Source of the DNA: Bowmanella denitrificans
Lineage (GTDB): Bacteria > Pseudomonadota > Gammaproteobacteria > Enterobacterales > Alteromonadaceae
Length of the DNA stretch: 64,000 nucleotides
Direction of reading: 5' to 3'
Assembly (NCBI RefSeq): GCF_002887595.1
Contig: NZ_PEBU01000012.1
Span: 62,001-126,000, forward strand
Every line of letters starts with the position of its first letter. Positions within the stretch are counted from its first letter, which is position 1. The notes under the pieces are model-generated. The model searched no databases, was not told where the DNA came from, and was given only the letters and a program-made list of their open reading frames with translations. The position numbers were made by a program, and so were the translations under genes. Shown piece after piece: positions 1 through 64,000 of the stretch.

Positions 1-1049
1 AACTGCTGCACATAGGCAGGGAAACCCCGCAGGTAATGATAATAGGGCAGCAGCACATGGCTTTGCGCAGCAAAGAAATTAGCGTACCACACCCCCAGTA
101 GCGCCATCAGCATGGGTAAGTTTTGCTCTGGTGGTGCCTCGTTAAAGTGCTGGTCCATGGCAAATGCGCCTTCCAGCAACTGCCGATAATTCTCATAGCC
201 CAGGCCCAGTGCGATAGGCAGTCCTATGGCCGACCACAGTGAATAACGGCCGCCTACCCAATCCCACATGGGGAAAATATTATTTTCATCCATACCAAAG
301 TCTACTGCGGCTTTAATATTGGACGACACACAAATAAAGTGTTTGGCAATATCCTGTTGGCTGCCGCCGGCATTCAGGAACCAGGCCTTGGCGGTCAGGG
401 TATTTTGCAGGGTTTCCTGGGTAGTAAAGGACTTGGACGACATCACTATCAGGGTGTCTTCATGGTCAAGATTTGCCAGCACATCCTGGATATGACAGCC
501 GTCTACGTTGGCGACAAAATGTAGCTTAATGCCTTGATGCCAATAGGGCTTTAAGGCCTCAAACATAATTTTCGGGCCGAGGAAGGACCCACCAATACCA
601 ATACTGACAATATGCTTGATGGCTTTGCCGGTGTAGCCTTTGTGTTCGCCGCTGTGAATTTGTTTCACAAAGCGCTGGATTTTATCCTGCGTAGCCAATA
701 CCTCGGGCATCACATCCTGGCCGTCTACCATAACCGGCGAGCCGGAAAAATTTCGCAGCGCGGTATGCAGTACTGCACGTCCTTCTGTGTGGTTGATGAT
801 ATCACCGGCAAACATGGCGTCACGTTTGGTACTAACCTGACGCGCTTGTGCGAGGCTAAACAAAGCCTTCAGGATCTCGTCATTGATTAGGTTCTTAGAG
901 TAATCTAACTCAATACCGCACGCCTTGGCGGTGTAACGTGCGGCCCGGTTCGTATCCTGCTTGAACCAGTCGCGCATATGCTGGCCGTCCAGGCTTTGTG
1001 CAAGGGATTGCAGGTGTTGCCATTGGCTGGTTTGGGTCAGGCTGGTCAT
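1..1049 (-). CDS. pgi: Glucose-6-phosphate isomerase, 3' end outside the window
   Basis: Interconverts glucose 6-phosphate and fructose 6-phosphate in the cytoplasm (glycolysis and gluconeogenesis). My own translation of the minus strand from the ATG at 1049 is open to the window edge, about 349 residues, against a usual 545-550, so the C-terminal third is missing. Visible family motifs are GIGGSFLGP (about residues 151-159) and the sugar-phosphate binding stretch [12 protein letters not shown] (about 205-216). The start follows a GGAGAAG-type ribosome binding site. It lies downstream of tal on the same strand with a GC-rich hairpin between them. The identification is firm. Confidence 0.95.
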
Positions 1050-1109
1050 CTTCTCTCCATTGTTGTACTGGCCGCCAATTACCTTGGTTGGCCTGAATCT
1101 TAAAACACC

Positions 1110-1132
1110 AACGCCCGCATTGGGCGGGCGCT
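1110..1132 (-). terminator. Hairpin between tal and pgi
   Basis: CGCCCGC (1112-1118) pairs with GCGGGCG (1124-1130) around a 5-nt loop. Read on the minus strand it is followed by TTGGTGTTTT. It may end or attenuate tal transcription before pgi. Function is inferred from structure only. Confidence 0.55.
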
Positions 1133-1148
1133 TATTCGATGGATTGTG

Positions 1149-2102
1149 TTAGAAAAACGCTTTGAGCATGGTTTCCAGTTTTACCTGGTCGGCGGCGAAA
1201 CTACGAATGCCTTGTGCCAGCTTTTCTGTCGCCATAGCGTCTTCATTCATCTGCCAGCGGAAGTCGGCTTCGCCGAGGCGTTCACCTGGTTGTTTGCTCT
1301 GCCCGTTATCCTGCAATTTGACTTCCAGTGGAGCGTCGCTTTGGGCAAGTTGTTCCAGTAAGTCCGGGCTGATGGTTAAGCGGTCGCAACCGGCCAGTTC
1401 GGTGATTTCACCGGTATTACGGAAGCTCGCGCCCATCACTACGGTTTTATAACCATGTTCTTTGTAGTATTGATAAATCTGCGTAACAGACTGTACACCG
1501 GGATCTTCAGCAGGGGTGTAGTCTTTTTTATCGGTATTGGCTTTGTACCAGTCCAGTATGCGGCCCACAAAAGGTGAAATCAGGAACACACCCGCTTCGG
1601 CACAGGCGCGGGCCTGGGCAAAACTGAACAAAAGGGTCAGGTTGCAGTTAATGCCCTCTTTTTCCAGTTGCTCTGCTGCACGAATGCCCTCCCAGGTGGA
1701 GGCAATCTTAATCAGGATGCGCTCTTTTTCCACCCCAACCTGTTTGTAAAGGTCAATCAGCCGATGGGCCTTTTCAATAGTCGCCTGTGTATCGAAAGAC
1801 AAACGCGCATCCACTTCGGTGGAGATGCGGCCGGGAATAATATCCAGAATTTCCCTGCCGATACGCACCGCCAGTTTGTCGCCTGCATCAATAATCTGCT
1901 GCGTTGGATCATTGGACTGTTGCTTGGCCCACGCAACAGACTTTTCAATCAGTTCCTGATAGTGGGGCAAAGATGCCGCTTTGAGCAGCAGGGACGGATT
2001 GGTTGTGGCATCAACGGGGTGATACTTGCGAATGGCTTCGATGTCGCCCGTATCTGCGACCACAGTGGTAATTTTCTTTAAAGATTCCAGTTGATTTGCC
2101 AT
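1149..2102 (-). CDS. tal: Transaldolase
   Basis: Transfers a dihydroxyacetone unit between sedoheptulose 7-phosphate and glyceraldehyde 3-phosphate in the non-oxidative pentose phosphate pathway. The 317 residues match the usual TalA/TalB length. DATTNPSLL lies at 31-39, and the Schiff-base lysine is K132 in [11 protein letters not shown]. The ATG at 2102 is preceded by AAGAGGAT. It sits just upstream of pgi on the same strand, a natural carbon-metabolism pairing. The 248 bp upstream of the gene (2103-2350) hold no other gene that I can support and probably carry the promoter. Confidence 0.96.
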
Positions 2103-2350
2103 GTGATCCTCTTTTGTGAAAGTTAATTTCGTAAATTTACAACAATCTTGGTGTCGTCTCTATTACGAATTATGACTGAAACCGTGACTTTTGTGATAAG
2201 CCCGGAATACATAGTGACTTGCGTTAGTATCTAAGCGTGTCGATAAGTGTACCGTTTTCAGCCCGGCAAACACAGTTGAGAGAGGTAAAAAACGTTGGAA
2301 AATGGACACCCTCGCAGGCTGTGAACGTTTGGTTTGTCAGGCTGGTGAAA

Positions 2351-2707
2351 TTAGTGCTTGTCGCTGCTTGCTGCACCGCTCTGGCGTCTCTCTAATCCGT
2401 ACCGGTCCCTGAGCAGCAAATAGAGGGGCAGACCCTGCGATACACCTACACAGAAGGTTGCCACAACGGCCGTCCAGGCCGAGGCAATTTTTTGTTTTCG
2501 TCCATCCACAAGGATAAATACACTGAGGACTAAGGCTGACAATGCTACGTCCAACCAGGCAAACAGACTTAGCGACGAGGCACTTATCTCGCTGACAAGC
2601 ATTGGCAGATTAAGGCCCTGCTGGCTTAACCAGGACCAGACTGCTGCCAGCGGCAGCAGGGTCCCCAGCACGCACATCAGGGCTTAAAAATACGTGATGC
2701 GCAGCAT
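2351..2707 (-). pseudogene. DUF2834 membrane protein with an early in-frame stop
   Basis: The open part (ATG at 2677, 108 residues) is a small hydrophobic protein with three likely membrane segments, resembling the DUF2834 family of unknown function. The frame extends upstream to an ATG at 2707 that directly abuts the TAA of the preceding outer membrane protein gene, but is broken by TAA at 2684-2686. The N-terminus would read MLRITYF-stop-ALMCVLGTLL. A single base change (TTA to TAA) would explain this, as would an indel in the adjoining run of T. Translation could restart at 2677, so whether the protein is dead is uncertain; the site has no good ribosome binding site of its own. Confidence 0.6.
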
Positions 2708-3453
2708 TTAAAATTGATAGCTGATGGTGGCGTTGCCGCCGGCATAATTGTTATCGTCAGCCGACACCCGGCCATAACCGGCTTCCAGGCGGAACCGCCA
2801 GCCTGACTGGTTTAAACCATTGACGCTGTAGCTGTATGACAGAGCGGCCCCCTGAATTGAGTGTTCATCGAAGATGCTGCCGATTGCACAGGCCAGACCA
2901 CTTAAACCGTCATCTTTATCGCAATCATCTATGTCCCGCACACCCACCGCGCCGGCCAGCAGGCCGATACTGTGCTGCTGGTTTGGGTCCAGCGCATATT
3001 CAAAGCCTACCGAGAAGCCATCGTCCAGCCCTAAGTTGTACTTGGCGTACCATCGTTGATTATCGGTGTTTGACCAGGATACTTCCGGTACAACGAAATA
3101 GGGGTATCCCGCACCCAATGAAAAGTTCACATCGTTGGCAAAGGCAGTAGGGGCTGTTTATCTTTCGAGTATGATTTTGCAGCAGTTTGTGGGCCCTTTA
3201 TACAAGGCAGCGCGAACGTGGTGTAGTGATTCTACATGAGTGAGTAATAACGCCGTAGAAAGGGCCCACAAGCGCTGCCCGAAGGGTTCAACCCAGCCCC
3301 TCCTGCTCGGTGTTGCCGGGCTTTGACTTAGGCCCACTAGGCCAGCAGCCCGGCGTCGTGATCAGAAGGGGCTGGATTTGAACAAAATCTATACTTGAAA
3401 GATAAACAGCCCCTAGCAAAGCACAGACTAAGTAAAATCAGTCCTTTTTTCAT
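2708..3453 (-). pseudogene. Beta-barrel outer membrane protein gene interrupted by a MITE
   Basis: The body (2708-3130) encodes 140 residues rich in alternating hydrophobic and aromatic positions and ends in SYQF, typical of an outer membrane barrel strand with terminal phenylalanine. The start (ATG 3453) gives MKKGLILLSLCFA and then runs into the element at 3150-3413, reaching a TAG after about 38 codons. Removing the element plus one TA restores one frame with the signal peptide MKKGLILLSLCFATAFA followed by NDVNFS, about 159 residues in all. The family is not recognised beyond a small barrel. As it stands the protein cannot be exported. Confidence 0.8.
3150..3413. mobile_element. 264-bp MITE with TA target duplication
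   Basis: The ends are inverted repeats: 17 bp are perfect (GGGGCTGTTTATCTTTC at 3150-3166 and its complement at 3397-3413), and similarity continues to about 30 bp with one mismatch and one indel. The element is flanked by TA at 3148-3149 and 3414-3415, the target duplication expected of IS630/Tc1-mariner type transposition. Inside are further hairpins: TGTGGGCCCTTT near 3189 pairs with its complement near 3260, and an imperfect stem covers about 3295-3376. It has no coding capacity for a transposase, so movement would need one supplied elsewhere. Confidence 0.85.
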
Positions 3454-3631
3454 GGTGTTATATCCTTAGTGTTGATTTGGCAGGATAGTAAACAGCAAGA
3501 AAGACATTTGATAGGTGGGCATGTGGTTATTTTGTAAAACTTTGCAAAAAACAATCCGTCCCTGAGTCCTGCATTGAACCTTAAAGACGGGCTGGTATAG
3601 TAACGGCCTTTTTGCTGTTTCGAATCTTGTT

Positions 3632-4405
3632 ATGCTGATTGTATTGTCCCCCGCCAAAAATCTCGATTATGACACTCAGGCCCATATCCAGGCCTATAGC
3701 CAACCTATGATGCTGGACCAGGCTGAAGCCCTTATTCAGGTCTGCCGGGATCTGTCGCCAGCCCAGGTTGGTAGTTTGATGCATATCAGTGACAAGCTTG
3801 CGCATCTGAATGTTGAGCGCTATCACAACTGGTCCCTGCCATTTAACCAGCATAATGCTAAGCAGGCCGTGCTGGCCTTTAATGGCGACGTGTACACCGG
3901 CCTTGAAGCCGCCAACCTGAGCGAAGCTGACCTGAACTATGCCCAGCAGCATTTGCGCATTCTGTCCGGGCTGTATGGTTTGCTCAGGCCTTTGGATTTG
4001 ATGCAGCCTTACCGCCTGGAGATGGGCACCAAGCTGGCAAACCCAAGGGGCAAAGATCTTTATCAATTCTGGGGTGAACGTATTACCAGCGGATTAAATC
4101 AGGCGTTAAGTGAACAGGGGGATAATGTTCTGGTGAACCTGGCCTCGAATGAGTACTTCAAGGCAGTTAAGCCTAAAACACTGGATGGAATGATTGTTAC
4201 CCCGACTTTTAAAGATAAGAAAAACGGCCAATACAAGGTCATCAGCTTCTTCGCCAAGAAAGCCAGAGGCATGATGGCACGCTTCATTCTGACCAACAGG
4301 TTGACGGAACTGGAACAGCTAAAAGACTTTGACCTGGGGGGCTACCGTTTTGACTCATCTCAATCCTCCCCGCGGGAACTCACCTTTATTCGTGATGAAC
4401 AATAG
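3632..4405 (+). CDS. yaaA: Peroxide stress protein YaaA (DUF328)
   Basis: The 257 residues match the YaaA family along their whole length, from [10 protein letters not shown] near the N-terminus to RYDSS-like residues (GYRFDSSQS) near the end. Known family members limit iron-driven oxidative damage during peroxide stress and bind DNA; the biochemical mechanism is not fully settled. The gene is single, with the interrupted barrel-protein gene on the other side. The ATG at 3632 has a poor ribosome binding site, but the N-terminal motif fits this start. Confidence 0.93.
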
Positions 4406-4519
4406 ATCGGATCGCTGACTTTCTCTGTATAAAAGCTGGCAACAACTTTAATACAGTTCTTAACACTTCTGTCTTGATTGGGTTGCTAAGATTCAGGCTT
4501 GAAAAAACAGGAGAACAGA

Positions 4520-5257
4520 ATGCAACTACGGACGATTTGTTTATGTGTGGCACTGGCTGCGGCCGGACATGCCCAGGCAGAAGGCAAGTGGGGGCTGGGC
4601 CTGGGGGCTATTACTGCTACTTCCCCCTATTTGGGGGAATCCCGGGATTTTCTGGTGGTCCCCCTGGTAAGTTATGAAGGGGAAGACTTTCATTTTAGCG
4701 GTGTATCCGCCACCTATGATTTGTATGAAAATGAGACGCTGGCACTGAAGGCCTATATCAGCCCCGGCTTTGATTTTTTTGATCCGGATGATGCTGACTG
4801 GCAGAGCATGAAAAGCCTCAAGGAACGTAAATTTTCTGTAATGGCTGGCTTTGAGCTTGAAGCCGATTTGGGCTTTGCCACCAGTACCTTGTCTGCAGGC
4901 CATGATGTTACCGGCAATGCCAGTGGCTACAGCCTGAGCTGGGGAATTAGCCAACATTATGCACTGGCAAAAGGTTTAATGCTGATCCCCGAAATCGGTG
5001 TGGTGTATGCTGATGCCAAGGTGGTGGATTATTATTACGGAGTGGATAGCGGGGAAAGCCCGTATTTTGGTGCTTATGAAGCCGACTCTGCACTAAATCC
5101 TTACGCCTCGTTAACGCTGATGTATCAGATTGATAAAAACTGGCAAGTGTTCAGCAATCTGGAATATACAAAGTACGATAGCGAAATTAAAGACTCGCCC
5201 ATCGTGGGACGAGACGGCGATTTGCAATTCCTGGCGGCGTTTAGTTATACCTTCTGA
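4520..5257 (+). CDS. MipA/OmpV family outer membrane protein
   Basis: A 245-residue exported barrel. The ATG at 4520 is chosen over an in-frame TTG at 4499 because ACAGGAG lies just upstream and because it gives a clean signal peptide (MQLRTICLCVALAAAGHAQA, cleavage before EGKWG). The mature part begins with the family's GLGAITATSPYLG pattern and ends in SYTF, a typical barrel C-terminus. MipA proteins are linked to murein enzymes and OmpV proteins to small-molecule uptake; which applies here is not decidable. A strong hairpin follows the stop. Confidence 0.88.
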   Translation: MQLRTICLCVALAAAGHAQAEGKWGLGLGAITATSPYLGESRDFLVVPLVSYEGEDFHFSGVSATYDLYENETLALKAYISPGFDFFDPDDADWQSMKSLKERKFSVMAGFELEADLGFATSTLSAGHDVTGNASGYSLSWGISQHYALAKGLMLIPEIGVVYADAKVVDYYYGVDSGESPYFGAYEADSALNPYASLTLMYQIDKNWQVFSNLEYTKYDSEIKDSPIVGRDGDLQFLAAFSYTF

Positions 5258-5261
5258 ACAA

Positions 5262-5283
5262 TAAGGGGCTAATCAGCCCCTTA
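5262..5283. terminator. Terminator-like hairpin between convergent genes
   Basis: TAAGGGGCT (5262-5270) and AGCCCCTTA (5275-5283) form a 9-bp perfect stem with an AATC loop, placed between the MipA gene and the convergent DUF4426 gene. It could serve either direction. Confidence 0.7.
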
Positions 5284-5320
5284 ACCCTTTGGATATCAAC
5301 TACGTTCATCTGAGACAAGG

Positions 5321-5746
5321 CTATTCGGCGTAGAGCTTCTGATTAAATCGCAACGTTTGCCGCTGGTTGCCGTTAGAAATGTTGATTTCGAAACGCATAT
5401 CCTCTTCATAGCGAAACCCCATGGTCGCTATATAGTAGATGGCCTTGCCTTCGTTGATTTCCTTAAATTCCAAAGGCTTGGCGCGGCCCATCAGGTCGGT
5501 TGCTGAACCGGTTACCAATACCTTTTGCGCTTCTTTTGTGGCGCTGTCCAGGACCGAGATATTGACCAGGGCACTGTATTTACTGCGCTGAATACCATAG
5601 GCACGTGCTACTTCCGGGGTAAGAAAACTGCTGGTCAGGGCAATGTAATGCACATCCCAGTCTCCAAGTTGTTTCATCTGTTCGGCCTGTGCCGGCGTCA
5701 ATGCGCCAAGCAGCCAGGCAAAGCAGAGCGCTTTCAGTAATTTCAT
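5321..5746 (-). CDS. DUF4426 periplasmic protein
   Basis: A protein of 141 residues with a signal peptide (MKLLKALCFAWLLGALTPAQA). The ATG at 5746 is preferred to a GTG at 5758 because AGGTGAG sits 7 nt before it. It matches the DUF4426 family, which recurs in Vibrio and Alteromonas beside yggT/proC/yggS, as here. Function is unknown; the mature domain is small, beta-rich and periplasmic by prediction. In many relatives yggU (DUF167) lies between yggT and this gene; it is absent here. Confidence 0.85.
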   Translation of the reverse strand: MKLLKALCFAWLLGALTPAQAEQMKQLGDWDVHYIALTSSFLTPEVARAYGIQRSKYSALVNISVLDSATKEAQKVLVTGSATDLMGRAKPLEFKEINEGKAIYYIATMGFRYEEDMRFEINISNGNQRQTLRFNQKLYAE

Positions 5747-5848
5747 GATGTTACTCACCTTGTTGGCGGTGTGATAAGTATAGTACCCGAGCTATTCTGC
5801 ATTGTGTTGAACTTGTCTGGCGGCACCCTGGGGTGCCGCAATCCATCT

Positions 5849-6397
5849 TCAGGCCAGGCCCAAATCTCGCAGCAGATAGGTTAAAAACTGAATCGCAATA
5901 ATGGCTACCAGTACCGACAGATCCAGCCCGCCCATGGGCGGTAAAATACGCCGGATAGGTGCCAGTAAAGGTTCAGTCAGTTGATAAAGCACTAACTCCA
6001 TAGGGTTACGCCCCTGGCTAAACCAACTGAGAATGGCGCGAATAATCAGGATCCAGAAAATTAACGACAAGGTTTGGCTGACTAACACGGCCAACGAGTA
6101 AAGCAGCACGGCGAGGGGATTAAACATTTGCCAGCCTGCGCCACCTAAGACAAAGTTCAGCACCGTTAGCTTAGCAAAGGCTACCAGCAGGGCTAATACC
6201 AGCGTGGCAGTATCCAGATTACCCAAGGAAGGCAGAACCCGGCGCATTGGGCCAACCAGCGGATGGGTAGCCTTAACCACAAACTGGCTGAATGGATTGT
6301 AAAAATCAGCGCGGGCTAATTGCAGCCACAAGCGCAGGATAACGACCATCAGATAGAGGTCAAACAAGGTGCCAATCAGAAAATGCATGGAACTCAT
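5849..6397 (-). CDS. yggT: YggT family inner membrane protein
   Basis: A protein of 182 residues with two copies of the YggT repeat, each with a hydrophobic helix followed by a P-L-x-P-I-R-R type segment (HPLVGPMRRVLPSLG near 47-61 and EPLLAPIRRILPPMGG near 140-156). YggT proteins are implicated in osmotic stress and cell division or membrane organisation; the role is not proven. It lies 21 bp after proC and is very likely cotranscribed with yggS and proC. Confidence 0.92.
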   Translation of the reverse strand: MSSMHFLIGTLFDLYLMVVILRLWLQLARADFYNPFSQFVVKATHPLVGPMRRVLPSLGNLDTATLVLALLVAFAKLTVLNFVLGGAGWQMFNPLAVLLYSLAVLVSQTLSLIFWILIIRAILSWFSQGRNPMELVLYQLTEPLLAPIRRILPPMGGLDLSVLVAIIAIQFLTYLLRDLGLA

Positions 6398-6418
6398 GGT
6401 GCTTCCCTAAAGTACAAA

Positions 6419-7237
6419 TTAAAAAACCTTACTCATTTCACCAGCACGGTTGACCGCGGCTTGCATGGCGTTGTTAACCAGCTCGCGTAGCCCCTGTTGC
6501 TCAAACTGCTCGATGGCCGCTGCCGTCGTGCCGCCTTTGGAGGTAACCTGGGCGCGCAAGGTGGATAACTCAAGATCTGAATTGTGACAAACCATGTGTG
6601 CCGCGCCCAGCATCGCCTGCTCTACCAGCAAGCGTGCAGTATCTTTGTCAAATCCCATCTGCATGGCAGTATCCTGCATGGCTTCTAAAAATAAGAAAAA
6701 ATAGGCCGGACTGCTGCCTGCGGCGGCGGTGACGGCATCCAGCATGGATTCTTTTTCCACCCAGGCGGTTTTACCTACCTGGCCGAGTAAATCCCCGGCA
6801 AAATTACGGTCTGGCGCATTTACCTGACTATTGGCATACAAGCCAGTCATTCCCAGCCCCAATGCACTAGGGGTATTGGGCATGGTGCGCACCAGTGGAT
6901 ATTGTCCGCCCAGCATAGCCTGCAATCTGCTGACCGGCAGCCCGGCGGCGATTGAGATAAATAATTTACCGTCCAAATTGGTTTGTTGCAGTTGTTCACC
7001 CACTTGGGCCATTAACTGTGGTTTCACCGCCAGTACCACGACTTCGGCATTGGCCACTGCCTGCAGGTTGTCCTGAGTGATTTGTATGGCAAAATCGTGC
7101 TGCAATGCCTCCAGCTTTGGCATGGATGGATTGCTGGCGGTAATCAGTTCAGCCGGATAGCCGCTTTTAACCATACCACTGATAATACTGCGGCTCATAT
7201 TGCCAGCACCGACAAAAGTAATTTTTCTGTGTTGCAT
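6419..7237 (-). CDS. proC: Pyrroline-5-carboxylate reductase
   Basis: Catalyses the last step of proline synthesis, NAD(P)H-dependent reduction of pyrroline-5-carboxylate. The ATG at 7237 (272 residues) has GGGAG 4 nt upstream and places the Rossmann motif VGAGNM at residues 9-14; a longer frame from 7282 adds 15 residues without a site. MPNTP and the C-terminal TSKGGTTAAAIE signature are present. It sits between yggS and yggT, the usual gammaproteobacterial order. Confidence 0.96.
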   Translation of the reverse strand: MQHRKITFVGAGNMSRSIISGMVKSGYPAELITASNPSMPKLEALQHDFAIQITQDNLQAVANAEVVVLAVKPQLMAQVGEQLQQTNLDGKLFISIAAGLPVSRLQAMLGGQYPLVRTMPNTPSALGLGMTGLYANSQVNAPDRNFAGDLLGQVGKTAWVEKESMLDAVTAAAGSSPAYFFLFLEAMQDTAMQMGFDKDTARLLVEQAMLGAAHMVCHNSDLELSTLRAQVTSKGGTTAAAIEQFEQQGLRELVNNAMQAAVNRAGEMSKVF

Positions 7238-7308
7238 GTTTCTCCCGTTGTGGGTCGGAAGGTATTCCGACACCTTTATCATGTGTTTTACAGCGGTTGG
7301 CCAGATCT

Positions 7309-8007
7309 TTAGGTATTTTTTTGTCTTTCCCCAAATATGGCCGTGCCTAATCTTACCATAGTCGAACCGGCCTGAATGGCTGCCTGCATATCCCCTGACA
7401 TGCCCATGGACAAGGTATCCACCTGAGGGTAACGAGCTCTGAGTAACTCAAACAACTGATGTAACTGTTTAAACACCTGACGTTGCGCCTCTTCATGCTG
7501 TTGCGGTGCCGGAATAGCCATCAAGCCGCGCAGGGTCAGATTGGGTAAGGCATTAACCTCTTCTGCCAGGGCCAGCAACCCGGCACTGTCTGTGACGCCA
7601 GACTTGCTGTCCTCGCCACTGATATTCATTTGCAGCAGCACTTGTAGCGGCGCTTTTTTAGGCGGACGCTGTGCGCTTAAACGCTGGGCTATTTTTAGTC
7701 TGTCAACCGACTGTACCCAATCAAAATGCTCGGCTACGGCTTTGCTTTTGTTCGATTGCAGAGGGCCGATAAAATGCCACTGAATATCCTTAAGGTGTTG
7801 CAGAGAGTGGATTTTTTCTATCCCTTCCTGTACATAATTCTCACCAAACAAGCGTTGTCCGGCAGCATAGGCCTGCTCAATCGCCTCAACGGGTTTAGTT
7901 TTGCTTACCGCCAGCAAGGCCACCTGCTGTGGTGATTTATTCAGCGCAGTGCAGTGCTGAGCTATGCTTTCCAATGCGCTTTGTAGTCGTTCTGCTATGG
8001 TTTTCAT
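7309..8007 (-). CDS. yggS: YggS family PLP homeostasis protein
   Basis: A protein of 232 residues with the alanine-racemase-like fold I expect of the PLPBP family. The PLP-binding lysine is K36 in AVSKTKP, followed by FGENYVQE and, near the end, SMGMSGD (phosphate binding). The family buffers free pyridoxal phosphate and affects amino acid pools; no catalytic activity is known. It is divergent from pilT, a common arrangement, and upstream of proC. Confidence 0.95.
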   Translation of the reverse strand: MKTIAERLQSALESIAQHCTALNKSPQQVALLAVSKTKPVEAIEQAYAAGQRLFGENYVQEGIEKIHSLQHLKDIQWHFIGPLQSNKSKAVAEHFDWVQSVDRLKIAQRLSAQRPPKKAPLQVLLQMNISGEDSKSGVTDSAGLLALAEEVNALPNLTLRGLMAIPAPQQHEEAQRQVFKQLHQLFELLRARYPQVDTLSMGMSGDMQAAIQAGSTMVRLGTAIFGERQKNT

Positions 8008-8125
8008 GAGTGGATCTTGTGATTGTATCGGGTCAACGACATAAGGTTATGCCAGGGCATACCGAACATACCAGGTTTCTATGGTACACCTTGGCTTTTC
8101 AAACAGTTAACAGACGGAGTAGGCT

Positions 8126-9163
8126 GTGGATATTACCGAACTTTTAGCCTTTAGTGTCAAGAATAAGGCCTCGGACCTGCATTTGTCCGCCGGTTTACCG
8201 CCCATCATCCGGGTGGACGGCGAAATGCGTCGCCTGAATGTGCCAGAGCTCGATCATAAACAGGTGCATGCGTTGGTGTATGAAATCATGAATGATAAAC
8301 AGCGCAAGGAATACGAGGAAAATCTGGAAACTGACTTTTCCTTTGAAGTGAAGGGGCTGTCGAGGTTTCGGGTGAATGCCTTTATTCAGAACCGCGGGGC
8401 CGCAGCCGTGCTGCGTACTATTCCCAGTGACGTACTGACGCTTGATCAGTTAGGTGCGCCGCAGATATTTAAAGAAATCATTAATCAGCCGACAGGGATA
8501 GTATTGGTCACCGGGGCAACCGGTTCGGGTAAAAGTACCACGCTGGCTGCCATGATTGACCATATTAATACCAACAAGCGTGAGCACATCCTGACCATTG
8601 AGGATCCCATCGAGTTTGTGCATGAAAACAAGATGAGTCTGATAAACCAACGGGAAGTGCATCGCGACACACACAGTTTTAATAATGCCCTGCGAAGTGC
8701 CCTGCGTGAGGACCCGGATGTGATTCTGGTGGGGGAGCTGCGTGACCTGGAAACCATTCGTCTGGCGATTTCCGCGGCGGAAACCGGCCACCTGGTGTTT
8801 GGCACCTTGCATACTAACTCTGCCCCCAAAACCATCGACCGGATTATTGACGTATTTCCTGCTGAAGAAAAAGCCATGGTGCGTTCCATGTTGTCAGAAT
8901 CTTTACGGGCGGTGATTTCGCAGACCCTGCTCAAACGTATTGGTGGCGGTCGTATTGCCGCGCATGAAATCATGCTGGGTATTCCGGCTATACGTAACCT
9001 GATCCGTGAAGACAAAGTGCCGCAAATGTATTCAGTGATCCAAACCGGGCAGGCCCATGGTATGCAAACCATGGATCAATGTCTGCAACGTCTGGTGGCG
9101 ATGGGGCAAATCAGTGCGCAGGATGCCGCGGCTAAATCCATTGATAAGCAACCTAAGTTTTAG
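8126..9163 (+). CDS. pilT: Type IV pilus retraction ATPase PilT
   Basis: A hexameric cytoplasmic ATPase that depolymerises type IV pili for twitching and DNA uptake. Starts at GTG 8126 with GACGGAGTAG upstream; 345 residues is the family length. Walker A GATGSGKST lies at 130-138, the Walker B region VILVGELRD near 199-207, and the retraction-specific AIRNLIRE motif in the C-terminal part. pilU follows 11 bp after it, so the two form an operon. Confidence 0.97.
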   Translation: MDITELLAFSVKNKASDLHLSAGLPPIIRVDGEMRRLNVPELDHKQVHALVYEIMNDKQRKEYEENLETDFSFEVKGLSRFRVNAFIQNRGAAAVLRTIPSDVLTLDQLGAPQIFKEIINQPTGIVLVTGATGSGKSTTLAAMIDHINTNKREHILTIEDPIEFVHENKMSLINQREVHRDTHSFNNALRSALREDPDVILVGELRDLETIRLAISAAETGHLVFGTLHTNSAPKTIDRIIDVFPAEEKAMVRSMLSESLRAVISQTLLKRIGGGRIAAHEIMLGIPAIRNLIREDKVPQMYSVIQTGQAHGMQTMDQCLQRLVAMGQISAQDAAAKSIDKQPKF

Positions 9164-9174
9164 GAGTTAAGCCT

Positions 9175-10287
9175 ATGATGATGCAACCTTATTTGCAGGG
9201 CATGGTGGATTGTGGCGCATCGGATCTGTTTATTACTGTGGGCTTTCCGGTCAGTGTCAAAGTGAATGGTAAAATGACACCGTTGGACGAACAGCGCCTT
9301 AGCACAGATATGTCGCTGGCACTGGTGGAAAGTCTGATGAGTGACAAACAGAAGCACGAGTTTGAACAGACTAAGGAATGTAACTTTGCCGTCGCCCTGG
9401 ACGGGGTCGGACGTTTTCGTTGCAGTGCTTTCTGGCAACGGGATATGGCGGGCATGGTGATTCGTCGTATTGTCACGCAAATTCCCAAAGTGGACGATTT
9501 GGGTCTGCCGCAGGTGCTCAAAGACATCATTATGGCAAAGCGTGGTTTAGTGCTGTTTGTGGGGGCCACGGGCACGGGTAAATCCACCTCACTGGCAGCA
9601 CTGATGGGACATAGAAATCAACACTCCCACGGGCATATTCTGACCATAGAAGACCCCATTGAATTTGTGCATGAACACGCCAATTGCGTGGTGACCCAGC
9701 GTGAGGTGGGAATTGATACCCAGTCGTTTGACGATGCCCTGAAAAGCTCTTTGCGTCAGGCTCCAGACGTGATTTTAATCGGCGAAATCCGTTCCATGGA
9801 AATTATGGAGTACGCTATGTCTTTTGCCGACACCGGCCACTTATGTGTGGCAACCTTGCACGCCAATAATGCTAACCAGGCGATAGAGCGGATTATGCAT
9901 TTGGCCCCCCCCGACCAGCATGACAAACTGCGTTTTGACCTAAGCCTGAATATGCGGGCCATTGTAGCCCAGCAACTTGTGCCAACAGTGGATGGTAAAG
10001 GCCGGGTGGCGGCCATTGAAGTGCTGTTGAACTCACCTTTTGTCAGGGATTTGATACAGCGTAATGAAATTGGCGGGCTCAAAGAAGCAATGCAAAAGGG
10101 CCGCGAAATGGGCATGCAAACCTTTGATATGGCGCTGTACGATTTGTATAAAGCTGGCCGCATCAATCTTGATCAGGCCTTGCACCATGCCGATTCACCC
10201 AATGACCTGCGCCTGATGATCAAGCTGGATAAAGACGAAGGTCCCGGACTGGGTTCATTGTCCAATGTGTCTATTGATATGGACTAG
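9175..10287 (+). CDS. pilU: PilT/PilU family accessory retraction ATPase
   Basis: A PilT paralogue that boosts retraction force together with PilT. It has 370 residues, Walker A GATGTGKST at 130-138, and the Walker B region VILIGEIRS. In place of PilT's AIRNLIRE it has FVRDLIQRNEIGGLKEAM, as in PilU. The C-terminal tail extends beyond PilT length, also a PilU trait. AGGAG precedes the ATG at 9175. Confidence 0.95.
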   Translation: MMMQPYLQGMVDCGASDLFITVGFPVSVKVNGKMTPLDEQRLSTDMSLALVESLMSDKQKHEFEQTKECNFAVALDGVGRFRCSAFWQRDMAGMVIRRIVTQIPKVDDLGLPQVLKDIIMAKRGLVLFVGATGTGKSTSLAALMGHRNQHSHGHILTIEDPIEFVHEHANCVVTQREVGIDTQSFDDALKSSLRQAPDVILIGEIRSMEIMEYAMSFADTGHLCVATLHANNANQAIERIMHLAPPDQHDKLRFDLSLNMRAIVAQQLVPTVDGKGRVAAIEVLLNSPFVRDLIQRNEIGGLKEAMQKGREMGMQTFDMALYDLYKAGRINLDQALHHADSPNDLRLMIKLDKDEGPGLGSLSNVSIDMD

Positions 10288-10302
10288 CATGAAGGATTGG
10301 CG

Positions 10303-10626
10303 TTGATCCGACTGTATTGCAGCGAAGACCGATTCCAGATCTGGCAGGTAAAAGAATTGCTGGAAAGTCGCGGTATTCCTTGTTTTGTGAAGAATGAATT
10401 TGCCATTGGCGCGATGGGGGACTTAGCCCCTTTTGACTGCGCACCGGAAGTGTGGCTGACCGACGATGAATGGCAACCCAGAGCGAAACGACTGCTTGAT
10501 GACTGGTTGAGTGAGCAGCGGCAATGCACACAAGAGTGGCGTTGTGCGCATTGCCAGGAAGATAACGGCGGGGGCTTTGAAATTTGTTGGCAATGCGGTG
10601 AAGAGCGCCCTGCGGAAACAGAATAA
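10303..10626 (+). CDS. DUF2007 protein with C-terminal zinc ribbon
   Basis: Small cytoplasmic protein (about 107 residues). The N-terminal 65 residues match DUF2007 (putative signal transducing protein), including LYCSEDRFQIWQVKELLES and a later PEVWLTDDEW segment. The C-terminus has CAHC and CWQC pairs, which would form a zinc ribbon. No ATG fits: I prefer TTG at 10303, with AAGGA 6 nt upstream; TTG at 10297 is an alternative. It follows pilU by 15 bp and may be cotranscribed. Function is unknown. Confidence 0.8.
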   Translation: MIRLYCSEDRFQIWQVKELLESRGIPCFVKNEFAIGAMGDLAPFDCAPEVWLTDDEWQPRAKRLLDDWLSEQRQCTQEWRCAHCQEDNGGGFEICWQCGEERPAETE

Positions 10627-10683
10627 ACAGCCTAGGTAAACTATACTCTTGGATGGACAACCAACTGTCTCCAGGAGGTGCCT

Positions 10684-11163
10684 ATGAGTTTGTCCCAACG
10701 TGTTATGTCGTATCTGAATGAGCTGGATGTAAGCTACGAAGTGATATCCCATCACCCATCACACAGTTCACTGGGCTCGGCTATTGCCGCGCAGATCCCG
10801 TCGAATAAGATTGCCAAGGCAGTGATGCTGGAGGATAGCAAAGGTCATCGAGTGATGGCGGTGTTGCCAGCTGACAGCAAATTAAGCCTCAGTGCACTGA
10901 ACGAGTCGCTTAATGGGCAGTATCATTTGATGAAGGAACAGCAGGTGTATCAGTGCTTTGACGACTGTGCACATGGTGCTGTGCCACCGATTCCGCAGGC
11001 GTTTAATCTGGATTGTATTATTGACGAAAGCCTGGGCGATCTTTCAGATCTGTATATTGAAGGAGGGGATCACCGTTCGCTGGTGCATTTGTCACAGCAA
11101 GAGTTTTGCCGATTGATGGGGCAAAATCGCAGCGGCCATTTCAGCCATCAGTTGTATCATTAA
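10684..11163 (+). CDS. YbaK/EbsC family aminoacyl-tRNA deacylase
   Basis: A protein of 159 residues with the YbaK fold features HHPSHSS, the NKIAKAVML segment carrying the key lysine, and a C-terminal IEGGDHRSLVHL motif. Such proteins hydrolyse mischarged tRNAs; the specificity here cannot be told. The ATG at 10684 has CCAGGAGG close upstream and is preferred over a GTG at 10678. Confidence 0.85.
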   Translation: MSLSQRVMSYLNELDVSYEVISHHPSHSSLGSAIAAQIPSNKIAKAVMLEDSKGHRVMAVLPADSKLSLSALNESLNGQYHLMKEQQVYQCFDDCAHGAVPPIPQAFNLDCIIDESLGDLSDLYIEGGDHRSLVHLSQQEFCRLMGQNRSGHFSHQLYH

Positions 11164-11168
11164 GGTCT

Positions 11169-11192
11169 GCATGTGGGCTTAGGCCCACATGC
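11169..11192. terminator. Perfect 10-bp stem between convergent genes
   Basis: GCATGTGGGC, a TTAG loop, then the exact complement. It lies between the YbaK-like gene and the convergent binding-protein gene, and is likely a bidirectional terminator. Confidence 0.75.
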
Positions 11193-11193
11193 G

Positions 11194-11934
11194 TTATCTT
11201 TGCTCGGGTAATGTGCCGACATAAGTTCTGACCACTTTACGCAATGCGCCATTTTGTTTCTTACTGGCGATATATTGGTTGAGGCCGGGGAGCATGTCTG
11301 CCTTGTTTGGACTGAGTGCCAGTCTTAAGCTGTCTACCGCTTTATGCTGCTCTACCGGCGCAATTTGCAGATCGGGAAAATGCTCTTGCACCAACCAGTA
11401 GGCAATCAGTTCATTGACATAAGCAAAATCACAACGCCCACTGGCCAGCATGCGCAGTTGGGCCTCTTCACTGCTGGCATCCACCCTTAACAGGCTGGCA
11501 GTGGCGAACAGCTCGTTAAGTGTTGGGTAAACATAGTATTGTCGGGTGCAAACACTTTGGCCTGCCCGCCAATGCAAAATATCGTTTCCCTTATTCAATC
11601 TGAATAGATAATCCGTGTAGGGCAGTATTTCTTCACTAAAAAGTAATTGCTCCGGATGTTTGGTCCAGGCAGGGCTGAGGACCATAGTGTCCACCTGCCC
11701 TGCATACAAGCGGGACTCACCCCCCTGGCGATTGTCCAGAACATAATCAATGACAATGCCGTACTCAAGCGCATAATCCGCCATCAAATCTGCCAGTATG
11801 CCACTGACGTTTTGTTGTTCGTCAACAAAGATGTAGGGGGGAAAGCCTGGATCGTAGACGGCAAATTTAAGTTGCTCAGTTGCACCGCTCTGGCAACTGA
11901 ACAAACAGAGCATAGAGGCTCTCAACAACATCAT
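11194..11934 (-). CDS. Periplasmic substrate-binding protein (SBP_bac_3 type)
   Basis: About 246 residues. The ATG at 11934 (or 11931) gives a short signal sequence ending near CLFSCQSGA; a longer frame from 12015 would bury it. The mature part starts LKFAVYDPGFPPYIFVDEQ with a following GILADLM, the pattern of amino-acid-binding type 3 proteins. No permease or ATPase gene is adjacent, so it may be an orphan sensor or binding protein as often seen in Alteromonadales. The ligand is unknown. Confidence 0.8.
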   Translation of the reverse strand: MMLLRASMLCLFSCQSGATEQLKFAVYDPGFPPYIFVDEQQNVSGILADLMADYALEYGIVIDYVLDNRQGGESRLYAGQVDTMVLSPAWTKHPEQLLFSEEILPYTDYLFRLNKGNDILHWRAGQSVCTRQYYVYPTLNELFATASLLRVDASSEEAQLRMLASGRCDFAYVNELIAYWLVQEHFPDLQIAPVEQHKAVDSLRLALSPNKADMLPGLNQYIASKKQNGALRKVVRTYVGTLPEQR

Positions 11935-12021
11935 TGGCCTTGCGCGATTGATTGTCAGATAACTAACAGAATAGACGCAAATTCCGGTGGCGACGACCTG
12001 AAGGCCAAAATGCAACGCAGA

Positions 12022-12441
12022 TCAACAATGGTCAGCCATCCAGCTTTCCAGAATCAAACAGGCCGCAACGCTGTCGACCTTTTGTTTGTCGAGCTTCTTG
12101 TAGCCGCCCAACTCAAACAATCTGGCCCTGGCATCGGCGGTGGTTAGACGTTCGTCGCAGGTTTCCACCTGCACTTTGAATCTGGCATGCAGGCGGTTGG
12201 CAAACTTACGGGCGCCATGGGTTACCTGCTGTTCGGTACCATCCATATTGAGCGGCAGACCTACCACCACAAGATGTGGTTGCCACTCGTTAAACAGCGC
12301 CTCTACTTTTTGCCAGTCGGGTATACCGTCCACGGCTTTTAGCGCGGCTAATGGCGCTGCTGTGCCAGTCACTTCCTGGCCTGCGGCCACACCAATGCTT
12401 TTTGTGCCGAAGTCAAAACCGAGTAAGGTACGTGCGGTCAA
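12022..12441 (-). CDS. ruvX: RuvX/YqgF nuclease
   Basis: A protein of 139 residues with an RNase H-like fold. The first metal ligand is D9 in [13 protein letters not shown], followed by VGLPLNMDG and ERLTTADAR. In E. coli the protein processes the 5' end of pre-16S rRNA; it was first proposed as a Holliday junction resolvase. It belongs to the gshB-yqgE-ruvX cluster, but a 110-bp gap holding a tandem array separates it from yqgE. Confidence 0.95.
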
Positions 12442-12475
12442 TTTGCTTAGTGCCTCAGATAATTGAAAATGTATG

Positions 12476-12555
12476 ACGAGCTACGAGCTACGAGCTACGA
12501 GCTACGAGCTACGAGCTACGAGCTACGAGCTACGAGCTACGAGCTACGAGCTACG
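12476..12555. repeat. Heptanucleotide tandem array, about 11.4 copies of ACGAGCT
   Basis: An 80-bp run of perfect 7-bp units ends within the yqgE stop codon (TAG at 12553-12551 on the minus strand). It lies in the yqgE-ruvX gap, so copy number would alter the spacing between the two genes but not either protein. A second 7-bp array with the related unit GCGAGAT is at 49099-49154. Confidence 0.97.
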
Positions 12556-13108
12556 CATGACCGACATCTGGTGCCAGTTGCCAGATATCCACACCAAGCT
12601 TTTGCACTGCGGCCTGCCATTTCTTGTGAATCGGCACATCAAACAACAACTCGGTATCGGCTTCAATCAGCAACCAGGAATTACGCTGAATTTCCTCTTC
12701 CAACTGACCGGCGCTCCAACCGGCGTAACCCAGCGCCACCAGACATTTATCTGGCGCTTTGCTGTTACCCAGCACATTAAGAATGTCTTTGGAGGTGGTG
12801 ACCATTATTTCCGAGGTTAGCTCCAGGCTGGAGGCCCAGCCTGGCTGGGTGCTGTGCAGTATAAATCCACGATCCGGGCTGACCGGACCACCGGCCAGCA
12901 CGATTTGCTCGGCTTTGTCTTCATCCACCTTGATGGACTCATCTACCTGCATCAGCATTTCTTTCAGATGCAAACCGGTGGGCTGATTAATCACTATTCC
13001 CATGGCGCCCTGTTCATTGTGTTCACAGATATAGGTCAGGGAGCGAGAGAAGTAAGGATCTTCCAGGCTGGGCATGGCAATCAGGAAATGATTTTCAAAG
13101 CTCTGCAT
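12551..13108 (-). CDS. yqgE: YqgE/AlgH family protein (UPF0301)
   Basis: A protein of 185 residues matching YqgE end to end: NHFLIAMPSLEDPYFSRSLTYICEHNEQGAMGI at the start, LGGP-like AGGPVSPDRGFILH in the middle and the terminal VGHA. Function is unknown; AlgH in Pseudomonas influences alginate regulation. The C-terminus is the normal family end, so the adjoining repeat array has not eroded the protein although it supplies the stop codon. Confidence 0.94.
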   Translation of the reverse strand: MQSFENHFLIAMPSLEDPYFSRSLTYICEHNEQGAMGIVINQPTGLHLKEMLMQVDESIKVDEDKAEQIVLAGGPVSPDRGFILHSTQPGWASSLELTSEIMVTTSKDILNVLGNSKAPDKCLVALGYAGWSAGQLEEEIQRNSWLLIEADTELLFDVPIHKKWQAAVQKLGVDIWQLAPDVGHA

Positions 13109-13136
13109 ATGACTCTCTGTGCAACGAATTCAGGAT

Positions 13137-14093
13137 TTATATTGGGCCATTAAGGCGTTTTTCAATTGCGTCAAACAGCATGCCGACAATACTGATGGGG
13201 TAGGCTGCCTCGATTTCCCTGACGCAGGTTGGACTGGTGACATTAATTTCGGTGAGTTTGTCACCAATAATATCCAGCCCCACAAAGAATAGCCCTTTCT
13301 CCACCAAAGTGGGGGCAATGGCTTCGGCAATACGACGATCTGTGTCTGATATGGGTTGAGGACGCCCTGTACCGCCTGCCGCCAGATTACCGCGGGTTTC
13401 GCCCTGGCTTGGCAAACGCGCCAAACAATAAGGCACCACCTGACCGTTTACTACCAGCACGCGTTTGTCACCTTCGCTGATGGCCGGTAAATACTCTTGT
13501 ACCATACACAAACGTTTGCCGTGATTGGTCAGTGTTTCAATCACTACCCCCAGGTTATTGCCGTCTTCCTTGATACGGAAAATCGATGCACCGCCCATAC
13601 CATCCAGGGGTTTACAGATAATGTCTTTATGCTGTTGGTGGAATTGACGAATCAAACCGGCCTGACGGGTGACTAGTGTGGCAGGGCAATGTTCAGCAAA
13701 CCAGGCGGCAAACAACTTTTCATTGCAATCGCGCAGGCTTTGCGGATTATTCACCACCAGCAGCCCTTGTTGCTCAGCTAACTCAAACAATTGGGTGGCA
13801 TACAGGAATTCACTGTCAAAAGGCGGATCTTTGCGCATCAGCAGCACATCCAGTTCTGCCAGTTGCTGATGTTGGACATCTCCCAGTTCATACCAACCGG
13901 TCTGATTTTCTTGTACTTTAAGGGAGCGCATACTGGCTTTCGCTATCCCATGATCAAGATACAAATCGGCCATTTCCATGTAGTGAATTTCATAGCCGCG
14001 TTGCTGAGCTTCCAAAAGCATGGCAAAGCTGGTGTCTTTCTTGATGTTGATAGAATGGATGGGATCCATCACGATACCGAGTTTAAGGCGCAC
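13137..14093 (-). CDS. gshB: Glutathione synthetase
   Basis: Joins gamma-glutamylcysteine and glycine using ATP in the cytoplasm. It has 318 residues, the N-terminal signature KLGIVMDPIHSINIKKDTSF and ATP-grasp motifs (KPLDGMGGASIFRI, RVLVVNGQ, NLAAGGTGRP). First gene of the gshB-yqgE-ruvX cluster. rsmE, which often precedes gshB, is here 7.4 kb away on the same strand. Confidence 0.97.
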   Translation of the reverse strand: MRLKLGIVMDPIHSINIKKDTSFAMLLEAQQRGYEIHYMEMADLYLDHGIAKASMRSLKVQENQTGWYELGDVQHQQLAELDVLLMRKDPPFDSEFLYATQLFELAEQQGLLVVNNPQSLRDCNEKLFAAWFAEHCPATLVTRQAGLIRQFHQQHKDIICKPLDGMGGASIFRIKEDGNNLGVVIETLTNHGKRLCMVQEYLPAISEGDKRVLVVNGQVVPYCLARLPSQGETRGNLAAGGTGRPQPISDTDRRIAEAIAPTLVEKGLFFVGLDIIGDKLTEINVTSPTCVREIEAAYPISIVGMLFDAIEKRLNGPI

Positions 14094-14178
14094 AGAAATT
14101 CCTTGGTTGGCGGGCAGAGTGACTTAAATAGGCATTCTGCCCGGTAAATTCAATAGGACCTGAGATTTATTGCCGGTA

Positions 14179-15141
14179 TCACAGGGTCTTCAGCTTTTTC
14201 TTTACGTCTTTAGCCAGTTTTTTGTCCCTGCTTGATTGTATGCTCTGGTACAGCTGTTTGGCCTCAGCCTTATTGCCTTGCAGTTCATACAGGTTGGCGA
14301 GTCGAAACGAAGCCCATGCATGACTGGGTAACTTTCTTGTTAAAGGCGCCTGTTTTAAATAGGTCTGTAATGCGGCTACCCCCTGTTCAACCTGGGTTTT
14401 ACCCATCACGCTGGCCCGGCCTAATTGATACATGGCGATATAACGGCCGGTCAGGCTCTCCTCATCGGCTGCCGGTTGGTTGATGGCTAGCGTGAACTCG
14501 GCAATGGCCTGCGGATACTTTTCTTCTCTGACCAGATCCATGCCGGCCTGAACATAGAAATCCGGTATGCCTGGAAGGGCTTGTTTGGCACTACTAAGCA
14601 ATTGCTGGTAGCCTTGCTGGTCTTCTTCGGCGTTAAGATAGCTAAGACGGGCAGCCATACCGGCTCTTTGATCCAGATTTTCTATTTCTTTGACCTGGGC
14701 CAGAGCCAAATCCATATCTCCGCCAGCTATACCCGGTGCTTGCAGATAAAAATTCATCAAGCCTTGCCGGTACTCCGTGTTGTCTGGCGCCAGCTCTACC
14801 GCGCGATTAAAGCTATACAAAGACTTTTCAGCGTAGCTCAGTGCTGAAAACACACTGTTACCGGCCTGCTGACCCATAATGATGCCGCGGGTGTAATGGG
14901 CTTCGCTATTTTGCGGCGCCTGGGTAACGGCCTGCTCAATCCACTGTTCAGCTTCATCAGCATCCTGAGCGAGCCATAAGCGACCGAGGTAGATCTTGGC
15001 TTCAACCTGTTCGGAAGATGCTTCGAACAGGCTCTGGGCACGCTCATCGTCCCCTTGCTCGAAGGCTTCTACGGCTTGTTTAAGATTGGCCTGAACAGAT
15101 GCACTGCTTATCAGTAGTGCCAGCGCGATAATTTTTTTCAT
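14179..15141 (-). CDS. Exported TPR-repeat protein
   Basis: A protein of 320 residues with a signal peptide (MKKIIALALLISSASVQA). AAGGGAA sits 6 nt before the ATG at 15141; a much longer upstream frame overlaps the neighbouring membrane protein gene and is rejected. The protein is almost wholly alpha-helical with several tetratricopeptide-like units (for example LYSFNRAVELAPDN near 130 and YPQAIAEFTLAIN near 215). The role is probably periplasmic scaffolding; no specific function is recognised. It follows the membrane protein gene by 2 bp. Confidence 0.8.
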   Translation of the reverse strand: MKKIIALALLISSASVQANLKQAVEAFEQGDDERAQSLFEASSEQVEAKIYLGRLWLAQDADEAEQWIEQAVTQAPQNSEAHYTRGIIMGQQAGNSVFSALSYAEKSLYSFNRAVELAPDNTEYRQGLMNFYLQAPGIAGGDMDLALAQVKEIENLDQRAGMAARLSYLNAEEDQQGYQQLLSSAKQALPGIPDFYVQAGMDLVREEKYPQAIAEFTLAINQPAADEESLTGRYIAMYQLGRASVMGKTQVEQGVAALQTYLKQAPLTRKLPSHAWASFRLANLYELQGNKAEAKQLYQSIQSSRDKKLAKDVKKKLKTL

Positions 15142-15143
15142 GT

Positions 15144-15872
15144 TCATTTCCCTTGAAATTCTAGTTGGTACTTGCGTGACAGATGGGCTATCACCACGGC
15201 ACCGATAATGCCGGGAGCGGCCCAGAAAAATAGCTGCCAATAACCGGCAGCGGCCAGCACTTGTCTGGCACCAAAGGTTAAAAAAGCAGTGTATGCGCCG
15301 ATTCCCGAGCCAATCATGGCACCAAGGTGTTCTATCCACCATTGGCGTGGACCAATGCGGCGACGCCAGCAATAAATTAGCATCTGGCTGCCGATGATGG
15401 TGCCTAAAATACCAAAAATAATATGTAAAACTTTGTTGAACCACAGACCCAGGCCAAACAAACTGACACCGCCAATCGTCAGCAGGCTGAGCAAGGCCAG
15501 ATGTGAGACGCTACGCAGTAAAATACGGTTCTGCTTGACGCGAAGTACCAGCATACCATGACGAACACTGGCCAGTGTTAGCCAGCTCAGATACAACAGA
15601 AACAAGGCAAACAAACGTATATTCAGGCGTGCCTGCTCTGGGCTGAGCCTCTCCAGATCATGGCCATGTATTGCCAGAGGGGCAATCAGTACCAGAACAC
15701 AGATGAGCATGCCGCTACCTGCCACCATATACATGGTATTGGCGTAATAGCGACCAAACTTTATATGGTCCAGGCTACCTTTTCGGTTGATCGCAGGTAT
15801 CCAGAATAACAGCAGTGCTGCACTGCCAACCATGATATGACACATCAATACAATAGAATAAAGCAGGTTCAT
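15144..15872 (-). CDS. Polytopic membrane protein of unknown family
   Basis: A protein of 242 residues with about seven hydrophobic segments, loosely like DUF2306-type membrane proteins. His residues sit near the first helix (LMCHIMVGSAALL) and in the middle (VLHIIFGILGTIIG), and WWIEHLGAMIGSG lies in a later loop. It forms a two-gene unit with the TPR protein and is divergent from the sensor kinase pair at 16019, which may control it. Function is not recognised. Confidence 0.75.
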   Translation of the reverse strand: MNLLYSIVLMCHIMVGSAALLLFWIPAINRKGSLDHIKFGRYYANTMYMVAGSGMLICVLVLIAPLAIHGHDLERLSPEQARLNIRLFALFLLYLSWLTLASVRHGMLVLRVKQNRILLRSVSHLALLSLLTIGGVSLFGLGLWFNKVLHIIFGILGTIIGSQMLIYCWRRRIGPRQWWIEHLGAMIGSGIGAYTAFLTFGARQVLAAAGYWQLFFWAAPGIIGAVVIAHLSRKYQLEFQGK

Positions 15873-16018
15873 AGGCCTTCCTCCGATTAATGCGGCTAGT
15901 CTATCCTTGCGTGAAATTGGGTATCAGTGCCGAAGGTCACGGAATTAAAAATGACTTATGGCCTATTGGCCGCTCAGGTTTGTAAGGGTATGTTGAGCCT
16001 GCAATTGGAGAGATAAAT

Positions 16019-17149
16019 ATGATTAAACTCGGCTCATACAGACTGAGTGTGGAAACCATCAGTGGTTTGATAAGTTGGGCGATGGTAGCGGGCTCATCGC
16101 TGTATTTTATGCAGCAACGCTTGGGGGTGCTGCACTGGCGTGTGGGTTTATTGGCGGGTTTATATCTGGGCTTTGTGGTGTTTTTTGCCCTCGCGACCCG
16201 GGAGCAATGCTATTCCAGAGACAGGCAGGTCAGGTTTGCCTTATTGTTTATCCTGTTTTTATTGGTAGTTGGCATCTACTTCACCAGCCCCTATTTTTAC
16301 AATGCCATCCTTATGGTGATGTGGTCGGCATTGTTACCCTACTTTATGCCGTTCCGGCTGGCGTTATTGCTCTCGCCACTGTGGTCCGCCGTGCCCTACT
16401 TTGTTGGGGAATTTTATTGGCAGGACGATATGTCAGCACTCAGTGCGATGCTGTTCTGGACCTTTAATGTGTTTGCTTTGGTGATGGTTAATGTGTCGCT
16501 TAAAGAAAAGAGTGCCAAGGAAGCGGCCAATCAGCTAAACCGCGAATTAATGGCCGCACAGGCTTTACTGAGCGAAGCCAACAAACAGGCCGAACGTACC
16601 CGTATTGCCCGCAATATCCATGACTTGCTTGGTCATCATCTGACTGCTTTATCTATTAATTTACAGGTGGCATCACGTAAGGCAGACGGTGAGGTCAAAT
16701 TGGCGGTGGATAAATGCCATGCTATCGCCGGCTTGCTGCTCAGCGATGTGCGCGAGGCTGTTTCAGAGATACGTGAAAAATCCGCAATTCAGTTGCGCAG
16801 TGCCCTGGAAGTGCTGACCAGGGAAGTCCCAAGGCTGAAGGTGCAACTGGACTGCCAGGTGGAACCGGAAGATATCGAGCAGGCCCATGCTCTGCTGATG
16901 TGTGTACAGGAAAGCCTGACCAATAGCTTGCGCCATTCGCTGGCCAATCAGATGCATATCTGTTTGTATCAGACCGAACAGCAGGTCATGCTGGAGGTGC
17001 AGGACAATGGCGGTGGCAAGGGGCTATTGGTGCCAGGCAACGGCCTCAAAGGTATTCGGGAGCGAATCGAAGCGGTGGGAGGAAAAGTGGAATTCAGGTT
17101 TAACCCGCAAGGCATGTTTACCCGTGCCAGTATTCCGGTGGCAGCATGA
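16019..17149 (+). CDS. Membrane sensor histidine kinase (HPK7/DesK-like)
   Basis: A protein of 376 residues. Five or six membrane helices fill residues 10-160 with no large periplasmic domain. A coiled linker follows, then the HisKA_3 phosphoacceptor (RTRIARNIHDLLGHHLT, with H201 as the likely site) and a HATPase domain (CVQESLTNSLRHS, DNGGGKG, NGLKGIRERIEAVGG). It partners the response regulator that overlaps its stop codon by 4 bp. The membrane input is like DesK, suggesting sensing within the bilayer, but the signal is unknown. Confidence 0.9.
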   Translation: MIKLGSYRLSVETISGLISWAMVAGSSLYFMQQRLGVLHWRVGLLAGLYLGFVVFFALATREQCYSRDRQVRFALLFILFLLVVGIYFTSPYFYNAILMVMWSALLPYFMPFRLALLLSPLWSAVPYFVGEFYWQDDMSALSAMLFWTFNVFALVMVNVSLKEKSAKEAANQLNRELMAAQALLSEANKQAERTRIARNIHDLLGHHLTALSINLQVASRKADGEVKLAVDKCHAIAGLLLSDVREAVSEIREKSAIQLRSALEVLTREVPRLKVQLDCQVEPEDIEQAHALLMCVQESLTNSLRHSLANQMHICLYQTEQQVMLEVQDNGGGKGLLVPGNGLKGIRERIEAVGGKVEFRFNPQGMFTRASIPVAA

Positions 17150-17784
17150 AGGTATTATTGGTAGACGACCAGACCCTGGTCAGAGAAGGCATTAAGAGCT
17201 TGCTGTCATTGTCGGATAACTTGCAGGTGGTGGGGGAGGCCACTGATGGCGATGAGGTGTGTCAGGCCGTTATTGACCTGAAGCCTGATGTGATTCTGAT
17301 GGATATTCGCATGCCCAGAATGTCTGGGGTGGAAGCCCTGCGGGCCATGCAAAAGTCTGGTCTGACTCAGCCTGTGATTATGCTGACCACCTTTGACGAT
17401 CATAAGTTAGTACTGGAAGCCGTGCAGGCAGGTGCCAGAGGATATTTGCTTAAAGATGTGTCACTGGAAACATTGGTGGCGGCCATCGAAACTGTATACC
17501 AGGGCAAAACCCTGATTCAGCCTGCGGTGACTGAAAAGATCCTGCAGGGATTGCAAGGTATGCAGCAGCAGTTTGAAAGTTATGAGGCGCCAGAGCCGCT
17601 GACCGATGCGGAACGCAAAATACTGCGGCTGATGGCAGCAGGCTGCAGCAACAAAGAGATTGCCGAAGCTTTGTTTAAATCCGAAGGGACGATAAAAAAC
17701 CAGGTGTCCAGCCTGTTAGCTAAGTTGGGGGTCAGGGACCGGACCCGGGCTGTGCTCAAGGCCATTGAGGCGGGGCTGATTTAA
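17146..17784 (+). CDS. NarL/LuxR-family response regulator
   Basis: A protein of 212 residues with an N-terminal receiver (VDDQ at 6-9, phosphoacceptor D53 in LMDIRMPRMSG, K near 105) and a C-terminal LuxR-type helix-turn-helix (LTDAERKILRLMAAGCSNKEIA). Translationally coupled to the kinase. Its stop overlaps that of the convergent LysR gene. Likely targets are the flanking membrane/TPR genes or the gene pair itself. Confidence 0.93.
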   Translation: MKVLLVDDQTLVREGIKSLLSLSDNLQVVGEATDGDEVCQAVIDLKPDVILMDIRMPRMSGVEALRAMQKSGLTQPVIMLTTFDDHKLVLEAVQAGARGYLLKDVSLETLVAAIETVYQGKTLIQPAVTEKILQGLQGMQQQFESYEAPEPLTDAERKILRLMAAGCSNKEIAEALFKSEGTIKNQVSSLLAKLGVRDRTRAVLKAIEAGLI

Positions 17785-18668
17785 AACGTTCTGGAAGGGA
17801 ACTTTTCTGCCAGGCTCTGAACAAAAAGGCGTATTTTGGCTGGCACAAATTGCCTCGACTGATACAGGGCATGCAGTGGGTAGCTGGCCTGCGGATATTG
17901 AGGCAACACCCTTAACAATGCGCCTTGTTTAATGGCGTCCTTGAACGCCCAAAGTGGGCCAAGGTGCATACCCTGACCGGCAAGGGCAAGCTCTCGTATG
18001 GCAGTGACGCTGTTCACAATGTATCTACCCCGTACAGTGAGTTGCCTGCTGTCTTTGCCGAGGCCAAATGGCAGTGGCTTGGCAGCCTGTGCCCGGGTAT
18101 AAAAGATAAAGTCGTGCTGTGCCAGGTCTTCAGGCTTTTGCGGTGAACCTCGCTTGGCTAGGTACTCTGGAGACGCCACAATCACCCTTGGTACGTCACC
18201 CAAATGGCGACCAATCAGGCTGGAGTCCTGTAACTGACCAATACGGATCGCCACATCAATACCCTGGCTGCGTAAATCTTCAAATTGACTGCCCAATATC
18301 AATTCGACATTAAGATCCGGCGCGTTAAGCACCATGTCCTGCAATACTGGGGCAATAAACTGGCTGCCAAAATCGTGGGGTGCGGCTACTTTCAGTAATC
18401 CGGTCGGAATCTCCATGCTGTCTCGAAGTTTATGCTCCAGTGCTAATTGCTCGTCAAGCAGTTGTCTCAGTCCCTGATAATAAAGTTGTCCTGCTTCGGT
18501 GGCAGTGGAGCGACGTGTAGAGCGCTGGATGAGTTTAACCTGTAAACGTTGTTCCAGCGTAGCGATGCGCCGACTTACATTGGACGGATCCAATCCCAAT
18601 TGTTCTGCTGCGGCCTTGAGACTGCCAGCCTCTATGACACGTAGAAACAGCTGCTCATGACTATCCAA
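17781..18668 (-). CDS. LysR-family transcriptional regulator
   Basis: A protein of 295 residues. The N-terminal winged helix (residues 1-60: FLRVIEAGSLKAAAEQLGLDPSNVSRRIATLE) is followed by a periplasmic-binding-like effector domain. It is divergent from the SDR gene at 18802, the classical layout for a LysR regulator and its target. The 133-bp gap contains an 11-bp inverted repeat listed separately. Confidence 0.92.
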   Translation of the reverse strand: MDSHEQLFLRVIEAGSLKAAAEQLGLDPSNVSRRIATLEQRLQVKLIQRSTRRSTATEAGQLYYQGLRQLLDEQLALEHKLRDSMEIPTGLLKVAAPHDFGSQFIAPVLQDMVLNAPDLNVELILGSQFEDLRSQGIDVAIRIGQLQDSSLIGRHLGDVPRVIVASPEYLAKRGSPQKPEDLAQHDFIFYTRAQAAKPLPFGLGKDSRQLTVRGRYIVNSVTAIRELALAGQGMHLGPLWAFKDAIKQGALLRVLPQYPQASYPLHALYQSRQFVPAKIRLFVQSLAEKFPSRTF

Positions 18669-18686
18669 TATTACGCTTCCAGTTAA

Positions 18687-18742
18687 TTGCGAATATCACA
18701 CTTTTAAAATGCAAAATACCACTCTACTGGAGATATTCGCAA
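18687..18742. promoter_or_regulatory. Inverted-repeat candidate operator in the LysR/SDR gap
   Basis: TTGCGAATATC (18687-18697) and its exact complement GATATTCGCAA (18732-18742) are 45 bp apart start to start. The arms flank the region where both divergent promoters must lie. LysR proteins bind two such sites as a tetramer; assignment to this regulator is inferred from position. Confidence 0.5.
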
Positions 18743-18801
18743 GAGGCTATTCTGCAATGGTCGAAAAGACAGCATCTTAACTCAACAAACGGAGAGCATT
18801 T

Positions 18802-19566
18802 ATGCAACAGTCTCTTAAGGGCAATCAACCTAAAGTTGCCCTAATAACCGGCGCAGCCAGGAATATGGGACGGGCTTTTGCCCTTGGTCTGGCGGAAGAT
18901 GGGGTAGATATTCTGGTGCACTATCACAGTGACAGTTCAAAGATTCAGGCTTTGGAAACGGCCGAGAAGGTTCAGAATCTAGGGCGTCGGGCACTGACTT
19001 ATCAGGCAGATTTAACCGATAGTGCCCAGGTGAATGGGTTATTCAGCGCCATCCATCAGGAGTTTGGTCGCCTGGATATTGTGGTGAATAACGCCGGAAC
19101 AGTTATAAAGAAGCCATTTGTAGATTACACAGAAGCTGATTTTGATAAGGCATTTAATACCAACAGCAAAGCCGTATTTCTGGTGATGCAACAGGCCGCT
19201 CGCTATCTACAGGATCAGGGACGGGTGATCAATATGGGCACGTCATTACTGGCGGCTTTTACAGGGCACTATGGTTTGTATGCCGGTTCAAAAGCGCCAC
19301 TGGAAGATTTCTCCCGGGCTTTGGCCAAGGAAATTGGACATCGGGGTATTACCGTTAACACTGTGGCACCCGGGCCAATTGACACGGCGTTTTTTCATGG
19401 CGAAGAGGACGAGCAGAGTACTGCCTATCTGAAAGCTGCCAGTGTTCAGGGAAGACTGGGCAAGGTTGAAGATATCGTGCCGGTTATCCGTTTCCTTGCT
19501 TCTCCTCAGGCGGCCTGGGTTACCGGCCAGACCTTATTTGTCAATGGCGGTTTTGTGACCCGCTAA
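18802..19566 (+). CDS. Short-chain dehydrogenase/reductase
   Basis: A protein of 254 residues. The cofactor motif is TGAARNMGRA, NNAG lies near 95, and the catalytic Tyr and Lys are in YAGSKA with an upstream serine in MGTSLL. The C-terminal VTGQTLFVNGG is typical of FabG-like SDRs. The substrate is unknown. It is likely the target of the divergent LysR gene; the next gene follows by 15 bp and is probably cotranscribed. Confidence 0.9.
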   Translation: MQQSLKGNQPKVALITGAARNMGRAFALGLAEDGVDILVHYHSDSSKIQALETAEKVQNLGRRALTYQADLTDSAQVNGLFSAIHQEFGRLDIVVNNAGTVIKKPFVDYTEADFDKAFNTNSKAVFLVMQQAARYLQDQGRVINMGTSLLAAFTGHYGLYAGSKAPLEDFSRALAKEIGHRGITVNTVAPGPIDTAFFHGEEDEQSTAYLKAASVQGRLGKVEDIVPVIRFLASPQAAWVTGQTLFVNGGFVTR

Positions 19567-19581
19567 CTCAGGAGATACAAC

Positions 19582-19974
19582 ATGTCCCCATTATTCCGGC
19601 CTCATGGCCATCACCAGATTGAAGTGAAAGAAAACGTACTGATTTGTCGGGTAATGGGGGCATGGAATGCCGAACAGGCAGAGCAGTTTTGTGCATCGTT
19701 CACCTGGCAGGTCAAACAGTTGGCCAGGCAAAGATGGATGAGAGTTATGGATATGCAGGACTGGGAGCTTTGTTGTCCAGAAGTGGCAGGCATTATTCAG
19801 CAAATGGCAGTTTGGGAAATTAAACATGGTTGTGCAGGACGATGGTTTTGCCACACCAGTGCTATGCACCGCCAATTACTGGTAAAAAAGTACGCGGGCT
19901 TAGGCTTTATGGAGTTAGCTGATTCAGTGCCCGATGCCCTTCAACTTGCAACCAGGCAACTTGAGAACGCTTAG
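19582..19974 (+). CDS. Hypothetical protein, possibly STAS-like
   Basis: 130 residues, cytoplasmic, tryptophan and cysteine rich. AGGAGA precedes the ATG at 19582. The alternation (VLICRVMGAWNAEQAEQF, then RWMRVMDMQDWE) resembles small SpoIIAA/STAS-type proteins, but I cannot assign the family. It is probably cotranscribed with the upstream SDR. The stop is 12 bp from that of the convergent GAF kinase. Confidence 0.7.
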   Translation: MSPLFRPHGHHQIEVKENVLICRVMGAWNAEQAEQFCASFTWQVKQLARQRWMRVMDMQDWELCCPEVAGIIQQMAVWEIKHGCAGRWFCHTSAMHRQLLVKKYAGLGFMELADSVPDALQLATRQLENA

Positions 19975-19985
19975 TCAACGAACTA

Positions 19986-21437
19986 TCAGATAAGCGGAAA
20001 GCGAACAACAAATTGGCATCCTTGACCCGGAGCGGATTGGCAACGGATGCTGCCATGCAGAATTTTCTCCACCAGGTCCTTGCAGATATGCAGGCCCAAA
20101 CCGCTACCACCTCGCTGCTTGGCCGAGGTGAAAAAGGGCTCGAATATATGGCTGAGGGTTTCACTGGTCATGCCCTTACCGTCGTCCTGATAACGCAACT
20201 CAAGGTGATTGTCCTGGATTTGTACGGCGACACTGATGTGGCCTGCCTGACCGGGTTCAAATGCATGCATCGCTGAATTCATGATCAGATTAATCAGAAT
20301 CTGACTAAGTGCGCCGGGGTGGCTGAGTATTTCCAGATCCGGATCCAGTTCAAGGCAAAACTGCAACTTGTAGTTCTTCAGTTTTGGTTTGAGTGACAGG
20401 AGTATCTCGCACACATAGCTACTGAGATTGAATGTGCGCGGTTGCTGATTATGCTGATCCAAAGATAACTGCTTAAAGGTACTGACCAGCTCCGCACTGC
20501 GTTGCAGATTTCGCTCAATTATCAGCATTGCCTCAGCGGATTCATCATAAAAAGCTTTCAGAGCGGAACGGGTAAGCTGGTTTTGCTCAAACAAAAGCCG
20601 GGACTTTTGCAATTGTGTCTGCAAGTGGCTGGCGGCCGTGACAGCCACACCAATGGGGGTGTTTACCTCGTGGGTCAGGCTGGACATCATACTGCCCATC
20701 GACGCCAGGTTTTCAATCTCCAGTAAATGTTGCTGAACTTCGTAGCGCTGTTCCAACGCCTGGCGCAACTGCTTGTTTGACTTGTCTAACTCACGGTTAC
20801 GCTGTTGAACCTGCTTCTCAAGCGCAGTTTTAGCCTGACTTAGCTGCTCTGACGCCTGCATTTTTTCAATGATCAGTGCGGCGATGCTGGCTTCGGTTCG
20901 AATGAGCTCAAGATCCTGCTCGCTGGGTTCACGGACAGTTGAATAATACATGCCAAAGGTGCCCAATACTTTACCGTCTGTGGCCAGGATGGGATAAGAC
21001 CAACAGGCACGTAAGTTTGCTTGTTGGCACAGTTCACGAAAAGGTTCCCAATAAGGATGAGTGTGTATATCGGCAGCCACCACAGGTTTGCCAGAATAGG
21101 CGCTGGCCCCACAAGAGCCCACCGATGGGCCAATATCCAGGCCGTCGATAGCGTTCAAAAAAAATTCCGGCAAACTGGGGCCGACCAATGCACACATGCT
21201 TTTGCCATCTGCATTCATCAGCATAATCGAACAATGCAGATCGTCGCAGGCAGATTCAATGGCGCTGACCAGCGCACACAGCACTTGGTCAATAGGGGCA
21301 CCCATTACCCATAGATTGAGGGCATTATTTCGGCCAGTTTCCACCGCCTTTTGGCTGATAGCGCTGATCTCCAGGTTTTTAAACGGCGTCTGTGCTTTGA
21401 CTGAGCTTGGCATAGCTTGCATTCGCATATACAACAT
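19986..21437 (-). CDS. GAF-domain sensor histidine kinase
   Basis: A protein of 483 residues, soluble. A GAF domain covers about 45-190 (SVGSCGASAYSGKPVVAADI is typical), a coiled coil about 192-245, the H-box is SSLTHEVNTPIG with H256, followed by the N-box LINLIMNSAMHAF and G-boxes DDGKGM and GGSGLGLHICKDLV. No membrane segment and no adjacent response regulator, so it is an orphan kinase. Several Met codons near the start make the exact N-terminus uncertain. Confidence 0.9.
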   Translation of the reverse strand: MLYMRMQAMPSSVKAQTPFKNLEISAISQKAVETGRNNALNLWVMGAPIDQVLCALVSAIESACDDLHCSIMLMNADGKSMCALVGPSLPEFFLNAIDGLDIGPSVGSCGASAYSGKPVVAADIHTHPYWEPFRELCQQANLRACWSYPILATDGKVLGTFGMYYSTVREPSEQDLELIRTEASIAALIIEKMQASEQLSQAKTALEKQVQQRNRELDKSNKQLRQALEQRYEVQQHLLEIENLASMGSMMSSLTHEVNTPIGVAVTAASHLQTQLQKSRLLFEQNQLTRSALKAFYDESAEAMLIIERNLQRSAELVSTFKQLSLDQHNQQPRTFNLSSYVCEILLSLKPKLKNYKLQFCLELDPDLEILSHPGALSQILINLIMNSAMHAFEPGQAGHISVAVQIQDNHLELRYQDDGKGMTSETLSHIFEPFFTSAKQRGGSGLGLHICKDLVEKILHGSIRCQSAPGQGCQFVVRFPLI

Positions 21438-21560
21438 CTATCCGGACACCAGAATGCACGCTGTATGCAAAACAAACAACTGTTTTATTGCCTAATGCGA
21501 CAGCCTTCAGACACCAAATGGTTCTGACTCTGTTGCTCGGCCCGCTGATTGACAAACTAC

Positions 21561-22289
21561 TTATAAATCGCCAAAGCGCCCTTGCAGATTGGCAATGGCG
21601 GTGAGCGCGGCCGTCTCGGTGCGAAGCACTCTGGGTCCCAGCAACACTGATTGGAATCCACCTTGCTCGGTCAGGTAAACCTCCTGCTCGCTTAATCCGC
21701 CTTCCGGTCCAATTAACAGTCGTACGCCATTATCCGGCTTTGACAGATCGGCCATGCGTTTATCTGCTCGTGGATCCAGGGTCAGGCGTAATTGATTGGT
21801 GGATTGTTGTAGCCAAGGGGCCAACGGCATAACGGGGTGTAAAACCGGTAAAACATTGCGTCCGCATTGCTCACAGGCACTTTGAATGATTTTCTGCCAC
21901 TGCTGATGTTTTTTCTGCCAGCGCTGTTCATCTAGGCGCACGACACAACGTTCAGTGATAAGTGGAGTGATCTCCGTGACTCCCAGTTCAACAGACTTTT
22001 GCAGCACAAAGTCCATACGATCTCCTTTGGAAATACCCTGGCCAAGGTGAATGGCAAAGGGAGACTCGCAGTTAATCTGCAGTTTAGCGTCAATTTGTAC
22101 CCAAACCGCACGACGCTCTACTTTATGCAAAGTGGCTGGATATTCGTTGCCATCGCCATTAAACAGCACCAGGGGATGACCTTCTCTTAACCTCAACACA
22201 TTGCCTATATGGTTGGCTGCATCCTGTTCAAGCTGAAGTTGTTGGTCGACGGCCAGAATGCCGGGAAAAAAGATTCTTGGAATTTGCAT
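21561..22289 (-). CDS. rsmE: 16S rRNA (uracil-1498-N3)-methyltransferase
   Basis: Methylates U1498 of 16S rRNA with SAM; a SPOUT-fold enzyme. It has 242 residues with the knotted C-terminal motif LLIGPEGGLSEQE and LGPRVLRTETA, plus an N-terminal PUA-like part (HIGNVLRLREGHPLVLF, read as NHIGNVLR). It is commonly next to gshB; here an accessory block separates the two. Confidence 0.96.
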   Translation of the reverse strand: MQIPRIFFPGILAVDQQLQLEQDAANHIGNVLRLREGHPLVLFNGDGNEYPATLHKVERRAVWVQIDAKLQINCESPFAIHLGQGISKGDRMDFVLQKSVELGVTEITPLITERCVVRLDEQRWQKKHQQWQKIIQSACEQCGRNVLPVLHPVMPLAPWLQQSTNQLRLTLDPRADKRMADLSKPDNGVRLLIGPEGGLSEQEVYLTEQGGFQSVLLGPRVLRTETAALTAIANLQGRFGDL

Positions 22290-22428
22290 AAGTAATACCC
22301 GCTAGCGTTGTGCAGGTACGGAAGTCTAAGGCATAGCCTGGCATGGTGCACTCACAATTGTAAGACTGGCGAAATCCACACCGGCAGGCATACTTATAGC
22401 CTTCTAGAGCAGGACCGAAGGAAATTCT

Positions 22429-22797
22429 ATGAACAACGCAGTGGGCTGGTTTGAAATTTACGTACAAGATATACAACGCGCCAAAGACTTCTATGAGAAT
22501 GTGTTGGCGGTAACATTGGAGAAGCTGGGCGGGCCGGACTTCGATATGTGGGCATTTCCCAACGATATGCAGCATTACGGCGCGGGTGGCGCGTTGGTCA
22601 GTATGTCTGGCGTTGCATCAGGTGGTAACAGTACCCTGGTGTATTTCAGTTGTCAGGACTGTGCGGTAGAAGAGGCACGGGTAGAAGGTGCGGGCGGGAA
22701 AGTACAACGGCCGAAGATGTCAATTGGAGAATATGGTTTTATCAGTCTGGTTCTGGATACCGAAGGGAATATTTTTGGTCTGCATTCGTTAACCTGA
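22429..22797 (+). CDS. VOC-family (glyoxalase-like) protein
   Basis: 122 residues with the vicinal oxygen chelate pattern: WFEIYVQDIQRAKDFYENVL at the N-terminus and FISLVLDTEGNIFGLHS at the end. These proteins bind a metal and act on diverse small molecules; the substrate here is unknown. AAGGAAA precedes the ATG. It is divergent from rsmE. Confidence 0.88.
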   Translation: MNNAVGWFEIYVQDIQRAKDFYENVLAVTLEKLGGPDFDMWAFPNDMQHYGAGGALVSMSGVASGGNSTLVYFSCQDCAVEEARVEGAGGKVQRPKMSIGEYGFISLVLDTEGNIFGLHSLT

Positions 22798-22868
22798 ACC
22801 AGGGCAAATACACACTCCTTCGCCTCATAAACCGGCAGATTGCGCAGAAGCAGCTGTTACTGCTTGTG

Positions 22869-25800
22869 CTAATCGAGATCAAAACTGTAGTAGAGATCCA
22901 TGGAGCGCTCCAGGCTGCTGACAGCTTCAAGCCATAGCTGATTGAGCAGGTAAAAACGCACGGTGATCTGCGTGACCGGCTCCAGAATGCCCACCCCATA
23001 CTTCAGATAGATGCGCTCGCCGATATAGCCGCTGACGGTGGCCAAACTGTCACCGCTGACGGCATCCGTTTCTGTGTCCAGAGTAATATCACTGACCAGT
23101 GGAATATTGTTCAGTGCATCGGTTAAGCCGCTGGCGCCGGTAATGCCGATACCCTGATTGGCCGCCATCAGAATAGCCATGGAACGGCCGTCTGATTCTC
23201 CGCCCGCACCAGGCGGCTTGCCGCGTAATATGTACGACAGAATGGCGCTTTGTTCCATGCCAGGATTAGAAAACAGCTCAACCTGCAGCCCGCTGACCGG
23301 ACCGCTGACCTGAATACCGGCTTCCACCCCGGTGCCTTTCAGTGGGCGGATCGCCTGCAGTTGAACCACAGGGTTATCAGCCTGGCCAAGAAACTGTAAC
23401 CGGCCTGACTTCACTTCAAGATTCTGGCCATAGGCTTTGTATAAGCCCTCGGTAAAGGTCAGGGCACCAAATACTTCTAAGGGTTCGGGACTTTTTTGTC
23501 TGGCACTTAAAGTGCCGTCAATTTTACCATTGAAGCCAAAGCCGCTGACGGCAAAGGGATCCACCAGTTCTATATCGAGCTGCAGATTAACCGGAAGCAG
23601 AGCCTTTTTCTGTTTTTCCTGCTGATTAACCAGCACCATATCCTCAGAGACATCCACTGCGGAGGCAGGCAGCTCCTGTAACTGCAACTGACCCTTATCT
23701 ATATTGACGCGGCCTTGCAGCAGCAGTCCCTGCTCAAATCGAATATTCAGATTGGGGCTGACGCTGGCTTGTAGTTCGGGTAAGGCATGCACTTGTAACC
23801 CTTGCCCCGCCAGTGTCGCTTGTAATGACAAGGCTTTTTGCCAGTCTGTCTGGCTGGTATCCCAATTACCCGAGCCCTGAATCTGCCCTTTGCCGCTGCC
23901 CATATGAAACAAACCATCAAAATCGACACTGGTATCGCGAAAACGGGCGCTGAGTTCCAGGTTATCCAATGCGGTCTGCGTTCTGGCTACAATCAGGGAG
24001 GCTTGCCTGAGCTGAACCTCGCCACTGACGGCCGGATTGTCCAGTTTTCCTTTGATGCTGATATCCGCTGACAACTGGCCATCCAGTTTGCTTAGTTGCG
24101 GTGTCAGCGCCATCAGACTGGCCAGCGAAAGTGGTGTCAGTTGCAAACGGGCGTCAATGTCTGCATCGGCCTTGCTGCCTAATTGACTGGTAAGCTTCAG
24201 CAACGCTTGTCCGTCTTCGCCGGTCAGCTCACCATTTAATTGCAGCTTGCCATCTGACTGGGATTGCAAAACAAACTGACCGCCCTGCCATTCCAATAAA
24301 GATAAGCTTTGCTCCTGAACCTGTTGGCGGATGTAACCTGGACTGCTATGCAGCCTAACATCCAATTGCGGTTGTCCCTGCTCGGGCAGCACAATATTGG
24401 CATCCAGATTAATGGCGCCTGAAATTTGCTGGCCATTTAACTGGCCTGCGCTCCAGGCGCCGTAGTCTACACTGGCACTCAGCACAATAGCTTGCTGACC
24501 GGGTTGCGTCAGGGGGTCCTTCAGGCAAAGTTGTGAAAACAAGCCCTGCCAACAATGGGCGGCAAGTGAAAACTGACCATCTGTGACCGCTATTGCCAAA
24601 GGAGCGGCAAGCTGCCAGTGCTCACCATACATTTTACTTTCAGCCTTGTTCAGTTGTCCCTGCCAGCTTGCTTTGGCCAGATCGGCGCTGCCCTGTAATT
24701 CAATCGCAGCATTTAGGTCGCCGTCTATCACCAGTTGCAACTGATGCTGTGGCGCATTACCGCTCAGGTTCAGGCTGCCATGAAAATGCTGGCTGTTATC
24801 CACCACCAAGTGGGGAAAACTCAGGGTAAGTTCACCGCTATGTTGTTGCATTGGGTGGTAGCGGGCAGCAATGCTAAGATCCTGCCAATCCATTTGTTGC
24901 AAGTTGAGTTGCTTAACCAGTCCATTCAGTTCAATTAGCGGGTCGGCCAGGGCTCCGCTTACCCGAAAATTTGCTTCTGCTTTACCGCTTCCTTCATTTA
25001 GCACAGCGCTTAAGTCATCACTGAACGCCGTGCCCTGCAACTGCCATTGCTGATCCGCCTGGCCAGTGATCTTTACCGTGCTGTTAAAGGCCTGTAAGCG
25101 CAAATCAATATTACTGACCCTGAGCAGTTCATCCTGGTTAATATCAGCCACCGCGCTTAGTCGCAGCGGCAGATTATTTAAACTGCCATTTAACTGAGTA
25201 TCATCCAGGCGTACATGCCACTTTTGTTCCGACCAACTGCCCTGGTGATCCAATTGCCCGTGGATATCCCCTTGCACAGGAATAACCGGGCTGTTTAGCA
25301 CCAACTTTTGTATCTGACTTTGTAGTTGCCATTGCAGCAGCTCGCCATACGCCAGGCTGCCGCTCAGCTGCAGCGCAGACTGACTGGCACTGTCTTCAAA
25401 CTGAAGCTGCAACTGTTGAACATGACCAGGACTGTGCACGGCGTTAAGGGCCAGGTTCGCGGGTTGGGTCTGACCAAAGCCGAAGCCACTGAAAGCAAAA
25501 TTCACCCTGGCGTTTTGGCTATGCATATCTCCATTGGCAGATAATGTCATGGCGCCAGGCCTGAAATCGGCTTCAGCAGGCAGCTTAACCAAGGTGTTAA
25601 GCGGGGCGGTATCCAGGGCCACATCAGCAGAAAAAGGTAAATCAGGATGGGTTAAGTCGGTTTGCGCCTTGGCAAGTAGTTTAAGGGTGGTGGGTTCACT
25701 TATTTGTACATTAAGGGCATTTATGGCGCCAGCCAGCCCCAGTTGCACCGGCTGATTGCCTAATGCTTCTGGCCACCATGCCTTACCTGGTATCAAGCTG

Positions 25801-26660
25801 GCGTTAATAGCTATTTGATAAGGGCTTTTCAGTGTGGCTGAACCTTGCAGATCCAGCTGACCAAAATCCTCAGTCGCAAGCTGTAATCTGTCTACCCCAA
25901 GCTTCTTGTCAATCCACTGCAACTGCAGCATGGCATGCTGGATATGTATAGGGCTGGTGGAATGAATTAGGTGAAAATCTTCAACTTGCACATCCTTGAT
26001 ACGCATATCCAGCGGCGCGGGTAGATCAGTCAGGTTAGCCAGTGGCCAGGGGGACGAAGGGGGTTCAGGCGCATCGATGCTGGGCAGCAAGGTCAATTCA
26101 GTTTGCTGCAACAACAGATTGTTTAAGGTAAACAGCTTATTTTTGAGCTGGGCATTGAGGCTCAGATGCTGCCAGGCCAATTCCAATGTGGGCAGATTCA
26201 ACTGACTGTGGTTAATTTCCAGTTGTTGGATCCGCGCTGTAGGCAACCAGTCGGGAATGGGCAGTTGTATATCGGTTGGTGCGTCAGTACCTTGGGGAGG
26301 GGCAGTGTCGTGCGAAGTACTGATATCTATCCGCAGCTCGTTGACCTTGAGTTTTTGCACCACCAGATGGGGTAATAACAATGCCCGGGCGGATATATCC
26401 AGCTCCAGCTGCCTGGCATTAACGTCAAGGTTAGTCTGTTGATAATGCAGATCGCTTAAGGTTAAGCCGAACAACAGACTGCCCTGATGCTGACCAACTT
26501 TCAGTCCAGGCACATTTGCTTGCGCCTGCGTTAACAACCAGCCGGTCCCGCTTTGGGTTGCCAATAACCAGTAACCACCCAGCAACAGCAAGGTCAATAG
26601 TAACGCCAGACCCAGCAGCAAAGCGCGTAGCAGGGGTTTCAATGATATGTATCTGGCCAT
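22869..26660 (-). CDS. tamB: Translocation and assembly module protein TamB
   Basis: A very large protein (1263 residues) anchored by one N-terminal membrane helix (about 10-32), followed by a long beta-rich periplasmic rod and the conserved C-terminal DUF490 region (about 900-1263, with FGALTFTEGLYKAYGQNLEV and GIGITGASGLTDALNNIP). It bridges the inner and outer membrane with TamA and is implicated in phospholipid transport and barrel assembly. Its ATG overlaps the tamA stop (TGATG). Confidence 0.95.
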   Translation of the reverse strand: MARYISLKPLLRALLLGLALLLTLLLLGGYWLLATQSGTGWLLTQAQANVPGLKVGQHQGSLLFGLTLSDLHYQQTNLDVNARQLELDISARALLLPHLVVQKLKVNELRIDISTSHDTAPPQGTDAPTDIQLPIPDWLPTARIQQLEINHSQLNLPTLELAWQHLSLNAQLKNKLFTLNNLLLQQTELTLLPSIDAPEPPSSPWPLANLTDLPAPLDMRIKDVQVEDFHLIHSTSPIHIQHAMLQLQWIDKKLGVDRLQLATEDFGQLDLQGSATLKSPYQIAINASLIPGKAWWPEALGNQPVQLGLAGAINALNVQISEPTTLKLLAKAQTDLTHPDLPFSADVALDTAPLNTLVKLPAEADFRPGAMTLSANGDMHSQNARVNFAFSGFGFGQTQPANLALNAVHSPGHVQQLQLQFEDSASQSALQLSGSLAYGELLQWQLQSQIQKLVLNSPVIPVQGDIHGQLDHQGSWSEQKWHVRLDDTQLNGSLNNLPLRLSAVADINQDELLRVSNIDLRLQAFNSTVKITGQADQQWQLQGTAFSDDLSAVLNEGSGKAEANFRVSGALADPLIELNGLVKQLNLQQMDWQDLSIAARYHPMQQHSGELTLSFPHLVVDNSQHFHGSLNLSGNAPQHQLQLVIDGDLNAAIELQGSADLAKASWQGQLNKAESKMYGEHWQLAAPLAIAVTDGQFSLAAHCWQGLFSQLCLKDPLTQPGQQAIVLSASVDYGAWSAGQLNGQQISGAINLDANIVLPEQGQPQLDVRLHSSPGYIRQQVQEQSLSLLEWQGGQFVLQSQSDGKLQLNGELTGEDGQALLKLTSQLGSKADADIDARLQLTPLSLASLMALTPQLSKLDGQLSADISIKGKLDNPAVSGEVQLRQASLIVARTQTALDNLELSARFRDTSVDFDGLFHMGSGKGQIQGSGNWDTSQTDWQKALSLQATLAGQGLQVHALPELQASVSPNLNIRFEQGLLLQGRVNIDKGQLQLQELPASAVDVSEDMVLVNQQEKQKKALLPVNLQLDIELVDPFAVSGFGFNGKIDGTLSARQKSPEPLEVFGALTFTEGLYKAYGQNLEVKSGRLQFLGQADNPVVQLQAIRPLKGTGVEAGIQVSGPVSGLQVELFSNPGMEQSAILSYILRGKPPGAGGESDGRSMAILMAANQGIGITGASGLTDALNNIPLVSDITLDTETDAVSGDSLATVSGYIGERIYLKYGVGILEPVTQITVRFYLLNQLWLEAVSSLERSMDLYYSFDLD

Positions 26661-28396
26661 CAGAGTTCCGCCCCCATGCTAATATGCACACGCCATGGTG
26701 GATCATCCTCGCTGACTCCATAAGCCAGTTCAAGTCGCACCGCCCCCACGGGTGATAACCAGTGAACGCCAGCGCCAACCGATTGCACCGGATTGAAGTT
26801 ATTGCGATTAAAGGCGTTACCGGCGTCGGTAAAAATCGCCATGCGCCAGTCCGGGGTCAGGTAGTATTGATATTCTGCCGACCCTACGGCCAACATCTTT
26901 CCTCCCACTACCTTGGTTTGCAGACCTTCGCTGGTTTGCACTTCGGCGGTGGGGCCTAAGCTGTTGTAATCAAAACCGCGAATGCTCTGATCGCCGCCAG
27001 CGAAAAAACGCAGTGAGGGAGCCAGGTCTTCCACCGTATCGATACCCGTGATATTGATACCTGCTTGTCCTTTGAGGACCAGTCTGTGGTTGCCAAAACG
27101 ATGTAACCATTTCCAGAACGCGCTGACCCGCAATAGTCGGCCATCTGAGCCCAACAGCTTATCTGTCGCCTCAATCTGGTAATTCTGTAAGAAGCCTTCT
27201 TCCGGGTCGCGGATTGGGCCCTGACGCCGGGTCCGCGACAAGGTCAGACCGGGTAGCAGATAACCAGCCTGAAAATCCAGACCGTCCAGGCTCCACTTTT
27301 CGTCCAGCCAGCGCAGTTGTGCGGCCCAAATCCATTTGTGTGCGGTTGACTGGCTGACCACGGCGGCATGCTTTTGGGTGCTGCTCAAATCGCCAAAGTC
27401 ATTTTGTTCCAATCCCAGCTTGAGTTGATAGCTGTGGGTCAGTGGATCATCGCCAGGGATCTGGTACAAAAAGCTGGCATAAGGGTTGACGGTGGAGTAA
27501 CGCAGGGTGGTTTCCTGGCTATGTCCATAACGATTAACTCTGGGGGTGCGCCAGTTTATCTGTGCTCTGGGGCCTGTGTCGGTGACATAGCCAAGGCCCA
27601 CCTTAAAACTGTGACCTGGTGCATCGGTCAGGGCCACATTCACTGGTACATGATAATCTTCAATGGCGTTCAGGTCAGGGGTCACCAATACGTCGGCGAA
27701 ATAACCAGAGCGGCGCAGTGCTGATTCCAGCGCACTTAAATGACTGCTTTGATAATACTCTCCGCTGGTGAGCGGTGACAGACGGGACAGCAGCTCGGGG
27801 GTCATATCAGAGCCCTGAAAATTAACCTCACCCAGTTTGTGTCTGATACCGGAATCGTAGGCCAGATACACATCGGCTTGCTGCGTTTCTGAATTAACTT
27901 TCAACTCATGTTGTTGCCACTTGCCGGACAGATAGCCATGACTGCGAGCATAGTTTTGCAGTTCACTCTTCCAGGCTTCATAGCGGCCGTGATTAAGCAC
28001 TTGCCCTTTATGAGTCTGCATACTTTGGATGAAGGCCTGAAAGTCCTTATCCTGACTGGCATCGCCTGGTACCTCAATATTCATCTGTCTGATATGCGTG
28101 GCAGGGCCGGACTCAATCTGGATCAGCAGCCGCAGCGGCGTCAGTTCCCGTTGTACCTTAGTGTTGATGTTGGCGTTGTTGTAGCCAAGTGCAACCAGTG
28201 CCTTTTGGGTCTTGTCCCGGGCCTTGGCGATATAACTGTTCAGTTGCGCCGATGCTTCAGGCACCGGCCCCAGGTGGGCAAGGATATTCTGCTGTTGTTG
28301 GTCGTCAGCACCTTCTATCTTGACCTCAAGCAAGGCCTGAGCGCTGACAGACAGGCTGATAATGTATAAACAAAAGAACAAACACCAATAAAGCAT
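26660..28396 (-). CDS. tamA: Translocation and assembly module protein TamA
   Basis: Outer membrane Omp85-family partner of TamB. Starting at ATG 28396 gives 578 residues and a signal peptide (MLYWCLFFCLYIISLSVSA), close to the E. coli length; a GTG at 28477 would add 27 residues that spoil it. Neither start has a clear ribosome binding site. Three POTRA-like domains occupy about 20-260 and a 16-strand barrel follows, with FFAGGDQSIRGFDYNSLGP as the conserved lid-loop motif and a final GAEL. The exact start is uncertain. Confidence 0.92.
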   Translation of the reverse strand: MLYWCLFFCLYIISLSVSAQALLEVKIEGADDQQQQNILAHLGPVPEASAQLNSYIAKARDKTQKALVALGYNNANINTKVQRELTPLRLLIQIESGPATHIRQMNIEVPGDASQDKDFQAFIQSMQTHKGQVLNHGRYEAWKSELQNYARSHGYLSGKWQQHELKVNSETQQADVYLAYDSGIRHKLGEVNFQGSDMTPELLSRLSPLTSGEYYQSSHLSALESALRRSGYFADVLVTPDLNAIEDYHVPVNVALTDAPGHSFKVGLGYVTDTGPRAQINWRTPRVNRYGHSQETTLRYSTVNPYASFLYQIPGDDPLTHSYQLKLGLEQNDFGDLSSTQKHAAVVSQSTAHKWIWAAQLRWLDEKWSLDGLDFQAGYLLPGLTLSRTRRQGPIRDPEEGFLQNYQIEATDKLLGSDGRLLRVSAFWKWLHRFGNHRLVLKGQAGINITGIDTVEDLAPSLRFFAGGDQSIRGFDYNSLGPTAEVQTSEGLQTKVVGGKMLAVGSAEYQYYLTPDWRMAIFTDAGNAFNRNNFNPVQSVGAGVHWLSPVGAVRLELAYGVSEDDPPWRVHISMGAEL

Positions 28397-28690
28397 CAGG
28401 TTAGAAACAAGTTGGCGGTTAAAACTGAAGATTTGCAAGCGGGCCGGCTCCGATAAAACGAGCTTGAAAAAATGCACTGAAGAACGCCTAAGTTAGCACT
28501 GACCGGCCATATAACCAAGGGCAGACAGGGCCAAGCTGACAATATCCGGGGTGAAGGTATATGAAATAATGCTGGCCTGCCAGCTTTTGCATACACTATG
28601 CTAGCGTGAACGTGATGCATGCATCATGTCAGCAAGTCGCCAGTACGGCGCAACAATAACAAGTTCAAATCGTTTTGATGGAGAGTATCC

Positions 28691-29509
28691 ATGTTTCATC
28701 CGGATAAAGTGGCCGAAATGGTCGACACCTATGTGATCCCATGGGGTATTAACATAGCCCTGGCACTGCTGATTTTTATTATTGGTCGCATTGTGGTTGG
28801 CGTCCTGATAGGGCTGTTTGGCAAAGTGATGGCCCGCTCTAAGTACGACAATATGTTGGTGGAGTTTGTTAAATCCATCCTTAATGCCGTATTGATGTTG
28901 TTTGTGGTGGTCGCTTCATTGGATCAACTGGGCGTTGATACCACGTCATTGGTGGCGTTGTTGGGTGCCGCTGGCCTGGCGATTGGCTTGTCCATGAAGG
29001 ATTCTCTGGCGAACTTTGCCGCCGGAGTGATGCTGTTAGTATTCCGCCCCTTCAAAGCCGGAGATTATGTGGAAGCAGGGGGTACCGCCGGCTCGGTAAA
29101 AACCATAGGGATTTTCACCAGCACATTCAATACACCGGATAACAAGTTAGTGATTGTACCCAATGGCGCCATTTATGGTGGCAATATCACCAATTTTTCC
29201 GCCCAGGAGACCCGTCGGGTGGACATGGTGTTCGGTATCAGTTACGACAGCGATTTGCGTAAGGCCAAGCAAATTCTTATCGACATGCTGGATGCTGAAC
29301 CTCGTGTGCTGAAAGATCCGGCACCGCAGGTTGCGGTATCTGAACTGGCGGACAGTAGTGTGAACTTCGTGGTCAGGCCCTGGGTGAAATCTGCGGATTT
29401 CTGGGCAGTAAAATTCGACCTGACCGAAGCGATTAAATTACGTTTCGATCAGGAAGGAATCAGCATTCCTTTCCCGCAAATGGATGTTCATTTGCATAAG
29501 GAAGACTAG
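28691..29509 (+). CDS. mscS: Small-conductance mechanosensitive channel MscS
   Basis: 272 residues with three membrane helices (about 18-40, 60-80, 85-115). The pore-lining helix is GAAGLAIGLSMKDSLANFAAGVMLLVFRPFKAGD, characteristic of MscS. The cytoplasmic beta domain follows (VPNGAIYGGNITNFS). It releases solutes on hypo-osmotic shock. ATGGAGAG lies upstream of the ATG. The 213-bp gap before it holds only a 14-bp palindrome (28613-28626) and presumably promoters. Confidence 0.95.
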   Translation: MFHPDKVAEMVDTYVIPWGINIALALLIFIIGRIVVGVLIGLFGKVMARSKYDNMLVEFVKSILNAVLMLFVVVASLDQLGVDTTSLVALLGAAGLAIGLSMKDSLANFAAGVMLLVFRPFKAGDYVEAGGTAGSVKTIGIFTSTFNTPDNKLVIVPNGAIYGGNITNFSAQETRRVDMVFGISYDSDLRKAKQILIDMLDAEPRVLKDPAPQVAVSELADSSVNFVVRPWVKSADFWAVKFDLTEAIKLRFDQEGISIPFPQMDVHLHKED

Positions 29510-29519
29510 CGTATTTCGC

Positions 29520-29577
29520 GCTTCCACCGCCCCTGGTGGTCGTATGTCGGTGTGACAGGGTGCTCACACCGACCTTT
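29520..29577. repeat. Double-hairpin repeat, single copy, in a convergent gap
   Basis: CCACC (29524-29528) pairs with GGTGG (29535-29539), then TCGTATG, then GTCGGTGTG (29546-29554) with its exact complement (29565-29573). The same architecture and partly the same bases recur in the array at 40633-40934. Sited between mscS and the M48 gene, it may terminate both. Confidence 0.75.
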
Positions 29578-29578
29578 G

Positions 29579-30379
29579 TCAGGCTTTGCCACAATCGGGG
29601 CGATTAGGGCTGGCCTGATAATCCTTACTGGCAGCAGGCAGGTTTTTGCTTAGTAGCTGGATACGGGTTTGCGGCGCCGGGTGAGTGGACAAAAACTCCG
29701 GTTGACGCTGGCCACCATTAGCTTTTTCCATGTTTTCCCATAGCTTAACCGATTCTGCTGGATCAAAACCGGCCCTGGCCATTAATTGCAGCCCAATCAA
29801 GTCGGCTTCTGACTCATGCGTGCGGCTGAAAGGCAATTGAATCCCAACCTGGGTGGCCAGCCCTAATCCGGCCATAATCATATTGCTTTGCGCAACCTGC
29901 TGCGATTGTAAGATCTGATTGGTGGCCTCCATGCCCATGCCGATTAAGGCACTGTTGGACATGCGCTCGTTGCCATGTTCGGCAATCACATGACCGACTT
30001 CATGACCCAGCACGGCGGCAAGCTGGTGCTGATTCTGTGCGACTTTTAGCAGGCCAGTGTAAACACCAATCTTGCCACCGGGCAGGGCAAAAGCGTTGAC
30101 CTGGTCATCCTCAAACACCACCACTTCCCACTGGCCATTAAATACGCCATCAGGCACCTGATGAACAATGTTCTCCGCCACACATTTCACAAAACGATTT
30201 TCCACCGGTTTAGCCGAGACTTTCTGCTCGCTTTTCATCCCGTCAAATGCCTGTGCGCCCATTTCCGATAATTGACTGGACGAATACAGTTTCAATTGGT
30301 TGCGGCCGGTGGGCGACTTTGCGCAGGAAGCCAGAAGTGCGGTGGCACAGATGGCCAGAGTAATATGCTTGAGTTTCAT
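29579..30379 (-). CDS. M48-family zinc metalloprotease lipoprotein
   Basis: 266 residues. The ATG at 30379 gives a lipoprotein signal with the lipobox LLASC (C19); the longer frame from 30430 would bury it. The zinc motif is HEVGH at 126-130, with the third ligand in HESEAD further on. It resembles LoiP/BepA-type periplasmic proteases that act in outer membrane quality control. Peptidase family is firm; the exact homologue is not. Confidence 0.9.
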   Translation of the reverse strand: MKLKHITLAICATALLASCAKSPTGRNQLKLYSSSQLSEMGAQAFDGMKSEQKVSAKPVENRFVKCVAENIVHQVPDGVFNGQWEVVVFEDDQVNAFALPGGKIGVYTGLLKVAQNQHQLAAVLGHEVGHVIAEHGNERMSNSALIGMGMEATNQILQSQQVAQSNMIMAGLGLATQVGIQLPFSRTHESEADLIGLQLMARAGFDPAESVKLWENMEKANGGQRQPEFLSTHPAPQTRIQLLSKNLPAASKDYQASPNRPDCGKA

Positions 30380-30470
30380 CCGTATTCTCTTGATGATGGA
30401 ATGCCTGAGGCTATTTTTGCCCAGCCGCACAACAATTACCAGAATCCCATGGGAATTCTAAGGAAGCCTT

Positions 30471-31076
30471 ATGACCTGGCTGCAAATGCTGATGTTGTTT
30501 TTATCTATGGCGGGCCTCGCTGCGCTACCCAGTGCCAGTGTGGCCTTAGTCATCACCCGCAGTATCAGCCAAGGGCCCAGGCAGGGTATATGGGTAGCCT
30601 TGGGGATCCTTTGTGGCGACCTGCTTTTTGCCTGGTTGGCCATTGTGGGGATGTCGTCACTGTCACACTGGCTTGGTGACGTGTTTCAGGTCGTTCGCTG
30701 GTTAGCGGGCGGCTACTTGCTGTGGCTGGGCTGGCAATTGCTACGCTCGGGCCCCGGACAGTGGCAGGGTGAAAGCCAAAGGGGAGGGAGCAGCTTTGTC
30801 AGCGGGTTATTGCTGACCCTGGCCGATGTTAAGGCCATATTCTTTTATGCCAGTTTGTTTCCGGTTTTTGTCGACCTGGACCGTTTAACCCTGATGGACA
30901 TGGCCAGCCTGGTATGGATTACCATATGTGCGGTTGGCGGCGTCAAAGTGACTTATGCATTGCTGGCAGCACGCTTGGCCGAGCGGCTTTCGCAAAAATC
31001 TGCGATACCGCTTTTAACTAAGCTGAGCGGTGCAATGATGCTGGGTTTTGGTGGTTATCTGTTGAGTAAGCATTAA
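30471..31076 (+). CDS. LysE/RhtB-family exporter
   Basis: 201 residues with about six hydrophobic segments. The N-terminal GLAALPSASVALVITRSISQGPRQG corresponds to the conserved LysE/RhtB start (usually P-G-P). Such exporters remove amino acids or related metabolites. Its stop overlaps the start of the FAD oxidoreductase (TAATG), so the two are cotranscribed and may act on related amines. Confidence 0.88.
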   Translation: MTWLQMLMLFLSMAGLAALPSASVALVITRSISQGPRQGIWVALGILCGDLLFAWLAIVGMSSLSHWLGDVFQVVRWLAGGYLLWLGWQLLRSGPGQWQGESQRGGSSFVSGLLLTLADVKAIFFYASLFPVFVDLDRLTLMDMASLVWITICAVGGVKVTYALLAARLAERLSQKSAIPLLTKLSGAMMLGFGGYLLSKH

Positions 31077-32533
31077 TGGTCATTCAAGCCAACAACGGAT
31101 GGACAGAAGGATTACAAGCCAGCCTTTGGTACGACACATTGGGCCAAGCTATTCAACCTGGCGCACCTTTGCAAGGGCAGCAAGAGGCGGATGTGGTCAT
31201 TATCGGCGCCGGGTATTCAGGCTTATGGACGGCCTGGTATCTGCGCCAATTGGACCCTGGCCTTAAGGTAGTGATACTGGAGGCCGGTGTAGCAGGATTA
31301 GGAGCGTCGGGACGCAACGGTGGTTGGCTAATCGGTGGGTTCGGTGGTGACGTACACTATCTGCAGCAACTTGATGGCGAACGTCAAAGCCGAGCCAGAA
31401 AGTTAGTCACCGGCATTGTTGCGGAGGCTGTGGTTGAACTTAAGAACATGGGAATTGAATGTGATTTTCAGCACGGTGGTAACTTGCAACTTGCTTGTCG
31501 ATACCCAGAGCAAATCCATCGTTTGCGTCAGGAACTGGCACATTATCAGGCCGTGGGCTTTGACGAGCAAGATGTAACATGGCTCAGCGCACAAGAAGCA
31601 CAACGACAATTGCACCTGCCCAATGTGCAAGGTGGGCTGTTTTTCCGCCACTGTGCAAGGGTGCATCCTCTTAAGCTTGTACGTGGACTGGCTAAGGCGG
31701 TAATGGCATGCGGCGTGTTGGTCTTTGAACAAAGCCCGGTTTGTCGTGTAAGCAAAAATCGGGTGACAACCCCCTTGGGACAAGTGCGTGCACCGGTGAT
31801 AGTGTCTGCTTTGGAAGCATATCAGCGTTTGTTGGGATTGGATAACCACGCCACCCTCGCCGTGCAAAGCATGCTGATTGCTACTCAGCCTCTGAACCCG
31901 CATCAATGGCGCAGTATCGGTCTTGACAGCAGTCAGACCTTTGCTGACGCCTCGCGTTTAATTACCTATGGACAGCGAACGGCCGACGGGCGCCTGGTGT
32001 TTGGCGCGCGCGGCGGGTACGGGTTTGGCGCAAAAGTGCGGACCGAATTTGATTTTACACCAAGAGCATTGGATGCCTTGCCGCAAGGCGATGAATTTGA
32101 TCTGCGGGTCAGATTGTTACATGCCTTTTTTCCACAGTTGACCGATGTACAAGTTACCCATGGCTGGGGGGGCTCACTGGCGCTGTCACGCCAGTTTCGT
32201 CCCCACGCAATTTATGATCCTGACAGTGGTGTGGGCCTAATCGGTGGCTATGGTGGTGAAGGGGTGGGGGCCAGTAAGTTACTGGCTAAAACCCTGGCCG
32301 AACTTATTTTGGCACCTGCCGGCGAACTGTGCACAATGCCCTGGGCGCACCGGGGCAAAGCATCGGATATTTTGCGACGTTGGGAATCTGAGCCCTGGCC
32401 GTATTTAAGCTATCAGTGCAGTAAATGGCTGTTTGAATGGGAAGATCGCTTATTAAGTACATCAGCCCGTGCCTGGCAAAAACGCGGTGTCACTAAGCTG
32501 GCCGATGGTCTTGAGTGGCTGATGAGCGGATAA
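31076..32533 (+). CDS. FAD-dependent amine/amino-acid oxidoreductase (DAO family)
   Basis: 485 residues. The dinucleotide-binding motif is DVVIIGAGYSGLWTAWYLR (GAGYSG at about 44-49), then EAGVAGLGASGRNGGW, as in PuuB-like gamma-glutamylputrescine and glycine/sarcosine oxidases. The C-terminal GLIGGYGGEGVGASKLLAKTLAE is the second FAD contact. Substrate unknown. It is coupled to the LysE-type exporter. Confidence 0.9.
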   Translation: MVIQANNGWTEGLQASLWYDTLGQAIQPGAPLQGQQEADVVIIGAGYSGLWTAWYLRQLDPGLKVVILEAGVAGLGASGRNGGWLIGGFGGDVHYLQQLDGERQSRARKLVTGIVAEAVVELKNMGIECDFQHGGNLQLACRYPEQIHRLRQELAHYQAVGFDEQDVTWLSAQEAQRQLHLPNVQGGLFFRHCARVHPLKLVRGLAKAVMACGVLVFEQSPVCRVSKNRVTTPLGQVRAPVIVSALEAYQRLLGLDNHATLAVQSMLIATQPLNPHQWRSIGLDSSQTFADASRLITYGQRTADGRLVFGARGGYGFGAKVRTEFDFTPRALDALPQGDEFDLRVRLLHAFFPQLTDVQVTHGWGGSLALSRQFRPHAIYDPDSGVGLIGGYGGEGVGASKLLAKTLAELILAPAGELCTMPWAHRGKASDILRRWESEPWPYLSYQCSKWLFEWEDRLLSTSARAWQKRGVTKLADGLEWLMSG

Positions 32534-32535
32534 TA

Positions 32536-32559
32536 AAACGCCGGGGAATCCCGGCGTTT
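32536..32559. terminator. Bidirectional terminator between convergent genes
   Basis: A 10-bp perfect stem (AAACGCCGGG / CCCGGCGTTT) with a GAAT loop lies between the FAD oxidoreductase and metK. Each arm ends in A or T tracts, suitable for termination in both directions. Confidence 0.85.
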
Positions 32560-32580
32560 GATTTGAACGCGTTCTGAGTT

Positions 32581-33726
32581 TTATAGCGCGCTGCGCAGGG
32601 CCTCTGCCTTGTCGGTGGCTTCCCAGGGAAACTCTTCGCGACCAAAGTGACCGTAAGCGGCGGTGGCCTGATAGATAGGTCGTTCCAGATCCAGCATTTT
32701 AATCAGGCCGTAAGGGCGCAGATCAAAATGCTCACGTACCAGTGCAATCAGAGTATCTTCATCCACCTTGCCAGTGCCGAAGGTATCAATACTGATAGAA
32801 GTGGGCTCTGCCACACCTATGGCGTAAGAGACCTGAATTTCACATTTATCCGCCAATCCCGCTGCGACAATGTTCTTGGCCACATAACGGCCAGCGTAGG
32901 CGGCAGAACGATCCACCTTGGATGGGTCCTTACCGGAAAACGCGCCGCCGCCATGACGGGCCATACCGCCGTATGTATCAACAATAATCTTACGGCCGGT
33001 CAGTCCGCAATCCCCCATTGGGCCACCAATCACAAAGCGACCTGTGGGGTTAATAAAGAATTTAGTCTGACTGGTCAGCCACTCACCAGGCAGCACGGGT
33101 TTGATGATTTCTTCCATCACCGCTTCCTGCAGGTCTTTGGTGCTGATGGAATCGCAATGCTGGGTGGATAACACCACCGCATCGATACCCACTGGCTTAC
33201 CATCGGCATACACAAAGGTCACCTGACTCTTGGCATCGGGGCGCAGCCAGTTCAGCGTGCCGTTTTTACGCACTTCGGCCTGGCGTTTAACCAGCAGATG
33301 CGAGTAGGTGATAGGCGCAGGCATTAATACGTCGGTTTCATTGGTGGCATAGCCAAACATCAGGCCCTGATCGCCGGCACCCTGTTCTTCAGGGCGGGTT
33401 CTGTCTACACCCTGATTGATATCCGGGCTTTGCTTGCCGATAGCGTTAAGAATGGCGCAGGAGTCAGCATCAAAACCCATATCTGAATGCACATAGCCGA
33501 TTTCCCGCACCGTTTTGCGGGTCAGCTCTTCAATATCCACCCAGGCTGACGTAGTGATTTCGCCACCGACCAGTACCATACCTGTCTTAACATAGGTTTC
33601 ACAGGCGACACGGGCCTTCGGGTCCTGGGTCAGAATGGCATCCAGAACCGCATCAGAAATCTGATCGGCAATTTTATCCGGATGACCTTCGGATACAGAC
33701 TCTGAGGTAAACAGATGCTTGGCCAT
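32581..33726 (-). CDS. metK: S-adenosylmethionine synthetase
   Basis: Makes SAM from methionine and ATP. 381 residues with N-terminal [24 protein letters not shown], central [29 protein letters not shown] (the GGGAFSxKD signature) and C-terminal [22 protein letters not shown] precedes the ATG at 33726. Four tandem met boxes lie about 85-116 bp upstream, so MetJ repression is likely. Confidence 0.98.
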
Positions 33727-34176
33727 AATTCTTCCTCATTCACAAATTCATTACTGACCGATAGGTTAACGGCCACATTACCGCGCATTTTACCCAAGTG
33801 ATTTAAAAAAACCAGTCTTTACTTCTAGACGTCTAAATGTCTGTGTCAGTTTTGCTTGCCACAAGCCGCACTCCCGGAATAGATACAACGGCCTCGTTCG
33901 CAGGGGAGGAATCTGCAGGGAAAATTGCGCCGTTACTGCAAGGTACTCACAGCCCCTTGTGAGCAGACATTGATTGTCTTCATGGTGTGTTACGACCTTT
34001 TCGAATATCAGCCATGACATTTCTTAGTAATAACATTGAGGCAATAACATATTCACCTTTGGCATTGCGTAATCTGCCAAGGGCGTTGCAGTTGAGCCGG
34101 GGCTGGGTAAGAATAGGTGCCCGTTTTTGCCAAGAACAGTCCAGGCCGCGTAGAGGGCCTGTTAGCAGGAGTCAGT
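33727..34176. other. 450-bp divergent gap between metK and tkt
   Basis: Holds the metK operator at 33811-33842. Beyond it I see no supported gene: the short frames on either strand lack family resemblance and good starts. It presumably also contains the tkt promoter, but I cannot place it securely. Confidence 0.6.
33811..33842 (-). promoter_or_regulatory. Four tandem met boxes upstream of metK (MetJ operator)
   Basis: On the minus strand four consecutive 8-mers read AGACATTT, AGACGTCT, AGAAGTAA and AGACTGGT, matching the MetJ consensus AGACGTCT at 6, 8, 5 and 5 of 8 positions. A TAAAAT (33792-33787) downstream could be the -10 box, which would put the operator over the -35 region; that promoter call is tentative. 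Confidence 0.8.
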
Positions 34177-36192
34177 ATGCCCCAATCGTCACAAGTCGCT
34201 CGTCGCGAATTAGCCAATGCCATTCGTGCCTTATCCATGGATGCGGTGCAAAAAGCCAAGTCTGGCCACCCAGGTGCCCCAATGGGCATGGCAGATATTG
34301 CCCAGGTCCTGTGGTGTGATTTTTTAAATCACAACCCGGCCAATCCCGATTGGACCAACCGTGACCGCTTTGTGCTATCTAACGGCCATGGCTCGATGCT
34401 GATTTATTCGCTGTTGCATCTGACCGGCTATGCCCTGCCAATGGAAGAGTTGAAAAACTTCCGCCAGTTGCATTCCAAAACCCCAGGTCACCCTGAATAT
34501 GGCTATGCTCCAGGGGTAGAAACCACCACCGGACCATTGGGGCAAGGTATCAGCAATGCGGTGGGTATGGCTATCGCTGAGAAAGCCCTGGCGGCACAAT
34601 TTAACCGTGATGGTCATGACATTATTGACCATTTTACTTACTGCTTCTTGGGCGATGGCTGCCTGATGGAAGGGGTGTCACACGAAACCTGTTCACTGGC
34701 TGGCACCCTGGGTCTTGGCAAATTGATCGCATTTTGGGACGACAACGGTATTTCCATTGACGGGCACGTGGAAGGCTGGTTTACCGACAATACACCAGAG
34801 CGCTTCCGCGCCTATGGCTGGCATGTGATTGAAAGCGTCGACGGGCATGACCCTGAACAGGTAAAAGCCGCTATCGAAGCGGCCAGGGCAGAAACCAACA
34901 AACCGACGCTGATTTGTACTAAAACCATTATTGGCTTTGGTTCGCCGAATAAATCCGGCAGCCATGATTGTCATGGTGCGCCTTTGGGCGACGATGAAAT
35001 TGCCGCGGCCCGTGAATTTCTTAATTGGCCCCATGCACCTTTTGATATTCCGGCCGAGGTTTACGCCGGTTGGGATGCCAAAGATAAAGGTGCCAGATTG
35101 GAGCAGGACTGGAACGCCAAGTTTGACGCTTATGCCAGTGCCTATCCGGAGCTGGCGGCTGAACTGAAACGCCGTCTGGCTGGCGAACTACCTGCCGATT
35201 TCAGCGATAAGGCCAATGCCTTTATTCGCCAGTGCCAGGACAAGGCCGAGAATATTGCCAGCCGCAAGGCTTCGCAAAACGCCATTGAAGCCTTTGCCGC
35301 ATTGTTACCAGAAGTGATTGGCGGCTCTGCCGATCTGGCCGGTTCCAATCTGACGCTATGGTCCGGCTCCAAAGGCCTGACGGCGGATGATGCCAGCGGC
35401 AACTACATCTACTACGGTGTGCGCGAGTTTGGTATGAGTGCGATTATGAACGGCATTGGTCTGCACGGCGGTTTCAGACCCTACGGCGCCACCTTCCTGA
35501 TGTTTATGGAATATGCCCGTAATGCCGTGCGTATGTCGGCTTTGATGAAAGTGCCGAATATCTTCGTGTATACCCATGACAGCATTGGTCAGGGCGAAGA
35601 CGGCCCCACCCATCAGCCGGTGGAGCAAGTGGCTAACCTGCGCCTGACTCCGAATATGGATACCTGGCGTCCTTGTGATGCCGCCGAAACTGCGGTGGCC
35701 TGGAAAGCAGCCCTGGAACGCCGTGACGGGCCAAGCTCACTGGTCTTCAGCCGCCAGAACCTTAACGCTCAGGCGCGTAGCGATGAACAGCTTGCCAATG
35801 TTGCCCGTGGTGGTTATATCCTTAAAGACTGTGATGGTCAGCCAGATTTGCTGTTGATTGCCACAGGTTCCGAAGTGGATATCACCGTGCAAGCTGCGGC
35901 GCAGTTAAGCGAGCAGGGTCATAAGGTTCGCGTGGTGTCTTTGCCCAGCACCTCGGTATTTGAGCGCCAGGACGCGGCCTATAAAGAAGCCGTCTTGCCT
36001 GCCGCCGTCACCCGCCGGGTGGCCGTAGAAGCCGCGCATGTGGATTACTGGTACAAATATGTGGGCCTGAACGGCAAAGTGGTGGGCATGTCCAGCTTTG
36101 GTGAGTCGGCTCCGGGTGGTGCGCTGCTGAAATACTTCGGCTTTACAACGGAAAATGTGGTGGCAACCGCCTTGTCCTTGCTTGGCGAATAA
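34177..36192 (+). CDS. tkt: Transketolase
   Basis: Thiamine-diphosphate enzyme moving two-carbon units in the pentose phosphate pathway. The ATG at 34177 (671 residues) has AGCAGGAG upstream and gives [22 protein letters not shown]; the longer frame from 34117 has no such support. Motifs are [27 protein letters not shown] (ThDP/metal), [15 protein letters not shown] and the C-terminal [17 protein letters not shown]. It leads the run tkt-epd-pgk-aldolase. Confidence 0.97.
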
Positions 36193-36312
36193 ACAAAAAC
36201 GTACAATACGGGCGCTTTGATGGCGCCGAATGTGCTCATTCTGCGCTCGAGCCCTTTGTTTTCTCTGTCTCGCCGGTGTGATGCCGGCGTGAACAACACT
36301 GAGTCGTCCTGA

Positions 36313-37332
36313 ATGTTACGTATTGCTATCAATGGTTTCGGACGCATAGGCCGCAATGTACTGCGGGCCTTATATGAAACCGGTCGCAACGACCAAGTGC
36401 GGATTGTGGCTATTAATGAGCTGGCCAAACCTGAAGGTATTGCGCATCTGCTCAAGTACGATACCTCCCATGGTCGTTTTCCCTTCGCGGTCTCTCTTGA
36501 GGGCGATAAGCTGTGTGTGGCTGGTGATAGTATTCAACTATTGAATAAGGCCGACATTAGCGAGCTGCCCTGGTCTGAACTTGACGTTGATCTGGTGTTG
36601 GAATGCACCGGTGTATTTGGTGAGCGCGCATCCGGTCAGGCTCATCTTGATCAAGGCGCTGGCAAGGTACTGTTTTCGCAGCCCTGCAGCGGCGATACCG
36701 ATGTAGACGCCACAGTGATTTACGGCATCAATGACCACTTGCTCAACCCTGAGCATCGCATTGTGTCTAATGGTTCCTGTACCACCAACTGTATCGTGCC
36801 GGTGATCCAGGCGTTGGATCAGGCCTTTGGTGTGGACAGCGGGACTATTACCACTATTCATGCCTCTATGCACGATCAGCAGGTTATCGATGCCTATCAT
36901 GCCGACCTGCGCCGCACCAGAGCCGCCAGCCAGTCGATTATTCCGGTGGACACCAAACTGGCACGGGGTATTGAGCGTATTTTGCCAAAATTCGCAGGGC
37001 GGTTTGAAGCCATTGCCGTGCGAGTGCCTACTATCAATGTCACGGCCATGGATCTCAGTGTCACTCTGGATACCGATGTGAATATCCAGTTAGTCAACCA
37101 GGCCCTGATGCAGGCGCGTGAAGGGCGGTTGGCCGGTATTCTGGGCTATACCGAGGAACCTCTGGTGTCGGTGGATTTTAACCATGATCCGCACTCGGCC
37201 ATAGTGGATGGCACTCAGACCAGAGTGAGTCATAAACGTCTGGTAAAAACCCTGGTGTGGTGTGATAACGAGTGGGGCTTTGCGAATCGTATGTTAGATA
37301 CCGCATTAGCGATGGCCAGGGGCTGTCGCTAG
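36313..37332 (+). CDS. epd: D-erythrose-4-phosphate dehydrogenase
   Basis: Oxidises erythrose 4-phosphate to 4-phosphoerythronate, the first step of the DXP-dependent vitamin B6 route. 339 residues with NAD motif [10 protein letters not shown] (6-15) and catalytic C156 in SNGSCTTNC. The INELAKPE stretch after the first fold separates it from GapA-type enzymes, and the position before pgk is the usual one for epd. A minor glyceraldehyde-phosphate activity is possible. pdxJ of the same pathway is at 61368. Confidence 0.93.
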
Positions 37333-37397
37333 GCACAAAGAATCCTGCGGTGGACAGGCAGTCCGCCGTGCAATATTGCAAAATGTGGAGAAATGCC

Positions 37398-38573
37398 ATG
37401 AAGGTTTTGAAAATGTCAGATCTGGATCTGGCTGGTCAGCGCGTGTTGATTCGCCAGGATCTGAATGTACCGGTGAAAGACGGCAAGGTGACTTCAGATG
37501 CCCGTATTAGAGCGTCCCTGCCAACATTAGAACTGGCGCTGAAAGCCGGAGCCAGAGTGATGGTGATGTCGCATCTTGGTCGTCCCACGGAGGGCCTGGT
37601 GGAAGAAGAGTATTCCCTGGCACCGGTGGTGGAGTACCTGGCATCCGCATTGGACTGCCCGGTACGCCTGGCCAAAGACTACCTTGACGGTCTGCAAGTT
37701 GAGGCGGGTGAGCTGGTGGTGCTGGAAAACGTGCGTTTCAATAAGGGCGAAGGCAAAGACGATGAACAGTTGTCCCGTCAATATGCCGCCCTGTGTGATA
37801 TCTATGTCATGGATGCCTTTGGTACCGCCCATCGCGCGCAGGCTTCAACCCATGGCGTTGGTTTATATGCCCCTGTGGCCTGTGCCGGTCCGCTGCTGGC
37901 GGCTGAGCTTGATGCCTTGGGTAAAGCACTGGACAACCCAGCCCGGCCGCTGTTGGCCATTGTTGGTGGCTCTAAGGTATCCACCAAACTGACTGTACTG
38001 GAGACCTTATCAGATAAGGTAGACCAGTTGATTGTCGGCGGTGGTATTGCTAATACCTTTATTGCTGCTACCGGCAAGCCTGTAGGTAAATCTCTGTATG
38101 AAGCTGATCTGATCCCTGAGGCACAGCGACTGTTGGCTAAAGCACAGGCCAGTGGTGGCGATATTCCGGTGCCGGTAGATGTGATTGTCGGCCAGGAATT
38201 TTCCGAATCCGCTCTGGCTACCCATAAGCAGGTGGACGACGTCAGTGAGTCGGATATGATCTTTGATATTGGCCCACAGACCGCCGAGATTCTGGCTAAG
38301 CTGATTAAGCAGGCTGGCACTATTGTCTGGAATGGTCCGGTGGGCGTATTCGAGTTCGATCAATTTGGTGGTGGCACCAAGGCCTTGTCGCTGGCCATTG
38401 CTGAAAGTCAGGCATTTTCTATTGCCGGTGGTGGCGACACCCTGGCGGCGGTAGATAAATACGCCATCGCCGATAAGATATCCTATATCTCTACCGGCGG
38501 TGGTGCTTTCCTGGAATTCCTGGAAGGCAAGGTATTACCAGCCGTGGCCATGCTGGAAAAACGCGCTTTGTAG
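37398..38573 (+). CDS. pgk: Phosphoglycerate kinase
   Basis: Transfers phosphate between 1,3-bisphosphoglycerate and ADP in glycolysis. The ATG at 37398 follows GTGGAG by 8 nt and gives 391 residues; an overlapping longer frame from 37272 lies inside epd. The signature [15 protein letters not shown] is at 14-28, SHLGRP near 60-65, then GGSKVSTKL and the C-terminal [12 protein letters not shown]. Follows epd by 65 bp. Confidence 0.97.
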
Positions 38574-38575
38574 GT

Positions 38576-38620
38576 TCGAATTTATTCGAATAAAGATGAT
38601 AAGAAGGGCTTCAGCCCTCA
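38576..38620. promoter_or_regulatory. Two palindromes between pgk and the aldolase gene
   Basis: TTTATTCGAATAAA (38581-38594) is a perfect 14-bp palindrome. It is followed by a small stem AGGGC-TTCA-GCCCT (38605-38618). They may form a processing or attenuation structure between pgk and the aldolase gene. No T-run follows, so termination is not obvious. Confidence 0.45.
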
Positions 38621-38681
38621 CTGAGATAGAACATCAATAGTACCCAGGCCTTTGGGCCGAAACCAAAAAGGAGTGTTGCCG

Positions 38682-39581
38682 ATGGCAGCCGAAGCCAAGA
38701 CAGAAATGCTGAACAAAGTACTTAACCAGGACGGTTTTATCGCTGCACTGGATCAAAGTGGCGGCAGTACCCCGAAAGCCCTGAAACTTTACGGTTTGAG
38801 CGAATCAGACTGGTCAGGGGATGAACAGATGTTTGACATGGTTCACCAGATGCGTACCCGTATTGTTACCAGCCGTGCTTTTGCCGGTAACCGGGTATTA
38901 GGTGCCATCCTGTTTGAAAACACTCTGGACCGCGAAATCGAAGGTAAACCCTCTTCGCGTTACCTTTGGCAAGAAAAGCAAGTTGTGCCCTTCCTGAAAG
39001 TGGACAAAGGCTTGCTGGATGAGACTGACGGCGTGCAATTGATGAAGCCAATGCCAGGTTTGGATGCGTTGCTGAGTAAAGCCGTGGCCCAGGGAGTGTT
39101 TGGCACCAAAATGCGTTCGGTCATTAAGCAGGCCAATGCGGCGGGTATCAGTGCCGTGGTGGCTCAGCAGTTTGAAGTGGGTAAGCAAATTCTGGCGGCC
39201 GGCCTGACACCCATTATTGAACCTGAAGTGGATATTCACTGCCCGGATAAAGCCGAAGCCGAAGCCTTGTTAAAGCAGGCGTTGCTGGCCGAGCTGGATA
39301 AACTGGAAGCCGAGCAGAAAGTCATGCTGAAACTGACCCTGCCAAACGAAGACAATTTCTACCGCGAGTGCATTGAACATCCCAATGTAATTCGTGTTGT
39401 GGCGCTGTCTGGCGGCTACAGCCGTGATGATGCGAATCTTAAGCTGAGTCATAATCAGGGCATGATCGCCAGCTTTTCCCGCGCCCTGACTGAGGGCTTG
39501 TCGGCTAAGCAGTCTCAGGAAGAATTCGATTCTGCCTTGGACAAGGCTATCGAAAGCATTTATCAGGCATCGAAAGCCTGA
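38682..39581 (+). CDS. Class I fructose-bisphosphate aldolase
   Basis: Cleaves or forms fructose 1,6-bisphosphate by a Schiff-base mechanism with no metal. 299 residues from ATG 38682 (AAAGGAG upstream). The sequence resembles the Staphylococcus-type class I enzyme throughout: [14 protein letters not shown] (21-34), [36 protein letters not shown] with the likely Schiff-base K217, and [14 protein letters not shown]. Most gammaproteobacteria carry the unrelated class II fbaA after pgk, so this is a swap at the locus. Confidence 0.95.
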
Positions 39582-39597
39582 GTCGCAGTAACATGAT

Positions 39598-39620
39598 AAG
39601 GGCGCACAAGCGCCCTTTTT
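39598..39620 (+). terminator. Rho-independent terminator after the aldolase gene
   Basis: AAGGGCGC (39598-39605), an ACAA loop and GCGCCCTT (39610-39617) are followed by three further T. It ends the pgk-aldolase transcript. Confidence 0.9.
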
Positions 39621-39799
39621 ATTGCGCTAATGAGAGCATATGGTGTTTGGTGAGGCATTTGTTGCGCACCCTGAATTCGTATGTATCTGGTAAATACGGG
39701 AATAATTTACCATTCGATTAAAAAACATACGAAAAAAGCTGAGACAAAATCCGTGATTTAGTTACAATTGCCGCCTGAGAGCTTATGAGGACCCGCCTG

Positions 39800-40585
39800 A
39801 TGATGAAAAAATCCGCTTTAACTGTATTTGCCGCTATGTTTGTCGCATCTGCCGCCCAGGCCGATGCATTGGATAATTTATTTGCTGCGGATGTCAGCGT
39901 ACCTGAAGAAGCGGAAAAGCCCTTTAGTCTGGATGGGGAGTTGGGACTGATTTCAACCACGGGTAATACCAAAGCGACCAGTTTTAAAGGGCGTTTGAAT
40001 GCGCATCAGGAGCTGGAATCCTGGAGCAACGATTACATAGTCGAAGGTTTCTATAAGAAAGACGAGAAAACCATCGACGAAGATAAAGTGTCTGAAACCA
40101 CGGCACAGAAAATCTTTGGTTCTGCACAGGGTAACTACAAGTTAGAAAACCCTGACCACCGGGTCTTCGCCTTTGGTTCCTACGAAGATGACCGCTTCAG
40201 TGGCTTTGAATATCAGGCCACAGTGGCTGGTGGTTGGGCCCATCAGCTGTGGAAAAACGATGTTTCGGCGTTTAGCTACAGCATAGGTCCGGGTTATTCT
40301 TTTGCTGAGCGGGATACCGGTGAAAGTGCCAATGGTGCCATTGTGCGTGGTGCGTTGGATTACAAGTGGAAGATTTCCGACACCGCTAATTTCCGCCAGT
40401 TGTTCAGTACGGAAGTGGGTAGTGACAACACCAAGTCCAAGTCAGAAACCTCTTTATCGGCACAAATCAATGGCTCGCTGGCCATGAAGGTTGCACTGAT
40501 ACTGAACCACAACACCGATGTGGCGGACGATGTGGAAGAACTGGACACCCAGACATCGGTGACTCTGGTTTACAGCTTTTTCTAA
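39800..40585 (+). CDS. DUF481 family outer membrane protein
   Basis: About 261 residues. Candidate ATGs are at 39785, 39800 and 39803. An AGGA before the second and third, and the signal peptide MMKKSALTVFAAMFVASAAQA, favour 39800. The mature part is DUF481 (YdiY-like): GELGLISTTGNTKATSFKG near the N-terminus, alternating strands and a final VTLVYSFF, as in barrel proteins. Function is unknown; some members are salt-induced. Confidence 0.9.
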   Translation: MMKKSALTVFAAMFVASAAQADALDNLFAADVSVPEEAEKPFSLDGELGLISTTGNTKATSFKGRLNAHQELESWSNDYIVEGFYKKDEKTIDEDKVSETTAQKIFGSAQGNYKLENPDHRVFAFGSYEDDRFSGFEYQATVAGGWAHQLWKNDVSAFSYSIGPGYSFAERDTGESANGAIVRGALDYKWKISDTANFRQLFSTEVGSDNTKSKSETSLSAQINGSLAMKVALILNHNTDVADDVEELDTQTSVTLVYSFF

Positions 40586-40632
40586 GCGACTTAAGACAGA
40601 ACGATTTAAAAGTATAAAACCGCCAAAGACGC

Positions 40633-40934
40633 TTTTATATCCAGGGATGGATGGTATGCCGACGTTGCAGGAGCATTCGTCGGCGATATCCAGAGATGGA
40701 TGGGCAAATAACTGCTCCTGCGTAATTTGCACTTCCACCGTCCGTGGTGGTCGTATGCCGACGTTGCAGGAGCATTCGTCGGCGATATCCAGGGATGGAT
40801 GGGAAAATGACTGCTCCTGCGTAATTTGCACTTCCACCTTCCATGGTGGTCGGCAAATAACTGCTCCTGCGTAATTTGCACTTCCACCTTCCATGGTGGT
40901 CGCTTGTCGGCGTAGCACGGAGCACTCGCCGACA
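40633..40934. repeat. 99-bp direct repeats with double hairpins
   Basis: Two near-identical 99-bp copies (40655-40753 and 40754-40852) are followed by a half copy (40853-40902) and preceded by a fragment of the unit (40633-40654). Each full unit contains GCCGACG pairing with CGTCGGC and CCACC pairing with GGTGG. The array ends with TGTCGGCG (40905-40912) and its exact complement (40927-40934), a strong stem next to the end of the M3 peptidase gene. It fills the 364-bp convergent gap; the short frames across it are artefacts of the repeat. Confidence 0.92.
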
Positions 40935-40949
40935 ACTGCAGAGATCGAC

Positions 40950-43106
40950 TCAGTCAATCTGCGCTTTTAAGCCACGACGAATCAGCAGTGCATCTGTCGT
41001 GGGTTCCTGACCGCGGAATTGGATATAAGACTCCATTGGCGGGCGGGAATTGCCCACTTCCAGTATATGTTTACGATACAACTCGCCATTTTCGCGGGTT
41101 AAGCCGCCGCGTTCACGCAGATAAGCGAAAGCATCGGCCGCCAGAATTTCACTCCACATATAGGCATAGTAACCAGCAGAATAACCGCCTCCGATGGAAT
41201 GTGAGAAATAGGTGGATTTATAACGCGGTGGCACTGCAGGCAGGTTTACTCCATGTTTTGCCAGTGCCTTGGCCTCAAACGCTTGCACATCCTGAAGTGG
41301 TGCATCGGCTGCCAGCGAATGCCATTCCATATCCAGCAAGGCCGAAGCCATATATTCGAGGGTGTCAAAGCCCATGTTAAAATTCTTGGCCTTCATTACT
41401 TTCTCCAGTAACTCGGCAGGAATCGGCTGGTCGGTTTGGTAATGACGGGCATAGTTGGCCAGTACTTCAGGCAGGGCGGCCCAGTCTTCTTCAAAGGTAG
41501 ATGGGAATTCCACAAAGTCGCGGGATACCGCCGTACCGGCCAGTGACGGATACTTCACTTTGGAGAACATACCGTGAATACCGTGCCCAAGTTCATGGAA
41601 CATGGTGGTGACATGGTCAAAACTCACCAAGGTAGGTTCACCTTCAGGTGCTTTGGGAATATTCATCACGTTGACCACAACCGGCGTCTGTCCAAGCAGG
41701 TTGGATTGCCCGACAAAGGAACTCATCCAGGCACCACCGCGTTTACCTTCTCGGGCAAAATAATCCGCATAGAAGATCGCCAGGCTTTTACCGCCATGAT
41801 CAAAAACTTCAAAGGCCTGAACATCTGGATGGTAAACCGGTAAGTCAGGTCTGGGCTCAAAGCGAATGCCATACAGACGGTTCATGGTGTAGAACAAGCC
41901 GTCATGCAAAACCCGGTTGAATTCAAAATACTGACGTACCTCGTTTTCATCTAAGTCGTATTTTTCCTGGCGAACTTTTTCAGCGTAATAGGCCCAGTCC
42001 CAGGGCTGCACCTCGAAATTGCCGCCCTCACGTTGGATCATGGCCTGGATATCCGCTTGCTCTGCCTGGGTATTGGCCACTACCGCTGGTACCATGGAAT
42101 TGAGCATGTTAAAGACATTGGCTGGCGTTTCAGCCATGGTGTTTTCAAGCTGATATTCGGCCCAGTTGTTGTAGCCCAGCAAGGCTGCCTTTTGAGCGCG
42201 GATCTGGGTGAGTCTGGCTACCAGCGGGCGATTGTCCAGTTCGCCGTCAGTGCCCCGATACGCTGATGCTTCCCACACCTGCTGACGCAATGCCCGGTTG
42301 TTTAGTGATGCCAGAATAGGCTGGCGCGTGGTATTGGTGATACTCAGCAGATATTTACCACTGTGACCTGCTGCTTCGGCCGCTGTCGCCGCGGCTTTGA
42401 GTTGACTGTCTGACAATCCGTCCAGATCTTGTTTGTCTTCCACCACTACCGCAATAGCCTTACTGAGTTTCAGCAGGTTCTGGCTAAATTGGGTAGTCAG
42501 CTTGGAATGCTCTTCATTCAGGGCACGTACGGCAAGTTTCTGTTGTTCGGTCAGCTTGGCGCCAGCTTTAATAAAGCGTTGGTAATAAACTTCCAGCAAG
42601 CGCGCAGATTCTGCATCCAATTTCAATGCGTCCCGCTGTTGATAAACACTTTCCACCCGGGCAAACAGTGCCGCATTTAAGTTGATATTGTCCGAGTGGG
42701 CGGCCAATCTGGGGGCCAGCTCACTTTGCAGAGCACGTCGTGCTTCATTGCTGTCGGTGCCAACCAGATTAAAGAAAATACGTGAGACGCGGGTTAACAG
42801 GGGGCCGGCTTTTTCCATCGCCACAATGGTATTGTCGAAACTGGCGGGCTCTGGGCTATCAATAATCGCCTGAATATCCTGAAGGTGCTCTGCCATTCCT
42901 TGTTCAAAGGCGGGCAAAAAGTGCGCATCTTTAATCTGGCTGAAGTCAGGCGCCTGATATTGCAGGGGGCTGGCACTCAGCAGCGGATTGATTTGCTGCG
43001 CAGCGGCGGTTTGTGATGTGCTTTGCGTATGGTTTGTCGGTGGCTCTGAACAGGCGGTCAGGAATAAACTGGTGCTGATGGCAACCGCGAGCATGGAATA
43101 ACGCAT
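40950..43106 (-). CDS. M3-family zinc metallopeptidase lipoprotein (Dcp-like)
   Basis: 718 residues. The ATG at 43106 has GGAGA 5 nt upstream and gives a lipoprotein signal with the lipobox LTAC; the longer frame from 43199 is rejected. The zinc motif is HELGH at about 504-508 in TTMFHELGHGIHGMFS. The C-terminal SIGGGYSAGYYAYMWSE is typical of peptidyl-dipeptidase Dcp/oligopeptidase A. Being a lipoprotein it would degrade peptides in the periplasm, unlike cytoplasmic Dcp. Confidence 0.93.
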   Translation of the reverse strand: MRYSMLAVAISTSLFLTACSEPPTNHTQSTSQTAAAQQINPLLSASPLQYQAPDFSQIKDAHFLPAFEQGMAEHLQDIQAIIDSPEPASFDNTIVAMEKAGPLLTRVSRIFFNLVGTDSNEARRALQSELAPRLAAHSDNINLNAALFARVESVYQQRDALKLDAESARLLEVYYQRFIKAGAKLTEQQKLAVRALNEEHSKLTTQFSQNLLKLSKAIAVVVEDKQDLDGLSDSQLKAAATAAEAAGHSGKYLLSITNTTRQPILASLNNRALRQQVWEASAYRGTDGELDNRPLVARLTQIRAQKAALLGYNNWAEYQLENTMAETPANVFNMLNSMVPAVVANTQAEQADIQAMIQREGGNFEVQPWDWAYYAEKVRQEKYDLDENEVRQYFEFNRVLHDGLFYTMNRLYGIRFEPRPDLPVYHPDVQAFEVFDHGGKSLAIFYADYFAREGKRGGAWMSSFVGQSNLLGQTPVVVNVMNIPKAPEGEPTLVSFDHVTTMFHELGHGIHGMFSKVKYPSLAGTAVSRDFVEFPSTFEEDWAALPEVLANYARHYQTDQPIPAELLEKVMKAKNFNMGFDTLEYMASALLDMEWHSLAADAPLQDVQAFEAKALAKHGVNLPAVPPRYKSTYFSHSIGGGYSAGYYAYMWSEILAADAFAYLRERGGLTRENGELYRKHILEVGNSRPPMESYIQFRGQEPTTDALLIRRGLKAQID

Positions 43107-43260
43107 GTGCTTCTCCGTTATCTTTATTGTTAGGGGGGCGTTAATTTGAGGGGGGATTATGTAGCTATGAAATGTTATGTTGTAACAGTTTTCTGTCAAT
43201 CGTTGAAGTAATACGACAAATAGCCGATGATGGGCGGCTATTTAGTCTGGAGTTGTTAAA

Positions 43261-43521
43261 ATGAGAGTATTGTTTGTCCTGACTGGTCTGATTTTACTCA
43301 GTGCCTGCGTGAGTCAGACAGAACGGGAAAAAATGCAGCAAATGGGAATGGAAGTGAATCCTTGCAATGGCAATCTTGAGCAACAATATGAAGCCAGTAT
43401 TCGCCTGGATGAAGATGCCAAAGTGGAATCGTCAATTAAAACCCATTGTGAACCTCAGCAGATAGAAACGCAGACCGAGTTTGAAAAAGACAATCGCGAT
43501 CCCGCCCAACGTCGCTGGTAA
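43261..43521 (+). CDS. Small lipoprotein of unknown function
   Basis: 86 residues. The lipobox LSAC follows a short hydrophobic segment (MRVLFVLTGLILLSAC). The rest is polar and charged with two further cysteines (NPCNGN and KTHCEP) that could form a disulfide. No family recognised. The ATG is preceded by GGAGTTGTTAAA. Divergent from the M3 peptidase. Confidence 0.75.
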   Translation: MRVLFVLTGLILLSACVSQTEREKMQQMGMEVNPCNGNLEQQYEASIRLDEDAKVESSIKTHCEPQQIETQTEFEKDNRDPAQRRW

Positions 43522-43564
43522 ACAAAAAGTTGACTTTGGCAAAGCAAAAAACGTCTGGTCAGTG

Positions 43565-44731
43565 TTAACCATTGGTTTGGTTGGCACATGCCAGCGTTTT
43601 TTCCTGATTGAATGCCCAGGCACCAGCCACAACCGCCAGGGCAAGTAAAACAAACAGTGCAAAGGTCTGACGTAATCCAATCCACTCAGCGATAAAGCCA
43701 ATCAATGGCGGACCGAGTAACATACCGCCATAGCCAAAGGTGGCGACACTGGCAAGTCCGGCGCCGGCTTTCATTTGTGTATTGTTCGCTGCATTGGCGT
43801 ATACCAATGGCATTACAATAGAATAGCCAACCCCCAGCAATAGCAGTCCGGCATAAGCCTGATAAAGAGTCTGGGATGTCAACAGCAGTAAACTACCGAG
43901 CAGCGCGGCACCACCACAAAATCTGACCGTATGGCTTGCCCCAATTTTATTTACCAACCCGTCTCCCATCAGCCGGGTTGCAACCATAGCGACAGAAAAT
44001 AATGCATAGCCCATGGCGGCCTGGCCATGATCGCTATTGAGTACATCAGTCAAAAAAACCGCACTCCAATCCGCCATAGCGCCTTCTCCTATGGCACAAC
44101 ACAAGGCGACCAAAGCAATTACCAGGAGACTACCTCTGGGGAGCTGAAAACCACCTTTACTGGCTTGAGGATCTGTTTTGTGGAATTGCCATGGGATCCA
44201 ACACAATCTCAGCAGTGGCAGGAGTATCAGAACGATAAGAATAAAAAACTCCAGGTAGGGCAATACCAGCCAGGCTGAAAGTGAGCCCAAGCCAGCCCCT
44301 ATACCGGCCCCAACACTGAACATGGCATGGAAGAATGACATGGTTGAACGACCCAGTGATTTCTCTACCTCACTGGCCCAGCTATTCATGGCGATGTCCA
44401 ACGCACCATGTAAGGCGCCAAACAGAAAGAGTGCAGTTGCCAGGTAAAGAACATTGCTGGCCATGCCCACCATTACCAATGCCGGGCAAACCATAAGGGC
44501 TAGCACTTTACTGAGTCTTGCTGCGCCCAGGCGGTCAGACAGATAACCAGCCAGAGGAAAGGCCAAAATAGCCCCCAGAGCCAATAGCAACAACAACATG
44601 CCCAGTTCGCTTGCGGACAGATGTAAACCTTGTTTAAGGGAAGGGATCCTGGATGCCCAGGCCCCAAATAATGCGCCATTAAATAAAAATACAACGGACA
44701 CCGCGAGCTTGGGGCTGTGCCGCTCAGACAT
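43565..44731 (-). CDS. MFS transporter
   Basis: 388 residues with 12 predicted membrane helices. GAWASRIPSLKQGL in the first loop is typical of the FucP/YbjJ-like MFS branch. The ATG at 44731 has GGAGGTT upstream. It overlaps the end of the DeoR-type regulator by 8 bp, so the regulator and transporter form one operon. The substrate is probably a sugar or related compound, inferred from the regulator; unproven. Confidence 0.88.
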   Translation of the reverse strand: MSERHSPKLAVSVVFLFNGALFGAWASRIPSLKQGLHLSASELGMLLLLLALGAILAFPLAGYLSDRLGAARLSKVLALMVCPALVMVGMASNVLYLATALFLFGALHGALDIAMNSWASEVEKSLGRSTMSFFHAMFSVGAGIGAGLGSLSAWLVLPYLEFFILIVLILLPLLRLCWIPWQFHKTDPQASKGGFQLPRGSLLVIALVALCCAIGEGAMADWSAVFLTDVLNSDHGQAAMGYALFSVAMVATRLMGDGLVNKIGASHTVRFCGGAALLGSLLLLTSQTLYQAYAGLLLLGVGYSIVMPLVYANAANNTQMKAGAGLASVATFGYGGMLLGPPLIGFIAEWIGLRQTFALFVLLALAVVAGAWAFNQEKTLACANQTNG

Positions 44732-45488
44732 AAACAACCTCCACGCCTTTGGATAAGAATGTCTGGCACTGTTCCTGGGTTGCGTCGGTTAGCAACACAT
44801 CCAACTCTTCGCAGCTTAGTACTTTGTGCCTGGCCCGGCTGTGCAGTTTTTCGACGCCCGACAGAGCTATCACTTTGCTGGCATTGAGCGCCATTTGTCG
44901 TTTGACACTGGCTTCGGCAAGATCATCGGCTGACAGACCAAATTGCGGATCCAGCCCGCAGGTGCCCAATATGCACAGATCAGCGGCGCAGGTCTGTAAT
45001 TGCGCTACCGTATCGGCACCACATGCTATCCCTCCCAGTCCATGCAGTTTTCCGCCAATCAGCATAGTGTCGATAGCTTTGCTCTGTAGCTCAATGGCCA
45101 CATATGGTGATGGGGTAATAGCCAATCCGCAAAAATCCCGTGGTAGTGCTTTGGCAAAATGCAGTACCGACACACCGCCGTCCAGAAACAGGGTATCTGC
45201 TTTATGGACCAGATCATCTATCACTTCGGGGAGCCTTTGTAACCAGCTTTCAGGTTGAGTAATGCGTTGGTGCATTGGCACCGCTGGAAGATTTACCGGT
45301 AACGCGCCGCCTTTTACTCTTTTCAGTAAGCCTATGGATTCCAGGGCGATTAAATCCCGGCGTATGGTGTCCGGTGAGACGCCAAACTCCTCAGCCAGGG
45401 CCTTTGCCACCAATGGTCCCTGTCCTAGTTTTTCCGTTAGCAGGGCCTGACGGGTATCAGGATTATTCAGGTCAAGATGAGATGGCAT
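44724..45488 (-). CDS. DeoR/GlpR-family transcriptional regulator
   Basis: 254 residues. The N-terminal DeoR helix-turn-helix (LAEEFGVSPDTIRRDLIALESIGLLKRVKGGA) is followed by the DeoRC sensor domain (FLDGGVSVLHFAKAL, CADLCILGTCGLDPQFGLS). ATG 45488 is chosen because upstream in-frame Met codons would extend past the family N-terminus. Divergent from the SDR gene at 45669; the gap holds a 10-bp phased motif. Ligand probably a sugar phosphate. Confidence 0.92.
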   Translation of the reverse strand: MPSHLDLNNPDTRQALLTEKLGQGPLVAKALAEEFGVSPDTIRRDLIALESIGLLKRVKGGALPVNLPAVPMHQRITQPESWLQRLPEVIDDLVHKADTLFLDGGVSVLHFAKALPRDFCGLAITPSPYVAIELQSKAIDTMLIGGKLHGLGGIACGADTVAQLQTCAADLCILGTCGLDPQFGLSADDLAEASVKRQMALNASKVIALSGVEKLHSRARHKVLSCEELDVLLTDATQEQCQTFLSKGVEVVYV

Positions 45489-45510
45489 AGAGAGCCTCAG
45501 CAGCAATACA

Positions 45511-45569
45511 TGCATCACATGGTGCATTGTTGTGCAATATGTTGCAAGTATTTGCGATTTTTTGCATTT
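45511..45569. promoter_or_regulatory. 10-bp phased TGCR repeats in the DeoR/SDR gap
   Basis: TGC(A/G) cores begin at 45523, 45533, 45543, 45553 and 45563, exactly 10 bp apart, with one more at 45511. Flanks are A/T rich. One-turn direct repeats suit cooperative binding on one DNA face; assignment to the adjacent DeoR-type regulator is inferred from position. Confidence 0.5.
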
Positions 45570-45668
45570 TTAATTTATTAGCAATGCGCAAGAAGCGGAT
45601 CGAAGCCGTTTTGTGGCCAACCTATTATCTGTGCCTGATTCCCATGTTTATCTACTAAGGCGTTAGTC

Positions 45669-46433
45669 ATGCAATTATTGAAAAACAAGACGTTTATCAT
45701 TACCGGTGCCAGCTCCGGTATCGGCCGGGCTGCTGCCCTGTTATTTGCTCATCAGGGTGCCAATTTGGTGCTTGGTGCCAGGCGGGAGTCTCTGTTACAA
45801 GAATTGAAAGACGAAATTCGTCAGGCGGGAGGCAATGCGCAATACCTGGCCGGTGATATCAGTGAGAATGAGGTCGCCGAAGCTTTGGTGGCACTGGCTG
45901 AAGAAAAATTCGGTGGATTGGATGGGGCCTTTAACAATGCGGCAATGCTGGGAGAGATGCAGCCAACGGAGGTCATGTCATTGGAAAACTGGCAGCGGGT
46001 GATTGCGGTAAACCTTACCAGTGCCTTTCTGGCCGCTCGTTGTCAAATTCCCGCGTTACGTAAACGGCGTGGTGGATCTTTGATTTTTACTTCCACTTTT
46101 GTTGGCTACACTGCTGGCATGCCAGGAATGGCAGCCTATGCAGCCAGTAAGGCGGGCCTGATTGGGCTTACTCAGGTACTTGCCTGTGAACAGGGAAATC
46201 ACAATATCAGGGTGAATGCACTATTACCTGGCGGCACTGATACCCCCGCTGGTCGGGAGTTTGCGGATACGCCCGAGGCGTTAGATTTTGTCGCCGGATT
46301 GCATGCGCTTAAACGTATGGCCAGACCCGAAGAAATCGCCCAGGCAGCATTATATCTGGCGTCAGACATGGCGAGTTTTGTCACTGGCAGTGCCATGTTG
46401 GTGGATGGTGGCGTGTCAATCAACAAGCTCTGA
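45669..46433 (+). CDS. Short-chain dehydrogenase/reductase
   Basis: 254 residues: cofactor motif TGASSGIGRA (12-21), NNAAMLGE near 90, catalytic Tyr/Lys in YAASKAG and the terminal VTGSAMLVDGG, all as in FabG-like SDRs. Substrate unknown. It may be controlled by the divergent DeoR-type regulator, whose gap holds phased repeats. Confidence 0.9.
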   Translation: MQLLKNKTFIITGASSGIGRAAALLFAHQGANLVLGARRESLLQELKDEIRQAGGNAQYLAGDISENEVAEALVALAEEKFGGLDGAFNNAAMLGEMQPTEVMSLENWQRVIAVNLTSAFLAARCQIPALRKRRGGSLIFTSTFVGYTAGMPGMAAYAASKAGLIGLTQVLACEQGNHNIRVNALLPGGTDTPAGREFADTPEALDFVAGLHALKRMARPEEIAQAALYLASDMASFVTGSAMLVDGGVSINKL

Positions 46434-46500
46434 CCCAAGTCTTGACTGATTATCTTAATGGCGCAAACTGGTGGCCGATGTTGTTTTTGCTAAGACCTAC

Positions 46501-47415
46501 ATGCCACCCAGTTTGCGCCATTTTCTGATTATTCTTAACCCGCTGGCCAATGGTAATGCCAATCGCTATTTACGGACTTTGCTCAGCGCCTTGCAGCAAC
46601 TTGGCGATACCTATGATATTTGGCAAACCACAGCCAATGAGCAAGCTAACCTACGCCATCTGCAACAATGCCGTGAGCAATATACTGACTGGGTGGTATT
46701 GGGCGGCGACGGCACCCTGAATCTGGTGGTGAATGTTCTGGCGCACAGTGATATACCACTGGGCTTAATACCCTGTGGCAGTGGGAATGATTTTGCCCGA
46801 AATTTGTATGCTGGGCAGGACGACCCTGTGGCTGTGGTGGTGGGGGAATACTGCAAAAAAGTCGATCTTGGCCTGTGCAATGAACGTTATTTTGCTAATG
46901 TGCTTGGAGTGGGATTTGATGGTGCGGTGGTAGCCAGTCTCTATAATGACCAACCAAGACGATTTCGTCGCTGGCGCTATTTGCAAGCTGCGCTGATTAA
47001 GCTTTTTACTTACCCCGAGCAGGAGCTTCATCTGACCAGCAGCAAGATTAAAAGAGAACCCGCATTTATCGCTGCCTTTGCCAATGGGCGTTATTTTGGC
47101 GGTGGTATGCAGATAGCCCCGCAGGCGCATTTAGACGACAATATGCTGGATTGCGTCTGGGTAGGTCACACTTCTTTACCCAAAAAACTTTACTACCTGA
47201 GTCGAATATTCAGTGGCTCTCATATTCGTGCATCGGCCGTGGACTACTGGCAGGACAGTGCCTTTGAAATACACACTGCAGGATTACCTATCGAGGGGGA
47301 CGGTGAGTTCTTTGGCGTAACACCTGCCCAAGTTTGTGTTGTACCTGGGGCTTTATGTCTGAAAGTGCCTTGCGTGGGGGACAGGGTCAATACCGACCCT
47401 GTCTGTCAGGATTAG
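46501..47415 (+). CDS. Diacylglycerol kinase-like lipid kinase (DAGK_cat)
   Basis: 304 residues. The nucleotide-binding signatures are VVLGGDGTLNLVVN and PCGSGNDFARN; GVGFDGAVVASL follows. Such kinases (YegS/DgkB type) phosphorylate lipids at the membrane. ATG 46501 is preferred; a GTG at 46471 would add 10 residues. Converges on ohr with a 4-bp overlap of the stop codons. Confidence 0.9.
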   Translation: MPPSLRHFLIILNPLANGNANRYLRTLLSALQQLGDTYDIWQTTANEQANLRHLQQCREQYTDWVVLGGDGTLNLVVNVLAHSDIPLGLIPCGSGNDFARNLYAGQDDPVAVVVGEYCKKVDLGLCNERYFANVLGVGFDGAVVASLYNDQPRRFRRWRYLQAALIKLFTYPEQELHLTSSKIKREPAFIAAFANGRYFGGGMQIAPQAHLDDNMLDCVWVGHTSLPKKLYYLSRIFSGSHIRASAVDYWQDSAFEIHTAGLPIEGDGEFFGVTPAQVCVVPGALCLKVPCVGDRVNTDPVCQD

Positions 47416-47831
47416 ACTTCCACATGCAGGCGTACATCAACGTTACCGCGAGTGGCATTGGAATAAGGGCAAACCTTATGCGCTGCAGCCACTAACGCCT
47501 CGGCCACTGCTTGCTCCAACCCTGGCAACTGGATAAACAAGTCAATATCCAAACCGAATCCGCCTTCAATCTGGCCGATGCCTACTTCGGCACGAATAAT
47601 CAGATTGGTTGGTAGTGCCTGTTTTTTACCAGCGGCAACAAACTTTAAGGCGCCAATAAAACAGGCAGAGTAACCCGCTGCGAATAACTGTTCCGGGTTA
47701 GTGGCATTACCACCGGCACCACCTAATTCTTTTGGGGTCGTGAGTTTCAGATCCAAAATGCCGTCGCTGGATTTGGCTTGGCCATCACGGCCACCGGTTG
47801 AAGTAACGCTGGCTTTGTATAGTACTTGCAT
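47412..47831 (-). CDS. ohr: Organic hydroperoxide resistance protein Ohr
   Basis: Thiol peroxidase reducing organic hydroperoxides. 139 residues of the OsmC/Ohr family; the catalytic pair is C57 in AAGYSACFIGALKF and C121 in HKVCPYSNAT. AAATCATT and a weak GAGGAAAT precede the ATG. It lies downstream of ohrR on the same strand, with a palindromic candidate operator between them. Confidence 0.95.
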   Translation of the reverse strand: MQVLYKASVTSTGGRDGQAKSSDGILDLKLTTPKELGGAGGNATNPEQLFAAGYSACFIGALKFVAAGKKQALPTNLIIRAEVGIGQIEGGFGLDIDLFIQLPGLEQAVAEALVAAAHKVCPYSNATRGNVDVRLHVEV

Positions 47832-47881
47832 AATGATTTCCTCGTATAACTGAACAGGGGTTGTTGGTCTACGAGAAATAA

Positions 47882-47910
47882 GTTATCGTAGTAATAATTA
47901 TCGCGATAAC
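47882..47910. promoter_or_regulatory. Candidate OhrR operator upstream of ohr
   Basis: TTATCGCGATAA (47898-47909) is a perfect 12-bp palindrome, and GTTATCG (47882-47888) repeats one arm, giving GTTATCG/CGATAAC over 29 bp. It sits about 50-80 bp upstream of ohr. It is a plausible binding site for the MarR-type OhrR; the match is by palindromic form and position only. Confidence 0.6.
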
Positions 47911-47975
47911 ATTAAAAAGCGATGAAACTAATCAATAAATTAGATTCAGGTTTATCCAGTTGAAATATAAATATT

Positions 47976-48428
47976 TTATCCACTTGAAGCTTGGCTGAGA
48001 TTGGCGCGCAGACTATCCAGTTGCTGTTTCAGACTGGCCAGTTGTTCAAGCTGCAAGCCACTGGCGCAGAGCACTTCACCCGGTAACTGCTGCGCCTGGT
48101 CACGCATGGCCTTGCCTTGGTCGGTTAAATACAACTGCACCCGGCGTTCATCTTCAGCACTGCGACGCCTTTCCAGCAGGCCCTGATTCTCCAGGCGTTT
48201 GATGACCGGGCTCAGTGCGCCCAGATCTTGCTGAAGGCGTTTACCCATATCGGTGGATGTCAGACCGTCTTCCTCCCATAGCACCAGCATCATCAAGTAC
48301 TGCGGATAGGTCAGTCCCAGACGGTTGAGCAGTGGTTTATAGAGTTTTCCCATCGCCAGGGAGGTAGAGTACAAGGCAAAACAGAGTTGATTGTCCAGTC
48401 GCAGGGCTTCGCAGGGCGTGCTGTTCAT
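47976..48428 (-). CDS. ohrR: OhrR, MarR-family peroxide-sensing repressor
   Basis: 150 residues from ATG 48428 (AGGAGTT upstream). The reactive cysteine is C16 in LDNQLCFALYS, the hallmark of OhrR; the winged helix (DLGALSPVIKRLENQGLLERRRSAEDERRVQLYLT) is MarR-like. Oxidation of the cysteine by organic peroxides should release it from DNA and induce ohr. A longer frame from 48578 has no support. Confidence 0.95.
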   Translation of the reverse strand: MNSTPCEALRLDNQLCFALYSTSLAMGKLYKPLLNRLGLTYPQYLMMLVLWEEDGLTSTDMGKRLQQDLGALSPVIKRLENQGLLERRRSAEDERRVQLYLTDQGKAMRDQAQQLPGEVLCASGLQLEQLASLKQQLDSLRANLSQASSG

Positions 48429-48516
48429 GTGAACTCCTAAGGGTAGCAATACCCTGAATATCCTGCCTTGGCAGACTTTTTTCAAGTAGTTTGCTGAGTT
48501 ACCAGCTGACCTGATA

Positions 48517-48975
48517 TTAAACCCATCGCCACTCTGGGGTTGGTTGTAAAGCAATATATAGCTCATGAGCGGGTTCATCAGCGCCTTGGCTATAACCGAA
48601 ATCCAGTTTCAGGTCTGACACTGGCATATGCTGAGCTCTGGCCCAATTCAACATAGCGGCAAAAGAATCGGCGATAGCGGTCGCAGGGCCGCTATGAGTG
48701 TAATGTATATAACTGGCGGGAGGAATGCAGACGGCAGCCATACCTGTGGGTACCGCTGCAGATGCCGTGACCTGGCAGCTGACCAATTGCTGATAAAGTC
48801 CCTTCTGACATTGCAGTGATGCATCGACCAGAATAGGGTCTGGATCCTGATCAATTTCCCACAGTCGGCCAAACAACTGTTGCCAGGCTTGTGGCATCTG
48901 TAGCCACAATGCGTCCCAGGGGGCTTTAACACTAATCCCCAACAACATAATCTGTGGCTGTGTAACAATGTCCAT
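48517..48975 (-). CDS. GyrI-like / effector-binding domain protein
   Basis: 152 residues from ATG 48975 (AAGGAG 5 nt upstream). No DNA-binding domain; the sequence has the SOUL/GyrI small-molecule binding style (the MQLxxR-like SYIHYTHSGPATAIADSFAAMLNW segment, then a C-terminal HELYIALQPTPEW). Members bind small molecules or DNA gyrase. Separate from the MarR gene by 88 bp. A longer frame running into the tandem array upstream is not real. Confidence 0.7.
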   Translation of the reverse strand: MDIVTQPQIMLLGISVKAPWDALWLQMPQAWQQLFGRLWEIDQDPDPILVDASLQCQKGLYQQLVSCQVTASAAVPTGMAAVCIPPASYIHYTHSGPATAIADSFAAMLNWARAQHMPVSDLKLDFGYSQGADEPAHELYIALQPTPEWRWV

Positions 48976-49098
48976 CTTTGCTCCTTGCTTGTCAGTGCTA
49001 CCACTGGGCAACCAGTAGGACATTACTGAATATCTGAGATTTTTACAAAAAAATAACAAGTGTTGCGTGGGATTTCTGTCAAAAAATGTAATCTGGGG

Positions 49099-49154
<56 letters not shown>

Positions 49155-49187
49155 TTGATCCGCCCCTTTTAGTCGCAAAGGGCGATT

Positions 49188-49205
49188 GTTGGACTTAAGT
49201 CCAAC
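49188..49205. repeat. 18-bp perfect palindrome
   Basis: GTTGGACTTAAGTCCAAC is a perfect palindrome, followed by CTACG and then GTTGGG. It resembles a repeat seen dispersed in gammaproteobacterial genomes; I cannot verify copy number from one window. Confidence 0.7.
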
Positions 49206-49252
49206 CTACGTTGGGTAAGCCTGAGCCAGGCAGTTCTGTGTAACAGGTCAGC

Positions 49253-50032
49253 TTATGGTTTTGAGTCCAATGCCAGACCCAGCAGGTGGAAGTACTCTGC
49301 TAGTTGTTGTGCAAGCTGGTGGCGTAAGGGCTGCACTGGATACAGCCCTATTTCAGCTTCACGACTTTGTTTTGTGCCCTGCACCAGAAAAGCATTCTTC
49401 AGGCTGTGATCCTGAATCATGGCTTCAAACGCTCTGGCCGCCAGCTCTTGTGGCTGCGCGTAATAGAAAATATTTAACTTCTTGTCGATGGCCACGGCGC
49501 GCTTAAGGTACTCACTGCCCTGACCATTCTGCAGGAAGCATATCTGGAAATATTGGCAGAGGCGCTGATTTAGTGGATGAGGGATGAGTTTACGGCCTTT
49601 CAGCCAGCAATCCGAGGCAAAGTCATGTGGGCTGGCATCGGCAAAAAGTTTGCGGCAGATGTAATGATCAAAGGCATGAAACCATTCGTGGGCCAGTGCA
49701 CCACCTCCAGCATTTTTAGCCAGTGCCAGGGTGCGGCTGGTGGATTCGTAATGTGCACTGCTGTGTTTGTTGCCGCCGGTGCCAAAAGCCAGCGACAAGG
49801 TACCGTTTAAGGAGATCACCTGTTCCGGTACCGCCAGAATAGTCAACAAATCGCAAAACGCATCGAAAAATAAATTGGCTGCCAGTTGCTGTTCTTGTTT
49901 GCTGACCCATTTACCAATGCTGACAGTGCGAAAGCCAAAAGTCCGCACAATATCAGCAAATCCAACATCCTGACCTTCCCTGTGATCCGCCCCGTTACGA
50001 AAATACGGGCGATGCAGTCTGGACTCTGTCAT
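49253..50032 (-). CDS. CLCA_X family protein with HExxH motif
   Basis: 259 residues, no signal peptide. HEWFH lies at 115-119 followed by AFDHYIC, a zincin-like pattern, and a LPD1-like/CLCA_X resemblance is seen across the middle (SLAFGTGGNKHSSAHYE, ELAARAFEAMIQ). Enzymatic activity is unproven. It is the last gene of a tight cluster, 3 bp after folM. Confidence 0.8.
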   Translation of the reverse strand: MTESRLHRPYFRNGADHREGQDVGFADIVRTFGFRTVSIGKWVSKQEQQLAANLFFDAFCDLLTILAVPEQVISLNGTLSLAFGTGGNKHSSAHYESTSRTLALAKNAGGGALAHEWFHAFDHYICRKLFADASPHDFASDCWLKGRKLIPHPLNQRLCQYFQICFLQNGQGSEYLKRAVAIDKKLNIFYYAQPQELAARAFEAMIQDHSLKNAFLVQGTKQSREAEIGLYPVQPLRHQLAQQLAEYFHLLGLALDSKP

Positions 50033-50035
50033 TAA

Positions 50036-50743
50036 TCAGGGCAGGTTCAGGTGACGGCCACCATCCAGCGGTATGACACGGCCTGTCACGTAGTCGGATG
50101 ACAACAGCCAGTCAATAGTTTTAAGCACTTCCTGTTCGCCAGGCTCAATACCCAGCAGCGACTTTTGCAGGGTTTTTTGCCGATATGCGGCATCGTCCCA
50201 TTCATTGAAGCAAATCAGGGCCGGGGCAATGGCATTGACCTTTATGCCTGGCGCCAGTTTGCGGGCAAAGGACAGGGTCAGATTTTCCAGTGCCGCCTTG
50301 GATGCAGCATAAGCCATATGTTTGGCACTGCCGGTTTGGGCGACAAAATCGGTCATATGAATAATATCGGCTTTTTCAGCACAGAGCAGGGGCGACAGGG
50401 CTTGGTTGATTAGAAACGGGGCTTTGGCATGGATGGTCATCATGGCATCAAACACCCCGTCAGGATCGCTGTCATTATCGGCATGCCAGTCTGAGGCATT
50501 ATGGATAATCGCGCGCAGTTCGCTGTAGCGCCCCTGCACCTGCTCGATAAACGTCTGCACCCCTTTTGCACTGGCAAAATCGGCCTGGATACAGTCTATG
50601 CCACTATTTTGCAGTTCGTCTATCAGGGGGCGATAGCGGCGGTAACTGATGACTACCTGGTGCCCTTGTTGATGCAGGGCCTTGGCGCAATACAGACCAA
50701 TACGCTGGGCAGCGCCGGTTATCAGAATGGGGGCTTGCTTCAT
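50036..50743 (-). CDS. folM: Dihydromonapterin reductase FolM
   Basis: 235 residues of SDR type: ITGAAQRIGLYCAKAL (cofactor), HNASDWH in the FolM position, MTDFVAQTG, and Tyr/Lys in YAASKAALENL. FolM makes tetrahydromonapterin or reduces dihydrofolate. The C-terminal VTGRVIPLDGGRHL fits. It lies 3 bp after fldB and 3 bp before the CLCA_X gene, so the three are almost certainly one transcript. Confidence 0.88.
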   Translation of the reverse strand: MKQAPILITGAAQRIGLYCAKALHQQGHQVVISYRRYRPLIDELQNSGIDCIQADFASAKGVQTFIEQVQGRYSELRAIIHNASDWHADNDSDPDGVFDAMMTIHAKAPFLINQALSPLLCAEKADIIHMTDFVAQTGSAKHMAYAASKAALENLTLSFARKLAPGIKVNAIAPALICFNEWDDAAYRQKTLQKSLLGIEPGEQEVLKTIDWLLSSDYVTGRVIPLDGGRHLNLP

Positions 50744-50746
50744 TGC

Positions 50747-51283
50747 TTATTCATTCACTTGTTGCAGTTCATCCAACAGTTGGTTGACCCACTGATGGAT
50801 GCGGGCATCGGTTTGCTCAAATTGGTTTTCATCGTCCAGCGACAAGCCGACAAAATAACTGCCATCTTCTGTTAGCGCTTTAGATGCGCTGAATTCATAG
50901 CCCTGATTGGGCCAGTAGCCAATAACCTGGCAACCCAGCAGCAGAAGCTCGTCATGTAACATACCCAGAGCGTCCTGGAACCAGTCGGCGTAACCCAGTT
51001 GGTCGCCAAGCCCATACAAGGCAACGGTTTTACCATTTAAGTCCAGTTGGCGGATATCCTGCCAATGTGACTCCCAGTCTTCCTGCAGCTCACCAAAGTC
51101 CCAGGTGGAAATACCAAAAATCAGAATGTCATAGTGCTGAGTTTCTGTCAGCGGAACATCTTTGATGTTGTGCAAGTCCACCCATTCCTCACCCAATGCG
51201 GCACGGATTTTTTCACCTGCCATCTCGGTATAACAGGTGGTGGAGCCATAAAAAAGTCCAATCTTTATACTGCTGTCTGTCAT
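50747..51283 (-). CDS. fldB: Flavodoxin FldB
   Basis: 178 residues; the FMN phosphate loop is GLFYGSTTCYTEM (8-20) and the second loop is around IFGISTWDFGELQEDW. Carries electrons at low potential in the cytoplasm. In enterobacteria fldB also lies near xerD, and here xerD starts 731 bp away on the other strand. Confidence 0.92.
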   Translation of the reverse strand: MTDSSIKIGLFYGSTTCYTEMAGEKIRAALGEEWVDLHNIKDVPLTETQHYDILIFGISTWDFGELQEDWESHWQDIRQLDLNGKTVALYGLGDQLGYADWFQDALGMLHDELLLLGCQVIGYWPNQGYEFSASKALTEDGSYFVGLSLDDENQFEQTDARIHQWVNQLLDELQQVNE

Positions 51284-51346
51284 TGCCTGGAGTTTCTGTA
51301 AAACCGGGCCGCTATTGTGCCAGAGAAAGCCTTTGTCTGCATGGCC

Positions 51347-51835
51347 CTACAAGCCCAATTGCTTAATATGGGCTTCCATTTCTGCACCGATTTTTTCACG
51401 CATCTGCACCAGACGCAGCGCAGACTCGCGTAAATACTTGTCTTCTTCGGTTTGTGGCAACCATTCCGGGACGGCGGTGGGCTTACCTTGCTCATCAACC
51501 GCCACCATAATCACAATGCAGTGGGTAGTAAGCAGGCGCTCACTCAGCTTGGGATCCCCCGCCATAACATCCAGCGCCAGATGCATGGACGTGCGGCCTG
51601 TATAGATTATCCGCGCTCTGACTTCCACCAGGCTGCCCACCTGAATCGGCCTCACAAAACGAATGCCACCTGCATAAGCGGTGATACAATACTTACCACT
51701 CCAGCCAGCCGCACAAGCGTAAGCGGCCAGGTCTATCCATTTCATCACCGCCCCGCCATGTACTTTGCCACCAAAGTTGACATCGGCCGGTTCGGCCAGA
51801 AATCTTAACGTTAGTTCTCGTTGTTCGCCTGCCAT
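51347..51835 (-). CDS. Acyl-CoA thioesterase (hotdog fold, YciA-like)
   Basis: 162 residues; the hotdog helix motif is ADVNFGGKVHGGAVMKWIDLAAYACA with the conserved N/G-x-H region, then RARIIYTGRTSMHLALDV. Hydrolyses acyl-CoAs; the chain length is unknown. It lies 63 bp upstream of fldB on the same strand and may head that operon. Confidence 0.9.
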   Translation of the reverse strand: MAGEQRELTLRFLAEPADVNFGGKVHGGAVMKWIDLAAYACAAGWSGKYCITAYAGGIRFVRPIQVGSLVEVRARIIYTGRTSMHLALDVMAGDPKLSERLLTTHCIVIMVAVDEQGKPTAVPEWLPQTEEDKYLRESALRLVQMREKIGAEMEAHIKQLGL

Positions 51836-52014
51836 TTAGCACCTCCAGTAGCACGGTGAGTTAGCCTTGTCTCCGGCAAATAAAGCGGCTGAAATTTATA
51901 TGCAAAAGATAAGCAGCCGGACTCAATTCAGCCAGATTTTATAACTAGATATAGGCTAAGATAGCGCGGCAAATAAGTCGTGGGATACAGATATTGGCTA
52001 TAAAAAAGCAAGCA

Positions 52015-52917
52015 ATGGAAATATCTGCCGGAGATCAGACGCAGATTGACGGTTTTATTGATGCATTGTGGTTAGAAAAAGGCCTGAGTGACAATACCTT
52101 GTCTGCCTATCGCACTGATTTGGTCAAGTTCTGTCAGTTCCTTGCAACGCAATCGGTAGAGCTGGCCCTGGTTCAGAGTGAGCATATTCAGGCTTATCTT
52201 GCCTGGCGCTATGACCAGCAGTTGTCGGAGCGTAGCAACGCCCGTTTCTTATCCAGCCTGAGGGCTTACTTCGCCTATCTGTTGCGGGAAAAACAGCGCC
52301 AGGATGACCCAACCGCCATTCTGCAGAATCCCAAGTTGGGTAAACCACTGCCGAAAACCTTATCGGAACGCCAGGTTGAGCGCTTACTTGAAGCGCCGAA
52401 TATTGATGATGCGGTGCAGCTCAGAGACAAGGCCATGTTGGAACTCTTGTATGCCACCGGGCTGAGGGTTAGCGAACTGGTCGGGCTCAAACTTGGACAG
52501 ATAAGCACGGTGCAGGGTGTTATCCGGGTGACAGGTAAAGGCAATAAAGACAGATTAGTGCCGATGGGGGAGGTGGCACTGGAGTGGTTACAAACTTACC
52601 TGAAACAGGGGCGTGCATTGCTGCTGAAACAGCAAACCGATGTACTGTTTCCTTCCAGTCGCGGTCAGCAGATGACGCGTCAGACTTTCTGGCACCGGAT
52701 TAAATACTATGCGCCCCAGGCCGGAATTGCGCTGCAGAACCTATCTCCTCACACCCTGCGCCATGCCTTTGCCACCCATTTACTTAATCACGGCGCAGAT
52801 CTGCGCGTGGTGCAAATGTTATTAGGGCATTCCGATTTATCCACCACCCAGATTTATACTCATGTAGCCACCGAGCGTTTGCAAAGCCTTATCGACGAAC
52901 ATCATCCCAGAGGCTGA
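52015..52917 (+). CDS. xerD: Tyrosine recombinase XerD
   Basis: Site-specific recombinase that resolves chromosome dimers with XerC at dif. The ATG at 52015 gives 300 residues, the usual length; a TTG at 51994 would add seven. Catalytic residues appear in ATGLRVSELVGL (Arg), HTLRHAFATHLL (His, Arg), LGHSDLSTTQIYTHV (His and the nucleophile Tyr). No dif site is visible here. Confidence 0.94.
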   Translation: MEISAGDQTQIDGFIDALWLEKGLSDNTLSAYRTDLVKFCQFLATQSVELALVQSEHIQAYLAWRYDQQLSERSNARFLSSLRAYFAYLLREKQRQDDPTAILQNPKLGKPLPKTLSERQVERLLEAPNIDDAVQLRDKAMLELLYATGLRVSELVGLKLGQISTVQGVIRVTGKGNKDRLVPMGEVALEWLQTYLKQGRALLLKQQTDVLFPSSRGQQMTRQTFWHRIKYYAPQAGIALQNLSPHTLRHAFATHLLNHGADLRVVQMLLGHSDLSTTQIYTHVATERLQSLIDEHHPRG

Positions 52918-52945
52918 TTGGTTCTCAAGAAGGGCGAAGATATCG

Positions 52946-53611
52946 CTAAGGGTAGCGGGAAGCCCGGCGCGCTATCGGCAATAAAGCGGTTAGCATGATA
53001 ATGGGCAAGCCGATAAGACTTAGGCTGGCGATCTGCTCTGGTACACCTAACAGGATAAGCCCTTGTACAGGTTCGGCAGTATAACCACCCCAGAATACTA
53101 AATGGCGCAGCCCCAGCAGCGGTAACAGGCTGTACAGCAACATATCATAGGCCAGCATGGCGCCCAATATGCTGAGCTTTCTGACCACTCTGTGCGGTTT
53201 AAACAAACAAAGAACCAGCAGACATATTGTGGCTATTAACAGATTAGCGGCACTGCCGCAAAACATCACCCAGCCGTGTTGCGCCTGGCTAAGCGGTTCC
53301 TGCATGATGCGTGGGTTCCAAATGGCCAAGCCTTGCCAGTCCTGCATCAGGTTAAAGGCATAGTCTTGTTGTTTAAATGCGGATTCATTTTGGATGTAAC
53401 GCATATAGCCAAGGCCGTCACTGGACCAGGGCAAGTGTATCTGACCCGGCTTTGGATATAACTCTATCCCCGGCCAGATAAAAGCTTGTACATCGACTTG
53501 GGGGATGCATTTCACCGCCAGCACATGGCCGTACTCATGAATCAGCACCGAGACAAAGATAAAAACGGGTACAAGCAGCACCCTGGATAATAGGGTTTGG
53601 ATGCGTGACAC
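52946..53611 (-). CDS. Membrane metalloprotease-like protein with HEYGH
   Basis: About 221 residues with several hydrophobic segments. HEYGH at about 25-29 lies at the end of the first helix (VPVFIFVSVLIHEYGHVLAVK), as in M50 site-2-type proteases. The GTG at 53611 is preferred because AGGGA lies 7 nt before it; a TTG at 53659 adds 16 residues. I see no clear second motif (NPDG-like), so peptidase activity is uncertain. Confidence 0.7.
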   Translation of the reverse strand: MSRIQTLLSRVLLVPVFIFVSVLIHEYGHVLAVKCIPQVDVQAFIWPGIELYPKPGQIHLPWSSDGLGYMRYIQNESAFKQQDYAFNLMQDWQGLAIWNPRIMQEPLSQAQHGWVMFCGSAANLLIATICLLVLCLFKPHRVVRKLSILGAMLAYDMLLYSLLPLLGLRHLVFWGGYTAEPVQGLILLGVPEQIASLSLIGLPIIMLTALLPIARRASRYP

Positions 53612-53792
53612 TGGCCGTCCCTGGCTTGCGGTGAATACAGCTGCGACATTCAGTTGCAAAGAGAAGTTCCACTTTAACTCTTCTTTATACCCAGTTTTTA
53701 TAGTGATAACAGGCTGTTACACAAGGGAATTGGTGTTCTGCCGGATGCCGGGTAAGATGCACTTGGGGACGTTTCAAGCCATTGGAGTGTAT

Positions 53793-54236
53793 ATGGATAA
53801 GTTAGTGGTAAGTGATGACAAGGCGTTGCTGGATCAGCACAGAATCTATGATTTTCTGACTCATCAGAGTACCTGGGCAATGGGTATTTCGTTGTCTGTG
53901 GTGCAGAAATCCATACAGCACTCAATCTGTATCGGCGCTTATCTGGACGGTTTACAAGTGGGGTTTTGTCGCGTCATTACCGATCAGGCGACGTTTGCCA
54001 ATCTGGTGGATGTAGTGGTCTGGCCGGAATATCGTGGTATGGGGATTTCCCGCCGTTTGATGGAAGCCGTGTCGGAGCATCCTGCTTTACAAGGTGTACG
54101 CCGTTTTACTCTGGCTACATCAGATGCCCATGGGTTATATCAGAAATATGGCTTTACCGCGTTACACAAGCCACAGACCTTTATGGAAATTTATCGCCCC
54201 GACATTTACCAACGCGACACCCGGGAAACGGCCTGA
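53793..54236 (+). CDS. GNAT-family N-acetyltransferase
   Basis: 147 residues from ATG 53793 (GGAG upstream). The acetyl-CoA motif is VVVWPEYRGMGISRRLMEAV and the C-terminal YQKYGFTALHKPQTFMEI fits the GNAT fold. Substrate unknown. Its TGA overlaps the pdxH start by one base (TGATG), so translation is coupled. Confidence 0.9.
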   Translation: MDKLVVSDDKALLDQHRIYDFLTHQSTWAMGISLSVVQKSIQHSICIGAYLDGLQVGFCRVITDQATFANLVDVVVWPEYRGMGISRRLMEAVSEHPALQGVRRFTLATSDAHGLYQKYGFTALHKPQTFMEIYRPDIYQRDTRETA

Positions 54237-54814
54237 TGATTGACCCCATCAGTAAATTTCAGCGTTGGTGGCATGCTGCCCTGCACGATTCTCCGCTACA
54301 GCAAAAAAGCGCAGTATGTGTATCTACCGTGGATGCACAGGGAATACCTGATGGGCGTTTTGTTGACCTTAAAGCGGCGGATGAGCGCGGTTTTGTATTT
54401 TGTACAAACCTGGATTCCCCCAAAGGTCTGGCCATATCAGACAACCCTAATGTCGCCATGACCATATGGTGGGATCATATGGGGTATCAGGTGCGTATTG
54501 TTGGTCAGGCGCAAGCCTTTCAGGATAAAATGGCTGACCAATATTGGCACAGTCGCCATCGTGACGCGAAAATCAGCACGCTGGCATTGCAACAAAGTCA
54601 GCCAGTGGCAGACGAGCAACTGCTGTGGGAACAGGTGACTTGCTTCAGTGAGAAGTTTGCAGAGCAGGAAATCGCCCGTCCGGTCAATTGGGGGGGCTAT
54701 ACTGTGGTGCCTCAGCGCATTGAGTTTTTGACCTTTCGGGAATCACGCTTGCATCTTCGCGAGCTGTATATCAAACAACAACAAAGTTGGCATTATCAAT
54801 TGTTGCAGCCCTGA
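54236..54814 (+). CDS. pdxH: Pyridoxamine 5'-phosphate oxidase family protein
   Basis: Converts pyridoxine or pyridoxamine phosphate to PLP using FMN. 192 residues starting MIDPISKFQRWW. FMN and substrate contacts resemble PdxH (GIPDGRFVDLKAADERGFVFCTN, SPKGLAISDNPNVAMTIWWD, then RPVNWGGYTVVPQRIEFL). It lacks the full N-terminal extension of E. coli PdxH. It could be a paralogue with relaxed substrate; the family assignment is good and the symbol somewhat less certain. Confidence 0.82.
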   Translation: MIDPISKFQRWWHAALHDSPLQQKSAVCVSTVDAQGIPDGRFVDLKAADERGFVFCTNLDSPKGLAISDNPNVAMTIWWDHMGYQVRIVGQAQAFQDKMADQYWHSRHRDAKISTLALQQSQPVADEQLLWEQVTCFSEKFAEQEIARPVNWGGYTVVPQRIEFLTFRESRLHLRELYIKQQQSWHYQLLQP

Positions 54815-54871
54815 TTCTCTGCTGGAACGCGGTTGTCTGTCGCTCGCCACATTTGTATTTAAGGAAACATT

Positions 54872-55225
54872 ATGTCTAAGAAAGTCTACTGTATTGCTCA
54901 ATTCCAACCCAAACCGGGCAAGGAAGCGGAATTATTCAAGGTGCTGCAATCCCTTGAACCCAACACCCTGCGTGAAGACGGTTGTCTGCAATACGTGGTG
55001 ACCCGGCATCTCAGCAGTCCCTTTGCCGAGGGCAAAAGCTTCCCTATTGCCTTTAACGAAATCTGGGCCGATATGGCCAGTTTTGAAGCGCACTGCCAGC
55101 GTAAGGAAATTGCAGACTTCTTTGCGACTTACTGCGTGGCCGAAAATGGTTTAGCCGCGGATTGGAACGTCTGCATCTATAGCGATGAACCCAGTGATTT
55201 CGACGCCCCGCTGTTGGCTGGATAG
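54872..55225 (+). CDS. Antibiotic biosynthesis monooxygenase-domain protein
   Basis: 117 residues with an ABM fold (YgiN/quinol monooxygenase type): CIAQFQPKPGKEAELFKVLQSL, then FNEIWADMASFEAHCQRKEI. AAGGAAAC precedes the ATG. Function in this organism unknown. The next gene, a Crp-type regulator, starts 2 bp after its stop and may be cotranscribed. Confidence 0.85.
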   Translation: MSKKVYCIAQFQPKPGKEAELFKVLQSLEPNTLREDGCLQYVVTRHLSSPFAEGKSFPIAFNEIWADMASFEAHCQRKEIADFFATYCVAENGLAADWNVCIYSDEPSDFDAPLLAG

Positions 55226-55227
55226 AA

Positions 55228-55839
55228 ATGACCAGCAGCACTCAGGTTGCACTGGCCGAACTGCGCCAGAAGATGCAAAGTTATGCGCCGTTGTCTGACC
55301 AGACCTGGCAGGCAATGCGCGAGATTTGCCGGACTCAAATGTTGCCCAAGGGCACCTACTGGCTGAAACCCGGCCAACAACCTGACCGCTTTGCTTTTGT
55401 GCACCGAGGGCTGCTGCGTATCTACGTGACGGACGGGCAGGGCCGCGAATACAACAAAATGTTTTTTGCCGAGGGCAGTTTCCCTGGCAGTATGGCGGCT
55501 CTTTTAGAGAAACGACAGTCTGATTTTGGCCTGCAGGCATTAGAGGACACCTGCCTGCTGGAAATTGATTTTGCCGCCTATCGCAGCTTACTGCAGCGTT
55601 TCCACGATCTGGCCCTTTATCAGGTGCACTACCTGGAAACCAACTGGTTACGCGCCAAGGATGTGCGCGAAGTGGCGTTGGTGCAGGAGGATGCCGCCAG
55701 CCGATATACCCGTTTTATGGATGAATTTGGCTATCTTGCCCATCGGTTACCTCAATATCATATTGCCTCGCATCTGGGCATTACGCCCACCCAGCTTAGT
55801 CGTATAAAAAAAGCCGGCATTATCAACCTATGTAAATGA
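55228..55839 (+). CDS. Crp/Fnr-family transcriptional regulator
   Basis: 203 residues. N-terminal cyclic nucleotide-like binding domain (LPKGTYWLKPGQQPDRFAFVHRGLLRIY) and a C-terminal helix-turn-helix (IASHLGITPTQLSRIKK). No cysteine cluster of the FNR type at the N-terminus. The partner ABM gene lies upstream and a nitroreductase gene downstream, suggesting redox or quinone related control. Confidence 0.88.
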   Translation: MTSSTQVALAELRQKMQSYAPLSDQTWQAMREICRTQMLPKGTYWLKPGQQPDRFAFVHRGLLRIYVTDGQGREYNKMFFAEGSFPGSMAALLEKRQSDFGLQALEDTCLLEIDFAAYRSLLQRFHDLALYQVHYLETNWLRAKDVREVALVQEDAASRYTRFMDEFGYLAHRLPQYHIASHLGITPTQLSRIKKAGIINLCK

Positions 55840-55896
55840 GTCAGCTGTGGCAGACCCTTATGCTTTTCCTACTGATTCAAACAGAGGAAAAACATA

Positions 55897-56523
55897 ATGT
55901 CTCTCATCGATGCATTAAACTGGCGCTATGCAGTACGCGCGTTTTCTGAACAAAAGCTGGACGATATGCAGGTTCTGCAGTTGCTGGAGGCAACCAGCAT
56001 GAGTGCTTCGTCCTATGGTCTGCAACCTTATCGTATTCTGGTGGTGCAGAATGACGGGCTCAGAGAAAAGTTGCTGAAGCATTCATTTGGTCAGAATAAG
56101 GTCAAGGATTGCTCGCACCTGCTGGTCTTTGCAGTGACAACTAAGCCAGTGATTGGCTTAGTGGATGAGCATTTCCAGCGGGTCAGCAGCATCAGAGACG
56201 AAGCGATTGACCAATATGTCGGCTACGCCAACCATATGAAGTCTGTGCTGGGGGGAATGAATGAACAGGCACAGCGGCAGTGGGCCCATGAACAAGCCTA
56301 TATTGCCCTTGGGACCTTGCTGACCAGTGCGGCGATGTTACGTATTGATAGCTGCCCCATGACAGGCATTGACCGGCAAGGTTTTGACCAGGAATTGGAT
56401 CTGGCCCGTTTTCAATTGACTACCTCCTTTATCTGCACCTTAGGTCATCGCCATCCTGATGATCTGGCCGCCAGCAAGGCTAAAGTCAGGGTGCCGCTGT
56501 CTGATTTGGTGGACTGGCAATGA
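55897..56523 (+). CDS. NAD(P)H-dependent nitroreductase-family oxidoreductase
   Basis: 208 residues; FMN-binding N-terminal RYAVRAFSEQKLDDMQV and SASSYGLQPYRILVV, and the C-terminal GHRHPDDLAASKAKVR, fit the NfsB/nitroreductase fold. Reduces quinones or nitro compounds. GAGGAAAA precedes the ATG. It overlaps the next gene by 4 bp. Confidence 0.9.
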   Translation: MSLIDALNWRYAVRAFSEQKLDDMQVLQLLEATSMSASSYGLQPYRILVVQNDGLREKLLKHSFGQNKVKDCSHLLVFAVTTKPVIGLVDEHFQRVSSIRDEAIDQYVGYANHMKSVLGGMNEQAQRQWAHEQAYIALGTLLTSAAMLRIDSCPMTGIDRQGFDQELDLARFQLTTSFICTLGHRHPDDLAASKAKVRVPLSDLVDWQ

Positions 56524-56966
56524 AACTGCTAGGCATTCTGGCGCTTTTAGCGGGGGCTGCCATTGCCACTCAGGCCAGCATGAACGCGCAACTTGGTGTG
56601 TTGTTACGTAATTCTTTGCTGGCCACCGCCATTGCGTTTACCGGCAGTATGTTGGTAACCCTGTTGGTGCTGCTTAGCAGCAGCGCCCATTTGCCTAAAC
56701 TGGATACCTGGTTGGCAGTACCTGTGCACTTATGGTTTGGTGGGGTATTAAGTGCATTAGGCGTGGGCTTGTTTTATTACCTGATCCCTAAAATGGGCGT
56801 AGGGCCGATGATGTCATTTGCACTGACCGGGCAGTTGCTGGTGGCGATGCTGGCCAGTCATTACGGGTGGTTTGGGTTGCCGGTAAAGTCGCTGGATGGC
56901 ATCAAGTTTTTGGGCATTGCTGCCCTAATCACCGGGATACTGCTGATTAACTGGAGAAATGCATGA
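56520..56966 (+). CDS. YdcZ/DUF606 membrane transporter-like protein
   Basis: 148 residues with five or so membrane helices, of the DUF606 branch of the drug/metabolite transporter group (GAAIATQASMNAQLG at the start, GVGPMMSFALTGQLLVAMLASHYG later). Substrate unknown. The ATG overlaps the nitroreductase stop, and its own stop overlaps the next gene by 4 bp: three coupled genes. Confidence 0.86.
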   Translation: MKLLGILALLAGAAIATQASMNAQLGVLLRNSLLATAIAFTGSMLVTLLVLLSSSAHLPKLDTWLAVPVHLWFGGVLSALGVGLFYYLIPKMGVGPMMSFALTGQLLVAMLASHYGWFGLPVKSLDGIKFLGIAALITGILLINWRNA

Positions 56967-57697
56967 ATAAATCCTCCCTGTTATGGCAGGCGAATATCGA
57001 TAACCAAGTGGCCCTGTGGCGATTTATGGGGGCTGACACCCTTAACCTGCAAGGTGAACTCTGGCATACATCAGTCAGTTGGCCGAATAAGCTCTGGCCT
57101 GACAAACTGCATAACGGCTTGGGTGAAGATATGCTCCACTTACTGAGCGATGCGCTAGCACCCAGCACTGTGGTGCCTGTGTGGACCGGGTTGCATCAAG
57201 AGTGCCCTGAAACTTTACCTGGACTGGCTAAAACCGGCGAGTTGGTGCAAATGTACCTTGATCTACAGGATTATGAGCAGTCCATAGGCACAGATAAGGT
57301 GGAGCTGGTGCATGTACAGGACCAAACTAGCTTACAACAGTGGTGGCAGATATGTCAGCAAGCCTTCGGCTACGACATCGATATTGAAGTGATGCGCAGA
57401 TTGATGGCGGAATCTGCGGTGAGAATACTGATGGCGGTAAATAACGGACAGCCCCTGGGTACAGCACTGCTACTGACAACCGGCAGGGTGGTTGGGCTGC
57501 ATCAGTTTGGTGTGGCACCTGCTTTTCAAGGGCAAGGCTTAGCCAAGCAGATGCTGCTGCAGATACTGGCACTGGCCAAGACCTGGCCAGTTGATTATAT
57601 GACATTGCAGGCATCCAGTGCCGGGTTAGGGTTATATACAAAGCAGGGTTTTGTTCAACAAGGCAAAGTACATAGCTATATGCTCAGTCCCGGATGA
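56963..57697 (+). CDS. GNAT-family N-acetyltransferase
   Basis: 244 residues. The acetyl-CoA motif is FGVAPAFQGQGLAKQMLLQI near 180-200, with YTKQGFVQQGKVHSYML at the end. The N-terminal half is less conserved and could be a degenerate second GNAT domain. Last of the coupled trio with the nitroreductase and YdcZ protein. Confidence 0.85.
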   Translation: MNKSSLLWQANIDNQVALWRFMGADTLNLQGELWHTSVSWPNKLWPDKLHNGLGEDMLHLLSDALAPSTVVPVWTGLHQECPETLPGLAKTGELVQMYLDLQDYEQSIGTDKVELVHVQDQTSLQQWWQICQQAFGYDIDIEVMRRLMAESAVRILMAVNNGQPLGTALLLTTGRVVGLHQFGVAPAFQGQGLAKQMLLQILALAKTWPVDYMTLQASSAGLGLYTKQGFVQQGKVHSYMLSPG

Positions 57698-57838
57698 CTG
57701 CAGATGGTCTGACTGGATGCGGTGTCCGGCGTTTGTGGCTTTGACACCCTCTGACAAGGGGGTACAATGATTATCTTTGTAACTTTCAGGCCAACGGACA
57801 GGTCTACTATGTCAGTATCCGGAACAATTGGAAATACG

Positions 57839-58558
57839 ATGCAAAAAGCCAAGTTAACGATCTTTGCTGCCTTGTTGGGAATGGTTTCTCTAGGCGCGCA
57901 AGCCAAGGAAGACTACAGTCAAATTAAAGCCAAACTGGTGGAAACGCTGGGGCTGTCGGTCAGCAATATTGAACCCGCCCCGGTGCCTGGCTTGTTGCAG
58001 GCGCTGACTAGTCGCGGTTTGTTCTACATCAGTGAAGATGGTAAATACCTGGTGCATGGCAGAGTGTTTAACCTGGATAATCAACTGCTGAATGAAACTG
58101 AAATGGCGCTGGGTTCGGTGCGGGCCGAGGGCATTAAGAAGTTCGATGATTCCATGGTGGAATTCAAAGCCAAGGATGAAAAGTACAAGGTCACGGTATT
58201 TACCGACACCACTTGTGGTTATTGTCGCAAATTACATTCGCAGATAGATCAGTATAACGATATGGGAATTACTGTGCGTTATCTGGCCTTTCCTCGCGGA
58301 GGTGTAAACAGTGAAGGTTATCAGGACCTGTTGTCTGTCTGGTGTGCGGATAACCCGAAAAAAGCCATGACCGACGCCAAAGCAGGTAAGGACATCGCCA
58401 GTAAAAGTTGCAACACCAAAGTCAGCGAACAATATGACTTTGGTCAGCAAATTGGCATAAATGGTACGCCAGCAATAATTCTGGAAGATGGCACTCTTAT
58501 CCCAGGCTACCAACCACCATCAGCGTTGAAAGCCCTGTTAGACGAACACCACTCCTGA
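57839..58558 (+). CDS. dsbC: Thiol:disulfide interchange protein DsbC
   Basis: Periplasmic disulfide isomerase. The ATG at 57839 gives a signal peptide (MQKAKLTIFAALLGMVSLGAQA); a longer frame from 57767 is rejected. The N-terminal dimerisation domain (about 25-85) precedes a thioredoxin domain with CGYC at 126-129 and cis-Pro in GINGTPAII. 239 residues, family length. It neighbours recJ, as in E. coli. Confidence 0.95.
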   Translation: MQKAKLTIFAALLGMVSLGAQAKEDYSQIKAKLVETLGLSVSNIEPAPVPGLLQALTSRGLFYISEDGKYLVHGRVFNLDNQLLNETEMALGSVRAEGIKKFDDSMVEFKAKDEKYKVTVFTDTTCGYCRKLHSQIDQYNDMGITVRYLAFPRGGVNSEGYQDLLSVWCADNPKKAMTDAKAGKDIASKSCNTKVSEQYDFGQQIGINGTPAIILEDGTLIPGYQPPSALKALLDEHHS

Positions 58559-58559
58559 T

Positions 58560-58581
58560 AAAGGGCGCGCAAGCGCCCTTT
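58560..58581 (+). terminator. Hairpin at the dsbC-recJ junction
   Basis: AAAGGGCGC (58560-58568), a GCAA loop and GCGCCCTTT (58573-58581) start two bases after the dsbC stop. It ends only 10 nt before the recJ ATG, so it may terminate dsbC and also mask the recJ start region. Confidence 0.7.
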
Positions 58582-58591
58582 AAAATGTCCT

Positions 58592-60313
58592 ATGCTGAAT
58601 ATTCGTTACCGACAAGCCGAATCCTGGCTGGAGCAAGAGGCTCCACTGCATCCGCGTTTAAAACAAATCTATGCCGGTCGTGGTATCCGCCAGATGGCGC
58701 AATTACAGCACAGCACCAAAGCTTTGCTGCATTACCAACAGCTGAACGGCATTGAACAGGCAGTGTCTGTACTGGCCCGTGCCTTGCAGCAAGCCAGAAA
58801 GCTGGTCATTATCGGCGATTTTGATGCCGATGGTGCTACCAGTACCGCCCTGTGTATGCTGGCCCTTAAACAAATGGGTGCGACGCAGGTTGAGTACCTG
58901 GTGCCGAATCGTTTCGATTTTGGTTATGGCCTGAGTCCGCAGATTGTTGATATGGCCCATCAGCAGGGGGCAGAATTGCTGATTACGGTGGACAATGGTA
59001 TCGCCTGCCTGGCGGGGGCCAGACGCGCCCGCGAGTTGGGTATGCAATTGCTGATCACCGACCACCATCTGCCGGGCAGTGAGTTGCCCCCGGCAGATGC
59101 CATAGTGAATCCCAATCTGACCAGATGCGATTTTCCGTCGAAAAACCTGGCCGGGGTGGGGGTGGCATTTTATCTGATGCTGGCTTTGTGTCGTTATTTG
59201 CAAAACACTGGCTGGTTTGCGCAAGCTGCAATACCTGTGCCTAATCTGGCCGACTTGCTGGATTTGGTGGCCCTTGGCACTGTGGCCGATGTGGTCCGAT
59301 TGGACCAAAACAACCGTATCTTAGTGCATCAGGGGCTGCAGCGAATTCGCAGCGGCCGCTGTCGACCTGGTATTCGCGCTATGGTGGAAGTGGCCGGACG
59401 GGAATGCGGACAAATTGCTGCATCTGATCTGGGGTTTGTACTGGGCCCCAGATTAAATGCCGCCGGCAGACTGGATGATATGGCGATGGGCATCGAATGC
59501 CTGTTAGCAGAGGAAGAAGGCAAGGCCAGACGTATGGCGGTGGAGCTGGATAGCCTTAACCGCGAGCGCCGGGAAATCGAAAGCAGTATGCAGGCCGAAG
59601 CCCTAAAAACCCTCGAGTTGCTAAGCTTTAACGAGCAGCAACTGCCGTCCGGATTGGTGTTATATCAGGCTGATTGGCACCAGGGAGTAATAGGTATACT
59701 TGCCGGGCGGATCAAAGACCGCTATTTCCGCCCCACCATCGCCTTTGCCCATCAGGATGACGAGGTGCTAAAAGGCTCTGCTCGTTCTATCCCTGGCCTG
59801 CATATTCGTGATTTACTGGAAGAGATCAACAGCCGCTATCCGGGCATTATTGAAAAGTTTGGCGGTCATGCCATGGCGGCCGGCCTGTCGCTTAAAGCCG
59901 AAAAGTTACCGGCTTTTGAACAGGTATTTCAACAGGTGGCGGACGAATGGTTGCAAGGCAAATCCCTGCAGGGAGAACTGTGGTCAGATGGTCAGTTGGA
60001 CGGCAGTGAACTGAATCTGGACTTCGCGCAGTTGTTGAAAGAATCTGGTCCCTGGGGCCAGGGCTTTGAAGAGCCATTATTTGACGGTGAATTTGAACTG
60101 CTGGACCAGCGACTGGTAGGTGATAAACATCTGAAAATGATGGTAAAGCAAGGCTCCGGGCCGTTGTTGGACGCCATTGCATTTAATGTTGATTTGGCGG
60201 TATGGCCAAACCGGCAAATCAAGCAGGTGCAGCTTGCCTATCGGCTGGATATTAATCATTTCCGCGGCAAAGTCTCCCTGCAGCTTATGGTAGAGGCATT
60301 AGCAGCATTATGA
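58592..60313 (+). CDS. recJ: Single-strand-specific exonuclease RecJ
   Basis: 5' to 3' exonuclease acting in recombination and mismatch repair. 573 residues; DHH-family motifs are DFDADG (76-81), TVDNGI and TDHH (156-159), with the DHHA1 motif GGHAMAAGLS in the C-terminal half. No Shine-Dalgarno precedes the ATG because the hairpin occupies that place. The next gene overlaps it by 4 bp. Confidence 0.95.
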   Translation: MLNIRYRQAESWLEQEAPLHPRLKQIYAGRGIRQMAQLQHSTKALLHYQQLNGIEQAVSVLARALQQARKLVIIGDFDADGATSTALCMLALKQMGATQVEYLVPNRFDFGYGLSPQIVDMAHQQGAELLITVDNGIACLAGARRARELGMQLLITDHHLPGSELPPADAIVNPNLTRCDFPSKNLAGVGVAFYLMLALCRYLQNTGWFAQAAIPVPNLADLLDLVALGTVADVVRLDQNNRILVHQGLQRIRSGRCRPGIRAMVEVAGRECGQIAASDLGFVLGPRLNAAGRLDDMAMGIECLLAEEEGKARRMAVELDSLNRERREIESSMQAEALKTLELLSFNEQQLPSGLVLYQADWHQGVIGILAGRIKDRYFRPTIAFAHQDDEVLKGSARSIPGLHIRDLLEEINSRYPGIIEKFGGHAMAAGLSLKAEKLPAFEQVFQQVADEWLQGKSLQGELWSDGQLDGSELNLDFAQLLKESGPWGQGFEEPLFDGEFELLDQRLVGDKHLKMMVKQGSGPLLDAIAFNVDLAVWPNRQIKQVQLAYRLDINHFRGKVSLQLMVEALAAL

Positions 60314-60594
60314 GCAAAGCCAACAAAGCGGTGCAGCAAATGTTGCAACGCCATCCTGATTTAGTCCATTCCCAGGATATGAAAGTCCGCTCTCATGTGC
60401 AGCGGGAAGAAGATGAATGGTTAGTCAACACCCTGATGCTGGAGGGGCAGGATGTACCGTTTAAATTCCGTCGCAAAAAGCGTTATCGCAGTTTGCAGGG
60501 GGCGCGCATCAATATTACTTACTATCCGGATACCGAAGTGGTGGCCGGACTGGAATTTGAATATATGAAAATCGTGCGGATTCGCCAGAGCTGA
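60310..60594 (+). CDS. Conserved hypothetical protein
   Basis: 94 residues, basic and soluble, with no signal peptide or membrane helix. It overlaps the recJ stop by 4 bp (ATGA), so it is translationally coupled. Charged segments such as PFKFRRKKRYRSL suggest possible nucleic acid contact. I do not recognise the family. recO follows after 59 bp. Confidence 0.75.
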   Translation: MSKANKAVQQMLQRHPDLVHSQDMKVRSHVQREEDEWLVNTLMLEGQDVPFKFRRKKRYRSLQGARINITYYPDTEVVAGLEFEYMKIVRIRQS

Positions 60595-60653
60595 ACGACT
60601 TTTACCCCTGACTACTGCTATTATGCACGGATTCTGACAATCGGGTATCCCCC

Positions 60654-61352
60654 TTGAATCACAGCAGTTTCGAAGCCTTTGTGCTGCATCGTCGCCCTTA
60701 CCGGGAAACCAGTTTTCTGGTGGATATATTTAGCCGTGAGTCTGGTCGCATCAGCCTGGTGGCCAAAGGGGTACGCAACAGCAAAAGCGCCAACCGCAGC
60801 CTGTTACAGCCTTTTGTGCCCTTGCAAATTAGCCTGGTGGGGCGTCATGAACTTAAGAACCTTAAACAGGTAGAAAGCACCGGTCGGGCCATCCCGTTAC
60901 AGGGTACCGCGCTGTTTTGCGCTTTGTATCTCAATGAACTGTTACAACGTTTGCTACCCTTGGAATTGTCGGCGGAAAACCTGTTTGATGCTTATGTACA
61001 ATCTCTGCTGAAGCTGCAAGCCGGTCAGGCTTTTGAGCCGTTGTTAAGGGAATATGAACTGCTACTGTTGGCCGAGTTAGGTTATCAGATTGATTTCTAT
61101 CATGATGCTGAGTCAGAGCAGGCCCTGCGCGGAGACAAATTTTACTGCCTTGATATTGAGCGAGGCTTTGTGCTTAGCCCGGTACAAAAAGCCAGTGCCT
61201 CGGATTTTCTCGGTGAGTGGTTGCTGCAGATTGCCGGGGGGGATTGGCAGCCCCATGCGCTACGTAGCGCCAAATTAATTAACCGTATGATGCTTAGGCC
61301 CTTACTCGGGAATAAGCCTTTAAAAAGTAGAGAGCTTTTCCAGAGCAATTAG
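60654..61352 (+). CDS. recO: DNA repair protein RecO
   Basis: Loads RecA on SSB-coated gaps with RecR. 232 residues. N-terminal OB fold (FEAFVLHRRPYRETSFLVDIFSRESGRISLVAKGVRNSKS), then a helical domain with YELLLLAELGY. The only credible start is TTG at 60654, with no strong ribosome binding site. Begins the recO-pdxJ-acpS run. Confidence 0.93.
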   Translation: MNHSSFEAFVLHRRPYRETSFLVDIFSRESGRISLVAKGVRNSKSANRSLLQPFVPLQISLVGRHELKNLKQVESTGRAIPLQGTALFCALYLNELLQRLLPLELSAENLFDAYVQSLLKLQAGQAFEPLLREYELLLLAELGYQIDFYHDAESEQALRGDKFYCLDIERGFVLSPVQKASASDFLGEWLLQIAGGDWQPHALRSAKLINRMMLRPLLGNKPLKSRELFQSN

Positions 61353-61367
61353 TGGAGTGTAGATGCA

Positions 61368-62099
61368 ATGAAAGACATTTTGCTGGGGGTCAATATTGAC
61401 CATGTGGCTACCTTAAGAAATGCCCGGGGAACGGCTTATCCCGATCCTGTGCATGCAGCCGAAATAGCAGAAAGAGCCGGGGCGGACGGTATTACTATTC
61501 ATCTGCGTGAAGACAGACGTCACATTATTGACCGGGACGTGGAAATTTTGCGTCAGACTTTGCAAACCCGCATGAATCTGGAAATGGCGGTCACTGAGGA
61601 AATGTTGCTAATCGCATCGCGTATCCGCCCGGAATTTTGCTGTCTGGTGCCGGAAAAACGTGAAGAATTGACCACTGAAGGTGGCCTGGACGTGGCAGGT
61701 AATCTGGAAAAGATCCGACTGGCCTGCGGCCGTCTGGCAGCCGAAGGCATACTGGTATCTTTGTTTATTGACGCTGATAAAGCGCAAATTGATGCGGCGA
61801 AACAGTCAGGTGCCCCCTATATAGAATTGCATACAGGCGCTTATGCCGAGGCGCGCAACGAACATGAACAGCAGCAAGAACTGGCCAAGATCGCAGAGGG
61901 GGCACGCTACGCTCACAGTCTGGGTCTAAAGGTCAATGCCGGCCACGGTTTGACATACCACAATGTCAAACCCATCGCTGCCATTCCTGAGATGATCGAG
62001 CTGAATATTGGTCATGCCATTGTCGGCCGCGCGGTGTTTGACGGCTTACCTAAAGCGGTGGCAGACATGAAGCGCCTGATGCTGGAAGCCAGACTGTAA
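61368..62099 (+). CDS. pdxJ: Pyridoxine 5'-phosphate synthase PdxJ
   Basis: Condenses 3-amino-2-oxopropyl phosphate and deoxyxylulose 5-phosphate to pyridoxine phosphate. 243 residues: [19 protein letters not shown] (9-27), [15 protein letters not shown]-like [11 protein letters not shown], and C-terminal [17 protein letters not shown]. Same pathway as epd and pdxH. recO precedes by 15 bp. Confidence 0.97.
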
Positions 62100-62106
62100 A
62101 GATAAT

Positions 62107-62267
62107 TACCACAGAGACCCGGAGAACACAGAGGTGACCACAATAAAGATAGATTCGCCGCTTAGGCCAGTTGAATTGCTGGCGACTACTGACTGGTCGG
62201 GCGATAGTGCCGGGAATATACCTACTCTGAATACTCTGTGCCTTGTGTGTCTCTATGGTGACGTAAC
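62107..62267. repeat. Inverted-repeat element between pdxJ and acpS
   Basis: Left arm ACCACAGAGACCCGGAGAAC and right arm (CTCTGTGCC...TCTCTATGGT) are imperfect inverted repeats about 150 bp apart. The CACAGAGA-rich form resembles a repeat common in proteobacterial genomes. No coding capacity. Confidence 0.65.
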
Positions 62268-62270
62268 GAT

Positions 62271-62648
62271 ATGGCGATAATTGGTCTAGGCACAGACATA
62301 GTGGAAATTGCCCGTTTTCAGGAGCCGCTGGAAAAGTCCCGTCGTTTGGCCCAAAGGGTGCTGAGCGACGAAGAATTACTGGAATTTGATCAGCATAATT
62401 TCCCGGCCCGTTTTCTGGCCAAGCGTTTTGCTGCCAAAGAAGCCATGGTTAAAGCCATTGGTAATGGCATTGGCAATGGCGTTAGTTTCCGCCAGATGGA
62501 AGTGCGTCACCTTGCCAGTGGTGCCCCGTATCTACATATTAGTGGCTATTTGCAGGAGTTATGTGTGAGCAGGGGAGTCATGTCGATCCACCTTAGTATT
62601 GCCGATGAACAGCACTATGCAGTCGCCACGGTAATATTGGAGAGCTGA
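62271..62648 (+). CDS. acpS: Holo-[acyl-carrier-protein] synthase
   Basis: Attaches phosphopantetheine from CoA to apo-ACP. 125 residues with LGTDIVEIARF (metal ligand D8) and RFLAKRFAAKEAMVKAIG (E near 58). The pdxJ-acpS order is conserved in gammaproteobacteria, though here an inverted-repeat element separates the two. Confidence 0.95.
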   Translation: MAIIGLGTDIVEIARFQEPLEKSRRLAQRVLSDEELLEFDQHNFPARFLAKRFAAKEAMVKAIGNGIGNGVSFRQMEVRHLASGAPYLHISGYLQELCVSRGVMSIHLSIADEQHYAVATVILES

Positions 62649-62654
62649 ACAAGC

Positions 62655-64000
62655 ATGGTACAGATTTACAAAGCGGCCAAAGGCCGCAAGCCTGGACCGG
62701 TCAGTCTAGCCAAACAGCTTCTGACTATTGATGAGCTGGATCATGCTGGTATGGGGGTATGTCGCAGCCATCAGCCGGTGGTTTTTGTGGAAGGCGCATT
62801 ACCTGGTGAACAGGTAGAAACGCGCATCATCCAAAAAAAATCCCGCCACTGGCAGGGGCAGGCGGTGAAAGTATTGCAATCCAGTCCCGAGCGGATCGAG
62901 GCATTTTGCCCGCATATTAACCAATGTGGTGGCTGTCAGAATCAGCATATTGGTCAGACTGACCTGCTTGCACATAAGCAACAGGCGGTGGCGCAGTTGC
63001 TAAGTCGCCAGTCAGGGGTATCTGCACTGCCCTGGCAATCCCCTTTACAAGGGGACGATCGTCACTACAGAAGAAAGGCCAGACTGGCTGTCGATGCACA
63101 AGGCAAAGGCGGGCCAAGTATCGGTTTTCGTGCTAAAGGTAGCGAAAAGGTAGTGAACATCCGGCAATGCGCTATTCTAACTCCGGCATTGCAGTCGGTG
63201 CTCACGCCGCTGCTACAAGCTGTGAAGGCGTTAAAGGGCGTTAGAGCCATCGGACATATTAGTTTGCTGGATGCCGACAATCAGCTTCAGGTATGTTTGC
63301 GAGTTACCCGGGATTTACCGGCAGCCGATCTGGCGCAGTTGCGAATTCTGGCAGAGAAGTGCAAAGTTTCCCTGCTATTGGAAACAGCACCGGAACGCTT
63401 TGAATACCTTTCGGGTGAAAGGTTGAGTGCCAGTTATCAGCCTGCCACGGGACTGAACCTGACAATCGGCCCCAATGACTTTATTCAGGTCAATAGTGCC
63501 ATCAACCAGGCAATGGTGGCACAGGCTTTGGAATGGCTCGACATAGCACCAGGTGAACAGATATTGGATTTGTTTTGTGGTGTGGGTAACTTCAGCCTGC
63601 CGCTGGCCAAAGCTGGCACCAAGGTCGTCGGCATTGAAGGTGTTCAGGCCATGGTAACGCGTGCCAGGGACAATGCGCAGAATAACGGACTGGCGGTGGA
63701 TTTTCGCTGTATGGATCTCAGTGACAGTCAGGCATTACTTAGTTTACCGGTCAAGATGGATAAGGTGCTGCTTGATCCGGCCAGAGCTGGCGCCCTTGAG
63801 CTTATGCCTGTGCTGCACAAACTAAAACCCGGGGCGATTTGTTATGTGTCCTGCAATCCGGCAACCTTCGCCCGCGACATCGCCGTACTGGCCGAAAAAG
63901 GCTGGCGCATAGATAAGATCAATCTGATGGATATGTTTCCCAATACCGTTCATACCGAGTTGATGGCGCTACTAAAACCTTCCGGGGCAGCGCGCAAAGC
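62655..64000 (+). CDS. rlmD: 23S rRNA (uracil-1939-C5)-methyltransferase, 3' end cut
   Basis: From ATG 62655 the frame stays open to the window end (about 448 residues), near the usual RlmD length, so only a few residues are missing. The N-terminal TRAM domain (LTIDELDHAGMGVC) precedes iron-sulfur cluster cysteines (FCPHINQCGGCQ). The methyltransferase part shows LDLFCGVGNFSLPLA (SAM), DPARAGA and YVSCNPATFARD with the catalytic Cys. It follows acpS by 6 bp. Confidence 0.95.
   Translation, partial: MVQIYKAAKGRKPGPVSLAKQLLTIDELDHAGMGVCRSHQPVVFVEGALPGEQVETRIIQKKSRHWQGQAVKVLQSSPERIEAFCPHINQCGGCQNQHIGQTDLLAHKQQAVAQLLSRQSGVSALPWQSPLQGDDRHYRRKARLAVDAQGKGGPSIGFRAKGSEKVVNIRQCAILTPALQSVLTPLLQAVKALKGVRAIGHISLLDADNQLQVCLRVTRDLPAADLAQLRILAEKCKVSLLLETAPERFEYLSGERLSASYQPATGLNLTIGPNDFIQVNSAINQAMVAQALEWLDIAPGEQILDLFCGVGNFSLPLAKAGTKVVGIEGVQAMVTRARDNAQNNGLAVDFRCMDLSDSQALLSLPVKMDKVLLDPARAGALELMPVLHKLKPGAICYVSCNPATFARDIAVLAEKGWRIDKINLMDMFPNTVHTELMALLKPSGAARK

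Follow-up and report, generated by a model that had tools for sequence, protein, structure and literature searches.

A multicopy TA-flanked MITE that splits a gene of Bowmanella denitrificans, and its probable order-wide family with IS5-type ends

In Bowmanella denitrificans, a gene for an apparent barrel protein is cut, 38 nucleotides from its start, by a short insert flanked on both sides by TA, which raises the question of what this insert is, what kind of transposase moved it and why it folds so strongly. From the 64,000-nucleotide stretch of DNA that contains it (hereinafter, the window), its copies and its relatives, we conclude with considerable confidence that it is a multicopy, TA-duplicating MITE of an order-wide family of two-module elements with IS5-type ends, which would have been moved in trans by IS5.

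A MITE inside a split gene

The barrel-protein gene is split by the insertion of a MITE. Joined over a single TA, the flanks read MKKGLILLSLCFATAFANDVNFSLGAGYPYFVV, with the frame uninterrupted; with the insert present, the frame that starts at the ATG at 3453 stops after 38 residues. An earlier note on this DNA had proposed that deletion of the element and one TA restores a continuous frame, and translation of the joined flanks confirms that they share one reading frame. The note further took the insertion to be recent, a claim that stands only weakly: on both flanks the reading frame has stayed intact, but the window element differs by 3-5% from its nearest copies in the same genome. The features of the locus are as follows.

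2708-3147, minus strand: remainder of the split barrel gene (listed frame 2708-3130; homologues in 8 other genomes of the family)
3148-3149: left copy of the target TA (from the sequence and the single-TA empty sites of two sister-species copies)
3148-3172, plus strand: left terminal inverted repeat, TA included, 25 nt, 96% complementary
3150-3413: MITE of 264 bp with type (a) ends, GGGGCTGTTTATCTTTC (from the sequence, the copies and the fold)
3180-3277, plus strand: arm A, a hairpin module whose internal loops, CAAGGCAGAG / GATAACGC in the family consensus, are conserved
3278-3286, plus strand: hairpin CCC-GAA-GGG of three pairs at the three-way junction (family consensus)
3287-3382, minus strand: arm B, the inverted second module (homologous to arm A by model matches in relatives, not in this copy)
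3391-3415, minus strand: right terminal inverted repeat, TA included, 25 nt, 96% match to the left repeat
3414-3415: right copy of the target TA (same basis as the left copy)
3416-3453, minus strand: first 38 nt of the split barrel gene, the start of the signal peptide, with the ATG at 3453 (translation of the joined flanks)

The designation of the protein as a barrel is that of the earlier note and reflects how the sequence looks; Pfam gave no match for the frame at E 0.001. Homologues were detected in 9 of 118 genomes of the family, including the own genome, and a homologue is absent in this search from the sister species G002, G003 and G004. The other eight homologues are 30-50% identical, and seven have no internal stop, the eighth having one TAG; in the closest (L063, 50%), a signal-peptide-like start, as judged by eye, directly precedes the same mature start. 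The split gene lies between a frame that by eye resembles transaldolase (1149-2102) and yaaA (3632-4405), which is adjoined by a gene for a MipA-family protein (4499-5257).

The first 17 bases inside the TA of the two ends match perfectly, as originally described, and the sole listed frame that lies wholly within the element encodes 59 amino acids (the listing minimum being 50), in agreement with the reported lack of a transposase frame. The internal hairpins noted previously are likewise evident: the folding energy of the window element is -152.1 kcal/mol, compared with a mean of -85.2 for shuffled sequences (z -12.6; 0 of 200 shuffles as good), and two arms are seen in the family consensus. 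The end pattern, with up to three mismatches allowed, occurs three times in the 64-kb window against 0.27 expected, and two of these occurrences are the ends of the element itself. A lone end-like sequence with two mismatches is located at 59820-59838 on the minus strand. A search of Rfam yielded no match that reached the gathering score in the region 2900-3700 or in the loci of seven relatives, and three weak matches below it.

The search of the whole genome for a second copy that had been suggested in the note turned up many, so the outcome by which the note would have been refuted, a lone copy, did not arise. The window element matches 61 places by BLAST in its own genome, a 5.48-Mb draft in 39 contigs, and at least 15 copies with two ends are present among the 30 loci kept, along with fragments. 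Including the TAs, ten of the 15 two-ended copies are 268-270 bp long, two 338, one 405, one 200 and one 150 bp; ten of the 15, and all nine sister-species copies that were inspected, are flanked by TA on both sides. Two kinds of ends, GGGGCTGTTTATCTTTC and GAGCGTGTTGACCTTTT, surround a common interior. Within the genus, a match at the DNA level exists in three of the five genomes, the own one included; the fourth (G001) contains a diverged relative whose ends differ and which the arm model scores at 68.7 bits, and the fifth (G003) has no element by either the DNA search or the end-pattern search. Among named genomes, an exact 28-base core of the element was found only in Bowmanella pacifica CGMCC 1.7086, in three places. 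The own genome also contains solo units of ~47 nt (L026-L030, L057-L061), GGGGCTG...CAGCCCC and variants thereof, which match the end of the element and stop near an internal CAGCCCC, a few of them with TA on both sides; possibly, these are minimal derivatives.

The TA target duplication, another claim of the note, was assessed by comparing the flanks of three sister-species copies (L032, L033 and L036) with other species of the genus. Clean empty sites with a single TA were found for L032 of G004 in G002 (L097, 85%) and for L033 of G002 in G004 (L109, 76%), so the duplication is borne out for two sister-species copies. In three further comparisons, two of L033 (68% each) and one of L036 (71%), the junction has diverged and no TA is seen; the own-genome L032 site, which aligned in two separate pieces only, was left out. 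Being short, free of a transposase gene, bounded by terminal inverted repeats, accompanied by a TA duplication and dispersed in copies, the 264-bp element is what the note called it, a TA-flanked MITE, and because it is multicopy and two sister-species empty sites show a single TA, we consider it a true one.

Folded modules and their spread across the order

To derive a consensus structure, we aligned 25 hand-picked elements out of those fetched, leaving out near-duplicates, diverged elements of the G001 type, L088_269 and all whose length was far from 268 bp. The consensus comprises a terminal helix, two arms and a small junction hairpin that form a three-way junction, with 96 pairs, 52 of which show double-sided (compensated) changes. 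In this alignment, 94.5% of the cells are paired compared with 81.3% in shuffles, and the covariation score is 0.392 compared with 0.154 (0 of 500 shuffles as high), a control that related rows inflate; the number of further pair types, 109, is not unusual against 105.9 in shuffles (119 of 500 as high). When partners were slid by 1-3 columns, only 36-42% of the cells paired (at most 42.1%), although this control favours the consensus, which was derived from the same alignment.

From 24 sequences of arm A we built a covariance model and searched the order with it at E 0.001, with 394 genomes sampled and with E-values that are rough owing to a short calibration. In 13 of the 28 loci analysed, out of the best 30 from this search, the model matches the neighbouring arm on the opposite strand with 33-63 bits. 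When read backwards, the hairpin still gives 27-32 bits in six loci (up to 31.5), and the weakest arm B matches (L194 with 33.3 and L181 with 35.1 bits) are doubtful because they are barely above that level. In the window, the model matches arm A (3176-3280) with 112.8 bits and the reverse reading of arm A with 24.9 bits, and nothing else. Each of the shorter elements L139 (193 bp) and L085 (182 bp) contains one module match. As judged from these matches, one module of ~105 nt is present as an inverted pair in the standard element and once in the shorter elements.

The model was positive in 138 of the 394 genomes, in 41 of 115 genera and, by family codes, in 17 families. The own genome supplies one of the best 30 loci. 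Of the 30, 19 measure 266-268 bp from end to end with both TAs counted, three have good ends at 282-288 bp and eight have no clear end pair. Twelve plasmid records, those of large plasmids from Pseudoalteromonas, Vibrio and Catenovulum, also match. By contrast with plasmids, carriage by phages is unsupported, given 0 matches in 50,697 phage records, and viral contigs scanned with the YaaA protein yielded no confirmed case. We found no description of the element family in the open-licence literature. The bacterial MITEs treated in the reviews consulted are mostly confined to one genus or family, and a single lineage in which both the length and a covarying three-way fold are maintained over dozens of genera would be unusual.

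The constant length might have a simpler cause, namely that the element is an ordinary neutral repeat and that one copy has recently spread horizontally, with no constraint involved. The presence of the element in large plasmid records makes movement between lineages plausible. Nevertheless, the window element is only 68-70% identical to full-length Pseudoalteromonas copies, and the mean column identity in the alignment (A1) is 79%, with compensated changes; for these reasons, the family does not appear to reflect a recent spread of one copy, and we regard the neutral-repeat explanation as unlikely. A more serious competitor, although one against which we lean, holds that the fold is kept only as DNA, through homogenisation by template switching or a need of the transposase, and has no RNA role. 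Such a scenario fits the exceptions counted over the whole element in pairs that are predicted for both strands, which are balanced, 29 G-U and 29 A-C, with no strand bias, and it is also in accord with the terminal helix, which pairs by construction since the transposase must recognise both ends; furthermore, template-switching correction of palindromes could be an alternative source of the double changes. Against it, each arm read in its own direction leans to G-U, with 28 G-U and 6 A-C in arm A (binomial p 0.0002) and 27 and 10, respectively, in arm B (binomial p 0.008), where the p-values treat related rows as independent and the split by arm is post hoc, having been made after the wobble test of the whole element gave no bias. 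These counts come from 44 of 57 arm A sequences, those at least 95% alike having been dropped, and 44 of 54 arm B sequences, several of which (e.g., L165, L185, L186) are plainly out of alignment or do not represent arm B. In alignment A1 alone, the counts are 6 G-U and 4 A-C for arm A and 21 and 6 for arm B in its own direction. Moreover, the unpaired columns of arm A, with a mean entropy of 0.66 compared with 0.77 for the paired ones, are no less conserved. The G-U excess by arm thus leans, with moderate weight, to a constraint at the RNA level.

Under such an RNA-level constraint, the arms would keep their fold for the sake of the RNA that is read from them, conceivably for transcript stability or for tolerance between genes, which is the less certain part of the proposed mechanism; the presence of the module in both directions would then provide one correctly oriented arm whichever way the element lands. 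A broader version, which we put forward only tentatively and consider rather doubtful, is that the MITE is, across the order, the vehicle of a structured RNA module on IS5 ends, any insertion giving one correctly folded arm, and that some long copies serve as CsrA-type sites. CsrA sites have GGA in hairpin loops, with the consensus RUACARGGAUGU. The longer variants of the element (L011, L012, L015, L039, L041, L089, L134 and L140, as well as L088 and L138) contain extra hairpins near the arm tip, and the first eight have a cassette of 67-70 nt or similar, with two hairpins joined by AACAGC-loop-GCTGGCC; a loose regular expression for this cassette gave mostly chance matches, so only those inside elements were used. 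Among the 16 distinct perfect hairpins of the ten long elements, whose cassettes are related and not independent, 13 have GGA at the loop on either strand, compared with 40 of 226 in flanking DNA, and such hairpins belong to the longer variants, not to the window copy. Some are close to the CsrA consensus, and a subset of the copies may thus be mobile sites that bind, or sponge up, a global RNA-binding regulator.

IS5-like ends and the putative mover

The end pattern is present in 93 of 246 genomes of the family, and the stretches around such ends have two recurrent sizes, 881-888 bp and ~267-269 bp, along with some others. The larger are insertion sequences with similar ends; the copies fetched were six from G110, two from G025 and one each from G105, G208 and Pseudoalteromonas sp. 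HL-AS2 (882 bp, on NZ_CP133572.1), and in these five other genomes they carry TA flanks. The G110 element encodes a protein of 257 aa with DUF4096 and DDE_Tnp_1 domains that scores 258 bits on NF033580, the NCBI model of IS5-family transposases (cut-off 110 bits). The transposases of G025, G105 and HL-AS2, each of 253 aa, reach 250-260 bits; in the G208 copy, the frame is shortened to 197 aa (190 bits). Compared with six such copies from the five genomes, the window ends are identical in 14-18 of 19 bases, that is, not perfectly, and the second kind of ends in 14-17 of 19; MITE and insertion sequence ends of one and the same genome agree in 16-18 of 19 bases (three genomes). A 268-bp relative is located ~1 kb from the 882-bp insertion sequence on the HL-AS2 record. 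The TA flanks are also similar in the two types of elements, as is, by eye, the subterminal sequence, but the IS5 element has a transposase gene where the MITE has two folded modules.

An autonomous partner with matching ends was found in other genera only. The G110 transposase had no match in the five genomes of the own genus, in a search run without a positive control; DUF4096 was found in 0 of these five by a search that was positive in 5 of 14 control genomes, although in the own genome a collapsed repeat could be missed because the assembly is a draft. Six local loci with DDE_Tnp_1 were considered as movers and rejected, their best end likeness being 12-13 of 19 compared with 12-14 for shuffles (five shuffles each).

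The earlier note had named an IS630/Tc1-mariner transposase as the likely mover. TA duplication is typical of IS630, and an IS630 transposase inserting at TA would accordingly account for the target sites. A precedent exists as well in RUP of Streptococcus pneumoniae, likewise a MITE with a TA target and ends that match an autonomous insertion sequence, which is 107 bp long and has IS630-Spn1 as its partner, the partner here being an IS5-family element (PMC2229807). Yet it is IS5-family elements, in five other genomes, that have ends like these, and the IS630 partner sought in the own genome did not materialise: PF13358 (the DDE_3 type) has no match there by a search that was positive in 3 of 14 control genomes. 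Hence the IS630 attribution is very improbable, whereas the idea that the element moves in trans survives as an inference from the IS5-like ends. The mover was probably an IS5-family transposase of the DUF4096 + DDE_Tnp_1 type, which would have recognised the common ends, mobilised the elements in trans and inserted them at TA. Given that no DUF4096-type IS5 transposase was found in the own genus, the copies there look stranded, or may be awaiting the re-entry of an IS5. With an aligned structure supported by covariation and a candidate transposase at hand, both the mover and the RNA role of the arms become testable.

Known repeats and the effects of insertion

Long forms are familiar from ERIC sequences, in which they have inserts of ~70 bp, and ERIC shares with the present element the terminal TA, the terminal repeats and the folding as well. 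ERIC, IRU and RU-1 of enterobacteria are described as mostly intergenic repeats with terminal TA, terminal repeats and stable folded transcripts (PMC2229807, PMC10969869). ERIC is given there as 127 bp, whereas the element described here consists of a pair of inverted modules and has an IS5 partner whose ends are similar; ERIC occurs in E. coli, but the 268-bp query had no match in 5,426 E. coli genomes at E 1e-5, so a sequence relationship is not apparent. The Correia or NEMIS elements of Neisseria have a terminal TA, 24-bp terminal repeats and short and long forms, ~107 and 155 bp as opposed to 264 bp here, and their folded transcripts have been proposed as targets of RNase III (PMC2229807); the likeness is one of description. 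The same applies to the CIR repeats of Caulobacter and Brucella, which likewise have two arms from two long inverted repeats and are kept between genera, but for which no 5'-3' terminal stem is described (PMC2229807). Any MITEs among the mobile elements of Shewanella oneidensis MR-1 (Romine et al. 2008), a related host group, could belong to the same family.

A preference of the elements for terminator hairpins was considered and rejected: the mean energies were -10.91 kcal/mol for 24 joined sites and -10.87 for 1101 nearby TA sites. Copies L002, L010, L013 and L033 are in or beside terminator-like hairpins, with no overall preference.

As for genes, nine open frames of at least 100 codons enter one of 26 elements analysed, and seven of the nine do so in the frame that the TAG of the element itself closes (one-sided binomial p 0.008 with one third expected). 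Among these seven, the frame of L001 (left) runs antisense over the barrel gene. GAT-TAA in the empty allele of the L032 site has become GAT-TAG in the filled one, so that, by landing on the stop codon, the element leaves the protein whole. Thus, the element can end a gene cleanly in this manner or break it, as it does the barrel gene. In Pseudoalteromonas sp. HL-AS2 (L164, NZ_CP133572.1), an annotated oxidoreductase gene stops on the TAG of the element, and so do the long frames of L032 and L036.
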